From: Bryobacteraceae bacterium
GTDB lineage: Bacteria > Acidobacteriota > Terriglobia > Bryobacterales > Bryobacteraceae
Assembly (NCBI GenBank): GCA_019748195.1
Contig: JAIEPW010000021.1
Location: forward strand, 1 to 64,000
Direction: 5' to 3'
Length of the DNA stretch: 64,000 nucleotides
Positions 1 to 64,000 of the stretch are shown here, piece by piece. The notes below the pieces were generated by a model. That model was given only the letters and a program-made list of their open reading frames with translations. It searched no databases and had not been told where the DNA came from. Each line of letters opens with the position of its first letter. Positions within the stretch are counted from its first letter, which is position 1. Made by a program: the position numbers and the translations under genes.

Positions 1-70
1 CGTTGGCGCGCTGGATGAATCCATAGCCCTTTGCGGCGTTAAACCACTTGACGACACCTTTTTCTCTCAC
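1..70 (-). CDS. Cold shock protein, CspA family (3' end outside window)
   Basis: Only the first 23 codons are inside the window. They read VREKGVVKWFNAAKGYGFIQ and onward, which is the start of a CspA-type OB fold; KGYGFI is the RNP1 RNA-binding motif. These proteins bind single-stranded RNA/DNA and act as RNA chaperones in the cytoplasm. The start is a GTG at 70-68, chosen because an AGGAG ribosome-binding site lies 10 nt upstream (positions 81-85 on the reverse strand) and because Csp proteins normally begin just before the KG(T/V)VKWFN motif. Family assignment is firm; the rest of the gene cannot be seen. Confidence 0.93.
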   Translation of the reverse strand, partial: MREKGVVKWFNAAKGYGFIQRAN

Positions 71-143
71 TACTTTGGTTCTCCTAAATCACATGGGTCC
101 CGAACGGGTGAGTACGGAACTCCACCATTCAAAACTGGGAGTT

Positions 144-172
144 ATTGTCGCATGAGGTCCGGCCGGCTGCAA
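144..172 (-). promoter_or_regulatory. Candidate promoter of the cold shock gene
   Basis: Reading leftward, a TTGCAG -35-like hexamer (172-167) is followed after exactly 17 nt by GACAAT (149-144), 5 of 6 matches to the -10 consensus. Transcription would begin near 137 and leave a leader of about 65 nt before the GTG start, in keeping with the leaders usual for csp genes. The -35 match is weak (3 of 6). Confidence 0.4.
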
Positions 173-270
173 GAGTTTTCTATCGGGCGTTCGCGGGACG
201 CTGAAACAATTTTACAGAACTATGTTTAGAGGAGTAACCGTTGTGACCTTAGCGATTTAGGGGCCCGAAA

Positions 271-296
271 CCGCCGCATCCGGGGGGATGCGGCGG
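271..296 (-). terminator. Hairpin terminator after the TonB-dependent receptor gene
   Basis: A perfect 11-bp inverted repeat (271-281 with 286-296) around a GGGG loop lies just past the stop codon of the leftward receptor gene. The following U-run is only three bases, so it may be a weak or Rho-assisted terminator. It also separates the receptor from the cold shock gene. Confidence 0.6.
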
Positions 297-314
297 CTCC
301 GGGGAGGGGTGGTT

Positions 315-3300
315 CTAGAACAGGAAGCGGAGGCCGAACTGCATCAGACGGGGGTTATTGGAGGTGGAAACGAGCCGTCCGAAGCTGCCGGGATTGGTGA
401 TCTCGCCGGTGGCGGGGTTGATGGCGCCGCCGGAGCCGAGCACGGCGTTGACGTCGGAGATCGGGTTGGCGTAGTTCACGTGGTTGAACAGGTTGAAGAA
501 TTCGGCCCGGAACTCCACCGACATGCGCTCCCGCACAGGGAAACGCTTGAAGATGGAGAAATCGACATTGTGCTGGCTGGGGCCGGTAAGCACGTTGCGG
601 CCGAGGTTGCCGAAGTCGGTTCCGGTGGCGCCGGCGATGACGCTGCCGCGGGAGCTGGGGATCGGCGCACCGGCGACCACCACCGGGCGGATGAAGGCGG
701 CGGGGTTGAAGTAGTATCCGGGCGGAACGTTGGAGGTGGCGGTCTCACGGGTTGCGCCGGGACGCCAGCTTGCGCGGGACAGCGGGGCGCCGCCGCCGGA
801 GAGACCGTAGAAGCTGGCGGCGCCGGTGTCGACGATATCGACCGGGAGGCCGGTCATGGAGGTCCAGATTCCGGAGACCTGCCAGTTGTGGAGAAGCGCT
901 TTCGCGAATCCGTTCTCGACGCCGGGTTTCGGCAGTTCGTACAGACCGCTCATGACGAAGCGGTGGCGGCGGTCGAAGTCCGACGGCCCGCGATTGGCGC
1001 GGTTATCGAACTGGTTACCGAGGATCCCGCTGGTTTCACCGACGGCGCCGGGATTGACGACGCCGCCGAATCCAGCGCCGCCGCCCTGCCCGGAGGCATT
1101 GTCGATGGACTTGGACCAGGTGTAGGAGGCGAGGAACTGAAGGCCGGCGGAGAGGCGCTTGGTCAGGCTGGCCTGCAGGGAGTGATAGACGCTCTGCGCG
1201 GTGGACTGATTCTGGGCGAATCCGTTCAGGGAGGTCCCCTGGAAGGGGGCTCGCAGAGCGGCGTTGGCGGGCGTAGTGGTGTCGATCCGCTGTCCGGTAA
1301 CGGCATTGGTGATCGGGTTCTGCGGGGAAGCGAGCGGCGCCTGATTGATGGCGACCTGGCGGAACAGATTCACGCCGCGGGTTCCGACCCACCCGGCTTC
1401 GAGCAGCCAGTCGCGAAACATGGTCCACTGCGTGGTGAAGTTGAACTGGTGCATGTAAGGCGTGCGGATATTGCGATCGAAGAACGTGCCGGAGAGGGCG
1501 ACGCCCGGGACCAGCGTGGGGAAGGCGCTCTCGGGCGGCACCGGGAAGAAGGGGTTGCTCACCGAGCCGGGCGTGTTCAGCACCTGGGCTCCGAAGACGT
1601 AGGTGGGAGGCGCGATCACATTCAGGGTGATGTACTGCGCCGAGGTCCGCGAATAGTACATGCCGTAGCCGCCGCGGAACACCAGGCGCTCCGTGCCGTA
1701 GGGCGCATAGGCGAAGCCGAAGCGGGGGGCCAGGTTGTTGGGATCGCTCGATTTCAGCACGTAGCGCGTGTCCGCGTTGGGAATCGTGGGGTCGTCGAAC
1801 TGGCGAGTGGCGTTGCCGGCCTGGATGAAGCCCGCCACCGGAGGTCCGATGGGAACGCCGCCGATGGCCAGCGGGCGCGGCTGATATAGGCCGGGATCGA
1901 AGGTGGTGATGCGGCCGCGCGTATCCCAAAACGGGGCGATGCGCTCATAGCGTACGCCGAAGTTGAGGGTCAGCTTGGAGGTGATTTTCCAGTCGTCCTG
2001 AGCGAACAGCGACCAATCTCCGGCACGGAGCGAGCGATTGCCGATCCCGGACCCGAAGATGGAAATGAAGGGGCGCCCGACCAGGAAGTCGTTGAAGCTC
2101 AGGAAGTCGAGTTGGCCGCGGGTGAAGAAGCCGAGGAAGTAGTTGTTCTCGCTCCACCGGAAATCGCCGCCGGCGCGAAGGGTGTGCTTGCCGCGCGTGA
2201 TGGAAATGGTGTCGGCGAGGGTGCTGACGGGAGCGGTGGCCTTGACGTCGATGGTGGGCGCGGTGCCGAGAATGAACCCGTTCGCGGCGGCAGCCACGCG
2301 GATCATGCCCAGGCCGGGATAGATGTTCTGGTTGGCGCGGTTGATGCCGATCTGCGAATCGAGAACCGGGTGGTTCGGGAAGGCGTCCACGCGCAGGAAG
2401 CTGTAGCCGCCGCGCAGCTCGTTCACAATGCTCGGCGACAGGATGCGGATGTAAGTGAGCGAGGTCAGGCTGCCGTTGTTCTGCTGGCGGTTGCCCCAGC
2501 CGCCGATGTTCGCGCCGCTGCCCAGGAAGCTGGGGATGGCCAGAAACTGGGGGGCGTTGAAGTAGAAGAACTTGCCGAGCAGCGTGTCCTTTTCGGAAAC
2601 ACGCCAGTCGATGTTGAAGTTGCCCTGATCCTCGTCATAGCTGGAGGGCGTAAAGCCGGTATAGCGGCCGTTGGCCTGCGGCGTGGGAATGGCGAACTGG
2701 CCATTGGCGAGTCGCGTGTTGAGCAGCGACAGGGCGGCGCGGTTGATCGACGTGGCCGGATTGCCGGGTCCGATGAGCGGTTGGAAGGTGCGGAGCAGCG
2801 TAGCCTCGCTGCGATCGTCCGTCAGCCCCGGCGCCACCAGGATGTTCTGGGAGATGGAGTTGATCACGCTGGCGCTGTTGCGTTCGCGGGTGCCCTGGTA
2901 GGAGGTGAAGAAGAACAGCTTGTCCGGAATGATCCTGCCGCCCAGGGTGGCGCCGAAAACGTTGCGCTTCAGCGGGGGACGGCCGATTCCGGCGGCCTTC
3001 AGGAAAGGATTGTTGGCGTTGAAGGCGTCGTTACGCAGGAAGTAGTACAGGATCCCGTGGAACTCGTTGGTGCCGGACTTGGTCACGGCCTGCACGTTGC
3101 CTCCCGCGTTGCGGCCGAAGCTGGCGTCGTAAAGCGAGGTTTGGACCTTGAACTCCTGGATCGTCTCCGGGGCGGGGATGGAGAGCGAGGGGGCCGAATT
3201 GGTCCCGATGGAGTTGGCGTCGATGCCGTTGATGACGTAGTTGTTGTGGGTGACGCGGGCGCCGTTCACGGAAATATTCTGCGAGTTGCGCCCCACCGCG

Positions 3301-3806
3301 GTGTTGTCGGCCAGCGCCGTTGTCGCGCCGGTCGACAGGCCCAGGATCTGGGTGAAGTTGCGGGTGGCGAGCGGGAGCTCGTTCAACTGGCGGCTCTCCA
3401 CCACACGCCCCAGCACCGGCGAGGAGGTTTGCGCGAGCACCGTTTCCGCGGTTACGGTGATCGATTCATTGGGGCTGCCTGAGACTTGCAACGCGACATC
3501 GAGACCGGTGGTTTCGGTGACGCGCACGGCAACCTGCTCCAGCTTCACCGCCTTGAACCCGCCCGCCGTGACGGTGACGGTATAGGAGCCTGGCGGCAGC
3601 AGGTTGAAGGTGAAGCTGCCGGTCTGATCGGACACGGACTCGCGGCGGACGCCGGCTTCGCCGGCGAGTTCCACCTTGGCGCCCGCCACCACGGCGGCCG
3701 AAGGGTCGCGAACGACGCCCGAGATCTGGCCGGTGGCGGATGTCTGGGCGGCCAGAACACCCGCGAAGCACACGAATCCAACAGCGGCGACTACCAAACG
3801 CGGCAT
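315..3806 (-). CDS. TonB-dependent receptor, Oar-like, with carboxypeptidase-regulatory domain
   Basis: A 1163-residue outer-membrane protein. A Sec signal peptide (MPRLVVAAVGFVCFAGVLAAQ) is followed by a carboxypeptidase-regulatory-like beta-sandwich (about residues 22-115), a plug region with the GGNVQAVTKSGTNEFHG stretch, and a long beta-barrel ending in the aromatic residue F expected by the BAM machinery. Such large 'Oar-like' receptors are abundant in Acidobacteriota and take up bulky substrates or act in surface interactions; the substrate is unknown. An in-frame ATG 8 codons upstream exists, but the ATG at 3806 has a GGGAG site 9 nt before it and lies one base after the tetR stop codon, so translation is probably coupled to tetR. 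The gene is downstream of a TetR regulator and an alpha/beta hydrolase on the same strand. No SusD-like partner or TonB/ExbBD genes are nearby. Confidence 0.9.
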   Translation of the reverse strand: MPRLVVAAVGFVCFAGVLAAQTSATGQISGVVRDPSAAVVAGAKVELAGEAGVRRESVSDQTGSFTFNLLPPGSYTVTVTAGGFKAVKLEQVAVRVTETTGLDVALQVSGSPNESITVTAETVLAQTSSPVLGRVVESRQLNELPLATRNFTQILGLSTGATTALADNTAVGRNSQNISVNGARVTHNNYVINGIDANSIGTNSAPSLSIPAPETIQEFKVQTSLYDASFGRNAGGNVQAVTKSGTNEFHGILYYFLRNDAFNANNPFLKAAGIGRPPLKRNVFGATLGGRIIPDKLFFFTSYQGTRERNSASVINSISQNILVAPGLTDDRSEATLLRTFQPLIGPGNPATSINRAALSLLNTRLANGQFAIPTPQANGRYTGFTPSSYDEDQGNFNIDWRVSEKDTLLGKFFYFNAPQFLAIPSFLGSGANIGGWGNRQQNNGSLTSLTYIRILSPSIVNELRGGYSFLRVDAFPNHPVLDSQIGINRANQNIYPGLGMIRVAAAANGFILGTAPTIDVKATAPVSTLADTISITRGKHTLRAGGDFRWSENNYFLGFFTRGQLDFLSFNDFLVGRPFISIFGSGIGNRSLRAGDWSLFAQDDWKITSKLTLNFGVRYERIAPFWDTRGRITTFDPGLYQPRPLAIGGVPIGPPVAGFIQAGNATRQFDDPTIPNADTRYVLKSSDPNNLAPRFGFAYAPYGTERLVFRGGYGMYYSRTSAQYITLNVIAPPTYVFGAQVLNTPGSVSNPFFPVPPESAFPTLVPGVALSGTFFDRNIRTPYMHQFNFTTQWTMFRDWLLEAGWVGTRGVNLFRQVAINQAPLASPQNPITNAVTGQRIDTTTPANAALRAPFQGTSLNGFAQNQSTAQSVYHSLQASLTKRLSAGLQFLASYTWSKSIDNASGQGGGAGFGGVVNPGAVGETSGILGNQFDNRANRGPSDFDRRHRFVMSGLYELPKPGVENGFAKALLHNWQVSGIWTSMTGLPVDIVDTGAASFYGLSGGGAPLSRASWRPGATRETATSNVPPGYYFNPAAFIRPVVVAGAPIPSSRGSVIAGATGTDFGNLGRNVLTGPSQHNVDFSIFKRFPVRERMSVEFRAEFFNLFNHVNYANPISDVNAVLGSGGAINPATGEITNPGSFGRLVSTSNNPRLMQFGLRFLF

Positions 3807-3807
3807 T

Positions 3808-4461
3808 TCAGGAAGCTCCCTGCTTCGCACGGCGCGGCGCGGCCGGCTGGCCGCGCAACCCGTGGCTGGCGATCTGTATCAGTTGACCGATGGCCTGGTC
3901 ATCGGGCATGCCCAGATGTTCCTTGCCACCGAAGAGTTTTTCCACCAGGAAATACGTGAAGAACTGCAGGTACACGGCGGTAAAAGCCAGCGCGGGATCG
4001 ATGCCGTTCCAGGCGCCTTTTGCGGCGGCCTGGCGCAGGCGGTCGCCAAGGCGGGCTTCCATGTTGCGGGCCAGGCCGCGGAAGCTGCCGGCGAAGTGGC
4101 GGTTGCCGAACTCGACCACATCGATGTACATCAGCCGCCAGTAGTCCGGGTTGCCGTAGACGATCTTCTGCACGGCGGCGGCGAGTTGCTTGAGCCCGTC
4201 GGGGTCGAACACGTTGTCCAGGGGGCCGAGCGCCTCGGCGCGCAGGCCCTCCATCTTCGCCTCGTAGCTGGCGACGATGGCCGAGAACAGCTTCTCCTTG
4301 GTCGGGTAGTAGTTGTAGATATTCCCGACGGAGACCTTGCAGGCCTTGGCGATGTCGCGGAGCGAGGTGCCGTGGTAGCCCTGCTTAATGAACATGCGCA
4401 TGGCGGCCTGCTGGATCCTGCGCTTGTTCCGCTCGATGTCTTGATCTTTCAGGCGAGGCAT
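3808..4461 (-). CDS. TetR family transcriptional regulator
   Basis: A 217-residue repressor-type protein. The N-terminal helix-turn-helix (residues about 10-60) contains the family signature GYHGTSLRDIAKACKVSVGNIYNYYPTKEKLF; the C-terminal 150 residues are the all-helical ligand-binding and dimerisation domain, which does not reveal the ligand. It is preceded by a strong promoter flanked by two copies of a 9-bp repeat, suggesting autoregulation, and is followed one base later by the TonB-dependent receptor start. The likely role is therefore control of its own two-gene operon with the receptor. The C-terminus is basic (RRAKQGAS). Confidence 0.93.
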   Translation of the reverse strand: MPRLKDQDIERNKRRIQQAAMRMFIKQGYHGTSLRDIAKACKVSVGNIYNYYPTKEKLFSAIVASYEAKMEGLRAEALGPLDNVFDPDGLKQLAAAVQKIVYGNPDYWRLMYIDVVEFGNRHFAGSFRGLARNMEARLGDRLRQAAAKGAWNGIDPALAFTAVYLQFFTYFLVEKLFGGKEHLGMPDDQAIGQLIQIASHGLRGQPAAPRRAKQGAS

Positions 4462-4472
4462 AACACGAACGG

Positions 4473-4539
4473 ACGCTCGTTTTCTTAAGCAAGAATAAGC
4501 AACACGGCGGGCGGTGTCAAGAAAAAATGAACGCTCGTT
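4473..4539 (-). promoter_or_regulatory. tetR promoter with two flanking operator-like repeats
   Basis: On the reverse strand TTGACA (4520-4515), a 17-nt spacer and TATTCT (4497-4492) form a near-consensus sigma-70 promoter, giving a start near 4485. A 9-bp repeat, AACGAGCGT on the reverse strand, occurs at 4539-4531 (upstream of the -35) and again at 4481-4473 (just downstream of the start point). Two identical sites bracketing one promoter in front of a TetR gene are best read as TetR operators; that TetR binds them is inference. The distal copy overlaps the stop codon of the upstream hydrolase gene. Confidence 0.7.
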
Positions 4540-5347
4540 ATTTTTGAAGCGTGGAGGCGAAGCTGCGGAGGCACCGGACGAAGTGCTCCGGGGCCTCGAT
4601 CTGAGGCATGTGGCCGGCGCCGGGGAGGATCTCGAGGCGCGCTCCGGGAATACTCGCGGCGGCGATATGGGCGTTTTCCACCGGGATTCGCGAGTCGAGC
4701 TCGCCCCACAGGATCAAGGCCGGAACGGGGATTTCCGGCAGCCGGTCGCGCAGGTTGTACTCGTGCGCGAGCGGAATCGCCTGGGCGAGCATGGCGGCGT
4801 AATCGGCGTAATCCGGCCGGAGGGTCATGGCCGCCTGCTTTTCGATGTAGCGGCGGGAATTCTCCGACGGGACGGGGAAGAGTTGGGAGAACAAAGCTCG
4901 CGCGTCCGCCGGTTTCATGCCTGCCAGGTAACCGGGGTTGAGCCGGGCATAGATGGCGCCGAGTTCTTCGGCCGAGTAGCGCCGGATGCCGGCGCTTCCC
5001 ACCAGGACCAGGGCTTGGGCGGGATGGCGGAGGGCGTAGCTGATGGCGATCGACCCGCCCCAGGAGTTTCCCGCCAGGATGGGGTGCTGAATCCCCGCGG
5101 ACTGGAGAAGCTCGTGGAGTGTTTCGACGAAGAACCCGGCCGTATACCGGCGGCGGGGTTTGGCGGAGGCGCCATAGCCCGGAAGGTCGACCGCGAACAC
5201 GCGGAACTCGCGGGACAGGGGCTGGAGGACCGGCCACCAGTCCTGATGATCCCCGAACTGCCCGTGGAGGAGCACCAGCGGGGGACCTGAGCCGGCGTCA
5301 TAGGCCGCCAGCCTCATCCCGGCGGCTTCGAAGGTCTTCAGGCTCAT
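4538..5347 (-). CDS. Alpha/beta hydrolase
   Basis: A 269-residue cytoplasmic alpha/beta-hydrolase-fold enzyme with no signal peptide. The oxyanion HG motif is in VLLHGQFGDHQDWW, the nucleophile elbow is GNSWGG (Ser95), the acid is Asp218 in ILWGELDSRIP and the base is His246 in GAGHMPQIE, so the triad is complete and correctly spaced. The open frame continues upstream without good starts; the ATG at 5347 is chosen because GGAG lies 8-10 nt before it and homologues start just before the first beta strand. The substrate is unknown; family members include esterases, C-C hydrolases and haloperoxidase-like enzymes. It precedes tetR on the same strand but tetR has its own promoter. Confidence 0.9.
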   Translation of the reverse strand: MSLKTFEAAGMRLAAYDAGSGPPLVLLHGQFGDHQDWWPVLQPLSREFRVFAVDLPGYGASAKPRRRYTAGFFVETLHELLQSAGIQHPILAGNSWGGSIAISYALRHPAQALVLVGSAGIRRYSAEELGAIYARLNPGYLAGMKPADARALFSQLFPVPSENSRRYIEKQAAMTLRPDYADYAAMLAQAIPLAHEYNLRDRLPEIPVPALILWGELDSRIPVENAHIAAASIPGARLEILPGAGHMPQIEAPEHFVRCLRSFASTLQK

Positions 5348-5441
5348 TCTCGCGGCTCCACATGGGGAATGTAGCGCAATGCGGGCGTTAATGTTTTGGA
5401 CGGAAATCGCCGATTCAAGGGCGTTCGGGTGAATCAACCCC

Positions 5442-7652
5442 ATGCGCAACAGCCAGCATGTCTTGGCCGCGGGATGGCTCGCCTTGCCGTTTTCGGCGGC
5501 TTGCCTGGGCACCGCCCTGGTGCTCGATGACGCGCCGATCCGGCTGCTGCTGGCGGGCGTGGCGGCGATCGGCATCCTGCCGATGGGACCGATGCTGAAG
5601 CATCGCCGCGAACTCCTGAGCAAGGGCGATCCCGGCCTGGAGCTCCACGAAAGCGAACAGCGCTATCGCAGCCTTTTTGAGAACGTTCTGGAAGGGGTGT
5701 ACCAGACGGCGGAGGACGGCGCGATTCTGGCCGCGAATCCGGCTTTGGTGCGGATGCTCGGTTATTCGTCGGAGCAGGAGTTGAAGCACTCGGTGACGGC
5801 ACGGGACCTGTACGCGGACGCGGGCGACCGCGGGTATCTGCTGGCGCGGCTGGAGGCGGACGGCGAGTTGCGCAATGTCGAGCTGACGCTGCGGCGCAAG
5901 GACGGCTCGCACATCACCGTGCTCGAGAACAGCCGAAGAGTGCGGGATGAGCGGACCGGCGATGTTCACTACGAGGGGACGCTGGCCGACATCACGGAGC
6001 GGAAACGCGCGGAGCAGGAGTTGCTGCGATTCACCTTCGAGGCGGAATCCGCGCGGCGGCGGATGGAAGAGCAGGCGGTGCAGCTTCGCGATCAGGCGCG
6101 AGAACTGCGCGAGGCTCGCGACGCCGCGCTCGAAGCATCGCGGCTGAAGTCGGCATTCCTGGCCAACGTCAGCCATGAGATCCGCACGCCGATGAACGGC
6201 ATTCTGGGCATGATCGACCTGCTGCTGGCCAAGCCGCTCGAAGGAGAGCAGCGGGAGCTGGCCGAGATGGCGCGCATCTCGGCCCAGCACCTGCTGCTGA
6301 TCCTAAACGACCTGCTGGATTTCTCCAAGGTGGAAGCCGGCCGGATGACGCTGAAGAACGAAGCGTTCTCACCGCGCGAGGAGACCGAGGAAACGGTGGA
6401 ACTGCTGGCATCCCGGGCGGGCGAGAAGAATCTGGAGTTTCTGTGCCACATCGATCCCGGTGTTCCCGAGATTGTGCGGGGCGACGCGGGGCGGGTCCGG
6501 CAGGTGCTGACGAATCTGATCGGCAACGCCATCAAGTTCACCGAGCAGGGCAGCGTGGAGGTGCGATGCGTGCGGGAGGAAAACGGGCTCCGCTGGGAGA
6601 TCCGCGACACCGGAATCGGCATCAGCCCGGAGATCCTGCCGCGGTTGTTCACGCCGTTCTATCAGGCCGACGGGTCCTGGACGCGGCGTTACGGAGGCAC
6701 GGGCCTGGGGCTGGCGATTTCACGCGAACTGGCGCGCCTGCTGGGCGGCGATGTAGGCGTGGAGAGCCGGTGGAACGAAGGCTCATGCTTCTGGTTCACG
6801 GCGTGTTTCGAGCAGATCCCCTCCGGATCGCCTCCCGCGCGCACGCCGCCCGAAAGCAGGGTGCTGATTTTCGATCCCTGCGAGCGGTCGCGGCGCAGCC
6901 TTCGTTCCCAATTGAAGGGACAGCCGGTGATGGTGGCGTCCACCGGGAGCGGGGCGGCGGCGGTGAGACTTCTTCGGCTGGCGGCACAGGCGGGCGAACC
7001 CTTTGACTTCGCGATCTGCGACGCTCGCTCCGGGGACTGGATCGCGGCGGTGCTTCGCGACGAATCGTCGCGGCATACGCGGCTGGTGCGGATGGTGCGT
7101 CCGGGATTCCAGCCCGCCGGCGCCTTCGCGGGAGTCGCGGCGATCCCCAAGCCTCCGCGGCGCAAGGCCCTGTTGGAGGCGTTGCGGCCGGCGGAAGTTC
7201 CCGCGGCGGGTGTCGCGCTGCGGCCGGACGCGCCGCCGTACGCGGCGGAGAAAGCCGGGCGCGCGCACGCGGCCGTTCTCATCGCCGAGGACAACCGCAT
7301 CAATCAGAAGGTCGCCGTCCGGCTGGTGCAGCGCCTGGGCTATCGCGCGGAAGTCGCGGGCAACGGAATCGAAGCTCTCGACGCGCTGGAGCGGGGCGAG
7401 TACGCCCTGGTCCTGATGGATTGCCAGATGCCCGAAATGGATGGTTTCGAGGCTACAGCCCGCATTCGCGAGCGGGAACACGGCGCGCGGCGCAGCGTGA
7501 TTGTCGCCATGACCGCTCACGCCATGCAGGGCGATCGCGAACGGTGCCTGGCGGCGGGCATGGATGATTACCTGAGCAAGCCGATCGAGACCGTGGAGCT
7601 CGGCCGGGTGCTGGAGAAGTGGCTGGGACCGCAGCCCTCGGTCCGCCGCTAG
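5442..7652 (+). CDS. Hybrid sensor histidine kinase / response regulator
   Basis: A 736-residue membrane sensor kinase. Two hydrophobic segments (about 8-28 and 33-53) make a short membrane anchor, followed by a PAS domain (about 72-185), a coiled coil (190-232), HisKA with phospho-accepting His245 in NVSHEIRTPMNG, and an HATPase domain with N-box (NAIKF), G1 (DTGIGI) and G2 (GGTGLGL). Two receiver domains follow. The first (about 472-582) is degenerate: its acidic pair is reduced to FDP, but Asp527 and Lys570 can still be aligned. The second (about 611-730) is complete with Asp660 in LMDCQMPEMDG and Lys713 in SKP. No output or Hpt domain is present, so a separate phosphotransfer partner is expected. 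It is divergent from the alpha/beta hydrolase. The signal is unknown. Confidence 0.95.
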   Translation: MRNSQHVLAAGWLALPFSAACLGTALVLDDAPIRLLLAGVAAIGILPMGPMLKHRRELLSKGDPGLELHESEQRYRSLFENVLEGVYQTAEDGAILAANPALVRMLGYSSEQELKHSVTARDLYADAGDRGYLLARLEADGELRNVELTLRRKDGSHITVLENSRRVRDERTGDVHYEGTLADITERKRAEQELLRFTFEAESARRRMEEQAVQLRDQARELREARDAALEASRLKSAFLANVSHEIRTPMNGILGMIDLLLAKPLEGEQRELAEMARISAQHLLLILNDLLDFSKVEAGRMTLKNEAFSPREETEETVELLASRAGEKNLEFLCHIDPGVPEIVRGDAGRVRQVLTNLIGNAIKFTEQGSVEVRCVREENGLRWEIRDTGIGISPEILPRLFTPFYQADGSWTRRYGGTGLGLAISRELARLLGGDVGVESRWNEGSCFWFTACFEQIPSGSPPARTPPESRVLIFDPCERSRRSLRSQLKGQPVMVASTGSGAAAVRLLRLAAQAGEPFDFAICDARSGDWIAAVLRDESSRHTRLVRMVRPGFQPAGAFAGVAAIPKPPRRKALLEALRPAEVPAAGVALRPDAPPYAAEKAGRAHAAVLIAEDNRINQKVAVRLVQRLGYRAEVAGNGIEALDALERGEYALVLMDCQMPEMDGFEATARIREREHGARRSVIVAMTAHAMQGDRERCLAAGMDDYLSKPIETVELGRVLEKWLGPQPSVRR

Positions 7653-7676
7653 ATCCTTTTCAAGCAAAATAGAAGC

Positions 7677-9368
7677 ATGCAACCCTGGCGTCCCTGGACG
7701 CTGTTGTTCTTCGCCATGCTCGCCTTGCTATTTCTAGTCGCGAACCGGGCGGCCTATCAGGGTTATTTTTTCGGCGACGACTACGACAATCTGCTGCACG
7801 CGACACGGATGCCCGCGCCCGAACTGGCGGGACATCTGATGAAGCCGAGCCCGCATCAGCACAACTTCCGGCCGCTGGGCGCGCTGTTTTACCGCGCCAT
7901 TCATTCGGCGGCCGAATTGCGGTTCGGACCGTACGTATCCGCCATCTTCCTGCTGCACATGGTGAACACCGTGATGGTGTTCCTGCTGTTGCGAACCCTG
8001 AAGGCGGAACACTTCGCCGCCGGCGCCGGGACTCTGCTGTTCGCGTTTCACCCCGCCGTGCTGGACGTGTACTGGAAGCCGATGTATCTGTACGACCTGG
8101 TCTGCGGGGCCACCGTGATCCTCACGTTGCTGCTGTACGCGCGAGACCGGCTGTGGTGGCTGGGGGTCCTGACCTTCTTCCTGGCATTCAAGGCCAAGGA
8201 GCACGCCGTCCTGCTGCCGCTGGCGCTGGCCGGATACGAATACTGGTCGGGACGCGGGCGCTGGCGCCGGCTGATCCCTTTCTTCGCGGTTTCCGCCCTC
8301 TTCGGCGTCCAACTGCTGTGGCTCCACCGCGGGCGAGACGATCCCTACGCCATCGTACTGACGCCCGCCGCCTTCTGGCGCGGTATCGGGTTTTACAGCG
8401 AACAGCTTCTGATGGCGCCCTGGCTGGGATTACTGATTCTGCTGGCGGCGGCGGTCTTCCTGCGCGATCCCCGCGCGCGTTTCGGGCTGCTGTTGTTTGC
8501 CTGCCTGCTGTTCCCGCTTCTTCTGGTCCCGGGGCGGCAGAGCGGAGCGTATCTTTACGTCCCGTTGACCGGACTCGCGATCGCCGCGGGCACGTCGCTT
8601 CGCGGCCGGTTCGCCGTGCCGGTGGTCGTCGTGTTCTTTGTGGTCTGGCTCCCGTGGAGCTACGGACATCTGCGCCTGTACCGCAGAGCGACGCTCACGC
8701 TGGCGGCGGAGAACCGGCATTATTCGCAAACCCTGCAGAGGTACATACGGGAGAATCCGGACATCGCGGTGTTCCTCTACGACGGCTTCCCGGCTGGGTT
8801 GGACGCGTTCGGGGTGAAAGCGATGGTGACCCACCTGCGGGGCGAGTCCACCGCGGAGCCGATGCAGAAGTACATCGGCCGTCTGCCCAAGGAAGCGTTC
8901 GCGGCGCTGATTTGGGACCAGGCGGGGCGACGCTTGAACCTGGTGCCGCATCCGGAGGGCGGACGCGAATTCCCGCATATCGAGATCGGGCCGCTGACGC
9001 CGGTATCCCAGCTCGGGGAGGGCTGGTTCGGACTGGAAAACAACTACCGCTGGACCGAGCCTCGCGCAACGGCGGTGCTCTACCGCCCGGCGCGAGCCCG
9101 CTATTTCGACCTGACCGTGAACATTTCGCCCGAGCACATCCGGCGCGTGCCCGAAATCGCCGTCACCGTGCTGTTGGAGGGGGAGCCGGCCGGGCACTAT
9201 GTCTTCCGGCAAAACGGGTGGAAGACGGTTCGGTGGCCGCTGGCGGCGGGAGCCGAAGGAGTTGCGCGGGTGGAGTTCCGGACCTCGCCCGCATTCCGGC
9301 CCGATGGCCCGGGCGGTGTTTTGTTCGGCGTGCCCATCGGCGGATTCGGATTTCAGCCCGCGAATTAA
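7677..9368 (+). CDS. Polytopic membrane protein resembling GT-C (family 39-like) glycosyltransferases
   Basis: A 563-residue inner-membrane protein with about nine to ten predicted membrane helices in residues 1-330 and a soluble C-terminal third (about 335-563). The first loop carries an acidic motif GDDYDNL (Asp34, Asp35, Asp37), the position and type of motif used by lipid-phosphate-sugar-dependent GT-C glycosyltransferases such as PMT and ArnT. By analogy it would transfer a sugar from a polyprenyl-linked donor to an acceptor on the periplasmic side; donor and acceptor cannot be read. The ATG is 24 nt after the hybrid kinase stop. Its stop codon overlaps that of the convergent Asp-box gene by 3 nt. 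A non-catalytic membrane protein remains possible. Confidence 0.65.
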   Translation: MQPWRPWTLLFFAMLALLFLVANRAAYQGYFFGDDYDNLLHATRMPAPELAGHLMKPSPHQHNFRPLGALFYRAIHSAAELRFGPYVSAIFLLHMVNTVMVFLLLRTLKAEHFAAGAGTLLFAFHPAVLDVYWKPMYLYDLVCGATVILTLLLYARDRLWWLGVLTFFLAFKAKEHAVLLPLALAGYEYWSGRGRWRRLIPFFAVSALFGVQLLWLHRGRDDPYAIVLTPAAFWRGIGFYSEQLLMAPWLGLLILLAAAVFLRDPRARFGLLLFACLLFPLLLVPGRQSGAYLYVPLTGLAIAAGTSLRGRFAVPVVVVFFVVWLPWSYGHLRLYRRATLTLAAENRHYSQTLQRYIRENPDIAVFLYDGFPAGLDAFGVKAMVTHLRGESTAEPMQKYIGRLPKEAFAALIWDQAGRRLNLVPHPEGGREFPHIEIGPLTPVSQLGEGWFGLENNYRWTEPRATAVLYRPARARYFDLTVNISPEHIRRVPEIAVTVLLEGEPAGHYVFRQNGWKTVRWPLAAGAEGVARVEFRTSPAFRPDGPGGVLFGVPIGGFGFQPAN

Positions 9369-10402
9369 TCCAGGATACGGGTCCGGATGCCGCGTCCCTC
9401 TTCCCAGGCGAGTACCAGGCGCTTGCCGGCGGCGATCGCGGGATAAGTTCCAGACGGTGAGACGGCGCGCGGTTCGGCGCCCGGCGTGCGGACCCAAATG
9501 CCGTTCTCGTTTTGCCACGTCAGCGCCACTCCGCCCTGGAAGGCCGCGATCTTGGGGTTTCGGCCCGCCGCGATCCTCTGCTCGGCTTCGCCTGGAGACG
9601 CCAGGAACAGGTCGGACTTGCGCCGCCAGAAGGTAACGGGCTTCGCGCCCTGCATCGCGATGCCACCCCCGTCCATGGGGCAGGCCTTGAGCTGCCAGGA
9701 TTCGGCTCCCAGCTTCTCCACGCGAAACTGCTGCCCGTCCTTGGAAGTTGCAAGGTAGAAATCACGGTTGCCCGCGAGCGAGTTGCGCCACATCACGCGC
9801 AGCGTTCCGCCGGCATCCACGATTGCCGAGGGGTGGCAGCATTCGCAGACGTTGCCGTCCGGCGACTCATAGATGCTGCGTTCCTGGGACCAGGTGACGC
9901 CGCCGTCCGGGGAGACGGAGCCGGCGATGCTGACGCGATTGTCGCGGTGCGCGAGCCAAACCGCCCAAACCGTGTTTCGACCGTCACCGGCGAGGGCATG
10001 GAAAGCCTCGCCCGCGCTGCCCTGGGCGCCGTTGATGCGGGTTCCAGGAGACCAGGTCCGGCCCTCGTCCGTGGAGCGGAACGCCAGCAGGTCCGCCGGG
10101 CCGTGAGGCTGTCCGGCCGGCGTGACCCCGGCGGTTACAAGGATGCTCTTTCCGGCGAACACGACGCGCGGTCCGCGATGGTTTCCCAGCGCGAGCGCGG
10201 GCAGTTCGGCCACGCGGACCGGCGCCGGGAAGGTCGCGCCGCCATCCCGGGAAAGCGACAAGTAAACGTGATGGCCGGAGCCGAAGGCCAGCGCGGCGAG
10301 ATCGCCGGAGACAGCAAGCTGCGGCTGGCGGAACGGCGGATCGCTCGCCGCGGGAGTGAGATCGAGAACCGTCAGAAGCAGGAGCGCGAAGTGAGGGAGC
10401 AT
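9365..10402 (-). CDS. Secreted Asp-box (BNR/sialidase-superfamily) beta-propeller protein
   Basis: A 345-residue exported protein. After a signal peptide (MLPHFALLLLTVLDLTPAAS) the chain shows repeated Asp-box motifs (S-x-D-x-G-x-x-F/W): SRDGGATF, STDEGRTW and SPDGGVTW, plus a degenerate SKDGQQF, the hallmark of sialidase-superfamily propellers. No convincing catalytic arginine triad or Tyr/Glu pair could be assigned, so enzymatic activity is unproven. A Cys-Glu-Cys-Cys motif (VCECCHPS) sits mid-protein and may be a disulfide or metal site. The frame also opens at a TTG at 10429, but the ATG at 10402 gives a clean signal peptide. Confidence 0.75.
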   Translation of the reverse strand: MLPHFALLLLTVLDLTPAASDPPFRQPQLAVSGDLAALAFGSGHHVYLSLSRDGGATFPAPVRVAELPALALGNHRGPRVVFAGKSILVTAGVTPAGQPHGPADLLAFRSTDEGRTWSPGTRINGAQGSAGEAFHALAGDGRNTVWAVWLAHRDNRVSIAGSVSPDGGVTWSQERSIYESPDGNVCECCHPSAIVDAGGTLRVMWRNSLAGNRDFYLATSKDGQQFRVEKLGAESWQLKACPMDGGGIAMQGAKPVTFWRRKSDLFLASPGEAEQRIAAGRNPKIAAFQGGVALTWQNENGIWVRTPGAEPRAVSPSGTYPAIAAGKRLVLAWEEGRGIRTRILD

Positions 10403-10432
10403 CGGTGAAGTTACCTTCCATTCTGTCAAGGG

Positions 10433-10987
10433 TTACAATTGCCGCCGCATAATTTGCCGCGAAGATCCCGTGCCGCCCACCTCTACGAACCCTGCCTTGC
10501 GGAATGCCCCGGGCAGGCCGGTCCAGGCAAAAACGTCTGGCATCTTCTCAGACTTGGGAACGCTGGGATAGCCTTCGAGAATCCTGGCGCCGCGGCGGCG
10601 GGCGAAATCGGCGGCCGCTTCCAGCAGCTCCGACGACAGGCCCTTGCGGCGGTATTGCTTCCGTAGGAAGAAGCAACTGATGCTCCAGACGGGCTGATCG
10701 TCCACGGGTTTCAGCGTACGGGCGTTTTGGAGGAACACGAATTCGTTCCGCGGCGCGAGGGAACACCAGCCGGCGGCCACGCCGTCGCGATAGAGCAGGA
10801 TGCCTGGCTCGCGCCCGCGGTCCACCAGATTTTTCATCGCCCGGCGGTTGCCTGCTCCCTTGCCGTTCTCAAAATCGGCGCGGGTCCGGCGCCAGGCCAT
10901 GCACCAGCAGCCGCCGCAAGCGCCTTTGGCGCCGAACAGGTCAACGAAATCAGGCCAGGTCTCCTGGGTCAGCGGGCGGTAGTTCAT
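10433..10987 (-). CDS. GNAT family N-acetyltransferase
   Basis: A 184-residue acetyl-CoA-dependent acyltransferase. The acetyl-CoA pyrophosphate-binding loop is RKQYRRKGLSSELLE (R/Q-x-x-G-x-G/A type) after the beta4 strand VWSISCFFL. The N-terminal GACGGCWCMAWRR block is a recurrent Cys-rich motif in one GNAT subgroup of unknown substrate. The ATG at 10987 lies inside the end of nadD, giving a 38-nt overlap, so the two genes are translationally linked. The long upstream frame extension is the nadD shadow and is not used. Confidence 0.85.
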   Translation of the reverse strand: MNYRPLTQETWPDFVDLFGAKGACGGCWCMAWRRTRADFENGKGAGNRRAMKNLVDRGREPGILLYRDGVAAGWCSLAPRNEFVFLQNARTLKPVDDQPVWSISCFFLRKQYRRKGLSSELLEAAADFARRRGARILEGYPSVPKSEKMPDVFAWTGLPGAFRKAGFVEVGGTGSSRQIMRRQL

Positions 10988-11537
10988 ACAACCGGTGTTC
11001 TCGAATATAGCTGAGGACGGCGGGCGGAATCCCTTCCGGCTGCTCGCCGCGAGCCAGCCTGCGGCGGAGATCGGAGGAGGAGAAAGGCACCGCGAGCTGA
11101 TCCAGCCGGTGCACACGAGCCCCGGGCGGGACCGTGTATTCGTGACCGGGACGGGAGACCACCACGAACGAGACTCGCGACACGACGTCGCGCCAGCGGT
11201 ACCAGGTGGTGATCTCCGCGAAGGCGTCGGCGCCGATGAGAAAGTACAACTCATCGCCGGGATAGAGTTGGGCGAGTTTTTCGAGAGTATGCAGGGAATA
11301 ATTCTTCTGCTCACCCTGCTCGATGCGGGACGCGGCGAAGCGGGGATCGGCGGCCACGGCGAGACCCACCATCGCGAAGCGATGCTCGAAGGGTGTGGGG
11401 GGAGCTTTGTGCGGCGGCACCGCGGACGGAATGAAGAGCACGCGGTCCAGCCCGAAGTGATCGGCCGCGGCCCTGGCGGCCGCCAGGTGACCGTCGTGCA
11501 CCGGATTAAAGGTGCCGCCGAAGACGCCGATCTTCAT
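10950..11537 (-). CDS. nadD: Nicotinate-nucleotide adenylyltransferase
   Basis: A 195-residue cytoplasmic enzyme that condenses nicotinate mononucleotide with ATP to give deamido-NAD, the penultimate step of NAD synthesis. The nucleotidyltransferase signature GGTFNPVHDGHL is at residues 6-17, and the C-terminal SSSDLRRRL matches the family's ISST-x-I/L-R motif. The start ATG overlaps the stop codon of the waaA-lpxK fusion gene by 4 nt (ATGA), and the end overlaps the acetyltransferase gene, so all three are one transcription unit. Confidence 0.95.
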   Translation of the reverse strand: MKIGVFGGTFNPVHDGHLAAARAAADHFGLDRVLFIPSAVPPHKAPPTPFEHRFAMVGLAVAADPRFAASRIEQGEQKNYSLHTLEKLAQLYPGDELYFLIGADAFAEITTWYRWRDVVSRVSFVVVSRPGHEYTVPPGARVHRLDQLAVPFSSSDLRRRLARGEQPEGIPPAVLSYIREHRLYELPPADPGDLA

Positions 11538-13936
11538 GGCTGCCTCCGCGCGGCCCGCAGGATCAGCTCCCGGAACTCGTGCTCGGGTTCGATTTCGAAC
11601 TGAATTCGCAGCCAGTAAATCGGCAGCCCGGCGATCCGCGGCGCGCCTTCCATCAGGTTGACCCGGTCTTTTTCGGTGGTGAGCAAGACCTCGGCGCGAT
11701 TCGTGCGAGCGTGATGCGCGAGGCGGCTGAGATCGCCCGGGCTGTAGCGATGGTGATCGGCGAAGGTGTGGGAATAGACGCGGCGGACGCCCGCTTGGTC
11801 CAGGGTTCGCCAGAACGCCTGCGGGTTGCCCACTCCACAGAAAGCAGTGGCGGGCAGCCGCGCGATGTCCTCGAGCGGCACGGATGCGCCTTCGAAATCC
11901 ACCCATTCGACCGGCCGGGTGCGGGCGCGAAACAGCGGCGCGTTGGGGTTGAAGCCGCGCAGCCGCTCCACGATCACATCCAGGGGACGGCCGGAATCCG
12001 CGCGCGTGATCACCAGGGCATCCGCCAGGGCCAGCGTCTCCAACGGCTCGCGGAGCCTGCCCTTGGGAAACAGCTCACCGCGGCCGAACGGATCGAGAGC
12101 GTCGATCAGCACGAGATCCAGGTCGCGGGCCAATTGCACATGCTGAAAGCCGTCATCGAGGACGAATACGCCGGGATGCAGCCGCTCCTCCACTAGCATG
12201 CCCACGGTATGGCGATCGGCGCCAACGCCGAGGTGAGCGTTGCCCCGGCGCAGCAGAATCTGCGCCTCGTCTCCGGTGAGGTCTTGCGGCGCGGACTGCC
12301 CGGCGGGAACCACCACATGCCGCGCGGCGTGCCGCCGCCGGTAACCCCTGGTGAGAACGGCGGGCTGTATGCCCTCCTGTTTCAGCACCGCGGTGATCCA
12401 GTCGACGGCGGGCGTCTTTCCCGCGCCGCCCATGGTGATGTTGCCGACGCTGATCACAGGCTTGGGCAGCCGGCGGGCCGTGGCGGCGCGGCGCGAGCGG
12501 TTGCGGCGGGCGCCGGCGGCCCATGCGCTGGCCATCCAATTGCCGGAAAGGCCGAAGCGCTGAGATGATCCGCCGGGCCAGCGCCGGGCGAACGCCTGCG
12601 CGATCGCCTGCCCGGCCTGCAGAACACCGCCGCGCTCCGCCTCCGCCGTCCGGCGCGCCACGTCACCGAGGGAAGCCGCGCGGGCGGGGTCAGAGAGCAG
12701 ACTCCGTACCGCGCCGGCCAGTTCGCCCGCCCCCGCGATCCGCACCCAGGCCCCCGTTTCGTCGAATAAGCCGGCGATGGCGGCGAAGTTCTCCATGTGT
12801 GGCCCGGCGATCACGGGCTTGGCGAAAAACGCAGGTTCCAGCGGATTATGACCGCCGCGGCGAGCCAGTGTTCCGCCCATGAACACAACGTCGGCGCGCG
12901 AGAACAGAGATGCGAGTTCGCCGATGCTGTCGAGCAGCAGCACGCAGGGTAACTCGGGAACCGCCGCGGGCAGCGCGGACCGCCTCACATGCGGGATCGC
13001 GGCGAGCCGCAGGCGGTGCGCCGCGTCGTCGAAGCGCTCCGGCTTGCGCGGCGCGACCACCAGCAGCAAATCCGGGATCGCGAGGCGCTGGAAAGCCTGA
13101 ATGACGGCGTCGTCTTCATCCACGTCGCCCGGCTCCGCGGGAGGCATGGTGCTGGCGGCGATCCAGACTCGCGCGCGCGGGGCGCGATCCAGCCAGGAGG
13201 CAAGATCCGGCGGGATGTCGCCGGGCGGCGCGAAGTCATACTTCAGGTTGGGAGCAACCGCGACGCGATCCTGGGGCGCGCCCAAGGTCAGGTAGCGGAG
13301 GCGGTCCCGTTCGCTCTGCGCCAGGATGCGTTCCGGAAACGACAGCGGCGCGGCGAACCACGACGCCCATCGCTGGTATCGAGGAAACGCTTTGTCGCTG
13401 ATGCGGCCGTTCACGATGAGGAGACCGGCGCCGGCGCGGCAGGACTCGCGATACAAATGAGGCCAGATCTCCGTTTCCAGGACCACGACCAGCGAGGGAC
13501 GGAGTCGCGAGAGGGCTCGCCGCACGAAGCTGCGATAATCCAGGGGCGCGAAGAAAATGCCCGAAGCCAGGCCGGACAGCCGTTGTTCGGCGAGAGCCCG
13601 TCCCGCAAGGGTGGTGGTGGACACAAAAACCGGGACACCCGAGTACCGGCGCCGGATCTCGTTAATGAGGGGGACCGCGGAGATCACCTCTCCGACGGAT
13701 ACGGCATGCAACCAGATGCAGCCCGGCGGCGTCGCCTCAAAGGAGCGTGGCAGAAAGCCCAGCCGCTCCTCGAAGCGCTCGCGATACCGGCCGTCACGGG
13801 AAATCCGGTACAAAAGATAAAGCAGGACAATGGGAAACGCCAGCCACTGGGCGAGAGAATAGAGGAAATAGATGAAACGAATTCTGCCGTGGGCGATGAT
13901 CTTCCTCAGTATATCGATCGCGGCCTCCGCGGACAA
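11534..13936 (-). CDS. Fusion of Kdo transferase (WaaA/KdtA) and tetraacyldisaccharide 4'-kinase (LpxK)
   Basis: One uninterrupted 800-residue frame carries two lipid A enzymes. Residues about 20-450 are WaaA: N-terminal hydrophobic helix (about 21-43), the catalytic HAVSVGEV block (Glu83) and the GHNPLEPAFFAKPVI nucleotide-sugar motif. Residues about 490-800 are LpxK: its P-loop SVGNITMGGAGKTP (about 496-509), VLTRGY and VLDDGFQHVQLARDLD. LpxK phosphorylates the lipid A disaccharide and WaaA adds Kdo to that product, so consecutive steps sit in one chain, with the later enzyme first. The linker (451-490) is Arg-rich and lacks the clear membrane helix that begins ordinary LpxK. The start is uncertain: a TTG at 13936 is the only usual-type start ahead of the hydrophobic helix, and it overlaps the divergent gene by 65 nt. 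Confidence 0.9.
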   Translation of the reverse strand: MSAEAAIDILRKIIAHGRIRFIYFLYSLAQWLAFPIVLLYLLYRISRDGRYRERFEERLGFLPRSFEATPPGCIWLHAVSVGEVISAVPLINEIRRRYSGVPVFVSTTTLAGRALAEQRLSGLASGIFFAPLDYRSFVRRALSRLRPSLVVVLETEIWPHLYRESCRAGAGLLIVNGRISDKAFPRYQRWASWFAAPLSFPERILAQSERDRLRYLTLGAPQDRVAVAPNLKYDFAPPGDIPPDLASWLDRAPRARVWIAASTMPPAEPGDVDEDDAVIQAFQRLAIPDLLLVVAPRKPERFDDAAHRLRLAAIPHVRRSALPAAVPELPCVLLLDSIGELASLFSRADVVFMGGTLARRGGHNPLEPAFFAKPVIAGPHMENFAAIAGLFDETGAWVRIAGAGELAGAVRSLLSDPARAASLGDVARRTAEAERGGVLQAGQAIAQAFARRWPGGSSQRFGLSGNWMASAWAAGARRNRSRRAATARRLPKPVISVGNITMGGAGKTPAVDWITAVLKQEGIQPAVLTRGYRRRHAARHVVVPAGQSAPQDLTGDEAQILLRRGNAHLGVGADRHTVGMLVEERLHPGVFVLDDGFQHVQLARDLDLVLIDALDPFGRGELFPKGRLREPLETLALADALVITRADSGRPLDVIVERLRGFNPNAPLFRARTRPVEWVDFEGASVPLEDIARLPATAFCGVGNPQAFWRTLDQAGVRRVYSHTFADHHRYSPGDLSRLAHHARTNRAEVLLTTEKDRVNLMEGAPRIAGLPIYWLRIQFEIEPEHEFRELILRAARRQP

Positions 13937-14459
13937 GGAGAAGCGGTTCTCACCGGGCGCGGCATCTTCCTATCCGAACGCGCAAACTCAAGCAGGCGTT
14001 GTGGTGGCCGCGGCGCCGTTCACCTCCGCCGAGGACGCGAAGGCGGCCTTCGGAAAGGTGAACCCGTACGAGCACGGCGTGCTTCCGGTCCTGATCGTGA
14101 TCGAGAACAAGTCGAACAAGGCGTACCGGGTAAATCTGGCGGCGGAATACGTCCGCCCGGATCGCAAGACGCTGCAGGCGACGCCTCCCACGGAGGTGCC
14201 GTACTTGAAGGCTCCCGACCGGCCCCGCGCGGCGCCCCTTCCCTTCCCTACCCCGAAGAAGAAGAGCCCGCTGCTGGCCGATGAGATCACGATCCGGGCG
14301 TTTGCGGCGAAGATGCTGCCGCCGAACGATTCGATATCGGGCTTCGTGTACTTCCAGACTACGCTGCATGACGGAGCGATGGTGGTGGTGCAGGGATTGA
14401 TGGAAGCGGCCTCCGGAAAGGAGCTGTTCTTCTTCGAGGTTCCGCTGGGGAAGCCTTAG
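13872..14459 (+). CDS. Secreted protein of unknown function
   Basis: A 195-residue protein with a signal peptide (MKRILPWAMIFLSISIAASA) and no membrane segment in the mature part. The mature chain looks like a single beta-rich domain (VLPVLIVIENKSNKAYRVNL, then FVYFQTTLHDGAMVVVQG) with a proline/lysine-rich middle (RPRAAPLPFPTPKKK). I do not recognise the family. The ATG has GAGG 6 nt upstream, so this start is well supported even though it overlaps the presumed 5' end of the divergent waaA-lpxK gene. The stop codon overlaps that of lysC. Confidence 0.75.
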   Translation: MKRILPWAMIFLSISIAASADKEKRFSPGAASSYPNAQTQAGVVVAAAPFTSAEDAKAAFGKVNPYEHGVLPVLIVIENKSNKAYRVNLAAEYVRPDRKTLQATPPTEVPYLKAPDRPRAAPLPFPTPKKKSPLLADEITIRAFAAKMLPPNDSISGFVYFQTTLHDGAMVVVQGLMEAASGKELFFFEVPLGKP

Positions 14460-15862
14460 CTGCCCAGCACAAACTCGTTGTGCACGGCGCGCACCGCCTT
14501 GTCCAGGCCCTGGCGCCGTACCACCACCGAGATGGTAAGTTCGCTGGACCCCTGCGCGATCGCGATGATGTTGACTTCGGCGCGCGAGATGGCGGAGAAG
14601 ATCCTCGCCGCCAGCCCTTGAGCGCCGCGCATCCCCTCGCCCACCACCGCGAGCAGGCCGACGTCGAGATCCACCTCCACCGGCTTCAGGTAGCCGTGCG
14701 CGAGTTCCAGCGAAAGGCTCTCCTCCAAATGCTCCATCACGCCGTCGAGTTCTTCCCGCCGGATCAGGAAACAGAAGGTCTGCCGGTAGCTGGAACTGGT
14801 GATGGCCAGGATTTCGGTATTGGCGCGGGCGAGTGCGCCGAGCGCGCGCGCCATCAAGCGAGTCCCGCTGAGCCCGGAGCTTGCCGGCTCGATGGAGATC
14901 AGCGCCACGTTCGACAGCGAAGTGACGGCATGCGGTCCGCGAGGCGCCTGAATTTCAGGCACGATCTTCGTGCCAGGCTTGTCGAGGGCGAAGCTGTTCT
15001 TGCTCCACACCGGGATGCCGCGCTCCATCAGCGGCGCGAGGGTGCGCGGGTGCAGCACCTTGGCGCCGTTATAGGCGAGTTCGGCGGCTTCCCGATAGGT
15101 CACCTCGCCGATCACGCTGGGATTCGGCACCAGCCGGGGATCGGCGGTCATGATCCCGTCGACGTCGGTCCAGATCCATAGCTCCTCGGCGTCCAGGGCG
15201 GCGGCAAGCACGGAAGCTGACAAGTCCGAGCCTCCGCGGCCGAGCGTGGTGGCGCGCCCGTCCTTGGTGGCGCCGTTGAACCCGGTAATCACCGGCAGCA
15301 CGCCGGAATCGAGCATCGGCAGCAGCAGCCCGGCGGCGCGATGCCGCGTGTCGCCCATCAGGGGGGTGGCGTTGCCGAACACCGCGTCGGTGACAATCAC
15401 TTCGCTTCCGGAGATGGCCCGCGCGGCCAGACCGCTGGTTTCCAAGTATTCAGCCAGCAGCAGGGCGGAGAGCTTCTCTCCCACCGCCACGGCTTCATCC
15501 ACGGCCCTGGGAGGGCGCTCGCCCAGCATCAGGATGCCCTGGGCAATGCGGTGAAACTCCGCGATCATTTCCAGGACGCGCGCGGAGACGGCCTGATGGC
15601 GGGCAGACGGCAGCAGCTCCCGCATCGCTTCGAGGTGCCGCTCCCGCAGCAGCAGGAGGTTCTCCTCGAGATCCGCGCTGTCGCCCGCTTCGGCCTTGCG
15701 GAGGGAATCGAGCAGCAGGTCGGTGACTTTCGACATCGCCGAGACCACCGTGACCACGGGGCGGCGGCTTTGCTGCCCCGCGATAATACCGGCAGCGACG
15801 CGGATCCGCTCGGGGGACCCCATGCTGGTCCCGCCGAATTTCATCACCAGCAGGTCGCTCAT
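14456..15862 (-). CDS. lysC: Aspartate kinase
   Basis: A 468-residue cytoplasmic enzyme that phosphorylates L-aspartate, the committed step to lysine, threonine, methionine and diaminopimelate. The KFGGTS signature is at residues 8-13, the kinase domain runs to about 290, and two ACT-type regulatory domains follow (about 305-465; EILAITSSSYRQTFCF and VNIIAIAQGSSELTISVV are typical), so feedback regulation by end products is expected. No homoserine dehydrogenase is fused. The ATG overlaps the cmk stop by 4 nt; the much longer open frame upstream is the cmk shadow. The stop overlaps that of the convergent secreted-protein gene. Confidence 0.95.
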   Translation of the reverse strand: MSDLLVMKFGGTSMGSPERIRVAAGIIAGQQSRRPVVTVVSAMSKVTDLLLDSLRKAEAGDSADLEENLLLLRERHLEAMRELLPSARHQAVSARVLEMIAEFHRIAQGILMLGERPPRAVDEAVAVGEKLSALLLAEYLETSGLAARAISGSEVIVTDAVFGNATPLMGDTRHRAAGLLLPMLDSGVLPVITGFNGATKDGRATTLGRGGSDLSASVLAAALDAEELWIWTDVDGIMTADPRLVPNPSVIGEVTYREAAELAYNGAKVLHPRTLAPLMERGIPVWSKNSFALDKPGTKIVPEIQAPRGPHAVTSLSNVALISIEPASSGLSGTRLMARALGALARANTEILAITSSSYRQTFCFLIRREELDGVMEHLEESLSLELAHGYLKPVEVDLDVGLLAVVGEGMRGAQGLAARIFSAISRAEVNIIAIAQGSSELTISVVVRRQGLDKAVRAVHNEFVLGS

Positions 15863-16548
15863 GCCCCCCGCCCTTGCCCGTTCGATGTCTTGCGACGGAT
15901 GATCTTCAGAATCTCCTCCTCCACCTGCTCCAGCGACAGCCCGCTGGTATCGACATAAATCGCGTCCGGAGCCTGCATTAGCGGGGATTCGGCGCGCGAG
16001 CGGTCGCGCTGGTCGCGCTCCTGAATCTCGCGCTGCACTTCCGTGGGCTCGACGGAGACGCCTTTCTGCTTCAATTCCTCGGTGCGCCGTGTCGCCCGCA
16101 CCCCCGGATCGGCGTCGAGAAAAATCTTGACGTCCGCGTCCGGGAACACCACCGTGCCGATGTCGCGGCCTTCCATTACGATGGACCCCGAAGCGGCCAT
16201 GATTCGCTGCTTTTCCACCAACGCTCGCCTCACGGCGGCGGCCTGAGAAACTTTCGACGCGGCCTGAGCGATCTCCGGGGCGCGGATGGCGGCCGTGATG
16301 TCCTCGCCGTTCAGGAGCACCTTCGACGAGCCTGCCGCGAACTCGATCTCCGCGCTTGCCGCCAGTATCTCCAGCCGATGCAGGTCGTTCAGATCCATGC
16401 CGGCGCGCATCGCCCACAGCGCCACGGCGCGGTACATGGCGCCGGTATCGATATAGATGCACTGCAGCTTGCGCGCCACCGCGCGGGCAATAGTGCTTTT
16501 GCCGGCTCCTGCCGGACCGTCAATGGCGACGATGATCCGCTTGCTCAC
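15859..16548 (-). CDS. cmk: Cytidylate kinase
   Basis: A 229-residue nucleoside-monophosphate kinase that phosphorylates CMP and dCMP with ATP. The P-loop is GPAGAGKST (residues 11-19); YIDTGAMYRAVAL and GRDIGTVVFPDADVKIFLDA are the CMP-binding and conserved core motifs. The LID region contains RREIQERDQRDRSRAESPL-like basic residues. It is the first gene of a cmk-lysC pair with a 4-nt ATGA overlap. Its start is only 15 nt from the start of the divergent small helical protein gene. Confidence 0.96.
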   Translation of the reverse strand: MSKRIIVAIDGPAGAGKSTIARAVARKLQCIYIDTGAMYRAVALWAMRAGMDLNDLHRLEILAASAEIEFAAGSSKVLLNGEDITAAIRAPEIAQAASKVSQAAAVRRALVEKQRIMAASGSIVMEGRDIGTVVFPDADVKIFLDADPGVRATRRTEELKQKGVSVEPTEVQREIQERDQRDRSRAESPLMQAPDAIYVDTSGLSLEQVEEEILKIIRRKTSNGQGRGA

Positions 16549-16563
16549 GTTAGAATCGGGGAT

Positions 16564-16926
16564 ATGATCCGCAAACTGATTGCGTCAGCGGTGGTTGCCG
16601 CCGCGCTCTGCGCATCTTCCATTGTCGATGACGCGCGCAAGAAGATCAAAGAGGGCAAGTACGAGGAGGCGATCGCCGCGTTGGAACCGGCACGGAAATC
16701 GGCTCCGAAGGACACTGCGATCACGAAGGCGCTGGTGGATGCGCACCTGGCCTATGGCGATTTTTTCATGTTCAACCAGCAGATGCGTCCGATGCAGAAG
16801 TATCCCAGCGCGCTGAAGCAGTACCGGCAGGTGTTGGTGTATGACAAGGCGAACGCGAAGGCGAAGGAGAACATCGCGACCATTGAGGGGATCTACAAGT
16901 CGATGGGGCGTCCGGTGCCGCAGTGA
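16564..16926 (+). CDS. Small exported TPR-like protein
   Basis: A 120-residue protein. After a short hydrophobic N-terminus (MIRKLIASAVVAAALCASS) that looks like a signal peptide or anchor, the chain is wholly helical with tetratricopeptide-like spacing (ARKKIKEGKYEEAIAALEPARKSAPKD, then KYPSALKQYRQVLVYDKANAKAKENIATIE), room for about two repeats. It probably works as a periplasmic protein-interaction module; the partner is unknown. The open frame extends upstream into cmk but the ATG at 16564 gives the export signal. Confidence 0.75.
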   Translation: MIRKLIASAVVAAALCASSIVDDARKKIKEGKYEEAIAALEPARKSAPKDTAITKALVDAHLAYGDFFMFNQQMRPMQKYPSALKQYRQVLVYDKANAKAKENIATIEGIYKSMGRPVPQ

Positions 16927-16951
16927 ACCACGTATATGCTAAATTATAAGT

Positions 16952-17185
16952 GTGCCGCAAGTCACGATCTACCTCGACGCCGAAACTGAGCGCAAGGCGC
17001 GAAAAGCTGCCGCCGGGCTGCGCATTCCGCTTAGCAGATGGGTCGCCAAGGCGGTCCAGGAAAAAACCGCGCAGGTCTGGCCGCCGGAAGTGCTCGCGCT
17101 CGCTGGAGCCTGGCCTGATTTCCCCGATCTCGCTGAGCTCCGCGCGTCCGACGCGGCTGACCTCCCTCGCGAGCCCCTGGACTAA
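16952..17185 (+). CDS. VapB-like antitoxin, ribbon-helix-helix type
   Basis: A 77-residue protein that starts with a predicted beta strand (VTIYLDAETERKARKAA) and two helices, the layout of a CopG/Arc ribbon-helix-helix DNA-binding domain (residues about 3-45). The acidic tail (FPDLAELRASDAADLPREPLD) would fill the toxin active site. The GTG start at 16952 has no visible Shine-Dalgarno; TATGCT (16935-16940) could serve as a -10 giving a leader of only a few bases. The stop overlaps the toxin start (TAATG), the usual antitoxin-toxin coupling. Such antitoxins repress their own operon. Confidence 0.8.
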   Translation: MPQVTIYLDAETERKARKAAAGLRIPLSRWVAKAVQEKTAQVWPPEVLALAGAWPDFPDLAELRASDAADLPREPLD

Positions 17186-17574
17186 TGTTCGCGTTGGACA
17201 CAAGCACGCTCATCTATTTCTTCAAGGGACAGGGCGCTGTGGCCGGCAACCTGATGGCATGCACACCCGGTGAGGTTGTAATCCCGGCCGTTGTGGTCTA
17301 CGAACTGGAACGAGGAATTGAGGCCTCCGGCAGCATCAAAAGGCGCAGGGCTTTGCAACAGCTTCTGAAGACAGTGTCGGTGCTGCAGTTCGATGGCGCC
17401 GCGGCTCGAGTTGCGGCTTCCATCCGCGTGCAACTGGATCGTGCCGGCACGCCCATCGGCGTACTGGATGGAATGATCGCGGGCACGGTCGTGGTTAGCG
17501 GCGCGACCCTGGTGACAAATAACGTTCGCGAGTTCCGGCGCGTACCTGGACTGCGAGTGGTGGACTGGTACTGA
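17185..17574 (+). CDS. VapC-like PIN-domain ribonuclease toxin
   Basis: A 129-residue PIN-domain protein. The acidic active-site residues are visible at Asp5 (ALDTSTLIYF), Glu40 (VVYELERG) and Asp95 (VLDGMIAGT), with the C-terminal TNNVREFRRVPGL motif that places the fourth metal-site residue. VapC toxins are Mg-dependent RNases that cut tRNA or rRNA and stop growth until neutralised by their antitoxin. Translation is coupled to the ribbon-helix-helix gene through TAATG. The cognate target cannot be read from sequence. Confidence 0.88.
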   Translation: MFALDTSTLIYFFKGQGAVAGNLMACTPGEVVIPAVVVYELERGIEASGSIKRRRALQQLLKTVSVLQFDGAAARVAASIRVQLDRAGTPIGVLDGMIAGTVVVSGATLVTNNVREFRRVPGLRVVDWY

Positions 17575-17631
17575 TCTCGGGTCTGCACGTTTTCACCGCC
17601 GAGTTCGTCAAACCGTTCGAGAAGTCCCGCC

Positions 17632-19254
17632 ATGGCAACCCTAGAACGAATCGGCCCCGCGGATCCCGCGCAAGAGATTGCAGCAGCTAAGCTTACGGCT
17701 CAGCGCTACTATTGCGAGTTCGTGGATCTGAAGGAAGTCCGGATCGACCACGACCTGTTCAAGACGGTCCCCGTGGACCTGATGTTCCGCTACAACTTCG
17801 TGCCGATCCAGGCGGAAAACGGCACTCTGGACATCGCCCTGGCCGACCCCCGCAACCTGAACCTGGTGGACGAGCTCGGAATCCTGCTCAACAAGAAGCT
17901 GCGGGTCAAGGTGGCGACGCTGTCTCAGATCGCCGATCTGCTGAAGAAAACCGAGCAGTCGCAGCGCGTGCTGGAAGAAGTCACCGAAGGCTTCATCAAC
18001 ATCGTCGGCGATGAGGAGAACGCCGACGAAACGCTGTCGATCGACAAGCTGACGGCGGAAGACTCCGAAATCGCGCCCATCATCAAGCTGGTGGACACGA
18101 CGATCTTCAACGCGCTGGAGCGCCGCGCCTCCGACATCCACATCGAGACGCGGGACCAGGAAGTGGCCATCAAGTACCGCATCGACGGCGTGCTGCACTA
18201 TGCCATGCCGCCCATCGCCAAGGACTGGCACTCCACCATCATCAGCCGCATCAAGGTGATGAGCGAGCTGGACATCGCCGAGCGGCGCGTGCCGCAGGAC
18301 GGCCGTTTCCGCGTTCGCTACAAGGGCCGCCTGATCGATTTCCGCGTCTCCATCATGCCCACGATTCATGGCGAGGATGCCGTGCTTCGCGTGCTGGACA
18401 AGGAATCCATGAGCGAGAAGTTCTCCAAGCTCACCCTGGACGTGGTCGGTTTCTCCGAGGGCGACTTGTCCAAGTTCCGCCGCTACATCAAGGAGCCCTA
18501 CGGCATGGTCCTGGTCACCGGACCCACCGGCTCCGGCAAAACCACCACGCTGTATGCCGGCATCAACGAGATCAAGAACGACGAAGACAAGATCGTGACC
18601 ATCGAAGATCCGGTGGAATATCAGATCAAGGGCATCACGCAGATTCCGGTGAACGAAAAGAAGGGGCTGACCTTCGCCCGCGGCCTGCGATCCATCCTGC
18701 GTCACGATCCGGACAAGATCCTGGTGGGCGAAATTCGCGACCAGGAAACCGCGCAGATCGCCATCAACGCCGCCCTTACCGGACACCTGGTGTTCACTAC
18801 CGTTCACGCCAACAACGTTCTGGACGTCCTGGGGCGCTTCCTGAACATGGGCGTCGAGGCTTACAATTTCGTCAGCGCGCTGAACTGCATCCTGGCGCAG
18901 CGCCTGGTACGCGTAATCTGCCCGCACTGCAAGGCGCCGGTAACCTATCCCGACGACTACATCGTCGAAAGCGGCCTGAAGCTCGGCGACTGGCGCGGCG
19001 TGACCTTCTACGAAGGCAAGGGCTGTTTCGACTGCGGCGGCACCGGATTCCGCGGGCGCACCGCGATCCACGAACTCCTCGACCTGAGCGAACGCATTCG
19101 CGAAATGATCCTGGACAAGCGTCCGAGCTCGGAAATCCGGCGCGTGGCCCGCGAGGAAGGCATGACCTTCCTGCGCGAATCGGCCATCGAGAAAGTACGC
19201 GAGGGCGTGACCACGTTGAAGGAGATCAACAAGGTCACCTTTATCGAGGGTTAG
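17632..19254 (+). CDS. Type IV pilus / type II secretion assembly ATPase, PilB/GspE family
   Basis: A 540-residue cytoplasmic hexameric ATPase driving pilin or pseudopilin polymerisation. The N-terminal MshEN-like domain (about 1-130) is followed by N2 and the ATPase core: Walker A GPTGSGKTTTLY (about 299-310), Asp box, Walker B (ILVGEIRDQETAQIA) and His box (TGHLVFTTVHAN). The C-terminal tetracysteine zinc site is intact: CPHC, then CFDCGGTGFRGR. It stands alone: no pilC, pilM-Q, pilT or pilin gene is next to it, so the rest of the machine is elsewhere in the genome. PilB rather than GspE is favoured by overall length but not proven. Confidence 0.92.
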   Translation: MATLERIGPADPAQEIAAAKLTAQRYYCEFVDLKEVRIDHDLFKTVPVDLMFRYNFVPIQAENGTLDIALADPRNLNLVDELGILLNKKLRVKVATLSQIADLLKKTEQSQRVLEEVTEGFINIVGDEENADETLSIDKLTAEDSEIAPIIKLVDTTIFNALERRASDIHIETRDQEVAIKYRIDGVLHYAMPPIAKDWHSTIISRIKVMSELDIAERRVPQDGRFRVRYKGRLIDFRVSIMPTIHGEDAVLRVLDKESMSEKFSKLTLDVVGFSEGDLSKFRRYIKEPYGMVLVTGPTGSGKTTTLYAGINEIKNDEDKIVTIEDPVEYQIKGITQIPVNEKKGLTFARGLRSILRHDPDKILVGEIRDQETAQIAINAALTGHLVFTTVHANNVLDVLGRFLNMGVEAYNFVSALNCILAQRLVRVICPHCKAPVTYPDDYIVESGLKLGDWRGVTFYEGKGCFDCGGTGFRGRTAIHELLDLSERIREMILDKRPSSEIRRVAREEGMTFLRESAIEKVREGVTTLKEINKVTFIEG

Positions 19255-19264
19255 CGGATCAGCT

Positions 19265-19471
19265 TCAAAGATCCTCGGCCTCTTGCCGCCGTTCGCGCGG
19301 GAACTCGTCCGCGACGGATTCACCAGTCTTGAGTGTCCGGCAGTAGTCCTGAGCGCGCTGGACAGCTTGCTGCAGCGTAGAAATTCGCAAGCTGCCTTCC
19401 TCCGCCACTTCAACGATCAAGGCGGTTCCCGGCTTCCACCCGAGTTCCTCCCGGACACTTAGCTCATAGAC
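19265..19471 (-). pseudogene. AbrB/MazE-type antitoxin remnant without a start
   Basis: The reverse strand between the S9 peptidase stop and 19265 is an open frame of 68 codons reading VYELSVREELGWKPGTALIV, then EVAEEGSLRIS and a helical tail ending in DEFPRERRQEAEDL. This is the back half of an AbrB/SpoVT swapped-hairpin domain plus the usual C-terminal toxin-binding tail. The first strand of that domain (the K-G-Q-(V/I) motif) and any ATG/GTG start at the right place are missing. The frame begins directly after the TAA of the peptidase gene and is in the same reading frame. Most likely a decayed antitoxin whose front was lost when the peptidase gene arrived or was extended; no toxin gene adjoins it. 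Confidence 0.6.
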
Positions 19472-22396
19472 TTAGTTCCCAGACGGCGTCGCGTACGCCT
19501 CCGAGTTGAACTTCTTCTTCTCCTCCTCGCGATCCGTGAACGGGATCCCCTTCTCCATCCACTCCGGCTTGCGGGCATCCTTCAGAAAGTGGTCGAAGAA
19601 CTGCTGCATGCGAACGGTGAAGTCCTTCTGGTTGATGCGGCGGCGCAGCCCGTGCTTTTCGCCGTTGTAGTTGAACAGGTACGTCTCCTTGCCGTTGCGG
19701 CGCATGGAGAGAAACAACTCGATGCCCTGGTACCACGGCACAGCGTCATCCTCGTCGTCGTGGAGGATCAGCAGCGGAGTGCTCATCCGGTCCGCCATGA
19801 ACACCGGCGAGTTCTCGATGAACTTCAGCGGACTCTGCCACAACGTTCCGCCGATGCGGCTCTGGGTCTTCTCGTATTGGAATTGCCGCGGCAGACCCGA
19901 GCCCCAGCGGATGCCGTTGTAGGCGCTGGTCATGTTGCCCACCGGCGCGCCGGCTTCCGCCGCGCGGAAACGCTTGGTCTGGGTGAGCATGTATGCGATC
20001 TGATATCCGCCCCAGGAATGACCCTGAATGCCGATGGCGTTCTCGTTGATGAAGCCGCGGTCCACCACTTCCTGAATCGCCGGCAGGACGCACTTCAGCG
20101 CGCTCTGCCCCGGGCTGCCCACCGTGTACACGATGTCCGGGGTCAGCACCACGTAGCCATTCGAAACGTAGTAGGAGATATTGATGGATGTGCCGGGCGC
20201 GGGCCGCACGAAATTGTGCAGGTTCTGCGACAACCGTTCATAGATGTAGACCATCAGCGGATATTGCCGGTTCGGATCGAAGTTCTCCGGCTTAAACACG
20301 GTGGCCTGCAGCTTCACGCCGTCCGCGTTCTTGAACCAGATCATTTCGGAGCTGCCCCACAGCAGTCCCGCCTTCTGCGGATTGGCCTCAGTCACCTGCT
20401 TCAAGGTCTTGAAGCTCGAATCGGTGACATGAAGGTTCGGCTCATCGGCGAACGTAGTCGCCGTCACCAGCACGACATCGGCGTCGCGAGCCTTGGCCAC
20501 CGTTCGATAGTTGCGAGGTCCCATCACCAGCTTTACCGGGCTCGCGCCGTTCAGATTGGCCAGTGAGTAAAAGCCGGACTCCCGCGTCTCGATGCTTTCC
20601 GCGCGCAGGTGCAGCGGCTTGGCCGGGTCGATACCGCGGTCGTCGTCCTCTTCCTCCTGCGCCGGCGCAGCCGGACCGCGGAAGCCTCCCCCGCCGCGCC
20701 CATCCAGCCGCGCCACCCGATATTGCACCTTCTGCTCGCGGCCCTGCGTCAGCCGCTTCCGCGACTTGCCGTCGGCCGACACCAGCCAGACGTCGAACTG
20801 GTCGTACAACAACACGGCCGCGCCGTCCTTGGTCCAGCCCGCCTGCCCGTGGTTATTGGGTTCGCTGGGACTGTCATGGTCCTCGTTGAAAAACTTGGGC
20901 CCCAGATTTGCCGTCAGGTTGGTCATGAAGCCGTCCGGAATCCGCACGGACCACCAGTCGCCCTTCTTGAACGCCAGGGCGTAATTCCCCTTGGGCGACC
21001 AGATCGCAGTGCCGCGATACATCTCGATCAGCGGCGATCGCTTCCCCGCCACTGTGTCCACCAGATGCAAGTCGACATAGTTGCCGTCATATTCCACCAT
21101 CGGACGATAGCGGCGGTCATCGCTGCCGATCGCGAACCGGCCGTCGTCGCTCAGGATCGCCGCGGCGAGCGTGGGGTCCGCGATCTGCACCAGCTTCTGA
21201 TCGGCAATGTGATACACCGCACGATAAGTTCGGTTGCGATCCTGGGCCGCTCGGATCTTCTGGATCGGCTGCACGAAGTCGTCCTTCCAGTGCCACAGGT
21301 CGGCGACAATCTTCTCTTCGCCGCTATCCGGCGCCGCCTCGGAAGAGCGGGCGGCGGCGGCTTCCGGCATCGCATTCAAATACAGGCGGCTGCCGTCCCG
21401 CGAGAAGCTCACCGCGCCGCGATCGGCCAGAACGAACCCGCGTTGCAGGCCGGCGCCGTCGCTGATCTCAACCGCCTGCCCGCTCTTGCGATCCCACCAG
21501 TACGCGCGGAACTTGCGATTGTCTTCGCGGTTGCTCAGGAACGCCATCTGCTTTTCCGCGCGGTCCCAAACCGGCCGCGTGTACCTGCCCTTTCCCGACA
21601 GCAGAGGGGAGGGTGCGGCATCGCTTCCCGGCAAAACCGCGAACATCCCGTTCGTCTCCTCCTTGCGAGACGCCACCGAATACACCAGCGTCTGCCCGTC
21701 CTTGGCGAACGAGTACTCGAGCGCGTCCTCGAAGGTCCTCTCCGTGCCCGTCGCGAGGTTGCGCAGAATCAACTGCGTCCCGAACTCGCGGCGAGCGCCG
21801 CCCGCGGGACGGCCGGCCCCGCGCTGATCCAATTCGGAATCCCGAGCCTCGCCGCCGTTTTCCGGCCGCGCTTCCGGCGCGCGTCCCGCCTTCCGGTAGG
21901 CGAGCCATGCGCCCCCGTTTTCCGGGACCTGCATGTTTTCGACATCGGCGACCTTCGTCGCCATATTGCTTGTTAGATCGACGATCATCAGGCCGTTGCG
22001 CGGCATCTGATCGGGCCGCCGCCGCTCCTTGCGCGCCTTATCCTGATCCGCCTTCGAGGGAAACGTCGTGGCGATGACAAAACGGTTATCGGAAGTGATA
22101 GTGATGCGAATGCCGCGCGCCGGCGGCGGAGTGTCCGGATTCTCGGCCTCGGTCACCTCCGGCGCGGGCGGGATTGCGCCGGCCGGGTGCCGGGTTTCCT
22201 GCCCCGTTGCCAGGTTCCGGATGACAAGCTCCCCATCGCCTTCCTGCGGAAACAGGCCGTAAGCCAGAATCTTTCCATCGCGGGACAGCACTTGCGGCTG
22301 GATGCTCTTCCAACCGTCGTAGTCGGTGTGCCGGAGCGGACGTTTCTGCGCGCTGACTGCGCAGACCAAGAGTAACGCGATCGCAAACCGTTTCAT
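19472..22396 (-). CDS. Exported S9 family peptidase (prolyl oligopeptidase-like)
   Basis: A 974-residue secreted serine peptidase. A signal peptide (MKRFAIALLLVCAVSAQ) is followed by a long beta-propeller-like region (about 20-700) with a poorly conserved, charged insert, and a C-terminal alpha/beta-hydrolase domain. The nucleophile elbow is GIQGHSWGGYQIAY, the acid lies in LLILHDDEDDAVPW and the base in NGEKHGLRRR, so the triad is complete. Such enzymes trim peptides after proline or alanine, or remove acylated N-terminal residues, in the periplasm. The ATG at 22396 has AGGGA 9 nt upstream. It lies 47 nt after gltD on the same strand; no separate promoter is obvious. Confidence 0.9.
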   Translation of the reverse strand: MKRFAIALLLVCAVSAQKRPLRHTDYDGWKSIQPQVLSRDGKILAYGLFPQEGDGELVIRNLATGQETRHPAGAIPPAPEVTEAENPDTPPPARGIRITITSDNRFVIATTFPSKADQDKARKERRRPDQMPRNGLMIVDLTSNMATKVADVENMQVPENGGAWLAYRKAGRAPEARPENGGEARDSELDQRGAGRPAGGARREFGTQLILRNLATGTERTFEDALEYSFAKDGQTLVYSVASRKEETNGMFAVLPGSDAAPSPLLSGKGRYTRPVWDRAEKQMAFLSNREDNRKFRAYWWDRKSGQAVEISDGAGLQRGFVLADRGAVSFSRDGSRLYLNAMPEAAAARSSEAAPDSGEEKIVADLWHWKDDFVQPIQKIRAAQDRNRTYRAVYHIADQKLVQIADPTLAAAILSDDGRFAIGSDDRRYRPMVEYDGNYVDLHLVDTVAGKRSPLIEMYRGTAIWSPKGNYALAFKKGDWWSVRIPDGFMTNLTANLGPKFFNEDHDSPSEPNNHGQAGWTKDGAAVLLYDQFDVWLVSADGKSRKRLTQGREQKVQYRVARLDGRGGGGFRGPAAPAQEEEDDDRGIDPAKPLHLRAESIETRESGFYSLANLNGASPVKLVMGPRNYRTVAKARDADVVLVTATTFADEPNLHVTDSSFKTLKQVTEANPQKAGLLWGSSEMIWFKNADGVKLQATVFKPENFDPNRQYPLMVYIYERLSQNLHNFVRPAPGTSINISYYVSNGYVVLTPDIVYTVGSPGQSALKCVLPAIQEVVDRGFINENAIGIQGHSWGGYQIAYMLTQTKRFRAAEAGAPVGNMTSAYNGIRWGSGLPRQFQYEKTQSRIGGTLWQSPLKFIENSPVFMADRMSTPLLILHDDEDDAVPWYQGIELFLSMRRNGKETYLFNYNGEKHGLRRRINQKDFTVRMQQFFDHFLKDARKPEWMEKGIPFTDREEEKKKFNSEAYATPSGN

Positions 22397-22443
22397 GGTG
22401 CGGGTTCCCTTCGCAGCGGATGAATACACGGATTATACGACCA

Positions 22444-28297
<5,854 letters not shown>

Positions 28298-28336
28298 TGC
28301 AGTGTTTTAACACATCATCAGAAAAACTGAATCAAA

Positions 28337-28342
28337 ATTGTA
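28337..28342 (-). promoter_or_regulatory. Candidate -10 element for gltB
   Basis: TACAAT on the reverse strand would start gltB transcription near 28330, about 33 nt before its ATG. No consensus -35 is seen at 16-18 nt; instead the LysR-type box at 28349-28363 occupies that position, as at promoters that need a LysR activator. Confidence 0.45.
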
Positions 28343-28371
28343 TTTACTATTAGGTCATCTAATGTTATACT
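28343..28371 (+). promoter_or_regulatory. lysR promoter, predicted to give a leaderless transcript
   Basis: TTTACT (28343-28348), a 17-nt spacer and TATACT (28366-28371) form a good sigma-70 promoter. Its start point would be about 28378-28379, which is the first base of the GTG start of the LysR gene, and no Shine-Dalgarno precedes that GTG. The spacer contains the LysR box, so the regulator could repress itself. Confidence 0.6.
28349..28363. promoter_or_regulatory. LysR-type operator (T-N11-A) between gltB and lysR
   Basis: The sequence ATTAG-N5-CTAAT is a perfect 5-bp inverted repeat with the T-N11-A spacing recognised by LysR-type regulators. It lies in the divergent gltB/lysR spacer, within the lysR promoter spacer and just upstream of the gltB -10. 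The site is visible directly; binding by the adjacent regulator is inferred. Confidence 0.7.
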
Positions 28372-28378
28372 GATTTGA

Positions 28379-29263
28379 GTGCTGTCCGAACAAGTAAGGC
28401 TGTTCTTCCACATCGCGCAGAACCGCTCGGTGAGCAGAGCCGCGAAGCTCAATCAAATCAGTCAGTCAGCGGCGAGTCAGGGTCTGGCCGAGATGGAAAG
28501 GCGGCTGGGAACCTCGCTGGTCGACCGGTCCCGCCGCCCGCTCCAGACCACTCCCGCCGGGAAACTTTACTTCGACTACTGCAGGGATGCCCTGCGCCGT
28601 TGGGAACAGTTCGAGGTCGAGCTGGAAAAGCTGCTCGCCGAGTCCGGCGGGTGCGTTCGGGTGGCCTCCATCTACTCGGTCGGGCTGTCCGAAATGGCGC
28701 AATTGGAGCAGAAATTCGCCCTTAAGGAGCCTGAAGCGCGCCTGGAAGTCGAGTATTTGAGGCCGGAAAAGGTGTACGAAGCGGTGCTTTCCGACGCCGC
28801 GGACCTGGGAATCGTCAGTTACCCCGAGTCCCGCCGGGAGATCGAGGTGATCCCCTGGCGCGCCGAGCAGATGGTGGTGGCCGCGTCTCCCAATCATGTC
28901 CTGGGGAAGCAGGCGGTAGTCCACCCGTCCGAGCTGAACCATCTTGATTTTATTGGGTTTGACGCCGATCTTCCCATCGGAAAGGAAGTCGACCGGTTCC
29001 TGCGTCAGCACCAGGTTTCCGTGAACCGGATTTTCCACTTCGACAACATCCAGATGATCAAGGAAGCGGTGGCGTACGGGGTCGGAATCAGCATCATGCC
29101 GGCCCGCATCATGGTAAACGAGCTGGAACAGGGGCGCCTCGTGGCGATTCCGTTGGCGGAACCCGGCTTGTACCGCCCCCTGGGGGTGGTGCATCGCCGC
29201 AGGAAGGCATTTCACCCGGTCGCGCAGTCGTTCCTGAACCTTCTTTTGGAGCGGACGGAGTAG
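28379..29263 (+). CDS. LysR family regulator, likely controller of gltBD
   Basis: A 294-residue LysR-type transcription factor. The N-terminal winged helix-turn-helix (about 3-62) contains NRSVSRAAKLNQISQSAASQGLAEMERRLG, with a basic wing (DRSRRPLQTTPAG); residues about 88-290 form the periplasmic-binding-like effector domain. The start is the GTG at 28379; no better start lies downstream before the helix-turn-helix. Divergent placement against gltBD with a T-N11-A box between them suggests the GltC role of activating glutamate synthase and repressing itself, with a nitrogen or 2-oxoglutarate signal. That role is inferred from context only. Confidence 0.88.
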   Translation: MLSEQVRLFFHIAQNRSVSRAAKLNQISQSAASQGLAEMERRLGTSLVDRSRRPLQTTPAGKLYFDYCRDALRRWEQFEVELEKLLAESGGCVRVASIYSVGLSEMAQLEQKFALKEPEARLEVEYLRPEKVYEAVLSDAADLGIVSYPESRREIEVIPWRAEQMVVAASPNHVLGKQAVVHPSELNHLDFIGFDADLPIGKEVDRFLRQHQVSVNRIFHFDNIQMIKEAVAYGVGISIMPARIMVNELEQGRLVAIPLAEPGLYRPLGVVHRRRKAFHPVAQSFLNLLLERTE

Positions 29264-29371
29264 GCGCGCAACGGAACGGGAGGGAAAACGTCTAGGGTGG
29301 GAGAGCTGTTCCGAAGCCAGACGGAGGCGACTCGAAAGTTTGTTAGACTCTGGTTAAGGCTGGGAGGCCTA

Positions 29372-30985
29372 ATGCGAATGGTGTCGAACCGTCGCTTCGT
29401 TGTACTTGTCCCCGCGTTTATCGCGATGTGCTCGCTGTTCGGAGCCCTGCTGGGCCCCGGGGCGCGAGGGGTAAAGGCCGCCAATACCGGCGAGGAATCG
29501 CTGAGCGGAAACCTGAAGAGCTTCACGGCGGTTTATCAGTTGGTGGAGCAGAACTTCGCCACCAAGCTGGACCCGGACAAAGCGATTTATAAAGGGGCGG
29601 TTCCCGGCATGCTGCGGACTCTGGATCCGCACTCCAACTTCTTCGATCCCCGAGACTACCAGCTTCTTCGCGAGGACCAGCGCGGCCATTACTACGGGGT
29701 GGGAATGCAGGTGGGCCCGCGCGCGGGCAAGACGATTGTCATCAATCCTTTCGTGGGCACTCCCGCCTATAAGGCCGGCCTCCGGCCCGGCGACGTCATT
29801 CTCAAGGTCAACGACAAGGGCACCGACGGCCTCACCACCTCCGAAATCGCCGATCTGTTGAAGGGCCCCAAGGGCACTCCGGTTCAGGTGACGGTGGCGC
29901 GCGAAGGCGTCGACAAGCCGATCGCATTCAACATGCTGCGCGACGAGATTCCGCGCAACTCGGTCGAGGAAGCCTTCTGGCTGCGTCCCGGAATCGGCTA
30001 CATCAACATCAAGCAGTTCAACGAGAACACCTCGCGCGAGATGGAAGATGAGCTGAAGAAGCTGGGCGAGGCGAATATCAAGGGCCTGGTGCTCGATCTG
30101 CGCGGTAATCCGGGCGGACTCCTCAACGAAGGCGTCGAAGTCGCCGGCCACTTCCTGAAGAAGGGCGAAGTGGTGGTTTCCCATCGCGGACGGTCCACGC
30201 CGGAAAAGCCGTACGTGGCTCGCCGTAGCGGCGGCGGCAAGGATTATCCGGTGGTGGTGCTGGTGAACCGCTATTCGGCCTCCGCGGCCGAAATCGTCGC
30301 CGGCGCTCTGCAGGATCACGACCGGGGTTGGATTCTCGGCGAGAACACTTTTGGCAAGGGTCTGGTGCAGACGGTTTACCCGTTGAGCGAAAATACCGGC
30401 CTCGCGCTCACCACGGCGCATTACTACACCCCCAGCGGACGCCTGATCCAGCGCGATTACCAGAACATCTCGTTCCTCGATTACTACACGCACAAGAACC
30501 TGGAGCAGAAGAACGAGAAGGACGTCAAGATGACGGACTCCGGCCGCACCGTGTACGGCGGCGGCGGCATCTCCCCGGATGAGAAGTTCGTACCGGAGAA
30601 GCTGAATCCGTTCCAGATCGAGATGCTGCGCAAGTTCGCGTTCTTCAACTTCACCGCGAAGTATTTCGGCGGTAAGGACGCGAAGCTGCCGCAGGGCTGG
30701 GCGCCGGACGAGAAAGTGATGGACGAGTTCCATCAATACCTGCTGAAATCCGGCGTGCAGTTCACGGAGGCGGATTTCACCGCGAACTACAAGTGGGCGC
30801 GCCAGCAGTTGAAGCGCGAGATGTACATCACCGCGTTCAGCGTCAACGAGTCGCAGAAGGTGACCATTGAGGAAGATCCGATGGTGCTGAAGGCGATCGA
30901 GGCGATGCCCAAGGCGAAGTCGTTGCTGGATAACGCCAAGAAGATGCTGGTGCAGCGGTTGAACCGGCAGGGCGTCGGTAACTGA
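29372..30985 (+). CDS. S41 family C-terminal processing peptidase
   Basis: A 537-residue exported serine protease of the CtpA type. A signal anchor (about 8-36) precedes an N-terminal helical region, a PDZ domain (about 100-185; the LRPGDVILKVND motif) and the S41 catalytic domain with Ser in YSASAAEIVAGAL and Lys in FGKGLVQT, the Ser/Lys dyad. A C-terminal helical extension of about 130 residues follows. These periplasmic enzymes degrade or mature envelope proteins. The frame opens earlier, but GGAGG sits 4 nt before the ATG at 29372 and 10 nt before a second in-frame ATG at 29378; either could be used. Confidence 0.93.
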   Translation: MRMVSNRRFVVLVPAFIAMCSLFGALLGPGARGVKAANTGEESLSGNLKSFTAVYQLVEQNFATKLDPDKAIYKGAVPGMLRTLDPHSNFFDPRDYQLLREDQRGHYYGVGMQVGPRAGKTIVINPFVGTPAYKAGLRPGDVILKVNDKGTDGLTTSEIADLLKGPKGTPVQVTVAREGVDKPIAFNMLRDEIPRNSVEEAFWLRPGIGYINIKQFNENTSREMEDELKKLGEANIKGLVLDLRGNPGGLLNEGVEVAGHFLKKGEVVVSHRGRSTPEKPYVARRSGGGKDYPVVVLVNRYSASAAEIVAGALQDHDRGWILGENTFGKGLVQTVYPLSENTGLALTTAHYYTPSGRLIQRDYQNISFLDYYTHKNLEQKNEKDVKMTDSGRTVYGGGGISPDEKFVPEKLNPFQIEMLRKFAFFNFTAKYFGGKDAKLPQGWAPDEKVMDEFHQYLLKSGVQFTEADFTANYKWARQQLKREMYITAFSVNESQKVTIEEDPMVLKAIEAMPKAKSLLDNAKKMLVQRLNRQGVGN

Positions 30986-31000
30986 CAAGGGCAATCGACC

Positions 31001-31026
31001 GAGGCGCGGCTCCGCGGCCGCGCCTC
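31001..31026. terminator. Bidirectional hairpin between convergent genes
   Basis: A 9-bp perfect inverted repeat (31001-31009 with 31018-31026) around an 8-nt loop lies between the S41 protease stop and the stop of the convergent kinase gene. Only short T-rich tails follow on either strand, so intrinsic termination is probable but not strong. Confidence 0.5.
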
Positions 31027-31038
31027 CTCCACTTTAGA

Positions 31039-33756
31039 TCAGCTCTCCAGCAACTCCTCGAGTGCGATCTTCCGTCCGCCTAGAGCCCATAGGAACGCCG
31101 CCGCAGCCAGAAGCGCGGTCAGAACCGTGACGATCAGCGACGGTGTGCCGTACCACTTGGAAACCTCCCAGGTGGTGACGAAGAGCGTCAGCACCGTTCC
31201 GGCGAAAGTGGCTGAGATCACCGCCAGCAGCCCGAAGCGGAACAGCAGGAACAGCAGGAGACCGAACTGCATCAGCGCGACCGCGGCCACCAGCCAGGGC
31301 ATGGTGGATCCGGCGACGCTGACTCCGACGAAAATCGCGAGGTAAAGGGCCCCGGCGATCCACTCCTTCCGGAACACGGCTCGCAGGAGGAACAGCAGGA
31401 ACAGAATTGCCATGGAGGTCTGCACCGACGAATTCACGGCGCCCAGGATCAGCCCGAAAGTCGTGACCGGCCCGCGGAACACGGCGACCTCCACCCATTC
31501 GGGAATCGATCCCAGCCGGATGGAGAGAAGAACGCGAAGCTGAGACACGATAACAATACTGACGCCGGCGGCGATGCCGAGAAGAAGGTGGCTGGCGACC
31601 AGCGGGTCGCGGACGCCGCCTGACAGCAGGCGGCTCCAGGAGATCAAGGTGCGCGGCCAGCGCCGCCGTACGTAAGGCTCCAGGGCAAGATACAAGCCGA
31701 ATACGTAGCCCGCGATGACGCATCCGAAACCAATGGCGGCCTGGAACGAGTTCCAGGTGTTCGGCGTCAACCGCCCCTGAAACTGAATGCACAGCCAGGT
31801 AAGGAAACCCACGAGGCCGAGCGCCAGCCCCAGCCGCCGGGCGCCCCGCAGGTCGCCTCGCCCCCGAGCCCAATTGCGGTAAGCGAGCACGCCTCCGACC
31901 AGTAGAATCGACCCCAGCATGGAGAACTGAAAATATCGCTGCGCGATCTCGCCCGGGGTCGAGGCGGCCGCTTCCATTCGCGTGGGACGATCCCACGGAT
32001 ACAGCGCGGCAAAGTAGACGGGCCGGCCTCGCCAGGAAGCCGCCTCGTAGCGGACCTCGATGTCGGGCGCCGTGGGCAGCCTGCGGGTCCACGCGGCGCG
32101 GTGGTCGGATGCGACCAGCGGAACCCACTTCGGCTCCACGGGTTTCAGTTGCGCGATGTCCTGCCCGGCGAGTTCCAGCAGCAGCTTCCAATCGCCGGGT
32201 TGCCTGTTGTCCGGTGTCTCATCAATCTGCGACGGAACGGCGAGAAAGGATTGCAGCCGGCCCCTCGGGTCCACTTGAAGATTCACCATCCCGGAGATGG
32301 TGGGCGGCGGGTCTGAATAACTGGGGCCGGAAGCGATCCGGTACGGATCCAGGACCCGCGGGCTCTGCCGGTACCAGAAGATCACCGGGGGCGGGTCCCC
32401 CGCTGCCAGGATCTGGCGTCGTTTCTCCGGAGTGAAGTTGCGGTCCAGGTAAGTGGTGAACTCAGTGTCCACCATGAAGCTGCTGGCGCTATCCCGGGGC
32501 GGATTGCCGTATCCGAGCTTCTGCGCGATCTCCAGAGCCTTCTCCTCGAGCACATCGGGGGATTCGCGAAGGTGCGCATACTCGAGCAGGGTGGTGTGGG
32601 ACGAAAGATAGAGGTTAGCTCCCAGCCCGCCCAGGGCGCCGAGCAGGAGCACCATCAGGACGCGCACGCTGAAGCCCGAGTGCTTCCCCGCCGCGGCCAC
32701 CAGTTCCGGGGACGGAGTCTCCCCGGCGGCGAGGGCGGCGGCCAGCGGATCTCCGCCCGGCAGCGCGGCGGCAACCGCCAGGGCTCCGCCGGGCCGCTTC
32801 TTCGGATCCGGATCCAGGCACCGCTCGATGGCGCGCTCCACCGCGGCGTCGATGCCTCCGACGATGGAAGAGATGCTGACCGGTGTCGCCTGCGACTGCA
32901 TTCGCTGCAAGTCCGCCAGCGTATCGGCCTGATAGGCGCGCCGCCCGGTGAAGATCTCGTACAGCACCAGGCCGAGTGAGTAGATATCGCTGCGCGCGGA
33001 AACTTCCTTGCCGGCAAGCTGCTCGGGCGCCATGTACGCCGGGGTCCCGCTGCGGATTTCCGCGCCCTCGATGGTCCCCGCGATTCCTGCCAGACCGAAG
33101 TCCGTGATCAGGACATTGCCCTGGCCATCGAGCATGATGTTGCCGGGCTTCAGGTCCCGGTGCAGGACGCCCTTGTCGTGCGCCGCCGCAAGTCCGGCGC
33201 ACAGCTTGCGAGCGATCTCCAGCGCCTTATCCTGCGGCACGCGGCCGATGCGCCGCAGCAATTTGCCCAAGTCCTCGCCGTCCACGTATTCCATGGAGAG
33301 GAACGGCATACCGTCGATCTCGCCGATGTCGTAGACACGGCAAACGTTGGGGTGCGAGACCTGGCGCGCGATCCGCACCTCGTTCAGAAACCGGTCCAGA
33401 AACCCGCGATCCGCCGCTGCCTCACCCAGTAGGAATTTCAGCGCCACGGACTGGTCGAGTTTCAGGTCGATGGCGCGGTACACCTCGCCCATGCCCCCCT
33501 GGCCGAGTAATTCGATGATCTTGTATCGCTCCCCCAGGATCACGCCCGCTTCAAACCGGCCTTCATGGACGGACTTTGCGCCCTGCGACACCTGCGACCG
33601 GAAGCGCGAGGACGGCAGCGATGCCTTCGGAGCGACGAATTGCGTCGGCAGTTGCGAGGCGGGCGAGCGCGAATCCGCCGCGAGCGGCGTCGCGCAGTTG
33701 CCGCAAAAGCGGCTGGTGGTGGAGTTCTGGCTACCGCAACTCGGACAGGAGGTCAT
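31039..33756 (-). CDS. Membrane Ser/Thr protein kinase with N-terminal zinc ribbon and polytopic C-terminus
   Basis: A 905-residue protein. Residues 4-22 are a zinc ribbon (CPSC...CGNC). The kinase domain (about 78-340) is complete: glycine loop GQGGMGEVY (85-93), Lys107 (ALKFL), HRDLKPGN (Asp201), DFG (219-221) and APE (243-245). A membrane helix at about 362-384 leads to an extracytoplasmic segment of roughly 220 residues, and the last 290 residues contain about seven to nine hydrophobic helices of unknown fold. Hanks-type kinases phosphorylate cytoplasmic proteins in response to envelope signals; here sensing probably resides in the outer and membrane parts. The gene follows the radical SAM gene by 29 nt on the same strand. 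Confidence 0.92.
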   Translation of the reverse strand: MTSCPSCGSQNSTTSRFCGNCATPLAADSRSPASQLPTQFVAPKASLPSSRFRSQVSQGAKSVHEGRFEAGVILGERYKIIELLGQGGMGEVYRAIDLKLDQSVALKFLLGEAAADRGFLDRFLNEVRIARQVSHPNVCRVYDIGEIDGMPFLSMEYVDGEDLGKLLRRIGRVPQDKALEIARKLCAGLAAAHDKGVLHRDLKPGNIMLDGQGNVLITDFGLAGIAGTIEGAEIRSGTPAYMAPEQLAGKEVSARSDIYSLGLVLYEIFTGRRAYQADTLADLQRMQSQATPVSISSIVGGIDAAVERAIERCLDPDPKKRPGGALAVAAALPGGDPLAAALAAGETPSPELVAAAGKHSGFSVRVLMVLLLGALGGLGANLYLSSHTTLLEYAHLRESPDVLEEKALEIAQKLGYGNPPRDSASSFMVDTEFTTYLDRNFTPEKRRQILAAGDPPPVIFWYRQSPRVLDPYRIASGPSYSDPPPTISGMVNLQVDPRGRLQSFLAVPSQIDETPDNRQPGDWKLLLELAGQDIAQLKPVEPKWVPLVASDHRAAWTRRLPTAPDIEVRYEAASWRGRPVYFAALYPWDRPTRMEAAASTPGEIAQRYFQFSMLGSILLVGGVLAYRNWARGRGDLRGARRLGLALGLVGFLTWLCIQFQGRLTPNTWNSFQAAIGFGCVIAGYVFGLYLALEPYVRRRWPRTLISWSRLLSGGVRDPLVASHLLLGIAAGVSIVIVSQLRVLLSIRLGSIPEWVEVAVFRGPVTTFGLILGAVNSSVQTSMAILFLLFLLRAVFRKEWIAGALYLAIFVGVSVAGSTMPWLVAAVALMQFGLLLFLLFRFGLLAVISATFAGTVLTLFVTTWEVSKWYGTPSLIVTVLTALLAAAAFLWALGGRKIALEELLES

Positions 33757-33785
33757 TTTTGCGCCGGTTCAATCCGCACCAGATC

Positions 33786-34829
33786 TTAGCGCCGTCCCCC
33801 GCCGGCCACTGGCCGGGGCGGCCGCAGAAGCGTCCGGGGGAGCTTCGCCAAATACGTCAGCCGTTCGATGACCGGCAAAGCCTTGCGGACCCATTTTCCG
33901 TGAAACAGCAAACTGCCCGCCACCAGCATGGGATGAGGAATCGTCGTGAAACACCGCGAGCAGACGTCGATCTCGCCCGCCCGCTTCCGCGCGTGCAACT
34001 CGCGCATCCGCTGCATGGGCGGCGAATTGAAGATCTCGGCCAGGCTTTGCGTCCCGATGTTTCCCACCGGAGCCCCGTTCAGCATGTAGCTTTGGCAGCA
34101 CGGGTACACGTCGCCGGAATGCTTCACATACATCGCGCCGCGCCACAGATAATGGCAGGGGTGATTCCAATCGCTCGCCGGATGCGCGGCGCCGGGCTGC
34201 ATCAGGTTGGTTTCATCGGCCTTCAAGCGAACCTGATCCACGCCGGGAATGCCGCTCCAGAATTTCTGGAAGTCGGCGATCTCATGCGCGTTGCCGTCCA
34301 TCACCACCATCTGCACCACCACCTGGACCTTGGCCGCCCGTTCATGCTTCATCCGCGCGAACCGGACGAAGTTGTCGCGAACCTTCTCGAACTTCGCGCC
34401 CTTGCGGTAGTACTCGAAGGACTCTTTCGAAAAGCCGTCGAAGCTCAGGGTGATGTGCTCCAGGGAGCTGTTCAGGATGCGGCCGGAGGCCTCTTCGTCC
34501 AGCAGCGTGCCGTTGGTGGAGAGCAGCGTGGAAATGCCGTGCTTCTCGCAATACTCGATCCGGTCGAAGATCTTCGGATCCAGAAACGGCTCACCCAGCC
34601 CGATCAGCATCATGTGCTCGCCGGTGGACCCGGCTTGCTCCACCAGCCGCGTGAAGATCTCGTCCGCCATGTCTTCCTTGGGCTGTTTATGGGTTTCGCG
34701 CGGGCACATCGGGCAGTACAGGTTGCACTTGGCCGTGGTTTCGACGATGTACTCCACCGGCAGCGCTTTCAGGTCGTGGCGCTTCAGCAGATACCCGGCC
34801 AGCAATTTCCACCGATTGAAGACGCGCAT
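33786..34829 (-). CDS. Radical SAM protein with SPASM-type C-terminus
   Basis: A 347-residue iron-sulfur enzyme. The S-adenosylmethionine cluster motif C-x3-C-x2-C is CNLYCPMC near residue 35, followed by the TIM-barrel motifs. The C-terminal cysteines (VYPCCQS and IDVCSRCF) match a SPASM/twitch auxiliary cluster, typical of enzymes that modify peptides or proteins. No candidate precursor peptide gene was found next to it, so its substrate is unknown. It is transcribed with the downstream Ser/Thr kinase and diverges from the photolyase. Confidence 0.9.
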   Translation of the reverse strand: MRVFNRWKLLAGYLLKRHDLKALPVEYIVETTAKCNLYCPMCPRETHKQPKEDMADEIFTRLVEQAGSTGEHMMLIGLGEPFLDPKIFDRIEYCEKHGISTLLSTNGTLLDEEASGRILNSSLEHITLSFDGFSKESFEYYRKGAKFEKVRDNFVRFARMKHERAAKVQVVVQMVVMDGNAHEIADFQKFWSGIPGVDQVRLKADETNLMQPGAAHPASDWNHPCHYLWRGAMYVKHSGDVYPCCQSYMLNGAPVGNIGTQSLAEIFNSPPMQRMRELHARKRAGEIDVCSRCFTTIPHPMLVAGSLLFHGKWVRKALPVIERLTYLAKLPRTLLRPPRPVAGGGRR

Positions 34830-34881
34830 GGGAAGGAATCATTCATTGTATCCCGCCCGGTTGCGCGGCATCACATCAAGC

Positions 34882-36297
34882 GTGGAAGCTCGCGTCCGGA
34901 AATTGAACGCCGAAGCCCCGCGGCAAGAATCCAAATACGTCCTTTACTGGACCCAGATGAACCGGCGCACAACCGGCAATCACGCGCTGGAGTACGCGGC
35001 GCATCTGGCCAACGCCCACGCAGTCCCCCTTCTGGTGTACGAAGCGGTGACGTGCTCCTATCCGCACGCCAACGATCGGTTTCACACCTTCCTGCTGGAG
35101 GGCGTTCCGGAGATGAGCCGGAGGCTGCGGAAGCGCGGCATTGGATATGTGTTTTACCTGCGCCGCCGCAGGAGCGACCCGAATGACGTGCTGTACCGCC
35201 TGGCGCGCGAGGCCGCCGCGGTGGTCACCGACGATTACCCAACCTTCGTCGCGCGCGCCCACAATGCCTCCGTACCTGCCAGGCTCGATGTCCCCTACTT
35301 CGCCGTCGATTCGAGCTGCGTGATTCCCGCGAGCCTGCTCCCCAAGAGGGAGTACGCCGCCTACACCATCCGCCCGAAGATCCACAGGCTTCTGGGGGAA
35401 CACCTGCGGCCGGTCGAGGAAGTCGCGCTGGAGCGTCGCTACACGGATGCCCCGCCGTCGTTCCACACCGAAGTGACCGATTCCAACATCGCCGGGCTGG
35501 TGGCGTCATGCGAAATCGATCATGGGGTGGCTCCATCCACATCGTTTCGCGGCGGAATGCCGGAGGCCGAGGCGCGGCTTGATGAATTCGTGAAGAATCG
35601 CCTGCGGCGCTACGGTCAGGACCGCAACGAGCCTTCCGCGCGCGCGACCTCCGGGCTCAGCCCGTACCTTCACTTCGGGCACATCTCCTCCATGCACGCC
35701 GCGCTCCGGGCCAAGGACTTCGCCGAGGAGCACGGCATCGCAGCCGAGGAGTTCCTGGAGGAGCTGATCGTGCGCCGCGAACTCGCGTTCAACTTCGCGC
35801 GGCACGCAGCCGACCTGGAATCCTTCGCCAACCTCCCCAACTGGGCGATCGCCACCTTGGAGAAGCACGATTCCGATGAGCGCGACCCGGTGTATGATTG
35901 CGAGCAGTTGGAGAGCGCCCGGACCTACGACGCGCTCTGGAACGCGACGCAAAAAGAGCTGCTGCTGCGCGGCAAGATTCACGGCTATTACCGCATGTAT
36001 TGGGGCAAGAAGATCATCGAGTGGTCCCGCACCCATCGCGAGGCGCTGCGCACCATGATTCACCTTCATGACCGCTATGCGCTGGACGGCCGCGATCCGA
36101 ACACCTACACCAACGTGCTGTGGTGCTTCGGGCTCCATGATCGCCCGTGGTTCGAGCGGCCGGTTTTCGGCGTGGTGCGCTACATGTCGCTCGAGGGGAT
36201 GAAGCGCAAGACCGATGTGACCGCCTATCTCCGCGAGATCGACTACCTGGAGCTCACCGGCAAGGATCCGTTCCGGCCGGCGGAGGCCAGGGCATGA
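34882..36297 (+). CDS. Class II CPD photolyase
   Basis: About 471 residues. The N-terminal Rossmann domain (YVLYWTQMNRRTTGNHALEYA), YVFYLRRRRSDPN and the FAD-binding half with TSGLSPYLHFGHIS, LEELIVRRELAFNFA and YYRMYWGKKIIEW are diagnostic of class II deoxyribodipyrimidine photolyases, which use FADH- and blue light to split UV-induced cyclobutane dimers. The start is uncertain: a GTG at 34882 is the first reasonable start after the divergent radical SAM gene, but it has no clear ribosome-binding site; a TTG at 34900 is an alternative. The stop overlaps the next gene by 4 nt. Confidence 0.93.
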   Translation: MEARVRKLNAEAPRQESKYVLYWTQMNRRTTGNHALEYAAHLANAHAVPLLVYEAVTCSYPHANDRFHTFLLEGVPEMSRRLRKRGIGYVFYLRRRRSDPNDVLYRLAREAAAVVTDDYPTFVARAHNASVPARLDVPYFAVDSSCVIPASLLPKREYAAYTIRPKIHRLLGEHLRPVEEVALERRYTDAPPSFHTEVTDSNIAGLVASCEIDHGVAPSTSFRGGMPEAEARLDEFVKNRLRRYGQDRNEPSARATSGLSPYLHFGHISSMHAALRAKDFAEEHGIAAEEFLEELIVRRELAFNFARHAADLESFANLPNWAIATLEKHDSDERDPVYDCEQLESARTYDALWNATQKELLLRGKIHGYYRMYWGKKIIEWSRTHREALRTMIHLHDRYALDGRDPNTYTNVLWCFGLHDRPWFERPVFGVVRYMSLEGMKRKTDVTAYLREIDYLELTGKDPFRPAEARA

Positions 36298-37181
36298 ACA
36301 TTACGTTGACCGGGGCGTCCGGCTTTATCGGCAATCAACTGATCGCGCGGCTGCGGGCCCGGGGACACACCCCGCGCGCGCTGGGCCGCCGGACGATCCC
36401 CGGCGTGGCGACATCGGTCTGGGATTCGCAGAAGGCGGCCGCGCCGCTCGAGGGCCTCGAAGGGGCTGATGCGGTGATCCACCTGGCCGGAGAGCCGGTG
36501 GCGCAGCGTTGGACGGACGACGCCAAGCGCCGCATCCGGGACAGCCGCGTCGCCGGAACGCGAAACCTGCTGGAGGGGATCGCCGGCCTGCAGACCCGGC
36601 CTCGCGTGCTGATCAGCGCGTCGGCCGTCGGCATCTACGGGTCGCGAGGCGACGAACGGATCACCGAACACTCCGCGCCCGGTCACGGCTTCCTGGAGGA
36701 CCTCTGCGTGGAATGGGAATCGGAAGCCGGCAAGGCCGCCGCGTTGGGTATGCGCGTGGTGAAAATCCGCATCGGCATCGTGCTGGGCCCGAACGGCGGC
36801 GCGCTGGAGCAGATGCTGCCGCCGTTCCGTCTCGGCATCGGCGGACCGCTGGGGTCCGGCAAGCAATGGATGGCTTGGATCCACCGCGATGATCTGGTGG
36901 AGATGATGATCTTTGCGCTGGAGAACGATCGCGTGCACGGCATACTGAACGGCGCCGCGCCCAACCCGGTAACCAACCGCGAGTTCACTCGGGAACTGGC
37001 GCGGGTGGTGCGCCGCCCGGCGATCTTCCCGGTCCCGGCGATCGCCCTCCGGGCTCTCTACGGCGAGATGTCCGGCATCCTGCTGGCGAGCCAGCGCGTG
37101 GTTCCGGAAGCGGCGCTCGCCTGCGGCTTCACTTTCCAGTTTCGCGAGCTTGGTCCGGCGCTGCGGGACGTAGTGCGGTAA
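36294..37181 (+). CDS. TIGR01777 family SDR-type epimerase-like protein (YfcH-like)
   Basis: A 295-residue extended short-chain dehydrogenase/reductase-fold protein. The NAD(P)-binding GASGFIG motif is at residues 7-13, and the family markers HLAGEPVAQRWT, SASAVGIYG and WIHRDD are present; the C-terminal DUF1731-like tail (ALYGEMSGILLASQRV) is intact. The biochemical role of the family is not settled; members are often linked to cell division or envelope genes. It is translationally coupled to the photolyase (ATGA). Its last 53 nt overlap the 3' end of the convergent tsaE gene. Confidence 0.9.
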   Translation: MNITLTGASGFIGNQLIARLRARGHTPRALGRRTIPGVATSVWDSQKAAAPLEGLEGADAVIHLAGEPVAQRWTDDAKRRIRDSRVAGTRNLLEGIAGLQTRPRVLISASAVGIYGSRGDERITEHSAPGHGFLEDLCVEWESEAGKAAALGMRVVKIRIGIVLGPNGGALEQMLPPFRLGIGGPLGSGKQWMAWIHRDDLVEMMIFALENDRVHGILNGAAPNPVTNREFTRELARVVRRPAIFPVPAIALRALYGEMSGILLASQRVVPEAALACGFTFQFRELGPALRDVVR

Positions 37182-37590
37182 CCTGGATCGCGCGGCGATC
37201 CTGACCGGCGGACTCCAACTCGATCCGCACGGAATTCGCCGGCATCAATTCCGGGAAGCGCTCCCCCCACTCGATCAGCACCAGGCGCGCATGATCGAAA
37301 ATGTCATCCAGTCCCAGCGTCTCCACCTCCGCGCGCGTATCCAGGCGATACAGGTCGATGTGATAAACGCCTTCGGCGTATTCGTGAATCAGCGTAAAGG
37401 TCGGGCTGGAGATCTCCTCCGCGGGAAGGTGAATCCAGCCCTGGAGGATGCCCTTGGCGAGCGTGGTTTTCCCGGCGCCCAGGTTGCCGGTGAGCAGCAC
37501 GACGGAACCTTCCGGAAGTCTGGCGGCCAGCCGTTCCCCCAGTGCGATCGTCTCTTCCTCGGACGCGGTTTCAAACCGCTCTGCATTCAC
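37129..37590 (-). CDS. tsaE: tRNA threonylcarbamoyladenosine biosynthesis ATPase
   Basis: A 153-residue P-loop protein needed with TsaB, TsaC and TsaD to make the t6A modification at position 37 of ANN-decoding tRNAs. Walker A is GNLGAGKTTLAKG (about 35-47); SSPTFTLIHEY, HIDLYRL and LIEWGERF are family motifs. The GTG start at 37590 has GGAGG 6 nt upstream; it overlaps the end of nnr by 20 nt. Adjacency of tsaE (yjeE) and nnr (yjeF) is a long-known arrangement. About 20 basic/polar residues extend beyond the usual C-terminus, over the convergent gene's end. Confidence 0.95.
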   Translation of the reverse strand: MNAERFETASEEETIALGERLAARLPEGSVVLLTGNLGAGKTTLAKGILQGWIHLPAEEISSPTFTLIHEYAEGVYHIDLYRLDTRAEVETLGLDDIFDHARLVLIEWGERFPELMPANSVRIELESAGQDRRAIQVTALRPAAPDQARETGK

Positions 37591-39094
37591 GCATCGCCTC
37601 CGGCAAGGTTTGGAACACGTCGGTAGCCAGCAGACACTTGTCGCCCCAGCGCTCCGTCGCCAGATCGGCCGATCTGCCGTGCAGCCAGACCGCCGCGCGC
37701 ACTGCCAGCGGGGCTTGCTCCGGAAACTGCGCCACCAGCCCGGCGATCAGCCCGGTGAGCACATCGCCCGATCCGCCCTTCGCCATCGCCGGCCCGCCGG
37801 TGGGATTGATGGCTACGCGGCCGCCGGGAAACGCCAGCACGGTTCGATAGCCCTTCAGCACGACGATCGCTCCGCTCTGAGCAGCGAAGGCTCGCGCCGC
37901 GCCGACGCGGTCAGCCTGGATCGCATCCACCGGCGCGCCCGTCAATCGCGACATTTCGCCGGGATGCGGCGTGAGCACCCGCAGGCGGCCGCGCGCTTCG
38001 AGTCCGCCGTGGGCCAGCGCATTCAGCGCATCCGCGTCGATCACCAGCGGCAGTTCACTTTCCTCCACCAGCCGCCGCGTGATATCCACGGTCTGGTGAT
38101 GCGTCCCGAGGCCCGGCCCGATCGCCACCACGGATTTGCGCTGGAACAAAGTGTTCAGCGTCGCCAGGCTGAGCCAGGAGATGCCGCCCGTGTCCGTCTC
38201 CTCCAGCGCTTCGGTCATCAGCTCCGGCGCATGGGCGGTAATGGAGTTCAGCAGCGAACGCGGCGCCGCCACGGTCGTCAGGCCGGCGCCGGCGCGCAAC
38301 GCGGCGATCCCCGCCATCGCCGCCGCCCCGCTTTTTCCCCGCGACCCGCCAATCACCAGCACGTGACCGTAGCCGCCCTTGTGTGAGTCCCGCCGGCGCG
38401 GCTGAAACAGGCCGGCGAAATCTCGAGCTTCGCTCAGCTCCGCTGTTGCTTCGGCCAACAACTCAGCCGGACTGCCCACCGGACACACCACGATCTCGCC
38501 GGTGTAGTCGCAGTTCGGCGGCAGCACCATGCCCAACTTCGGCGCCGTGAAGGTAACCGTGCAGGAGGCGCGCACGTGTTCGCCGGGACTGGATCCGGAG
38601 TCGCTGGACATGCCGGAGGGAATATCCACCGCGACGATCGCCGCGTGGGGAAATCCGCGGTTGATCTCGCCAATCCACCGCGACGCGCCCGGCGAAGGCG
38701 GTCCGCTCAAACCGGTTCCCAGGAGGGCGTCCACGACGATCCCTGCGTCTCGCGCTTCGTCCGGGATCTCCTGGCGAATCTCTCCGCCGCTTTCCAACAG
38801 GCGCGAGTAATTCACCGCGGCGTCTCCCCGCAATTCGCCTGGATCGGCCGCCAGCACCACGGCCGGCCGCAGCCCGCGCGCCCGCAACAGGCGCGCCGCG
38901 GCCAAGCCGTCGCCGCCGTTGTTGCCTTTCCCGCAGACGATCACCATCCGCCGCGGCGCGGTGTCATCGAAACGGGTCGTCAGAAAGTCAGCCAGACCGG
39001 AAGCGGCGTTCTCCATCAAGGTCAGGCCCGGCGTCCCCAACTCGATGGTGCGGCGATCCACCTCGCGCATTTCCGCGGCGGTCAGCACCTTCAA
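37571..39094 (-). CDS. nnr: Bifunctional NAD(P)H-hydrate epimerase / ADP-dependent dehydratase
   Basis: A 507-residue metabolite-repair enzyme. The N-terminal epimerase (YjeF_N, about 1-215) has GKGNNGGDGLAAAR and the C-terminal ribokinase-like dehydratase (about 225-500) has GGSRGKSGAAAMAG, TPHPGEMSRL and GGSGDVLTG. Together they rescue hydrated NADH and NADPH. The frame runs far upstream, but family alignment (KVLTAAEMREVDR at the N-terminus) fixes the start at a TTG at 39094, which overlaps the stop of the channel gene as TTGA. The same strand continues into tsaE. Confidence 0.95.
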   Translation of the reverse strand: MKVLTAAEMREVDRRTIELGTPGLTLMENAASGLADFLTTRFDDTAPRRMVIVCGKGNNGGDGLAAARLLRARGLRPAVVLAADPGELRGDAAVNYSRLLESGGEIRQEIPDEARDAGIVVDALLGTGLSGPPSPGASRWIGEINRGFPHAAIVAVDIPSGMSSDSGSSPGEHVRASCTVTFTAPKLGMVLPPNCDYTGEIVVCPVGSPAELLAEATAELSEARDFAGLFQPRRRDSHKGGYGHVLVIGGSRGKSGAAAMAGIAALRAGAGLTTVAAPRSLLNSITAHAPELMTEALEETDTGGISWLSLATLNTLFQRKSVVAIGPGLGTHHQTVDITRRLVEESELPLVIDADALNALAHGGLEARGRLRVLTPHPGEMSRLTGAPVDAIQADRVGAARAFAAQSGAIVVLKGYRTVLAFPGGRVAINPTGGPAMAKGGSGDVLTGLIAGLVAQFPEQAPLAVRAAVWLHGRSADLATERWGDKCLLATDVFQTLPEAMRECRAV

Positions 39095-40095
39095 GGACGC
39101 ACCTCGAACAGCCGCTCGAGCTTGCGCAGACCCTCGCGCTGTCCCATCACGATCAGGAAGTCGCCGCCGCCCACCGTGGCGTCGGGCAACGGGCTCAGCT
39201 CCATGTTGCCGCTGCCGCGGCGGATCGCCAGCACGATCACGCCATGCTCCCGCCGCAACTGCATCTCCTCGATGGTGCGGCCGGCGAGCGAACTGGTCTC
39301 CGACACCCGCACCTGCTCGATGCCCACGTCGCCGAAGTTGGTGGTGAATTCCAGAAACTGCTGCACATGAGGCCGGATCAGCGCCTGCGCCATGCGATGC
39401 CCGGTGATGTTGTACGGCGCGTATACGAAATCGGCGCCCGCGCGGCGCATCTTCTGCTCGGATTCCTCTTCGGCGACGCGAGCGGAAAGCTGCAGCTTCG
39501 CGTTCAGCGTTCTTGCCGACAGCGTTACGAATACATTGTCGGCGTCCGAGGCCAGCGTGGCCACCAGGCCGCGGGCGCGCTCGATCCCCGCCTCGCGCAG
39601 GCTTTCGTCCCGCGTGGCATCCGCGTGGATCGCCAGCATCCCGGCGCGCTGCGCGCGCTCCACGCGCTCCGGATTGCTGTCCACCACCAGGAACGGCACG
39701 CCCGCGCGGCGCAGTTCCTCCGCGGCGCCGCGGCCCACGCGGCCGAACCCGCACACAATGTAATGGTCCCGCAGCTTGTCGATCATGTTCCTGATGCGCC
39801 GCTTTCCGAAAAACTGATTCAGTTCCAGCTCGATCGCCGTCTGCGTCATCGCGCCGATGGCGAGAAACAAAGTCGAAACGCCGATCAGCAAATAGAATAT
39901 GTTGAACGCGCGGCCCGCCGCTGACAGCGGGCGCACTTCGTAGTAGCCCACCGTGGTGATCGTGATCACCGCCATGTAGAACGCGTCGAAGAGCGGATAG
40001 CCCTCCACGATCACGTACCCGGCGGTGCCGATCGCCAGGGAAACGGACACCGCCGCCGCGACCACGGCCAGGCGGCGAAGAATGTTGTTCCCCAT
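39091..40095 (-). CDS. Two-TM potassium channel-like protein with RCK domains and GYYE filter
   Basis: A 334-residue membrane protein: TM1 (about 9-29), pore helix and filter (about 36-54), TM2 (about 63-85), a TrkA-N/RCK Rossmann domain (about 112-230; VCGFGRVGRG) and a TrkA-C domain (about 250-334). This is the layout of MthK-type ligand-gated potassium channels. The selectivity filter reads TVGYYE instead of the canonical TVGYGD: the second filter glycine is replaced by Tyr and the Asp by Glu. It may conduct with altered selectivity. The ATG start is 10 nt after the RsbU-like gene. Confidence 0.88.
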   Translation of the reverse strand: MGNNILRRLAVVAAAVSVSLAIGTAGYVIVEGYPLFDAFYMAVITITTVGYYEVRPLSAAGRAFNIFYLLIGVSTLFLAIGAMTQTAIELELNQFFGKRRIRNMIDKLRDHYIVCGFGRVGRGAAEELRRAGVPFLVVDSNPERVERAQRAGMLAIHADATRDESLREAGIERARGLVATLASDADNVFVTLSARTLNAKLQLSARVAEEESEQKMRRAGADFVYAPYNITGHRMAQALIRPHVQQFLEFTTNFGDVGIEQVRVSETSSLAGRTIEEMQLRREHGVIVLAIRRGSGNMELSPLPDATVGGGDFLIVMGQREGLRKLERLFEVRP

Positions 40096-40105
40096 GACGG
40101 CTCTT

Positions 40106-42133
40106 CTAAAGCTTGCGGGCGAGCATGATCGTCATATCGTCCTGCAGCTCGGGCGAGCCGGTCCACTGCTGTACGCTGCCGATCACCGTGTCCACGATTT
40201 CCCCATCGGACCGGTGGGAGTTCTTCAGAACCAGGTCCACCAGCCGCTCTTCCCCGAACATCTCGCCGTACTCATTCTCCGGCTCGGTGACCCCGTCGGT
40301 GAAGAACACCAGCAGGTCCCCCCGCCGCATCATCACCTTGCTTTCCTCATACAGCGCGAACGGGAACGCCCCCACCACGGTTCCATTCACTTCGAACCGG
40401 GTCGCGACGCCGTCCCGCACCAGGATCGGCGGCAGGTGGCCGGCGTTCGTGTAGGTGAGGCAGCCGTCCTCCTCGTTGTAGAGTCCCAGGCAGAAGGTGG
40501 CGTATTTCTCCGGCGACGTATTGGCGTACAACTGCTGGTTCAGCTTCGACACCAGGTCCGACGTCGAGAAACACTCGCGCGTGACAGGCCCCCCCGCCAC
40601 CACTGCCATTTCCATGGAACTCATCAACTGCGCCCGCAGGGAGCTTTGCAGCGTCGCCATCAGGAGCGCCGCCGAGATTCCCTTCCCCGCAACGTCTCCG
40701 ATCGCCAGCGCGATCTTGTCGTCCCGCAGGCATTCGTAATCGTAGTAATCGCCGGAAACCATACGCGCCGGCTGGCAGACGGCCGTCAACTTCAGCGTAC
40801 GCAGGGACGGAACAGTCTTTGGATAAAGCTGATTCTGCACCTCGCGCGCGATCTCGATCTCCGACTGCAGGCGCTCTTTCTCCTTGGCCACCACCAGCAG
40901 CCGCTCCAGGTTCTCGGTCATGCGGTTGAAGGAGTGGCTCAGCTCCGCCAATTGATCGTTCCCCTTCACTTCGATGCGGTGCGCGAAGTTGCCCTCCATC
41001 ACCTTCTGCGTCCCGTCATACAGGTGATGAACCGCGCCGGTGATGGTTCGCGTCATCGACACGCCGATCACGAACGAGATGATCTCCACGATCATGAACA
41101 CCACCGCCACCGCCAGCAGGATCACCGGAAGCACGCCCTGGGTCCAGTCCACCTGGCCCGAGAACAGACTGTTCAGCACCGCGGAGGGCCGGGTTCGCAC
41201 CACCAGGAAGAATGCGCCTTTCTCTTCCGAAGGCGCTTCCCACCTGGCGACGGGGATGTTCGCCACCCAGGGCAGATCGATGTCCAGCAGGTTGGCGGCC
41301 GCGGGGAGCCGGTCCTTGCGCTGCTCGGCCGCGGTAACCGGCGTCACCGGGCGCGGCTTCGCCCCGGTATCGCCGCGTATCACCAGACCGGGCCTCCTTC
41401 CGCCGGTTCGAACCGTCTGGTCGCCCGTTTCCTGGAATTCCTGGAAGTAAACGATGCCCAGGTTCGGAACCAGGTCGGCCAGATAGTCCGCGGTCAACGG
41501 CGCCAGAATCGTGAGATCGCCGCTGCGCGTTTCCGCGTGAGTCACGGCGAAATACTGGCCGTCCTTCAACACCACGCCGCTCATCGGCGTCCACTCCGGC
41601 GGCGGCAATGCCAGGGTCCCGTCGCTGGGATACCGGTGCAATTGCCCGGATTCGTTCATTAGAATCTGCAGACCCGGATAGCGCTGGGCGAAGAGCCGCC
41701 CCACCGCGCGCATCGTGTCCGGGCGATCCGCCGGCGTGGATTGCTCGATGCTGCTCGATGCCGTCGCCAGCGTGCGGATCCGCCGGTCGAGTTCCGTGCG
41801 CACCATGTGCACCGCCATCTGGCTTGTCAACGCCCAAGCCGCCAGCCCCACCAGCGCCAGAATCAGCAGGATCGGCACCAGCGCCATGAACAGGTAGGTG
41901 ACAATCAGCCGGTTGCGAAGCCGCCAGATCGCCCGCCGCGCGAAGATCCGCAGGATACGGACCGCCAGCCAGACGCCGAAGATCGTCGCCAGGAACCCGA
42001 ATACGCCGCTCCAATCATTCCCAGGCCATAGCTGCGTGCTCACCGCCGCCAGCAGAACCGACGCTAGAAACGCGGTCCCGGCGAAACCAAGCCAGTCGTA
42101 GGCGCGTCTCCACTGCTCGCGAACGGTGTTCAC
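40106..42133 (-). CDS. Membrane PP2C-type (SpoIIE/RsbU-like) protein phosphatase with HAMP domain
   Basis: A 675-residue protein. Hydrophobic segments at about 15-70 and 85-108 precede a periplasmic sensor region (about 110-320), another membrane helix (about 330-355), a HAMP linker (about 357-410), a short coiled coil and a C-terminal SpoIIE phosphatase domain with ARMVSGDYYDYE, IGDVAGKGISAALLMA and FFTDGVTEPEN metal-binding motifs. Such proteins dephosphorylate anti-anti-sigma factors in partner-switching stress pathways; no such partner is in this window. The start is a GTG at 42133, five bases after the LOG gene stop. Confidence 0.92.
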   Translation of the reverse strand: MNTVREQWRRAYDWLGFAGTAFLASVLLAAVSTQLWPGNDWSGVFGFLATIFGVWLAVRILRIFARRAIWRLRNRLIVTYLFMALVPILLILALVGLAAWALTSQMAVHMVRTELDRRIRTLATASSSIEQSTPADRPDTMRAVGRLFAQRYPGLQILMNESGQLHRYPSDGTLALPPPEWTPMSGVVLKDGQYFAVTHAETRSGDLTILAPLTADYLADLVPNLGIVYFQEFQETGDQTVRTGGRRPGLVIRGDTGAKPRPVTPVTAAEQRKDRLPAAANLLDIDLPWVANIPVARWEAPSEEKGAFFLVVRTRPSAVLNSLFSGQVDWTQGVLPVILLAVAVVFMIVEIISFVIGVSMTRTITGAVHHLYDGTQKVMEGNFAHRIEVKGNDQLAELSHSFNRMTENLERLLVVAKEKERLQSEIEIAREVQNQLYPKTVPSLRTLKLTAVCQPARMVSGDYYDYECLRDDKIALAIGDVAGKGISAALLMATLQSSLRAQLMSSMEMAVVAGGPVTRECFSTSDLVSKLNQQLYANTSPEKYATFCLGLYNEEDGCLTYTNAGHLPPILVRDGVATRFEVNGTVVGAFPFALYEESKVMMRRGDLLVFFTDGVTEPENEYGEMFGEERLVDLVLKNSHRSDGEIVDTVIGSVQQWTGSPELQDDMTIMLARKL

Positions 42134-42138
42134 CCCGG

Positions 42139-42912
42139 CTAATACCTCGATCGAGCGATGGCGGGAAGCTCGCCGTCCGCATCCAGGTAGTGCTTCTTCA
42201 GTCCCTCCTGCAGCAGATTCATGGCAGTCTCGATGTCATCCGCGAAACTGAATAAATCCAGGTCGGAAGGAGAAATCATCCCGTATTTCACCAGCGCGTC
42301 GAAATTCACCATTTCGCGCCAGAAGGAAGTTCCGTACAGCACGATTACCATGCGTTTGTTCAGCTTCTGCGTCTGCACCAGCGTCAGCAGCTCAAACAGC
42401 TCGTCCATGGTGCCGAAGCCGCCCGGAAAAATCACGATCGCCTTCGCCAGGTAGGCGAACCAGAACTTGCGCATGAAAAAGTAGTGGAATTCAAAGGAAA
42501 GATCCGGCGTGATAAACGGGTTGGGACGCTGCTCGAACGGCAGCCCGATGTTCAACCCGATGGTCTTGCCGCCGGCGTCCAGGGCCCCCCGGTTCGCCGC
42601 TTCCATGATCCCCGGTCCGCCGCCGGTACAGACCACGAATGACCTGCCGCTCTTCGGCAACCCTTGCGACCACTCCGTCACGCGCCGCGAAAGCTCGCGC
42701 GCCTCCCGGTAATAGCGCCCCATCGGGCCCATCTCCATGATCCGCGCCGATCCGAAAAACACGATCGTGTCCCGGATCTGATTCTTTCGCAGGTGCGACA
42801 GCGGCTCCAGATACTCGGACAGAATCCGCAGCGGGCGTGCGTCCGGAGTTGTCAGGAATTCTTCGTTCAGGTACGCCAGCGGCCGGCTCAGCGCATCAAC
42901 GTCGCGATTCAT
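42139..42912 (-). CDS. LOG family protein (TIGR00730-like Rossmann fold)
   Basis: A 257-residue protein with the nucleotide-binding GGGPGIMEAANRGA and the PGGFGTMDELFEL motif (PGGxGTxxE) that defines the LOG/lysine-decarboxylase-like family. Members are nucleoside 5'-monophosphate phosphoribohydrolases that release free base (cytokinin-type activity in plants and some bacteria) or nucleotide-metabolising enzymes. This is the longer bacterial form with an N-terminal helical extension of about 45 residues. Its ATG overlaps the lpxD stop by 4 nt. Confidence 0.92.
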   Translation of the reverse strand: MNRDVDALSRPLAYLNEEFLTTPDARPLRILSEYLEPLSHLRKNQIRDTIVFFGSARIMEMGPMGRYYREARELSRRVTEWSQGLPKSGRSFVVCTGGGPGIMEAANRGALDAGGKTIGLNIGLPFEQRPNPFITPDLSFEFHYFFMRKFWFAYLAKAIVIFPGGFGTMDELFELLTLVQTQKLNKRMVIVLYGTSFWREMVNFDALVKYGMISPSDLDLFSFADDIETAMNLLQEGLKKHYLDADGELPAIARSRY

Positions 42913-43946
42913 TCGTTATCTTTTCCCAACCGGCCCGCCTGCTCCAGCGCGGCCAATCTCTTTTCCAATTCTCGCACTGTCTTCAGAAGCTCCGGCACTT
43001 TCGGGAACGCCGTCACCGCCCGCCGCCACGTTGCCGCGTCGAAAGCCGGCGAGCCGGAAAGGATGGCGCCCGCCTCCACGTCGCCGCCGATCCCGCTCTG
43101 CGCGTACACGATCGCGTTGTCGTGAATCGTCAGATGTCCGGAGATCCCCACCTGTCCCGCCAGCAGGACATTGCGCCCCAGGATACTCGATCCGGCAAGC
43201 CCGGTCTGCGCGCAGATGATGTTGTCCTCGCCGATCACGCAGGCGTGGCCCACCTGCACCAGCGAATCCACGCGCGCCCCCCGCTTGATCCGCGTCTCCC
43301 CCATGGTGGCGCGGTCGATCGAGGACAGCGCCTGGATCTCGACATCGTCCTCGATCACCACGATCCCGCTCTGCACGATCTTGGCGTGCGTGCCGTCCTC
43401 CCGCTTGGCGAAGCCGAAGCCGTCGCCGCCGATCACCACCCCGTTTTGCAGGGTCACGCGATTCCCTACACGGCAGAACTCGCGGATCGATACGTGCGAG
43501 TGCGCCACGAAGTCGTCGCCGATCTCCGCTCCCTCATAAATCACGACGTTCGGATGCAGCACCGCATTGCGTCCGATCCGCGCGTTCTCGCCCACCACGC
43601 AGCACGCCCCGATCGACGCGTTCTCCCCGATCACCGCGCTCTGCGCCACCACCGCCGTCGAATGAATACCCGGCGCCGGCCGCGGCGGCTGGTAAAACAA
43701 CGCCAGCGCCCGCGAAAAATCGTAGTACGGATTCGCCGACAGCAGCGTCGCCTTGCCCTCGATCTCCCGCTGCGCGATCACCGCACCCGCCCGCGTGTGC
43801 CTCGCCTTCGGCGCGTACTTCGGGTTCGCCAGGAACGTGAGCCGCGCGGGTCCGGCCTGCTCCATGCCGCTGACCCCCTCGATCTCGATCCCGCCGTCGC
43901 CCCGCAGTTCGCAGCCCAGCGCGCTTGCGATCTCGGCGAGCTTCAT
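42909..43946 (-). CDS. lpxD: UDP-3-O-acylglucosamine N-acyltransferase
   Basis: A 345-residue enzyme of lipid A synthesis that adds the N-linked 3-hydroxyacyl chain from acyl-ACP to UDP-3-O-acyl-glucosamine. The N-terminal uridine-binding domain (about 1-100) precedes a left-handed beta-helix of hexapeptide repeats (about 103-290) with the catalytic His region in GGDGFGFAKREDGTHAKI and the VGHACVIGEDNIICAQTG stretch; a C-terminal helix follows. No lpxA, lpxB or fabZ is adjacent, unlike in proteobacteria. The ATG overlaps the DUF6526 stop as ATGA. Confidence 0.96.
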   Translation of the reverse strand: MKLAEIASALGCELRGDGGIEIEGVSGMEQAGPARLTFLANPKYAPKARHTRAGAVIAQREIEGKATLLSANPYYDFSRALALFYQPPRPAPGIHSTAVVAQSAVIGENASIGACCVVGENARIGRNAVLHPNVVIYEGAEIGDDFVAHSHVSIREFCRVGNRVTLQNGVVIGGDGFGFAKREDGTHAKIVQSGIVVIEDDVEIQALSSIDRATMGETRIKRGARVDSLVQVGHACVIGEDNIICAQTGLAGSSILGRNVLLAGQVGISGHLTIHDNAIVYAQSGIGGDVEAGAILSGSPAFDAATWRRAVTAFPKVPELLKTVRELEKRLAALEQAGRLGKDNE

Positions 43947-44380
43947 ACCCGGAAGTAATCCGGCCGCCAGTGGACGATCGCCTTCTTGATCTCGGCGCGC
44001 TTCCACTTGTTGGCCAGCGTCTTCTCCACCAGCGCGGGCAGCTCTGCGTCGCTCGCGAAGCGAAGTCCCACCATCTGATCCTCGTCCAGTTCGCGGATCA
44101 TCGGACGCGCGGACTCAGGAAGCACGCGCTCCATCCGGATCGTTTCCTCCAGCCGGATCAGCCGGTCCTGCACCTTCAGCGCGTACACCCGGATCTTGAA
44201 AACCGCCACCACCGCGGCGATCACCACTACGAAGCCCCAAATCGTGTCCGGATTGATGCCCTTGATCAACTGCCACACCGACCGCCCCAGCGCGATCGCC
44301 AGCACCGGCAGCAGGAAGTAGTGAAACGGCGGATCGATCATCGCGTGGTTCTCCACCGTCTGCGGTTTGCGTTCAGCCAT
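43943..44380 (-). CDS. DUF6526-like membrane protein
   Basis: A 145-residue protein with two predicted membrane helices (about 20-38 and 46-66) followed by a charged helical cytoplasmic part containing VYALKVQDRLIRLEETIR and LRFASDAELPALVEK and ending in WRPDYFRV. The pattern matches my recollection of the DUF6526 family of Acidobacteriota and Bacteroidota; function unknown. The ATG at 44380 is chosen over the upstream frame because of a strong AAAGGAG site directly before it. It is the first gene of the compact lpxD-tsaE run. Confidence 0.75.
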   Translation of the reverse strand: MAERKPQTVENHAMIDPPFHYFLLPVLAIALGRSVWQLIKGINPDTIWGFVVVIAAVVAVFKIRVYALKVQDRLIRLEETIRMERVLPESARPMIRELDEDQMVGLRFASDAELPALVEKTLANKWKRAEIKKAIVHWRPDYFRV

Positions 44381-44438
44381 AGATCTCCTTTGGAAAAACT
44401 CCATTCTAGCCCAAGCGCCCTGGACGGGCCTGAAAACG

Positions 44439-45206
44439 CTACTCCTCCACGATCGCCACCGCGCGGCACCAGCCCGCGCTCGCGCTCTGGATCTTCACCG
44501 GAAAGCACGACACCAGAAACCCGTGCGGCCGCCCGATCCGGTCCAGGTTCGCCAGCTTCTCGATCTGGCAGTATTCGCGGTCGATCCCGGCGAAGTGCGC
44601 CGGCCAGATGTACCGGCCGTCCCGGGTGCGCTGAAAATCGGCGGACATCGCCGCGAACGGCCGGTCGATCGTATACGCGTCGATCCCGATCACCTTCACG
44701 CCCTGATCGCACAACCACAGCACTCCCGCCCGGCCCAGCCCCGGCTGCTCGAAGTACGCCGCGGAACCAAGCCTCCGGTCCGCGCCGGTCTGCAGCATCA
44801 CGATCTCGCCCCCGCGCAGCGTGTAGTCGATCCGCGCCAGCGCCTTCTCCAGTTCCTCCACCGTGATCTCCGCCCCGTTCTTCAAATGGCGCACGTCCAG
44901 CACCACGCCGGGCGCGTAAAACCAGCTCAGCGGGAGTTCGTCGATCCGCCGCGCCGGCTTGCCCTCGGAGGTGGGGGCGTAGTGATACGGGGCGTCCACG
45001 TGCGTACCCGTGTGCGTGATCGCCTGGATCTGCTCGATCGCCCAACCCCGGCCCTTCGACCACACCAGGTCCTGCTCGGTGACGCCGAAGGCGCGCTTCA
45101 TCTGCGACAACCCTTCCGCTTCATGCGTGATGTATTCGATGCTCGGCTTGTTGGGCTCGCTCGCCGCTTGATGTTGTAGGGGAACGCTGAGGTCGACCAG
45201 GCGCAT
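44439..45206 (-). CDS. Cyclase family protein (kynurenine formamidase-like)
   Basis: A 255-residue metal-dependent hydrolase-fold protein. The family metal motif HTGTHVDAPYHY is present (about residues 64-75), and the second-shell motifs LDVRHLKNGAEIT and IGIDAYTIDRPF fit. Members cleave N-formylkynurenine or related amides, or act as polyketide-type cyclases; with no tryptophan catabolism genes nearby the substrate is open. It is upstream of and on the same strand as the DUF6526 gene with a 58-nt gap. Confidence 0.88.
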   Translation of the reverse strand: MRLVDLSVPLQHQAASEPNKPSIEYITHEAEGLSQMKRAFGVTEQDLVWSKGRGWAIEQIQAITHTGTHVDAPYHYAPTSEGKPARRIDELPLSWFYAPGVVLDVRHLKNGAEITVEELEKALARIDYTLRGGEIVMLQTGADRRLGSAAYFEQPGLGRAGVLWLCDQGVKVIGIDAYTIDRPFAAMSADFQRTRDGRYIWPAHFAGIDREYCQIEKLANLDRIGRPHGFLVSCFPVKIQSASAGWCRAVAIVEE

Positions 45207-45285
45207 AGGCGTGAGTATATCCCCGCGCCCCCGGCGCCGCGCGCTGGATTTGATTCCAGGCCGGCAAGCAACCTAGCCTGGATTC

Positions 45286-45810
45286 ATGAGGTCGCTGTCG
45301 TTCGTGCTGCTTCCGCTGCTTGCCTTCGCGGCCGATCCGCCGCCGCTCGAAACCGTGCCTTCCGTCGACCTGAAGAAATACGCCGGCAAATGGTACGAAA
45401 TCGCCCGCCTCCCCAACCGTTTTCAGAAGGACTGCACCGGCAACGTCACTGCCACCTACACCCTGCGCGGCGACACCAGGATCACCGTGGTCAACGAATG
45501 CCGCGAAGGCGATGAGATCGAGCGCGCTGAAGGCGTCGCCCGCGTCCCCGCCGGCAGCCCCGGCAACGCGGTCCTGGAGGTCCGCTTCGCGCCCGCGTTT
45601 CTCTCCTGGCTGCCGGTTTGGGGCGATTACCGCATCATCGCCCTGGACGCCGAATATCGCCATGCCATGGTCGGGACCCGGGACCGCAAGTATCTGTGGA
45701 TCCTCGCCCGCTCCCCGAAGCTCGAGGAAGGCGTGGTCCGCCGGCTGCTCGACCTGGCCAAGCGTCAGGGATTCGCCACGGATCGCGTGCGGCGCACGCC
45801 ACATCAGTAG
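45286..45810 (+). CDS. Exported lipocalin (Blc-like)
   Basis: A 174-residue beta-barrel protein. A signal peptide (MRSLSFVLLPLLAFAA) precedes the lipocalin signature KYAGKWYEIARLPNRFQKDC at about 31-50; WGDYRIIALD and YLWILARSP are the later structurally conserved regions. Bacterial lipocalins bind fatty acids or lysophospholipids and help maintain the envelope. There is no lipobox cysteine at the cleavage site, so it should be soluble in the periplasm. Two cysteines (in KDCTG and NECREG) could pair. Confidence 0.93.
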   Translation: MRSLSFVLLPLLAFAADPPPLETVPSVDLKKYAGKWYEIARLPNRFQKDCTGNVTATYTLRGDTRITVVNECREGDEIERAEGVARVPAGSPGNAVLEVRFAPAFLSWLPVWGDYRIIALDAEYRHAMVGTRDRKYLWILARSPKLEEGVVRRLLDLAKRQGFATDRVRRTPHQ

Positions 45811-45833
45811 GCGGCCGCGCTATCCTGAGGCAT

Positions 45834-46451
45834 ATGAACCGAGTCCTCGTTGGGTTGTGCCTGCTCGCCGCGGCAATTCCTTCCTTCGCCTCCGACGGTA
45901 AGATGACCGCCGAGGAGAGATCCAAGGTTGTGAAGTGGCTCGATGAATCCCGCCGCGAGTTCCTGGCCGCCATCGACGGAGTCACCGAAGAACAGTGGAA
46001 TTGGAAACCGGCCCCCAACCGCTGGTCCGTCGGCGAGACCGCCGAGCACATTGTGCTCGCCGAGGGCCTCTTGTTCGGAAACGCCCGCCGCGCTCTCGCC
46101 GCGCCGGCCAATCCGGAGTGGGAAACGAAAACGCAAGGCAAGACGGAGTTGATTGAGCGCGTCATGGCCCCGCGCATGGGCAAGGCTCAGGCCCCGGAAC
46201 CCGTCGTCCCCGCCGGCAAGCTCACCCGCCAGCAGGTGGTGGAGCGCTTCCACAAACAGCGCGCCGAAATCGAGAAGTTCGCCGCCGAGACCGACGCGCC
46301 GCTGAAAATGCACACCGTGGACCACCCCTTCCCGGTCTTCAGCACCCTAAACGCGTACCAATGGTTCATCTACGTGCCGCTGCACACCATGCGCCACGAC
46401 AAGCAGATCGCCGAAGTGAAGGCCACCGAGGGTTATCCCGCCGCCAAGTAA
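45834..46451 (+). CDS. Exported DinB-like four-helix protein
   Basis: A 205-residue protein with a signal peptide (MNRVLVGLCLLAAAIPSFAS) and a DinB/YfiT-type four-helix bundle. The expected metal-ligand histidines occur in ETAEHIVLAEG and PLHTMRHDKQI. Most characterised DinB-fold enzymes are cytoplasmic thiol S-transferases, so the export signal is notable, although exported forms are common in Acidobacteriota. It starts 23 nt after the lipocalin stop, probably one transcript. Confidence 0.85.
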   Translation: MNRVLVGLCLLAAAIPSFASDGKMTAEERSKVVKWLDESRREFLAAIDGVTEEQWNWKPAPNRWSVGETAEHIVLAEGLLFGNARRALAAPANPEWETKTQGKTELIERVMAPRMGKAQAPEPVVPAGKLTRQQVVERFHKQRAEIEKFAAETDAPLKMHTVDHPFPVFSTLNAYQWFIYVPLHTMRHDKQIAEVKATEGYPAAK

Positions 46452-46529
46452 GCCGCGCCACGCGAACACGCACACGGCGCTAGGGGCCGCGCATTTCCAT
46501 CGAATGGAAGTGATGCCCGGAGCCGGCCG

Positions 46530-47012
46530 CTACCGGAGCGCCAGGCTCGCCATCGTCATCGCGATGCCTTCCTCGTACACCGGCACCAGATCCTCATGCA
46601 GCGACTCGTATCCCGACAAATGACCCACTAGTCCGCCGATGCGCTTTCCATCCGTGATGCAGTAATAGAATCGCGTCACGAACTGACCCTGTGCATCGCG
46701 CATCGGGATCGCGATCTCGATTGTCTCCAGCTTCCCCTTCCGTCCCTGCTTGCGGTCGCCTTTCTCCAGCGCCTTCAACCCCGCGCCGCGAGTCCGGATC
46801 AGCGCCTCCAGCCAGGCCTCCGCACTTCGGCCTTTCAGCGCCTCCACCGGCTGCAATTCGATATACACGAACGGAACCGCCTTGCCGAACTCCGGCTCGA
46901 TTCGCGCTCCGTTTACAACCCACCCGGCCGGCGGCATAAAGCGCAGGCCCTGAAAATCCGCCGCCGCCACCGCCAGCATCGTCGCGAAGAAGAAGAGGAA
47001 TGCTTTCTTCAA
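46530..47012 (-). CDS. Small secreted protein of unknown function
   Basis: A 160-residue protein with a signal peptide (MKKAFLFFFATMLAVAAA) and an alpha/beta mature domain without recognised motifs. It starts at a TTG (47012) with GAGG 4 nt upstream; the divergent META-DUF4377 gene begins 25 nt away. A short hairpin (TTCCAT-CGA-ATGGAA, 46495-46509) lies just downstream. I do not recognise the family. Confidence 0.65.
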   Translation of the reverse strand: MKKAFLFFFATMLAVAAADFQGLRFMPPAGWVVNGARIEPEFGKAVPFVYIELQPVEALKGRSAEAWLEALIRTRGAGLKALEKGDRKQGRKGKLETIEIAIPMRDAQGQFVTRFYYCITDGKRIGGLVGHLSGYESLHEDLVPVYEEGIAMTMASLALR

Positions 47013-47037
47013 GCGGCCTCAGCGTACCATAAAGAAA

Positions 47038-47667
47038 ATGACGGCGAAAACGGCGTCCCTGCTTCTGGCCGCGATCCCGCTCGCCCGAGCCCAGAGTATG
47101 GACCCTTCAAAATGGCGCCTGGATGGACATTCCGTGATGCTGACGCTGCGGCAGGAGCGTTTCTCACTGGAGGGATGCAACATCATGAACGGCTCCTTCG
47201 AGCTGTCCGGCAACCGTCTGAAGGCAAGCCCGGGGATCTCCACGCGGCGTGCTTGCGAGCCCGAACGCATGAAGCTCGATGCCGCCGTGCTTGGCGAACT
47301 GGAAGCAGGCGTGAACGTCGCGGTGGATGGCGATCGCCTCACCACCGTCGCAGGGTCTTCCAGGCGAACCTGGACCCGCGTTCCCCTGGCGTCCGGCCAG
47401 GCCGTGACTAAGTTCGTGTACGTGGCGTCCCAGCGCCAGGATTGCATCGGCGAAGCACCCATGAAGTGCCTTCAAATCCGCGAATCGCCCGCCGATCCCT
47501 GGCAGCTCTTCTACGGCGAGATAGTCGGTTTCCGGCACCAGCCGGGAATCGAATACCGGCTCCGTATTCTGGAGGAGAGGGTCGAAAACCCGCCCGCGGA
47601 CGGCTCCTCGGTCCTCTGGTATTTGGACCTGATCGTCGAGCAGAAAGTAGTGGATCCGAAAAAGTAA
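47038..47667 (+). CDS. Exported META-like plus DUF4377 protein
   Basis: A 209-residue protein with a signal peptide (MTAKTASLLLAAIPLARAQ). Residues about 22-110 look like a HslJ/META beta-domain (WRLDGHSVMLTL, CNIMNGSFELSGNRL), and residues about 125-205 match DUF4377 (YVASQRQDCIGEAPMKCLQIRE, LFYGEIVGF, RILEERVENPPADGSS). This two-domain layout is seen in several bacterial heat-shock or envelope-stress proteins of unknown mechanism. No lipobox is present. Confidence 0.8.
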   Translation: MTAKTASLLLAAIPLARAQSMDPSKWRLDGHSVMLTLRQERFSLEGCNIMNGSFELSGNRLKASPGISTRRACEPERMKLDAAVLGELEAGVNVAVDGDRLTTVAGSSRRTWTRVPLASGQAVTKFVYVASQRQDCIGEAPMKCLQIRESPADPWQLFYGEIVGFRHQPGIEYRLRILEERVENPPADGSSVLWYLDLIVEQKVVDPKK

Positions 47668-47808
47668 TCCGTTCCACTCCCCCTCGCGGGCCTGGGCTGC
47701 CGGCCCTCCGCTCGCTTCGCCGTGGCCGATGCCCCCGCCGCATGAATCAAAATCTGCCGCGTCAGCCCGCCAGGCATCCGATTTCTCGCCGGACGTATGG
47801 CCCGGCGC

Positions 47809-48996
47809 TTATTGCGCCGCGCCGGACTGCGCGGACACCAGCGCGGACGGGGAATAGGCGTGCAGTTGCTGGAAGTAGTTCTGCCGCGAGAGCGTGCGGT
47901 AGATCGCTCCGGCAACGCCGCTGGCCACCGGCCCGCTAACCGCCTTGCCGCCGGTCAGCATCACCACCACGGAGAGCTTCGTCTTGCCGACCTCATTGAA
48001 GCTGGCGAACCAGCCGAGGTGCGTAGGCATCCGGAAGTCAGTGCAGGTGCCGGTCTTGCCGAACAACGGTTCATTCGGATCGTAGGCGGCGCGGCGCGCC
48101 GTTCCGAACTCCACCGCCCCCATCATGCCCGGCTTCACTTCCGGAATCAGCGACTCGATCTCCAGGTGGCGCTTCACCCGCGGCACGAAGGCCTGCAGTT
48201 CCTCCACGCTCCTCGGATGCTGCAGGTACAGAAGAGTGCCGCCGTTCGCCAGCGCACCCATCATCGCGCCCAACTGCAGCGGGGTGATGGTGATCCCCTG
48301 CCCGAAGCTGGTCATCATTCCCAACCCGCCTCCCGCCGGAGGTTCCGCCGGCCACGTCCCGGCTTGCTCTTCCGGGATGCCCAGTCCCGCTTTCTCTCCC
48401 AGCCCGAACGTCCGCGCATACTCGGTCAGCCGGTCATAGCCCAGCTTCAAACCGATCCGGGCGAAATACGGGTTGTTCGACACCGCCAGGGCCTCGGTCA
48501 GATCCATGCGCTGCCACCGCGACAGCTTCACCGGAGTCGATCGGTCGATCAGGCTCTCCTGCAACCCCGCAAGCGCCGCCATCACCTTGATCGTCGAACA
48601 CGGCGTGTACCCGCTCCGGAATGCCAGCTTTTGATTCACGATCGTCAGCACGCGCCCTGTGTTGGCGTCCGAAACCAGAACGGAACCGTTTAAGTTGCCC
48701 AAGGCTTCTACGGCCGCCCGGCGGACTACCAGGTCCTCGCCGTCAATCTGGTCGCCTTCGGTGGCGTCCGCCACGTAATTCGGAGCGCTCCATTGGCCGC
48801 CGCTCCACCGCCGGAATCGCGATTTCGCCTTTTTCGCGGTCGCGGTCTTGGTAGCGGCGGGCTTCGCGGCCTTGGTTGTCGCCGCGTTCTTGGCTGTAGG
48901 CTTTACAGACGAGGCTCTGGCTTTGGCCGCATCTGCCGTACTGCAAAGGAGAAAGCTAAAGGAGAGTATGAGTAGACCAGGGATAGATGTATGCAT
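47809..48996 (-). CDS. Penicillin-binding transpeptidase-domain protein
   Basis: A 395-residue exported D,D-transpeptidase-like protein. A signal peptide (1-23) is followed by an Ala/Lys/Thr-rich linker (about 24-60) and a penicillin-binding domain with all three active-site motifs: S134-x-x-K137 (STIK), S173-x-N (SNN) and K314-T-G-T. There is no transglycosylase, PASTA or dimerisation domain and no membrane anchor beyond the signal, so it may act alone on peptidoglycan or be a PBP-derived serine enzyme; a class D beta-lactamase-like role is less likely. The ATG at 48996 lies 18 nt from the nearest GGAGG site (see the mini-ORF at 48903-49007). Confidence 0.85.
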   Translation of the reverse strand: MHTSIPGLLILSFSFLLCSTADAAKARASSVKPTAKNAATTKAAKPAATKTATAKKAKSRFRRWSGGQWSAPNYVADATEGDQIDGEDLVVRRAAVEALGNLNGSVLVSDANTGRVLTIVNQKLAFRSGYTPCSTIKVMAALAGLQESLIDRSTPVKLSRWQRMDLTEALAVSNNPYFARIGLKLGYDRLTEYARTFGLGEKAGLGIPEEQAGTWPAEPPAGGGLGMMTSFGQGITITPLQLGAMMGALANGGTLLYLQHPRSVEELQAFVPRVKRHLEIESLIPEVKPGMMGAVEFGTARRAAYDPNEPLFGKTGTCTDFRMPTHLGWFASFNEVGKTKLSVVVMLTGGKAVSGPVASGVAGAIYRTLSRQNYFQQLHAYSPSALVSAQSGAAQ

Positions 48997-49007
48997 TTAC
49001 TGTCCAT
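48903..49007 (-). CDS. Possible leader mini-ORF overlapping the penicillin-binding gene start
   Basis: A 34-codon frame (MDSKCIHLSLVYSYSPLAFS, ending RPKPEPRL) begins at an ATG that sits 7 nt after GGAGG (49015-49019), the best ribosome-binding site in this leader. It overlaps the first 94 nt of the penicillin-binding gene in another frame. It could couple or limit translation of that gene, or simply be chance. Confidence 0.3.
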   Translation of the reverse strand: MDSKCIHLSLVYSYSPLAFSFAVRQMRPKPEPRL

Positions 49008-49116
49008 ATGTCTTCCTCCGAACGGTTGGCCCGGTTTTACCGGACTCTTCTTTGCACTTGTCGTTGGGCCGTTCGGCGTACATAACGTACTATCGGCCGT
49101 CACTCAATACCACTAT

Positions 49117-49146
49117 AATCTACGTGACACACCCCTCCGGCGTCAA
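49117..49146 (-). promoter_or_regulatory. Candidate promoter of the penicillin-binding gene
   Basis: TTGACG (49146-49141) and TAGATT (49122-49117) are spaced by 18 nt on the reverse strand, 5 of 6 and 4 of 6 matches. Transcription would start near 49110 and leave a leader of about 114 nt containing complementary 7-mers CGAACGG (at 49075-49069) and CCGTTCG (49026-49020) that would close a large hairpin just before the GGAGG. Confidence 0.4.
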
Positions 49147-49291
49147 GAAGTACTTCCCTTGCAAGAAGATCCCGACTTTCGCCAGTGACAGCCGGAATGC
49201 CCGGCGCCTGCGGGAAAAACGCCGGGCGATTTGTAGCCCTTTCGCCTACGGGGCTTACGTTAGAGGGTGCCGGCGATAAAATGGTTGCGAC

Positions 49292-49711
49292 ATGCGGCAG
49301 TTCACGTCCTCCATCGAGATCCGTACCAGTGGGAAGGGCTTTCACGACTTCACCTTCCAGGTCACCCGCTGGGTTTCCGAATGCGCGGTTCAAACCGGGT
49401 TGCTCACTCTCTTCGTGCAGCACACCTCGGCTTCCCTGCTGATTCAGGAAAACGCCGACCCCGAAGTCCGGGTAGACCTGGAGCGTTACTTCGACCGCAT
49501 CGCCCCGGAAAACGATCCGCTATACAGCCACACCTCGGAGGGCCCGGACGACATGCCCTCTCACATCCGTTCCGCCCTTACGCAAACTTCACTATCGATC
49601 CCCGTGATCGACGGCCGGCCCGCGCTCGGCACTTGGCAGGGGATCTATCTGTTCGAGCACCGGCGGCATCCCCACCGCCGGACTGTGGCGCTGCACCTCT
49701 TCGGGGCATGA
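49292..49711 (+). CDS. YjbQ family protein (UPF0047)
   Basis: A 139-residue single-domain protein with the family motifs LLTLFVQHTSASLLIQENADP and the C-terminal GTWQGIYLFEHRRHPHRR. Members have weak thiamine-phosphate synthase activity in vitro and were once thought to be metal-binding; the physiological role is unsettled. No Shine-Dalgarno is visible before the ATG. The upstream spacer contains a TATAAT (49114-49119) and several nested inverted repeats. Confidence 0.92.
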   Translation: MRQFTSSIEIRTSGKGFHDFTFQVTRWVSECAVQTGLLTLFVQHTSASLLIQENADPEVRVDLERYFDRIAPENDPLYSHTSEGPDDMPSHIRSALTQTSLSIPVIDGRPALGTWQGIYLFEHRRHPHRRTVALHLFGA

Positions 49712-49765
49712 CCCGCTTGGCGAACCGCCATCACCGCGATAGACTGTCTGGAACAAAGGTCGGAC

Positions 49766-50524
49766 ATGCGGAACACACTTGCCCTCTTCTTCTCAGCCGG
49801 TATTCTCCTGGCTGCTGACTTCTGGACCACCAAGCCCTTCACCGAGTGGAGCGATAAGGAAATCGCCAAGATCGTAAGCGATTCGCCGTGGGCCAGGCGC
49901 GTATCGATTTCAATGGGCTTGCCCCCCAGCGGCATGGATCATCCAGGGGCCGGCGGGCGGCGCGGCGGCGCCGGCGCGATGGGCGGCGTTTCCGGCGATG
50001 CATCCACGCAGATCCCCGGAGCCGCCGGGGGCAGCGGCGGTGGAATGTCCGCCGGCGAGATGGGCGCTCCAGGCGGGGGCGTTGCTCCCTCCATCACCTT
50101 CGTCGTGCGCTGGCAGACCGCCATGCCCGTCAAACAAGCCTTGATGAAGAACAAGTACGGCGCCGAAGCCGCCGGATCCGAAGAAGCCAAACGATTCCTG
50201 GCCCAGGAGGAGAAGAACTACGTCCTGGTGCTGCAGGGGCTTCCCAAGATGCTGGCCGGCGCCGCTGCCCAGGGCGACAACGGAGCCGAGAAGTTCAAGC
50301 AGGGCATCTCGCTGCAGCGCAAGGGTAAGGAGCCCATCGTCGCGGAGAAGCTGCAGTTGGTGCCGCAGGAAAAAACCGTCGACCTCTACATCCTCTTCCC
50401 CCGCTCCGAAGCCATCTCCCTCGACGATAAGGAGGTGGAGTTCGTCTGCAAAATGCCGCGCGCCGACGTCAAGCAGAAGTTCAAGCTCAAGGACATGGTG
50501 TTCCAGGACAAGCTGGCGCTGTGA
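49766..50524 (+). CDS. Exported protein with glycine-rich insert, unknown function
   Basis: A 252-residue protein. A signal peptide (MRNTLALFFSAGILLAA) is followed by a short conserved-looking helical block (FTEWSDKEIAKIVSDSPWAR), a Gly/Ala/Met-rich low-complexity insert of about 45 residues (about 60-110) and a C-terminal alpha/beta domain (about 112-252) beginning ITFVVRWQTAMPVKQAL. The block after the signal and the strand near 112 recall other acidobacterial secreted proteins but I cannot name a family. The stop overlaps the start of the glycosylase gene. Confidence 0.7.
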   Translation: MRNTLALFFSAGILLAADFWTTKPFTEWSDKEIAKIVSDSPWARRVSISMGLPPSGMDHPGAGGRRGGAGAMGGVSGDASTQIPGAAGGSGGGMSAGEMGAPGGGVAPSITFVVRWQTAMPVKQALMKNKYGAEAAGSEEAKRFLAQEEKNYVLVLQGLPKMLAGAAAQGDNGAEKFKQGISLQRKGKEPIVAEKLQLVPQEKTVDLYILFPRSEAISLDDKEVEFVCKMPRADVKQKFKLKDMVFQDKLAL

Positions 50525-51114
50525 TGGCCGGCGCGGTGATCCTGCCGCGCAGCTTCTATGCGCGCCCCGCCGAAACCGTGGCCCGCGACCTCCTGGGCAA
50601 GATCCTCGTTCATGGACCAGCCGCCGGACGCATCGTCGAGGTGGAAGCCTACCTCGGCGAAAGCGATCCGGCCGCCCATGCCTTCCGCGGACTGACGCCC
50701 CGAACCCGCGTCCTCTACGGCGATCCCGGCCACGCCTACGTCTATCTGATCTACGGAATGTACGAATGCCTGAACCTGGTGGCCGAGCCTCCTGGTTCGC
50801 CCGGCTGCGTCCTGATCCGCGCCTTGGAACCGCTGGCCGGCATCGCCGCCATGCGTAAGCGGCGTCCCCAGGTCCACGCCGTTCATCAACTTGCCAGCGG
50901 TCCGGGGAAACTTACCCGCGCCATGGCAATCACCCGGCGGCACAACGGCGCGGACCTCACGGCCGGACTCCTCCGCGTAGAAGCCGACGGCTGGTGTCCG
51001 CCGGCGACCGCTGTCTCGCCCCGCATCGGCATCCGCTCCGCCGCCGACTGGCCGCTTCGTTTCTACGTGGAGGGGAATCCCGCGGTCAGCCGGTCGCGAT
51101 CGGTCTCTGACTAG
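50524..51114 (+). CDS. DNA-3-methyladenine glycosylase (AAG/MPG type)
   Basis: A 196-residue base-excision repair enzyme of the AAG fold that removes alkylated purines such as 3-methyladenine and hypoxanthine. RIVEVEAYLGESDPAAHAFRG (with the catalytic Glu and His), LYGDPGHAYVYLIYGMY and LASGPGKLTRAMAI are family motifs. The ATG at 50524 overlaps the preceding stop (TGATG); a GTG one codon earlier is possible. The gene ends at 51114 where its TAG overlaps the stop of the convergent small gene. Confidence 0.95.
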   Translation: MAGAVILPRSFYARPAETVARDLLGKILVHGPAAGRIVEVEAYLGESDPAAHAFRGLTPRTRVLYGDPGHAYVYLIYGMYECLNLVAEPPGSPGCVLIRALEPLAGIAAMRKRRPQVHAVHQLASGPGKLTRAMAITRRHNGADLTAGLLRVEADGWCPPATAVSPRIGIRSAADWPLRFYVEGNPAVSRSRSVSD

Positions 51115-51422
51115 TGCTTGTGCTCCGCCGCGGCGCCCTTCATTTCCTTGCCGCCCATCCTCGCGCAACCCATTCCGGACTCCTGCATCGCCTTCCGCTG
51201 TTCCAGCAACTCCTCGATCAACGCTGCCATCGCGTCCACCTTCGCGGCGCCGGCGGCCGCCTTCATCGCCGCCAGCTTCTTGTCGATCCTGGCATTCATC
51301 GCCTGCATCTCCACCGCCTTGGCGCCCTTGCCCTGCTGCATGCGGTTGCAGCAACTGCCGTTGGCGGGGTTCTGTGCGAGCAACAGCCCCGACAAGGCCA
51401 TCCCTGCTAGGAAAAGTCTCAC
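51111..51422 (-). CDS. Small periplasmic Cys/Met/His-rich helical protein
   Basis: A 103-residue protein. The GTG start at 51422 (GGAGG 6 nt upstream) gives a signal peptide (MRLFLAGMALSGLLLAQ). The mature part is a helical hairpin (IDKKLAAMKAAAGAAKVDAMAALIEELLEQRKAM) with potential metal ligands at both ends: SCCNRM at the front, and GMGCARMGGKEMKG and EHKH at the back. This resembles small helical proteins found near copper-handling genes in other bacteria, but no metal transporter is adjacent. Metal binding is inference. Confidence 0.65.
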   Translation of the reverse strand: MRLFLAGMALSGLLLAQNPANGSCCNRMQQGKGAKAVEMQAMNARIDKKLAAMKAAAGAAKVDAMAALIEELLEQRKAMQESGMGCARMGGKEMKGAAAEHKH

Positions 51423-51499
51423 CCGACACCTCCAGAATGAGACAGGATGCATCCCGGCGAGCTCAGGTGACACGACCGGCCGGCACACCAAAAGAGAAA

Positions 51500-51528
51500 A
51501 CGGCCGCGGACCAAAAGTCCGCGGCCGT
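51500..51528 (-). terminator. Intrinsic terminator of the first PEP-CTERM gene
   Basis: A perfect 12-bp stem (51500-51511 with 51517-51528) with a 5-nt loop is followed on the reverse strand by TTTTCTCTTTT. It lies just after the stop codon of the leftward PEP-CTERM gene. Confidence 0.9.
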
Positions 51529-51552
51529 CTGGCCGAAAAGTGCTTACGGCGT

Positions 51553-52260
51553 TTACCGCTTACGGCGGGCGAGAGCGAGGCCAACCAGGCCCGCGCCCAA
51601 CAATCCCATCGTCGCCGGCTCGGGAACCGGCACGTCACCCGGAGGATTGTCACTCGGAACCGGAATGAGCACGAACGCATCGCTGTTGCCGCTGGTTCCG
51701 ATTGCCTGGACGTGCAGCCCAACCCGCAGCCCAGCCGATCCGCCCGCGTCCAGGGCAGCCAGAACGTCCGCGTAAGTCTTGCCGGCTGCGATGTTGAATA
51801 CAATCCGTAGAACCTCACCCGGGTTTATGCCGTTCGCTGAAACCGGAGAATCGGAGTCTGCCGACAAGTCGCCGGTGGTGACGAAGGGTGGGCTCGCCGT
51901 ATTGCCGCTCGGCAGGTCGCCGGGACTCGCCGTGGCGGAGAAGGCTACGCCGGCGAAGTTGGTAATCGTAAAGACGTCCGCGAGGACGCGCGGCGACGCG
52001 TCGTCGAAGTAAACGTCCGTAATGGAAGACGGGATCGGCGTCCCCGCATTGCTGTTGAAGAAGTCAAACTGCGCTTTGCCGCCAACTTCGCTGACACCGA
52101 TGTAGAGCTGGTTATCGAAGTCATTGCACTGCCCACTGTTGCCGCCCGTCGCCGCATTATCTCCAATGCAGCTAAACGTGAAATACGTCACCGGTCCTGC
52201 CTGCAACGCCCCCGATCCGCATACGATCATTGCTGCTAACGCTGATATCTTGATCTGCAA
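51553..52260 (-). CDS. PEP-CTERM sorting domain protein
   Basis: A 235-residue exported protein. The TTG at 52260 has GAGAGG 8 nt upstream and starts a clean signal peptide (MQIKISALAAMIVCGSGALQA); an upstream TTG at 52293 is less likely. The mature domain is beta-rich, low in Cys and Lys, and ends with VPEPATMGLLGAGLVGLALA followed by RRKR, the PEP-CTERM signal: Pro-Glu-Pro, a membrane helix and a basic tail. Such proteins are processed by an exosortase and often depend on exopolysaccharide export. No exosortase gene is in the window. Confidence 0.92.
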   Translation of the reverse strand: MQIKISALAAMIVCGSGALQAGPVTYFTFSCIGDNAATGGNSGQCNDFDNQLYIGVSEVGGKAQFDFFNSNAGTPIPSSITDVYFDDASPRVLADVFTITNFAGVAFSATASPGDLPSGNTASPPFVTTGDLSADSDSPVSANGINPGEVLRIVFNIAAGKTYADVLAALDAGGSAGLRVGLHVQAIGTSGNSDAFVLIPVPSDNPPGDVPVPEPATMGLLGAGLVGLALARRKR

Positions 52261-52315
52261 TCTGCACGCCTCTCTTTTGTCCCAAGTTTTCAATGTGGTG
52301 GGTTACCACAGCGCT

Positions 52316-52345
52316 AGCGTAACCTAAGTGACGTTTTAAGGTCAA
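52316..52345 (-). promoter_or_regulatory. Weak candidate promoter of the PEP-CTERM gene
   Basis: TTGACC (52345-52340) and TACGCT (52321-52316) are spaced by 18 nt on the reverse strand, giving a start near 52309. The -10 match is poor. A 6-bp inverted repeat (GGTTAC at 52301-52306, GTAACC at 52319-52324) overlaps it. Confidence 0.3.
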
Positions 52346-52414
52346 AGCCCTATCCATCCCTTCGGAAGAGCATAAATGTTTTAGAATTATACGCTTATGG
52401 GAAAGGAGCACGCT

Positions 52415-52455
52415 GGTACTAGTACCGAAACGCCGCTAACGACGCGTTTTAGTAC
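52415..52455. promoter_or_regulatory. Palindromic operator-like region upstream of the MocR gene
   Basis: A perfect 12-bp palindrome GGTACTAGTACC (52415-52426) is followed by two 12-bp arms, 52422-52433 and 52444-52455, that are inverted copies of GTAC-Y-R-AAACGC at 10 of 12 positions. The region lies 85-125 nt before the MocR start and also upstream of the divergent PEP-CTERM gene. Autoregulation by MocR is inferred. Confidence 0.4.
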
Positions 52456-52539
52456 GCGCGGGCTAACGTCGTCCTGGAGAACATCCGGACCCAGCAACTT
52501 CGGCCGCGTGCGTCCCTATGTTATTGTCGAATCAGGCGA

Positions 52540-54012
52540 ATGCTCCCCGACCTCACCCTCGACGAGTCCACCGCCACCCCCCTCTACCGCCAGATCGCCG
52601 ACCAGCTCCGCCATCTCATGCAGCGCGGCCACCTCGCCCCAGGCGACCGCCTCCCTCCCACCAGGACCCTCAGCCTCCACCTCAAAGTCAACCGCGCAAC
52701 CGTCATCGCCGCCTATGAAGCACTCGAATCCGAGGGCCTGATCCGCAGCCACGTCGGCCGCGGCAGCTTTGTCGAACGCCTCCCCGCTCTCCCCGGCCCC
52801 AAATTGAATTGGGAAGAAATCCTTGCCTCCGAAGAAGGACTTCCCGCCCCGGTCGCCGCCGAAGCCGAGATCAGCTTCGCGCTGGCGCGTCCCGCCGGGG
52901 ACTTGTTCCCCGAGGAGGACTTCCGCGCCACCCTGCGCGAGCTGGCCGCGTCGCGCGAGCTGGGCGGCATCCTCCAGCTCGGCGCGCCCGCCGGCTATGC
53001 CCCCCTTCGCCGCTACCTGCTCCAGAACGCCCGCGAACAGAACGCGGCCGGCGACGATGACGACATCCTGATCACCAGCGGCGTCCAGCAGGGCTTCGAC
53101 CTGATCCAGCGGCTGCTGGCCTCGCGCGGCGAAACCGTCGTGATCGAAGATCCGGTTTATCCCGGCCTCAAAAACGTATTCGTCCGCGGCGGCGCCCGCG
53201 TCATCGGCGCTCCCGTGGGCCTCGGCGGCCTGGACATCGATCAGGTGGAACGCATCTTCGAGCGCGAAAGGCCGCGCCTCATGCTGGTGACGCCCAATTA
53301 CCAAAACCCCACCGGAACCTCCCTGTCCGTGGGTTCGCGCCACGCGCTGCTCACCTTTGCCCGGCGCCACGGCGTGGTGTTGGTCGAAAACGACCTGTAC
53401 TCCGGTCTTCACTACGGCGACGCGGCGCCCGCTCCCATCAAAAAGCTGGATCAGAACGGCGATACCGTGCTGCTGCGCAGTTTCTCGAAAATCGCTTTCC
53501 CCGGCTTGCGCGTGGGCTGGGTCATCGGCCCTCGCCACTTCATCGGGCGGTTGACCGAAGCCAAGCAGTGGACCGACTTGCACACCGACCAGCTCTCGCA
53601 GGCGGCCTTGCTGAAGTTCGCCCAATCGGGACGCTTGGAAGCGCATTGCGAGAAAATGCGCGCCGAAGGCTTGCGCCGCCTGCGGGCGGCGCTCGCCGCT
53701 TGCGAACGCTATCTGCCCAAAGGCGCCCGCTTCACCCGTCCGTCCGGGGGCATGAACCTGTGGGTCCGGCTTGCCGATCCGGCCGATTCCACGGCGCTGC
53801 TCGAAAAGGCGCGAGCCCGCGGTGTCAGCTATTTGCCTGGAAAGTACTTCGCGGTGGCGCGGGAAGAAGCCGCCAGCCTGCGGATCAGCTTCGCGGGCCT
53901 TGATCCCGCCCGTATCGATCACGGAATTCGCGTCCTGGGGGAGGTGTTCGCGGCCGACGCCGCCGTCCGCCGGGCCCGTGAACCCGAGGGCCCGGCCCCC
54001 GCCCTCGTTTAG
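52540..54012 (+). CDS. MocR/PdxR family regulator (GntR helix-turn-helix fused to aminotransferase domain)
   Basis: A 490-residue fusion. The N-terminal GntR-type winged helix (about 12-80: TPLYRQIADQLRHLMQRGHL, RAT-type recognition helix) is joined by a linker to a fold type I aminotransferase domain (about 105-470) retaining the PLP residues: N256 in NYQNPTGT, D285 and Y287 in ENDLYSG, and the Schiff-base Lys317 in SFSKIAF. MocR proteins sense PLP or amino acids; well-studied members control vitamin B6 synthesis or GABA use. No pdx or gab gene adjoins, so the target is unknown. Confidence 0.93.
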   Translation: MLPDLTLDESTATPLYRQIADQLRHLMQRGHLAPGDRLPPTRTLSLHLKVNRATVIAAYEALESEGLIRSHVGRGSFVERLPALPGPKLNWEEILASEEGLPAPVAAEAEISFALARPAGDLFPEEDFRATLRELAASRELGGILQLGAPAGYAPLRRYLLQNAREQNAAGDDDDILITSGVQQGFDLIQRLLASRGETVVIEDPVYPGLKNVFVRGGARVIGAPVGLGGLDIDQVERIFERERPRLMLVTPNYQNPTGTSLSVGSRHALLTFARRHGVVLVENDLYSGLHYGDAAPAPIKKLDQNGDTVLLRSFSKIAFPGLRVGWVIGPRHFIGRLTEAKQWTDLHTDQLSQAALLKFAQSGRLEAHCEKMRAEGLRRLRAALAACERYLPKGARFTRPSGGMNLWVRLADPADSTALLEKARARGVSYLPGKYFAVAREEAASLRISFAGLDPARIDHGIRVLGEVFAADAAVRRAREPEGPAPALV

Positions 54013-54018
54013 ACGTTC

Positions 54019-54429
54019 TTAACCCATCGCGCTCGACTTCGCCCGCCCCAGCATTTCCTTCACATCACGGCCGATTTCCAGGAACGCATCCAGTTCGCTG
54101 GCCTTGCGGCGAAAGCTGTTGGCGCCCGCCTCCAGCGCTCGAGCCCGGTCCTGGGGCGAGTCGGAACTGGTCAGCACCATCACCGGCACGCCCGGACATC
54201 GCTCGCCTTCCCGGATCGCCCGCAACAACTCCAGGCCGTTGGTCTTCGGCAAGTTGAGGTCCAGGAGAACCAGATCCGGCGAATCACCTGGTTCGCTGAA
54301 ATAACGCCCCGCATGTTCCCCGTCGGCGATCACCTCGACATCGATCGCCAGGTTGTGTTCCCGGAATGCCTCCAGGATCAGATAAACGTCAGCGGAGTTG
54401 TCTTCCACCAAAACCACTTTGCTGTTCAT
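54019..54429 (-). CDS. Single-domain response regulator
   Basis: A 136-residue stand-alone receiver of the type paired with bacteriophytochrome-like kinases. The acidic pocket (VLVEDNSADVYL), the phospho-acceptor Asp in LVLLDLNLPKTNG, the Thr/Ser switch (VMVLTSSDSPQD) and the Lys in SFRRKASELD are present, though the usual Pro after that Lys is replaced by Ala. There is no output domain, so it acts by protein contact. The ATG at 54429 lies 10 nt after the stop of the five-PAS kinase, its likely partner. Confidence 0.93.
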   Translation of the reverse strand: MNSKVVLVEDNSADVYLILEAFREHNLAIDVEVIADGEHAGRYFSEPGDSPDLVLLDLNLPKTNGLELLRAIREGERCPGVPVMVLTSSDSPQDRARALEAGANSFRRKASELDAFLEIGRDVKEMLGRAKSSAMG

Positions 54430-54439
54430 GGCGCTCAAA

Positions 54440-57106
54440 TCAGGCTCCCCGAAGGCGGAACCGGAAAACCGAGCCTCCACCCGCTGCTTCTTCTACCCAG
54501 ATCCGGCCTCCAAACCGCTCGACGATTTTCTGGCAGATCGCCAGCCCCATCCCTGTTCCCGGGTACTTATGCCCGTGCAGCCGTTTGAACACCTTGAACA
54601 CGGCATCCCGGTGCTCCGCGGGAATTCCCAGGCCGTTGTCGGCCACGGACACAATCCAATCATTCTCCTCGCGGCTGGCGCTGATCCGGACCCGCGGAGG
54701 ACGGTTCGGATCGCGGTACTTCAGCGCATTGCTGATCAGGTTCTGCATCAGTTGCGTCAACGGCATCGACTCGCCTTGCACTTCCGGCAGCACTCCCTCC
54801 ATCATCACCCGCGCCCCGCTGGCGTCGATGGCCGCCTGGCAGTTTTCCACGGCGGCGGCGCACACTTCTTGCAGATCCACGACGCTCAGGCCGCCCGGGC
54901 GGGCTTCGCTGTTCTGCCAGTAGTCGCGCAGGTCCCGCAGCATCTGCTCCATCCGCAGCCCGGCCTCCACCACGGTCTTCAGCAGGTAGGCGCCCTGTTC
55001 ATCCACCTGCGCCCGATACTGGCGCTCGAAGAGCTGTGAAAACGTGACCACGCTTCGCAGCGGCTCCTGCAGATCGTGTGACGCGGCATAGGCGAACTGC
55101 TTCAGGTCCTCGTTCATCCGCCGCAACGCTTCCTCCTGCCGAACCGCGTCCGTGATCTCCTCCGCGGTGACATTCACGGCGAAGATATTGCCCTGTGCAT
55201 CGCGCACCGGCAGCCAGTTCTCCATCCAGATCCGTTCCACGCCAGGCTTGGCCGGCGTCTGCCCCTTCAGGACCACGCCCAGCTTGGGTTCGCCTGTTTC
55301 GAAGATCTCGCGCACCCATCCCTCCACTGTGTCAGCGAGGACCGGCACGATGTCCCGGACCGTCCGGCCCAGGTGCTCTTCGGCGGCGATGCCGTTCATC
55401 TCCGCCAACCTGCTGTTGATACGGACGTACCGCAGGTCGCGATCCAGTACACAGAGCCCCACGGGAGCGGTGTCATAAATCGCTTCCAGTTCCGCCAATG
55501 TCTTGCGCGCCCGCTGCTCGGCCTCGCGCAATCGTTCGGCCCCGCGCATCTGTTCGGAAATCTCCTCGGCGGTGACATTCACCGCCCGCACCGCGCCCCC
55601 GGTTCCGCGGATCGGAACGTAGCTTGCGCGCCAGACAGGCGCCGCTTCTCCGGGGCGAGCCTCGCCCGTCAACTGAACGTCGAGCACGGGATAGCCGGTC
55701 TCAAAAACCTGCCGGACGTAGGCCTCCACCGCTTCAGCAATGCCTGGAAGCAACTCCTGGACCCGCCTCCCGATGTGCTCCCGGCTGCTCAACCCGTTCA
55801 TCCGGGCGAGCCACTGGTTGATGCGCACCCAGCGCATCTCCCGATCCAGAACGCACAGACCCACGGGAGCGGTGTCGTATACCGCCTGCAACTCGGAGAG
55901 CGTCAGGCGCGCGCGGTCCTCGCTGCGCCGCAGCGCCTCCTGCTGATTCCGGCGCTCGGTAACATCGTCGAGCACACCGAACAGAGTGGGCGGCGTTTCG
56001 CCGAGGGCGGGCTGCAGCGTCCAGCGCGCCTCCAGCCACCGCGGCTCGCCGCTCTTCGGGTTCCGGTACCGGAAGTGCGCCTCCACGGTTTCTCCGGTGC
56101 GTTGGTGCTCAATGAGTTTGCGGAGATGCGCCGCCTCATCGGGTTCCACGTAATCCCAGGCATTGAAGTTCTTGACCTCGCCAAGCCCGGCTGCGTAGCC
56201 GGTCAGTTCCAGGAACCGCCGGCTCAGGAAACGCGACCGCCCGTTGACCTCCGCTTGGAAGAAACCCAGCGGCAGCAGGTCGAGCAGCGCCATCAGATCG
56301 GCCCGCGACGCCTGCGCGGCGTCATGGGCCCGCCGGGACTCGGTAAGATCGGCCAGCGTCCCCGTTACGCCGCTAAACTGCCCCTGAGCATCGAACTGCG
56401 GCGTGAACTGACCGAGAACCGTGATCACCGCTCCATCCGGCTGCAGGAAGCGGAATTCCACTGACCGTGCGACGTGCTCGCGATGCGCCCGATCCCGTTC
56501 AGCGGCAACCTGGGCGGAATCGTCCGGGTGAACCCGGGACGGCCACTGATCTTCTTCTCCCGGCGGCAAACCCGTGAGTTCGAACCATTTCCGATTTGCA
56601 AAGTCGATCCGGCCTTCGCGGCCGGCGCGAAAAACTCCCACCGGGATGGATTGGGCCAGGCTGCGCCAGCGGGCTTCGCTCGCCGCCAGTTCGATTTCGG
56701 CCTGTTTTCGGGAGGTGATATCTTCGGCGAGACCCGCCGCCTCGCCGCTGCCCGGCGACGTGCGTTTGCCCCGATCGTGAATCCAGCGCACGCTGCCGTC
56801 CGGACGTACGATCCGGTACTCGGCTTCATAGGCGTCTCCCACCGTCAGGCTCGCGAAAGCCTGCACCACGCGCGCGCGGTCGTCCTCATGAATGGATTGG
56901 ACCCATTCCTCGAAGTTCTCGTAGAGAAGTTCGCAAGGCTTCCCCCACAACTCCGCGTAGCTGGGCGACACATACACCAGCCGGCGCTCCGCCGGTCGCG
57001 AGATCCAGAACACGTGCGGAAGCGCACCCAGAAGGAAGCTCAACGTACGCTGCTCCGTCTCACCAGGGGGGTACTGCGGAGGCTTTCCCAAGTGTTGGCT
57101 GGCCAT
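54440..57106 (-). CDS. Cytoplasmic histidine kinase with five PAS domains
   Basis: An 888-residue sensor kinase without membrane segments. Five PAS/PAC units lie at about 25-138, 143-262, 268-392, 404-518 and 538-652, then a HisKA-type domain with His677 in YAASHDLQEPLRSV (the phytochrome-like HxLQEPLR form) and HATPase motifs NALKY, DNGLGI and GTGMGLAI. PAS units 4 and 5 are close copies of each other (both begin with a (E/Q)A(V/I)YDTAPVGLCVLDR core). It is paired with the downstream receiver gene. The ligand or cofactor of the PAS units is unknown. Confidence 0.94.
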   Translation of the reverse strand: MASQHLGKPPQYPPGETEQRTLSFLLGALPHVFWISRPAERRLVYVSPSYAELWGKPCELLYENFEEWVQSIHEDDRARVVQAFASLTVGDAYEAEYRIVRPDGSVRWIHDRGKRTSPGSGEAAGLAEDITSRKQAEIELAASEARWRSLAQSIPVGVFRAGREGRIDFANRKWFELTGLPPGEEDQWPSRVHPDDSAQVAAERDRAHREHVARSVEFRFLQPDGAVITVLGQFTPQFDAQGQFSGVTGTLADLTESRRAHDAAQASRADLMALLDLLPLGFFQAEVNGRSRFLSRRFLELTGYAAGLGEVKNFNAWDYVEPDEAAHLRKLIEHQRTGETVEAHFRYRNPKSGEPRWLEARWTLQPALGETPPTLFGVLDDVTERRNQQEALRRSEDRARLTLSELQAVYDTAPVGLCVLDREMRWVRINQWLARMNGLSSREHIGRRVQELLPGIAEAVEAYVRQVFETGYPVLDVQLTGEARPGEAAPVWRASYVPIRGTGGAVRAVNVTAEEISEQMRGAERLREAEQRARKTLAELEAIYDTAPVGLCVLDRDLRYVRINSRLAEMNGIAAEEHLGRTVRDIVPVLADTVEGWVREIFETGEPKLGVVLKGQTPAKPGVERIWMENWLPVRDAQGNIFAVNVTAEEITDAVRQEEALRRMNEDLKQFAYAASHDLQEPLRSVVTFSQLFERQYRAQVDEQGAYLLKTVVEAGLRMEQMLRDLRDYWQNSEARPGGLSVVDLQEVCAAAVENCQAAIDASGARVMMEGVLPEVQGESMPLTQLMQNLISNALKYRDPNRPPRVRISASREENDWIVSVADNGLGIPAEHRDAVFKVFKRLHGHKYPGTGMGLAICQKIVERFGGRIWVEEAAGGGSVFRFRLRGA

Positions 57107-57210
57107 CGCGCCCCCAATGTTATCAGAACGTTTCGTGGTGAAGGCTCCAGGGGATGGAAATTTTGCGTACCGTCAGGGCGGAATGTATCGAAGCATCCAT
57201 TTGCATCGTG

Positions 57211-57236
57211 CGAGTAGTACTCACTCGAGCAGTACT
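57211..57236. repeat. Tandem 11-bp direct repeat upstream of the second PEP-CTERM gene
   Basis: CGAGTAGTACT (57211-57221) and CGAGCAGTACT (57226-57236) differ at one base and lie 15 nt apart start to start, each containing the palindrome AGTACT. They sit about 95-120 nt before the PEP-CTERM start in the spacer with the divergent kinase gene and may be a regulator binding site. Confidence 0.4.
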
Positions 57237-57330
57237 GCGGCACTGACGTGATGAGCCCGCGGAGACTACCGACGTAATCTGAGATTGGCACGCGTGAAAA
57301 CAACGCAGTGCTTTTTTCGGAGGAGAAAAA

Positions 57331-58005
57331 ATGAGGAATAAGTCGCTCTGGCTGGCATTGCTGTTGCCTGCTTTGTGTCTCGCGGCGCCGATCCGTCTGG
57401 ATTTTTCCAGCGAGGACGGAGTGCCGCAGGGTGCGCTGGTCGAGTTTAACGGCGCCGCGCGCACGTTTACCTTCCTGGACGCCCCCAACGGCTGGGATTT
57501 CACAATCAACTATTCGGACGATCCGGCGCTTGTCGGTCTGAAGGGTAAGCTGGATGGGACCTGGACCATCGGCGCGCTGACGATGATGGCGGGCGGACTG
57601 GAAACCGCGCCGGTAATTGGCACGGGAACCCTGATCATCTCCGATGGCGCAAACCAGTTGGTGGCAAACCTCACCTGGAATGCGATCGCGTCTTTCGGCG
57701 GCATCATCGGCCTGAACCCCGATCTTCTGCCGAATATCACCAATATCACTTATAGCGGCAGCAATTCCGGTTTGCAGGAACTGTTCCGAAACTCGGCCGC
57801 TACCGGAATCCTCAGCCTGCAATTGCCGGACAGCCCTTCGCTGTCGAGGTTGCTGCAGAACGGCACGGACCGGACCACCTATTCCGGACTCATTGTGTCG
57901 CCGAGCCAGGCCGAAGAGCCGGTTCCGGAGCCGTCCCTGGCATGGGGCGTCGCGCTGGCCGGCGCCGCGTTCGCGGTCTATTCGCGAAAACGCCGCGCCG
58001 CCTGA
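57331..58005 (+). CDS. PEP-CTERM sorting domain protein
   Basis: A 224-residue exported protein with a signal peptide (MRNKSLWLALLLPALCLAAP), a beta-rich mature domain and the C-terminal signal VPEPSLAWGVALAGAAFAVY followed by SRKRRAA (Pro-Glu-Pro, membrane helix, basic tail). AGGAG lies 6 nt before the ATG. Apart from the sorting signal it does not resemble the first PEP-CTERM protein of this window. Expected fate: cleavage by exosortase and surface or matrix release. It has its own strong terminator. Confidence 0.92.
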   Translation: MRNKSLWLALLLPALCLAAPIRLDFSSEDGVPQGALVEFNGAARTFTFLDAPNGWDFTINYSDDPALVGLKGKLDGTWTIGALTMMAGGLETAPVIGTGTLIISDGANQLVANLTWNAIASFGGIIGLNPDLLPNITNITYSGSNSGLQELFRNSAATGILSLQLPDSPSLSRLLQNGTDRTTYSGLIVSPSQAEEPVPEPSLAWGVALAGAAFAVYSRKRRAA

Positions 58006-58023
58006 ATTCCAATCTTGGTTGGG

Positions 58024-58065
58024 GCGCCGGTTCGCCGCCATAACGCCGGCGAGCCGGTGCTTTTT
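58024..58065 (+). terminator. Intrinsic terminator of the second PEP-CTERM gene
   Basis: A 14-bp stem (58024-58037 with 58047-58060, two G-U pairs) with a 9-nt loop is directly followed by TTTTT (58061-58065), 19 nt after the stop codon. Nothing else is recognised in the remaining spacer to 58211. Confidence 0.9.
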
Positions 58066-58211
58066 CTACACACTCCATCGAACCTTCAAGGCTGCGCCAA
58101 AGGACTGGTAGCAGCACTAGCAAGCGGCATCCCTAATCAGAACCGGCGTCTTGCAACGCTGCATCAACGCGGAATTCTTCCGGACTTTGCAGCGCGGGTT
58201 AAGGAAATTTG

Positions 58212-59132
58212 TTACTGCTTCTTCACTTGCGGCGCGAACAGCTTGTCCGCGCGGGAGAGCAACCAGCGGGCCCGCCGCTGCGAGGCCAGGTTCAACTGCC
58301 GGTAGCTGGGCGCGGCGTTGAGATCCACCTTCAGCGCGTCGTTCAATAGCTTCTGGAATTCGGCGCGATCCTTGCGGACCACGGATACGGCCTCCGCATA
58401 GCTCACCAGCGGTCCTGCCTGCGCGCCCTTGCCGAGCGCCATGGCGCGATCGAAATGGAACTTCGCGTTGGCGAACTTGTCGCCCTTGGGCTTCAGGCGA
58501 TTCATCTCGTAGTTGACCAGGAAGCCGTGGATGACCCCGTTCTCATAGGCCTCGTCGAGTTCCAGGCAGCGCTCGATCAACGCTTCGATACGCGGAATCT
58601 CCGGCGCCATGAACAGGTCCCGCGACACCGACAAAGCCGCCGCCCAGCCCAATGAAGTCCAGTAGGCGAACGGGATGTCTTCTTTCTTCAGCTTCTTCAC
58701 GGCTTGCGCGGGGTTGGCCTTCAACTCGTCGCGGAAGGCAGGATACTTCAGTTCCAGGCCGCGCAGCCCGTAGTCCCGGCCCCGGAGGTACAACTTCTTG
58801 GCCCGCGCGCGCATCAAGGTGGCGGTGGGACGCTCGCGATCCTCCAGTTCCTCGGCGTCCTGCTGAACGAAGGCGTAGGAGTATTGCGTGAAGCCGCTGG
58901 AGGCGGCCAGCAGCAGGTCCTTGTTCTTCGGGCTTTCGACCAGCAGCGTCTCGATCAACTTCAGCGTGAACGGGACGGCGTCGCGAATCAGCTCTGGATC
59001 GTCGTCCGCCGCGAAGCTGGGCGCCAGGCCGGCCATGGCGTTCCCCAATTGGTTCACCGCGTACTTCTTGACGGAGCATCCGCCGGCGGCGAGCGCCGCC
59101 GTCAACACCAGGAACACGGGAGATCGCCTCAT
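58212..59132 (-). CDS. TatT-like TRAP transporter lipoprotein
   Basis: A 306-residue lipoprotein: signal peptide with lipobox AAGG-Cys19, then an all-helical, TPR-like protein. LLVESPKNKDLLLAASSGFTQYSYAFVQQDAEELED is characteristic of the TatT family (the periplasmic T component described in Treponema TRAP transporters that forms trimers with the substrate-binding P component). No dctP, dctQ or dctM gene is nearby, so it may act with a remote transporter or have another role. The gene is 10 nt from the dehydrogenase gene end on the same strand. Confidence 0.82.
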   Translation of the reverse strand: MRRSPVFLVLTAALAAGGCSVKKYAVNQLGNAMAGLAPSFAADDDPELIRDAVPFTLKLIETLLVESPKNKDLLLAASSGFTQYSYAFVQQDAEELEDRERPTATLMRARAKKLYLRGRDYGLRGLELKYPAFRDELKANPAQAVKKLKKEDIPFAYWTSLGWAAALSVSRDLFMAPEIPRIEALIERCLELDEAYENGVIHGFLVNYEMNRLKPKGDKFANAKFHFDRAMALGKGAQAGPLVSYAEAVSVVRKDRAEFQKLLNDALKVDLNAAPSYRQLNLASQRRARWLLSRADKLFAPQVKKQ

Positions 59133-59142
59133 CCGTTCTAGG

Positions 59143-60099
59143 CTACTCCGGAATCAGCATCACCTTCAAAACGCCTTTTTCGGCGGCCCGCCGGAATGCG
59201 CGAGGGGCATCGGCCAGGAGGAAGCGGTCCGCGATCATGGCATCCAGATTGAGCTTGCCGGATTTGATCAGGCGCATGGCCGGTTCGAAGCGGCCGCAGC
59301 GCGAGCCGACCAGCGTCACTTCGTTGACGATCATGGGCGCGGTATGGATGGTCACGGCTTCATGCACGGTGGACTTCATCACCACCGTGCCCCGGGGCTG
59401 GACCATGGTGACGGCGGTTTGCAGACCTTCCGCCGAGCCCGTGGCATCCACGACGAAGGGATACGCGGCGGCGGGCAGCTTGCGGCCGGCAATCTCCGTT
59501 TCGACTCCCGCCGCCTCGGTGATCGCCAGCTTGTCGCGGTGCCGCCCGAATTGATGCACGCGGGCGCCGTGCGCAGCCAGCACCTGAGCGATCAGCAGCC
59601 CGAGCTTGCCGTCGCCGAGCACGGCCACCCGCTCCCCGCGCGCGATCTTGACCTGATCCAGGATTTCGCAGGCGGCGGCTACGGGCTCCACGAAAACCGC
59701 GTGCTCATTGGAAACGGGGGCCGGGACCTCGTGCAAGTTCGCGATGGGAAGCGTGAGGTACTCGGCGAACGCGCCGGGATGCTCGACGATGCCCAGAACG
59801 GTGCGGCGGGGGCAATGGCGTCCCAACCCGCGGCGGCACCAGTCGCAGCGGCGGCAGGCGAGGTTGATCTCGCCGGTGACGCGCTTCCCCCTCAAGGTGG
59901 CGTCGGCGGCATCGGTCACCTCGCCCACGAACTCGTGGCCGGGCGTGCCGTGGAAGCCGTAGTAGCCGCGCTGCAGTTCCAGGTCGGTGTTGCAGATGCC
60001 GGCGGCAAGCACGCGGATGCGGGCGAAGTCGCGGGGGATGCGCGGCAAGGGCCGGGTGATCACGCGGACGCGGCCCTGGGCGAGATGTACGGCGATCAC
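59143..60099 (-). CDS. Zinc-type medium-chain alcohol dehydrogenase
   Basis: A 318-residue MDR enzyme. The catalytic-zinc ligands Cys in AAGICNTDLEL and the GHEFVGEV motif are present, as is the structural-zinc lobe (CRRCDWCRRGLGRHC, four cysteines). The nucleotide-binding domain has LGDGKLGLLIAQ. It oxidises an alcohol or polyol with NAD(P), substrate unknown; the sequence resembles L-threonine or sorbitol dehydrogenase relatives. The GTG start at 60099 overlaps the stop of the Cdd1-like gene as GTGA, which decides the start within a longer open frame. Confidence 0.9.
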   Translation of the reverse strand: MIAVHLAQGRVRVITRPLPRIPRDFARIRVLAAGICNTDLELQRGYYGFHGTPGHEFVGEVTDAADATLRGKRVTGEINLACRRCDWCRRGLGRHCPRRTVLGIVEHPGAFAEYLTLPIANLHEVPAPVSNEHAVFVEPVAAACEILDQVKIARGERVAVLGDGKLGLLIAQVLAAHGARVHQFGRHRDKLAITEAAGVETEIAGRKLPAAAYPFVVDATGSAEGLQTAVTMVQPRGTVVMKSTVHEAVTIHTAPMIVNEVTLVGSRCGRFEPAMRLIKSGKLNLDAMIADRFLLADAPRAFRRAAEKGVLKVMLIPE

Positions 60100-60380
60100 T
60101 TCGCGCCCGCCTTGCGGACACGGCTCCAATACCACCAGTTCTGCTTTTCCAGGCTCAACCGGGGGTTGCGGGCCTGCTCGATGGCGCACCGGAACACGTC
60201 CAGAACACAAGGATCCTGCCGCGACCCGGTCAGCCGTTCCAGCTTTTTGTATAGTTTCCCGGCGTCCTGTTTCGCGAGGTGATCGACGTCGCGGATGCCG
60301 AGCAGGTCGAAGTCTCGCAGCGTCGCCTTCCCGACGCCGCGCAGTTCCTTGAGTTGACGTTCGTTCATGGAAACTCTCAT
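60096..60380 (-). CDS. Cdd1-like helix-hairpin-helix protein
   Basis: A 94-residue protein matching the 'pathogenicity locus' Cdd1 family: an N-terminal helix-hairpin-helix (LKELRGVGKATLRDFDLLGI) that could contact nucleic acid, then the family signature TGSRQDPCVLDVFRCAIEQA and a tryptophan-rich end (NWWYWSRV). Function is unknown. Two in-frame ATGs (60380 and 60368) are possible; neither has a clear ribosome-binding site. It is coupled to the downstream dehydrogenase, and its start is 11 nt from that of the divergent threonine synthase gene. Confidence 0.8.
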   Translation of the reverse strand: MRVSMNERQLKELRGVGKATLRDFDLLGIRDVDHLAKQDAGKLYKKLERLTGSRQDPCVLDVFRCAIEQARNPRLSLEKQNWWYWSRVRKAGAK

Positions 60381-60391
60381 TCTAGTAGTTC

Positions 60392-61702
60392 ATGCTCGCC
60401 GAGCTGGTCTGCTGGGAACGCGAGTGCCGCGCGCGCTACCCCATCACCGAGGTCATCTACACCTGTCCGAAGTGTGGCGGGTTGCTGGAGGCCGACTATT
60501 CCGGCTCCCCCGGTGATCCGGAATCGCTGAAGGTCGTGTTCCGCAGGCGGCGGATGAACAACACGCCGCTGGAGCAGAGCGGCGTATGGCGGTATCGCGA
60601 AATGTTCCCGTTCCTCGACGATTACTCCCATGCGGTGACGTTGCGGGAGGGGAACACGCCATTGCTGGATGCGCCTCGCGCGGCCGCGTATGGGGGCCTG
60701 AGGTCGCTCACGTTCAAGCATCAGGGTTACAATCCGACGGGCTCCTTCAAGGACAACGGAATGACCGCGGGAGCGGCGCAGGCGCGCCGCCTGGGGATGT
60801 CGCGCGTGGCCTGCGTTTCCACCGGGAACACGTCCGCTTCCATGGCGGCTTATGCCTCTGCCGGGGGCATGCAGCCGATCATTTTTCTGCCGCACGGCAA
60901 CATCGCGCACGGAAAGCTCGCCCAGGCGCTGGAGTACGGCGCGCGGACGTTCCAGGTGGAGGCGAACTTCGATCAGATTCTCGCGCTGGTGCGGACGCTG
61001 ACGGAGCGGCTCGGCATTTACCTGCTGAACTCGATCAACCCGTTCCGCATCGAGGGTCAGAAGAGCATCATGATCGAGATGCTGGACCAGCGCGACTGGC
61101 GGGCGCCGGACTGGGTGGTGGCGCCGGGTGGAAATCTCGGCAACGTTTCGGCATTCGGCAAGGCTCTCCGCGAACTTCGCGACTGGGGCTTCGTGGATCG
61201 CTTGCCGCGGCTGGCGGTGATTCAGGCGGAAGGCGCGTCGCCCTTCCACGAGTATTGGAAACGCGGCGGAGAATTTCGCGGCGTGGAGAATCCGGAAACG
61301 CTGGCAACCGCGATCCGCATTGGCGATCCGGTGTCCTGGCACAAGGCGGGATACGAAGTTTGCGAATCGCGCGGCGCGGTGGAAAGCGTCACCGAACAGG
61401 AGATCGCCGACGCGAAGGCGATCGTCGGATTATGCGGGATCGGATGTGAACCGGCATCGGCGGCGACGCTGGCCGGCATCCGCAAGCTGACCGCCGCCGG
61501 CGTGATGGATCCGGACGCGGACGTGGTCGCGATCCTGACGGGCAACGTTCTCAAGGATCCGGATTACATCTACCGCTATCACACCGGGGCCTTGAAGGCG
61601 CCCGGCGGAGGCGCGATCGCGTCCACGTATGGGAACCGGCCGGTGGTGGTTCCTAATGATGCGGAGCGGATCGCGGCGATGCTGGAGGACCGCTTAGACT
61701 AG
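60392..61702 (+). CDS. thrC: Threonine synthase
   Basis: A 436-residue PLP enzyme that converts O-phosphohomoserine to threonine. An N-terminal zinc-ribbon-like stretch (Cys7, Cys12, Cys25, Cys28) precedes the fold type II core with the PLP lysine Lys120 in NPTGSFKDNGM; the phosphate-binding and domain motifs VSTGNTSASMAAYA, VVAPGGNLGN and LTGNVLKDPD are present. This is the archaeal/plant-like (class II) form. The rest of the threonine pathway, apart from lysC at 15 kb, is outside the window. Its last 9 nt overlap the end of the convergent ypdA-like gene. Confidence 0.95.
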   Translation: MLAELVCWERECRARYPITEVIYTCPKCGGLLEADYSGSPGDPESLKVVFRRRRMNNTPLEQSGVWRYREMFPFLDDYSHAVTLREGNTPLLDAPRAAAYGGLRSLTFKHQGYNPTGSFKDNGMTAGAAQARRLGMSRVACVSTGNTSASMAAYASAGGMQPIIFLPHGNIAHGKLAQALEYGARTFQVEANFDQILALVRTLTERLGIYLLNSINPFRIEGQKSIMIEMLDQRDWRAPDWVVAPGGNLGNVSAFGKALRELRDWGFVDRLPRLAVIQAEGASPFHEYWKRGGEFRGVENPETLATAIRIGDPVSWHKAGYEVCESRGAVESVTEQEIADAKAIVGLCGIGCEPASAATLAGIRKLTAAGVMDPDADVVAILTGNVLKDPDYIYRYHTGALKAPGGGAIASTYGNRPVVVPNDAERIAAMLEDRLD

Positions 61703-62674
61703 CTTGCGGGCGATGTCTTCGGCGATCTTGCCGCCGTGGAAACGCCCGTTTTCGATGAAGATCTCGCCGGTCGCCATGCCGGCGACGATGCAGCCCGCCA
61801 GGTAGATGCCCTTTCGCGAGCTCTCCAGCGTTTCGGGGTCGGTGACGGGGCGGGCGCGGGAATCATCCATCTCGATCCCATGCCGCTCCATGAACTCGAA
61901 GTCCGGATGATAGCCGGTCATCGCGAACACGAAATCGTTCCCGATGGTCACTTCGCCTTCGGGTGTTTGCAGGCGGGCGGAATCGGGTCGAATTTCGAGA
62001 ACACGGGAACGGAAGTACGCCTTGATCTCGCCGGCGGCGATGCGGTTCTCGATATTGGGTTTGATCCAGTATTTGACCGACTTCGAAATCCCCTCGCCGC
62101 GGTGCACCAGCGTGACGCGCGCCCCCGACCAGTGGAGTTCCAGGGCGGCGATCGCGGCGGAGTTTTTCGCGCCGACCACGAGCACATCCTGGTTGTAGTA
62201 GGGATGGGCTTCCTTGTAGTAGTGAATCACCTTGGGCAGATGCTCGCCCGGAACGTGCATCATGTTGGGGCGGTCATAGTATCCGGTGGCGAGGATGACT
62301 TTCGCGGCCGCGAACGCTTGCGGGCATCCGCGATCATCGGCGGCGCGGACAAGGAAATCGCCGTCCTGCCCTTCAATACGCTCTACGGTCTGATACTGGC
62401 GGATGTCGAGCGCGTAGTGTTCGGCGACGCGGCGGTAGTACTTCAGGGCTTCCGTGCGTGTGGGCTTTTCGCCCATCGCCGTCATGGGCAGATCGCCGAT
62501 TTCCAGCAACTCCGGCGTGGTGAAGAAAGTCATGTGGGTGGGGTAGTTGTAGATCGAATTGACCACGCAACCTTTCTCCACCAGCACGGGGCGCAGACCT
62601 TTGCGGGCGAGTTCAATCCCGCACGCCAGGCCCGTTGGGCCGGCGCCGACAATCACAACATCGAAGCGTTCCAT
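61694..62674 (-). CDS. ypdA: YpdA-type FAD-dependent bacillithiol disulfide reductase
   Basis: A 326-residue flavoprotein. The FAD-binding GAGPTGLACGIELA is at the N-terminus, a second Rossmann motif for NADPH is VVGAKNSAAIAALEL, and the C-terminal GCIVAGMATGEIFIENGRFHG closes the FAD site. This pattern is that of YpdA, which reduces oxidised bacillithiol using NADPH. Bacillithiol is made by some Acidobacteriota, which supports the assignment. No bsh genes are in the window. The gene is 6 nt downstream of alaS on the same strand. Confidence 0.9.
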   Translation of the reverse strand: MERFDVVIVGAGPTGLACGIELARKGLRPVLVEKGCVVNSIYNYPTHMTFFTTPELLEIGDLPMTAMGEKPTRTEALKYYRRVAEHYALDIRQYQTVERIEGQDGDFLVRAADDRGCPQAFAAAKVILATGYYDRPNMMHVPGEHLPKVIHYYKEAHPYYNQDVLVVGAKNSAAIAALELHWSGARVTLVHRGEGISKSVKYWIKPNIENRIAAGEIKAYFRSRVLEIRPDSARLQTPEGEVTIGNDFVFAMTGYHPDFEFMERHGIEMDDSRARPVTDPETLESSRKGIYLAGCIVAGMATGEIFIENGRFHGGKIAEDIARKLV

Positions 62675-62680
62675 AACCGC

Positions 62681-64000
62681 TTACAACATCCCTTCCACGC
62701 TGCGATAGACCTTGTCCAGGGCGGCAGGCAACGCACCCGCGTCCTTGCCGCCGGCTTCCGCCATATCCGGTCGTCCGCCGCCCTTGCCGCCGACTGCCTC
62801 GGCCACCGAGCCGGCGAGCTTACCGGCATGAACCTTGGCGGTCAAGTCCTTGGTAACCCCGGCGACGATGGAGACGCTGCCATTCTCGGCCGCGGCCAGA
62901 ACCACCACAGCGGTTTTCCATTTGTTGCGCAGCAGGTCCACCATGGTGCGCAACTGGGCGCGATCCATGCCGGCGACCTGCGCGGAAAGAACCTTTACGT
63001 CCTTGATGTCGCGGACCGAGGTCTCCAACTCGGCGGCCTGCGCCAGTGCCACCTTGGATTTCAGGACGTCCAGTTGCCGCTCCAACTCGCGTTCGCGGGA
63101 GAGCAGTTTTTCCACCTGTTCGGTCAACTCCGGTTCGGAGGTCTTCAGCATCCCCGCCACGCGCTGCAGAGATTCGGTGGCCTCGCGGAACTTGTGGAGA
63201 GCCCCCTGCCCGGTGATGACTTCGATGCGGCGAACTCCGGCCGAAATGGAGCCTTCGTACACGATCTTTGCCAGTCCGATATCGCCCGTACGAGTGACAT
63301 GCGTTCCGCCGCAGAGCTCGGTGGAGAAACCGGGAATCTCCACTACGCGGACGATGTCGCCGTACTTTTCGCCGAACAATGCCATCGCGCCCTTGGACAA
63401 TGCCTGGTCGATGGGGAGGATTTCGGTTTGGACACCGGTGTTCTTCAGGATCTCTTCGTTCATCAGGCGTTCCACTTCGGCGAGTTCGTCAGCGTCCATC
63501 GCGGTGTAGTGCGTGAAGTCGAAGCGGAGCCGGCCGGGCTCGACGACGGAACCGGCTTGTTTCACGTGCGTGCCGAGAACCTTGCGGAGCGCGGCGTGCA
63601 GCAGGTGTGTGGCCGTGTGATTGCGCATGGTGGAGCGGCGCAACGACTCCGCGACGCGGGCGGTAAGAGGCTCACCCGCCACCATCGGCGCCAACGTCCG
63701 GATCTTGTGAACGGAGAGACCGGGTACGGCGGAGTAGGTGCTTTCGACGATAGCGGCCCGTTCGCCGGCCTGATTGAACAGCTCACCCTGATCTCCGACC
63801 TGGCCGCCGGCCTCGGCGTAGAACGGCGTGCGATCGAGAACCAGCTCAGCGGTGACGCCGGCGGGCAGCGAATCGACCAGTTTTTGCTGCTGGAGGAAAG
63901 CGACGGCGTGGGTGGCGTGCTCCTCCATGCGGTCCCGCAGGAACTCGGTACGGCCCTTCGCCAGCAGGTCCTGGTATACCGGCGCGATTTGCGCCTTCTC
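62681..64000 (-). CDS. alaS: Alanyl-tRNA synthetase, C-terminal part (5' end outside window)
   Basis: The visible 439 residues are the C-terminal half of AlaRS; the frame is open through the window edge, so the gene starts beyond 64000. The editing domain is recognisable by the zinc-binding NHTATHLLH and ELCGGTHV motifs, and the C-Ala domain by GRPDMAEAGGKD. The enzyme charges tRNA-Ala and clears misacylated Ser and Gly. An internal ATG at 63928 is not the start. It forms a transcription unit with the downstream ypdA gene. Confidence 0.97.
   Translation of the reverse strand, partial: EKAQIAPVYQDLLAKGRTEFLRDRMEEHATHAVAFLQQQKLVDSLPAGVTAELVLDRTPFYAEAGGQVGDQGELFNQAGERAAIVESTYSAVPGLSVHKIRTLAPMVAGEPLTARVAESLRRSTMRNHTATHLLHAALRKVLGTHVKQAGSVVEPGRLRFDFTHYTAMDADELAEVERLMNEEILKNTGVQTEILPIDQALSKGAMALFGEKYGDIVRVVEIPGFSTELCGGTHVTRTGDIGLAKIVYEGSISAGVRRIEVITGQGALHKFREATESLQRVAGMLKTSEPELTEQVEKLLSRERELERQLDVLKSKVALAQAAELETSVRDIKDVKVLSAQVAGMDRAQLRTMVDLLRNKWKTAVVVLAAAENGSVSIVAGVTKDLTAKVHAGKLAGSVAEAVGGKGGGRPDMAEAGGKDAGALPAALDKVYRSVEGML

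Follow-up and report, generated by a model that had tools for sequence, protein, structure and literature searches.

A putative palindromic operator at the promoter of a tetR–receptor gene pair of a Bryobacteraceae bacterium and its counterparts in other Acidobacteriota

Known TetR-type switches and the layout of the locus

Two described systems resemble the locus studied here, and both are taken from the excerpts of the papers that we cite. TetR recognises two palindromic operators of 15 bp (PMC3511530). In Pseudomonas aeruginosa the gene of the TetR-type protein PA3973 opens a predicted operon, and two (pseudo)palindromes of 14 bp are located at its own promoter (PMC9736018). We analysed a stretch of 64 kb from a Bryobacteraceae bacterium, below called the window, in which a tetR-type gene is directly followed by a gene for an outer-membrane receptor (Table 1). 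With the TetR/tetO system, as outlined in these excerpts, the locus appears to share the protein family, the palindromic form and approximate length of the operators, their presence as a pair at the promoter, and autorepression (PMC3511530, PMC9736018). However, tetR is there divergent from an efflux gene, whereas here repressor and receptor are arranged head to tail on one strand, and the operator sequence is not the same. With PA3973 the locus shares a TetR-type first gene and two palindromes at its own promoter; yet, according to the same excerpt, the PA3973 sites lie around the -10 element, 11 bp apart, instead of flanking the promoter, and both motif and neighbours differ (PMC9736018).

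A further likeness is suggested by a structural model. SaFadR, FasR and DesT are among the best structural matches of the modelled repressor, and acyl-chain enzymes occur in many of the homologous modules. The sequence identity to these proteins, however, is 12–19%, and in our locus the neighbouring gene codes for an outer-membrane receptor. In the open-licence literature on TetR proteins and TonB-dependent receptors in Acidobacteria, on autoregulation and on the letters of the operator, we recognised nothing as this operator or module.

Table 1. Positions of genes and predicted control elements in the window
Feature	Position	Strand	Remarks
Outer-membrane receptor gene	315..3806	minus	CarboxypepD_reg, Plug, OMP_b-brl_4; directly 3′ of tetR
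TetR-family repressor gene	3808..4461	minus	217 aa; PF00440 60.9 bits, cut-off 24
Main operator, putative, AAACGAGCGTCCGTTC	4467..4482	minus	16-bp imperfect palindrome; centre at about +10.5; includes 9-mer 4473-4481
Promoter TTGACA-17-TATTCT	4492..4520	minus	-35 = 4520-4515, -10 = 4497-4492
Accessory operator, putative, TAACGAGCGTTCATTT	4525..4540	minus	centre at about -47.5, just 5′ of -35; includes 9-mer 4531-4539
Alpha/beta hydrolase gene	4538..5347	minus	upstream of tetR; PF00561 111.7 bits

A palindrome at the predicted transcription start

The original prediction described a near-consensus promoter flanked by identical 9-mers, and the window sequence confirms all coordinates of this arrangement. 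Between positions 3700 and 5600 the scan found a single promoter-like site (10 of 12 matches; mean of 0.3 in shuffled sequences), and its position places the predicted start at about 4485. The 9-mer AACGAGCGT is present in exactly two copies in the window, both on the minus strand. The expectation is 0.64 per window, and two copies were reached in 14 of 100 shuffles. Moreover, when the 110 nt 5′ of tetR were dinucleotide-shuffled 5000 times, some repeated 9-mer was also present in 167 cases. The bare repeat is therefore only suggestive and weak evidence.

Judged from the sequence, the real units are two putative operators in the form of imperfect palindromes of 16 bp with the consensus AAACGAnCGnTCGTTT, and the shared 9-mer is a part of each. 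We reject a direct 9-bp repeat as binding unit, as the homologues keep the palindrome and not the direct repeat. Our first set comprised 26 loci from a scan of the genome collection and gave 22 usable upstream regions besides that of the window (for L013 it measures only 27 nt). The operator set excludes L026, which starts inside tetR, and L028-L030, which match in the helix-turn-helix only and are not from Acidobacteriota. A palindromic motif search in the 22 homologues and the window yielded AAACGAGCGCTCGTTT; its log-likelihood ratio is 199.8, compared with 32-46 in eight shuffled sets. We then scored the window with a matrix from the 22 Acidobacteriota homologues alone, which corresponds to 18 distinct sites. 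Among all positions of the 64 kb the main operator ranks first (20.5 bits) and the accessory operator second (17.9 bits). Random sequence of the window's composition contains 0.16 sites of at least 16 bits per 64 kb, and with the same matrix two non-overlapping sites of at least 16 bits turned up in none of the 5000 shuffled versions of the 110-nt region 5′ of tetR. By sequence, a palindromic operator is thus predicted at the promoter of the tetR gene itself.

That each member of the first set has a site is partly forced, because the motif search presupposed a single site in every sequence. A second set served as an unforced test of the operator. The TetR protein is found at E ≤ 1e-25 in 49 of 396 genomes of the phylum, the window's own included, and 29 of the 53 other matches were covered as loci, 16 in a close and 13 in a distant set. 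The close set (L050-L065) consists of 16 new loci with 38–62% identity. In 15 of these a site of at least 16 bits lies within 200 nt upstream, compared with 23 of 3200 shuffles; the remaining one, L064, has none upstream but a 15.9-bit site just 3′ of tetR. In the distant set (30–36% identity) a similar upstream site was seen in 6 of the 13 homologues (L067, L069, L070, L072, L074, L075), mostly without a detected receptor, so that this type of operator may extend beyond the tetR–receptor module.

These results bear on the possibility that the repeat arose by chance, or that direct repeats are read by another factor, at a promoter without TetR control. The shuffling counts given above for the 9-mer would allow for it. 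Nevertheless both copies lie inside the window's two best matches to a palindrome defined by the homologues only, and the site accompanies TetR in nearly all of the independent close loci. In our view neither reading is at all probable, and we continue with the palindrome as a putative TetR operator.

Where does the palindrome sit? The promoters of the homologues are best matches picked by a script, and the positions relative to the start are therefore predictions. A promoter is visible in 21 loci of the first set, and in 19 of them the site is centred at +0.5 to +21.5, with L009 (+59.5) and L014 (+52.5) as exceptions. In the second set its centre falls between -0.5 and +4.5 relative to the predicted start in 14 of 16 loci, mostly with a TTGACA-type promoter, and L060 and L064 do not fit this rule. 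Two downstream sites are present in L005, L007, L008, L023 and L024. A strong site 5′ of the -35 element is found only in the window (-47.5/+10.5), in L018 (-53.5/+16.5) and in L020 (-60.5/+16.5). As far as the predicted starts tell, the conserved element is one palindrome on the transcription start and not a two-sided layout. The earlier notion of an operator layout for autoregulation thus appears to hold insofar as putative operators lie at the promoter; the unit, however, is a palindrome, its presence on both sides is unusual and it is the copy on the start that is conserved. The upstream copy is best taken as accessory. The spacings of the paired sites (58, 70 and 77 bp) are without helical phasing across the loci, and DNA looping between the two sites of the window is not supported.

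The accessory copy also touches the hydrolase gene. Its 9-mer shares two bases with the TAA of the hydrolase (4540-4538), and the 16-bp site spans the entire stop codon. The overlap behind the claim of a partly coding control element is therefore real, but it amounts to a stop-codon overlap only. We do not count the hydrolase to the regulon of TetR, as its 5′ region contains no operator (best 4.7 bits).

One could also imagine that TetR has, at least in part, an activating function exerted from the site 5′ of the -35 element, while the copy at the start provides feedback repression. Activators are often located upstream of the -35 element, and the accessory site would be in this common position. 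The excerpt cited above reports that the TetR-type protein LuxR of Vibrio alginolyticus is able to act as repressor or activator according to the site (PMC9736018). Almost no homologue, however, has a site 5′ of -35, the promoter as it stands deviates little from the consensus, and of the two sites the one on the start has the higher score. We therefore consider an activating role very unlikely and regard repression from the start site as the probable function.

The genome of the bacterium was also searched for further operators, as the original prediction had proposed, but other targets did not emerge as a group: with up to two mismatches the pattern is found at 169 sites per strand compared with 224 for the reversed control, and there is no genome-wide enrichment. 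Besides the two sites of the window, nine sites have at most one mismatch, and eight of these are inside long open frames. The ninth (one mismatch, L033 1501-1514, C79:9514-9527 of the same genome) is located about 24 nt 5′ of the probable start codon (ATG) of another TetR gene, which is oriented divergently from a second receptor gene. This receptor is 35% identical to the receptor of the window, and a further TetR/receptor pair of the genome is thus accompanied by a site of similar sequence. Beyond it no convincing further target was found in the rest of the genome. The barrel family PF25183 has 89 matches in this 5.8-Mb genome, some of which are pieces of one gene, and has undergone a large expansion.

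Probable joint control of repressor and receptor

The receptor contains a Plug domain (PF07715, 28.3 bits, cut-off 23.9) and an outer-membrane beta barrel (PF25183, 654 bits, cut-off 30); PF00593 reaches 23.7 and stays under its cut-off of 27. Repressor and receptor genes are joined by TGA-A-ATG. With this gap of 1 nt a single transcript should carry both genes, and the window scan detected no terminator-like site between them on their strand. The gene order is widespread. In 21 of the 23 loci of the first scan (L005-L027) a receptor gene is found 3′ of tetR on the same strand; of the two loci without a receptor call, the contig ends in L020 and none was found in L027. In the second set, with a flank of about 1.5 kb for each locus, a receptor follows in 12 of the 16 loci, and in the other four no receptor was detected next to tetR. 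Autoregulation together with control of the downstream receptor, as originally predicted, thus appears well supported by the comparison of homologues and by the junction.

It is conceivable that TetR represses its own gene only and that expression of the receptor depends mainly on a separate promoter, be it that of the receptor gene itself or a different one, with read-through from upstream as one possibility. In L021 and L022 a second operator is located directly 5′ of the receptor gene (locus position 5712-5727, 19.7 bits), and in some lineages the receptor may therefore be served by a promoter of its own. In the window, however, the junction leaves no space for a promoter outside tetR, and the promoter scan of 3700-5600 is empty between the two genes. 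Such a restricted role of TetR seems unlikely to us. We consider it highly probable, from the arrangement of the sequence elements, that the TetR-type protein of the locus negatively autoregulates its own gene and represses, jointly with it, the gene of the TonB-dependent-type receptor, and that a ligand relieves this repression.

Promoter, palindromes, their conservation and position and the gene order are read from the sequence; binding, repression, co-transcription and ligand we infer, and we suggest the following steps. A TetR dimer would bind at its own promoter, to the 16-bp palindrome that spans about +3 to +18. Bound TetR could then block the initiation of transcription. TetR may also occupy the second copy 5′ of the -35 element, which would probably tighten the repression or block read-through from the hydrolase gene. 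As tetR and receptor would be on a single transcript, both would be repressed together. Finally, a ligand would remove TetR from the DNA, and repressor and receptor would be induced together.

What could the ligand be? The repressor has the N-terminal TetR helix-turn-helix domain (PF00440), and its AlphaFold2 model (pLDDT 85.5) is all helical with a TetR fold and a C-terminal ligand domain. In a structure comparison 767 of 1000 chains have a Z-score of at least 8, and the top rows are all TetR-type. The closest fold is SaFadR (Z 15.9, rmsd 2.9, 189 aligned), followed by the putative regulator MLR_4833, by FasR (Z 14.7) and a few rows down by DesT (Z 14.2). All three acyl-CoA regulators are in the top ten, and acyl-CoA complexes are among the listed structure entries for each of them. 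Unrelated TetR-type proteins are 1-3 Z lower, QacR and RutR 2-3 Z lower. The family models of FadR (NF053878, 30 bits, cut-off 200) and FasR (NF053731, 33.5, cut-off 330) were not reached and match at the helix-turn-helix end only. Because of the fold matches and the acyl-chain enzymes in the module of the homologues, an acyl-CoA-like inducer is our best guess. The enzymes, however, were not found in the genome of the window itself. Judging from the modelled fold and the neighbourhood only, the ligand may perhaps be acyl-CoA-like or otherwise lipid-like. Within the ligand domain, residues 105-123 (window 4093-4149) are strikingly conserved as DYWRLMYIDVVEFxNxHF in an alignment of 20 sequences, the one from the window among them, out of 23 in the first set. 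This is a promising region for contacts to the ligand or between the subunits of the dimer.

A patchy module of acyl-chain enzymes

We surveyed the surroundings of tetR and receptor in 26 loci, many of which are ended by contig ends or flank limits. According to domain assignments the receptor is followed by a FabH-like KASIII in 12 and by a FabG-like SDR in 10 of the 26 loci. SDR, KASIII and acyl-CoA ligase recur behind the receptor (L079 671-4138; flanks of L007-L009, L014, L021-L026 and L081), and in L079 and L009 the KASIII is followed by an acyl-CoA ligase. An alpha/beta hydrolase is found 5′ of tetR in L008, L009, L014, L079 and the window, and 3′ of the receptor in L005, L017, L021, L022 and L081.

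In the window this part of the module is out of view, because the window begins at base 1 of the contig and the receptor gene ends 314 bases from the contig start. A KASIII of the module type was not found elsewhere in the same genome, where the best match has 35% identity compared with 44–74% for the module KASIIIs with the same query. The genome of L005, the closest relative by its receptor, likewise gave no module enzymes (best 34%). The enzymes are either absent here or located in an assembly gap. Given the contig end and the absence of the KASIII elsewhere in the genome, what the window contains may be a reduced module. In none of the 60 nearest genomes is the TetR protein present at E ≤ 1e-25. 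The distribution is thus patchy, and this argues against simple inheritance from close relatives.

It is possible, if somewhat doubtful, that the window is a reduced copy of a module which is scattered patchily over the whole phylum of the Acidobacteriota. In such a module a lipid-sensing TetR with the operator described here would co-regulate the receptor and the acyl-chain enzymes (FabG-like SDR, FabH-like KASIII, acyl-CoA ligase, alpha/beta hydrolase) for importing, or for making and exporting, an acyl compound.

In summary, the switch is of an ordinary textbook kind, found in a little-studied gene set that is scattered over one bacterial phylum. The phylum-wide module of tetR, receptor, SDR or hydrolase, KASIII and acyl-CoA ligase is the more interesting part. 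To our knowledge, cargo and control of such receptors of the Acidobacteriota are largely unknown. A defined repressor together with its operator offers a simple assay, and compounds which free TetR from the DNA would indicate the substrate of the receptor.
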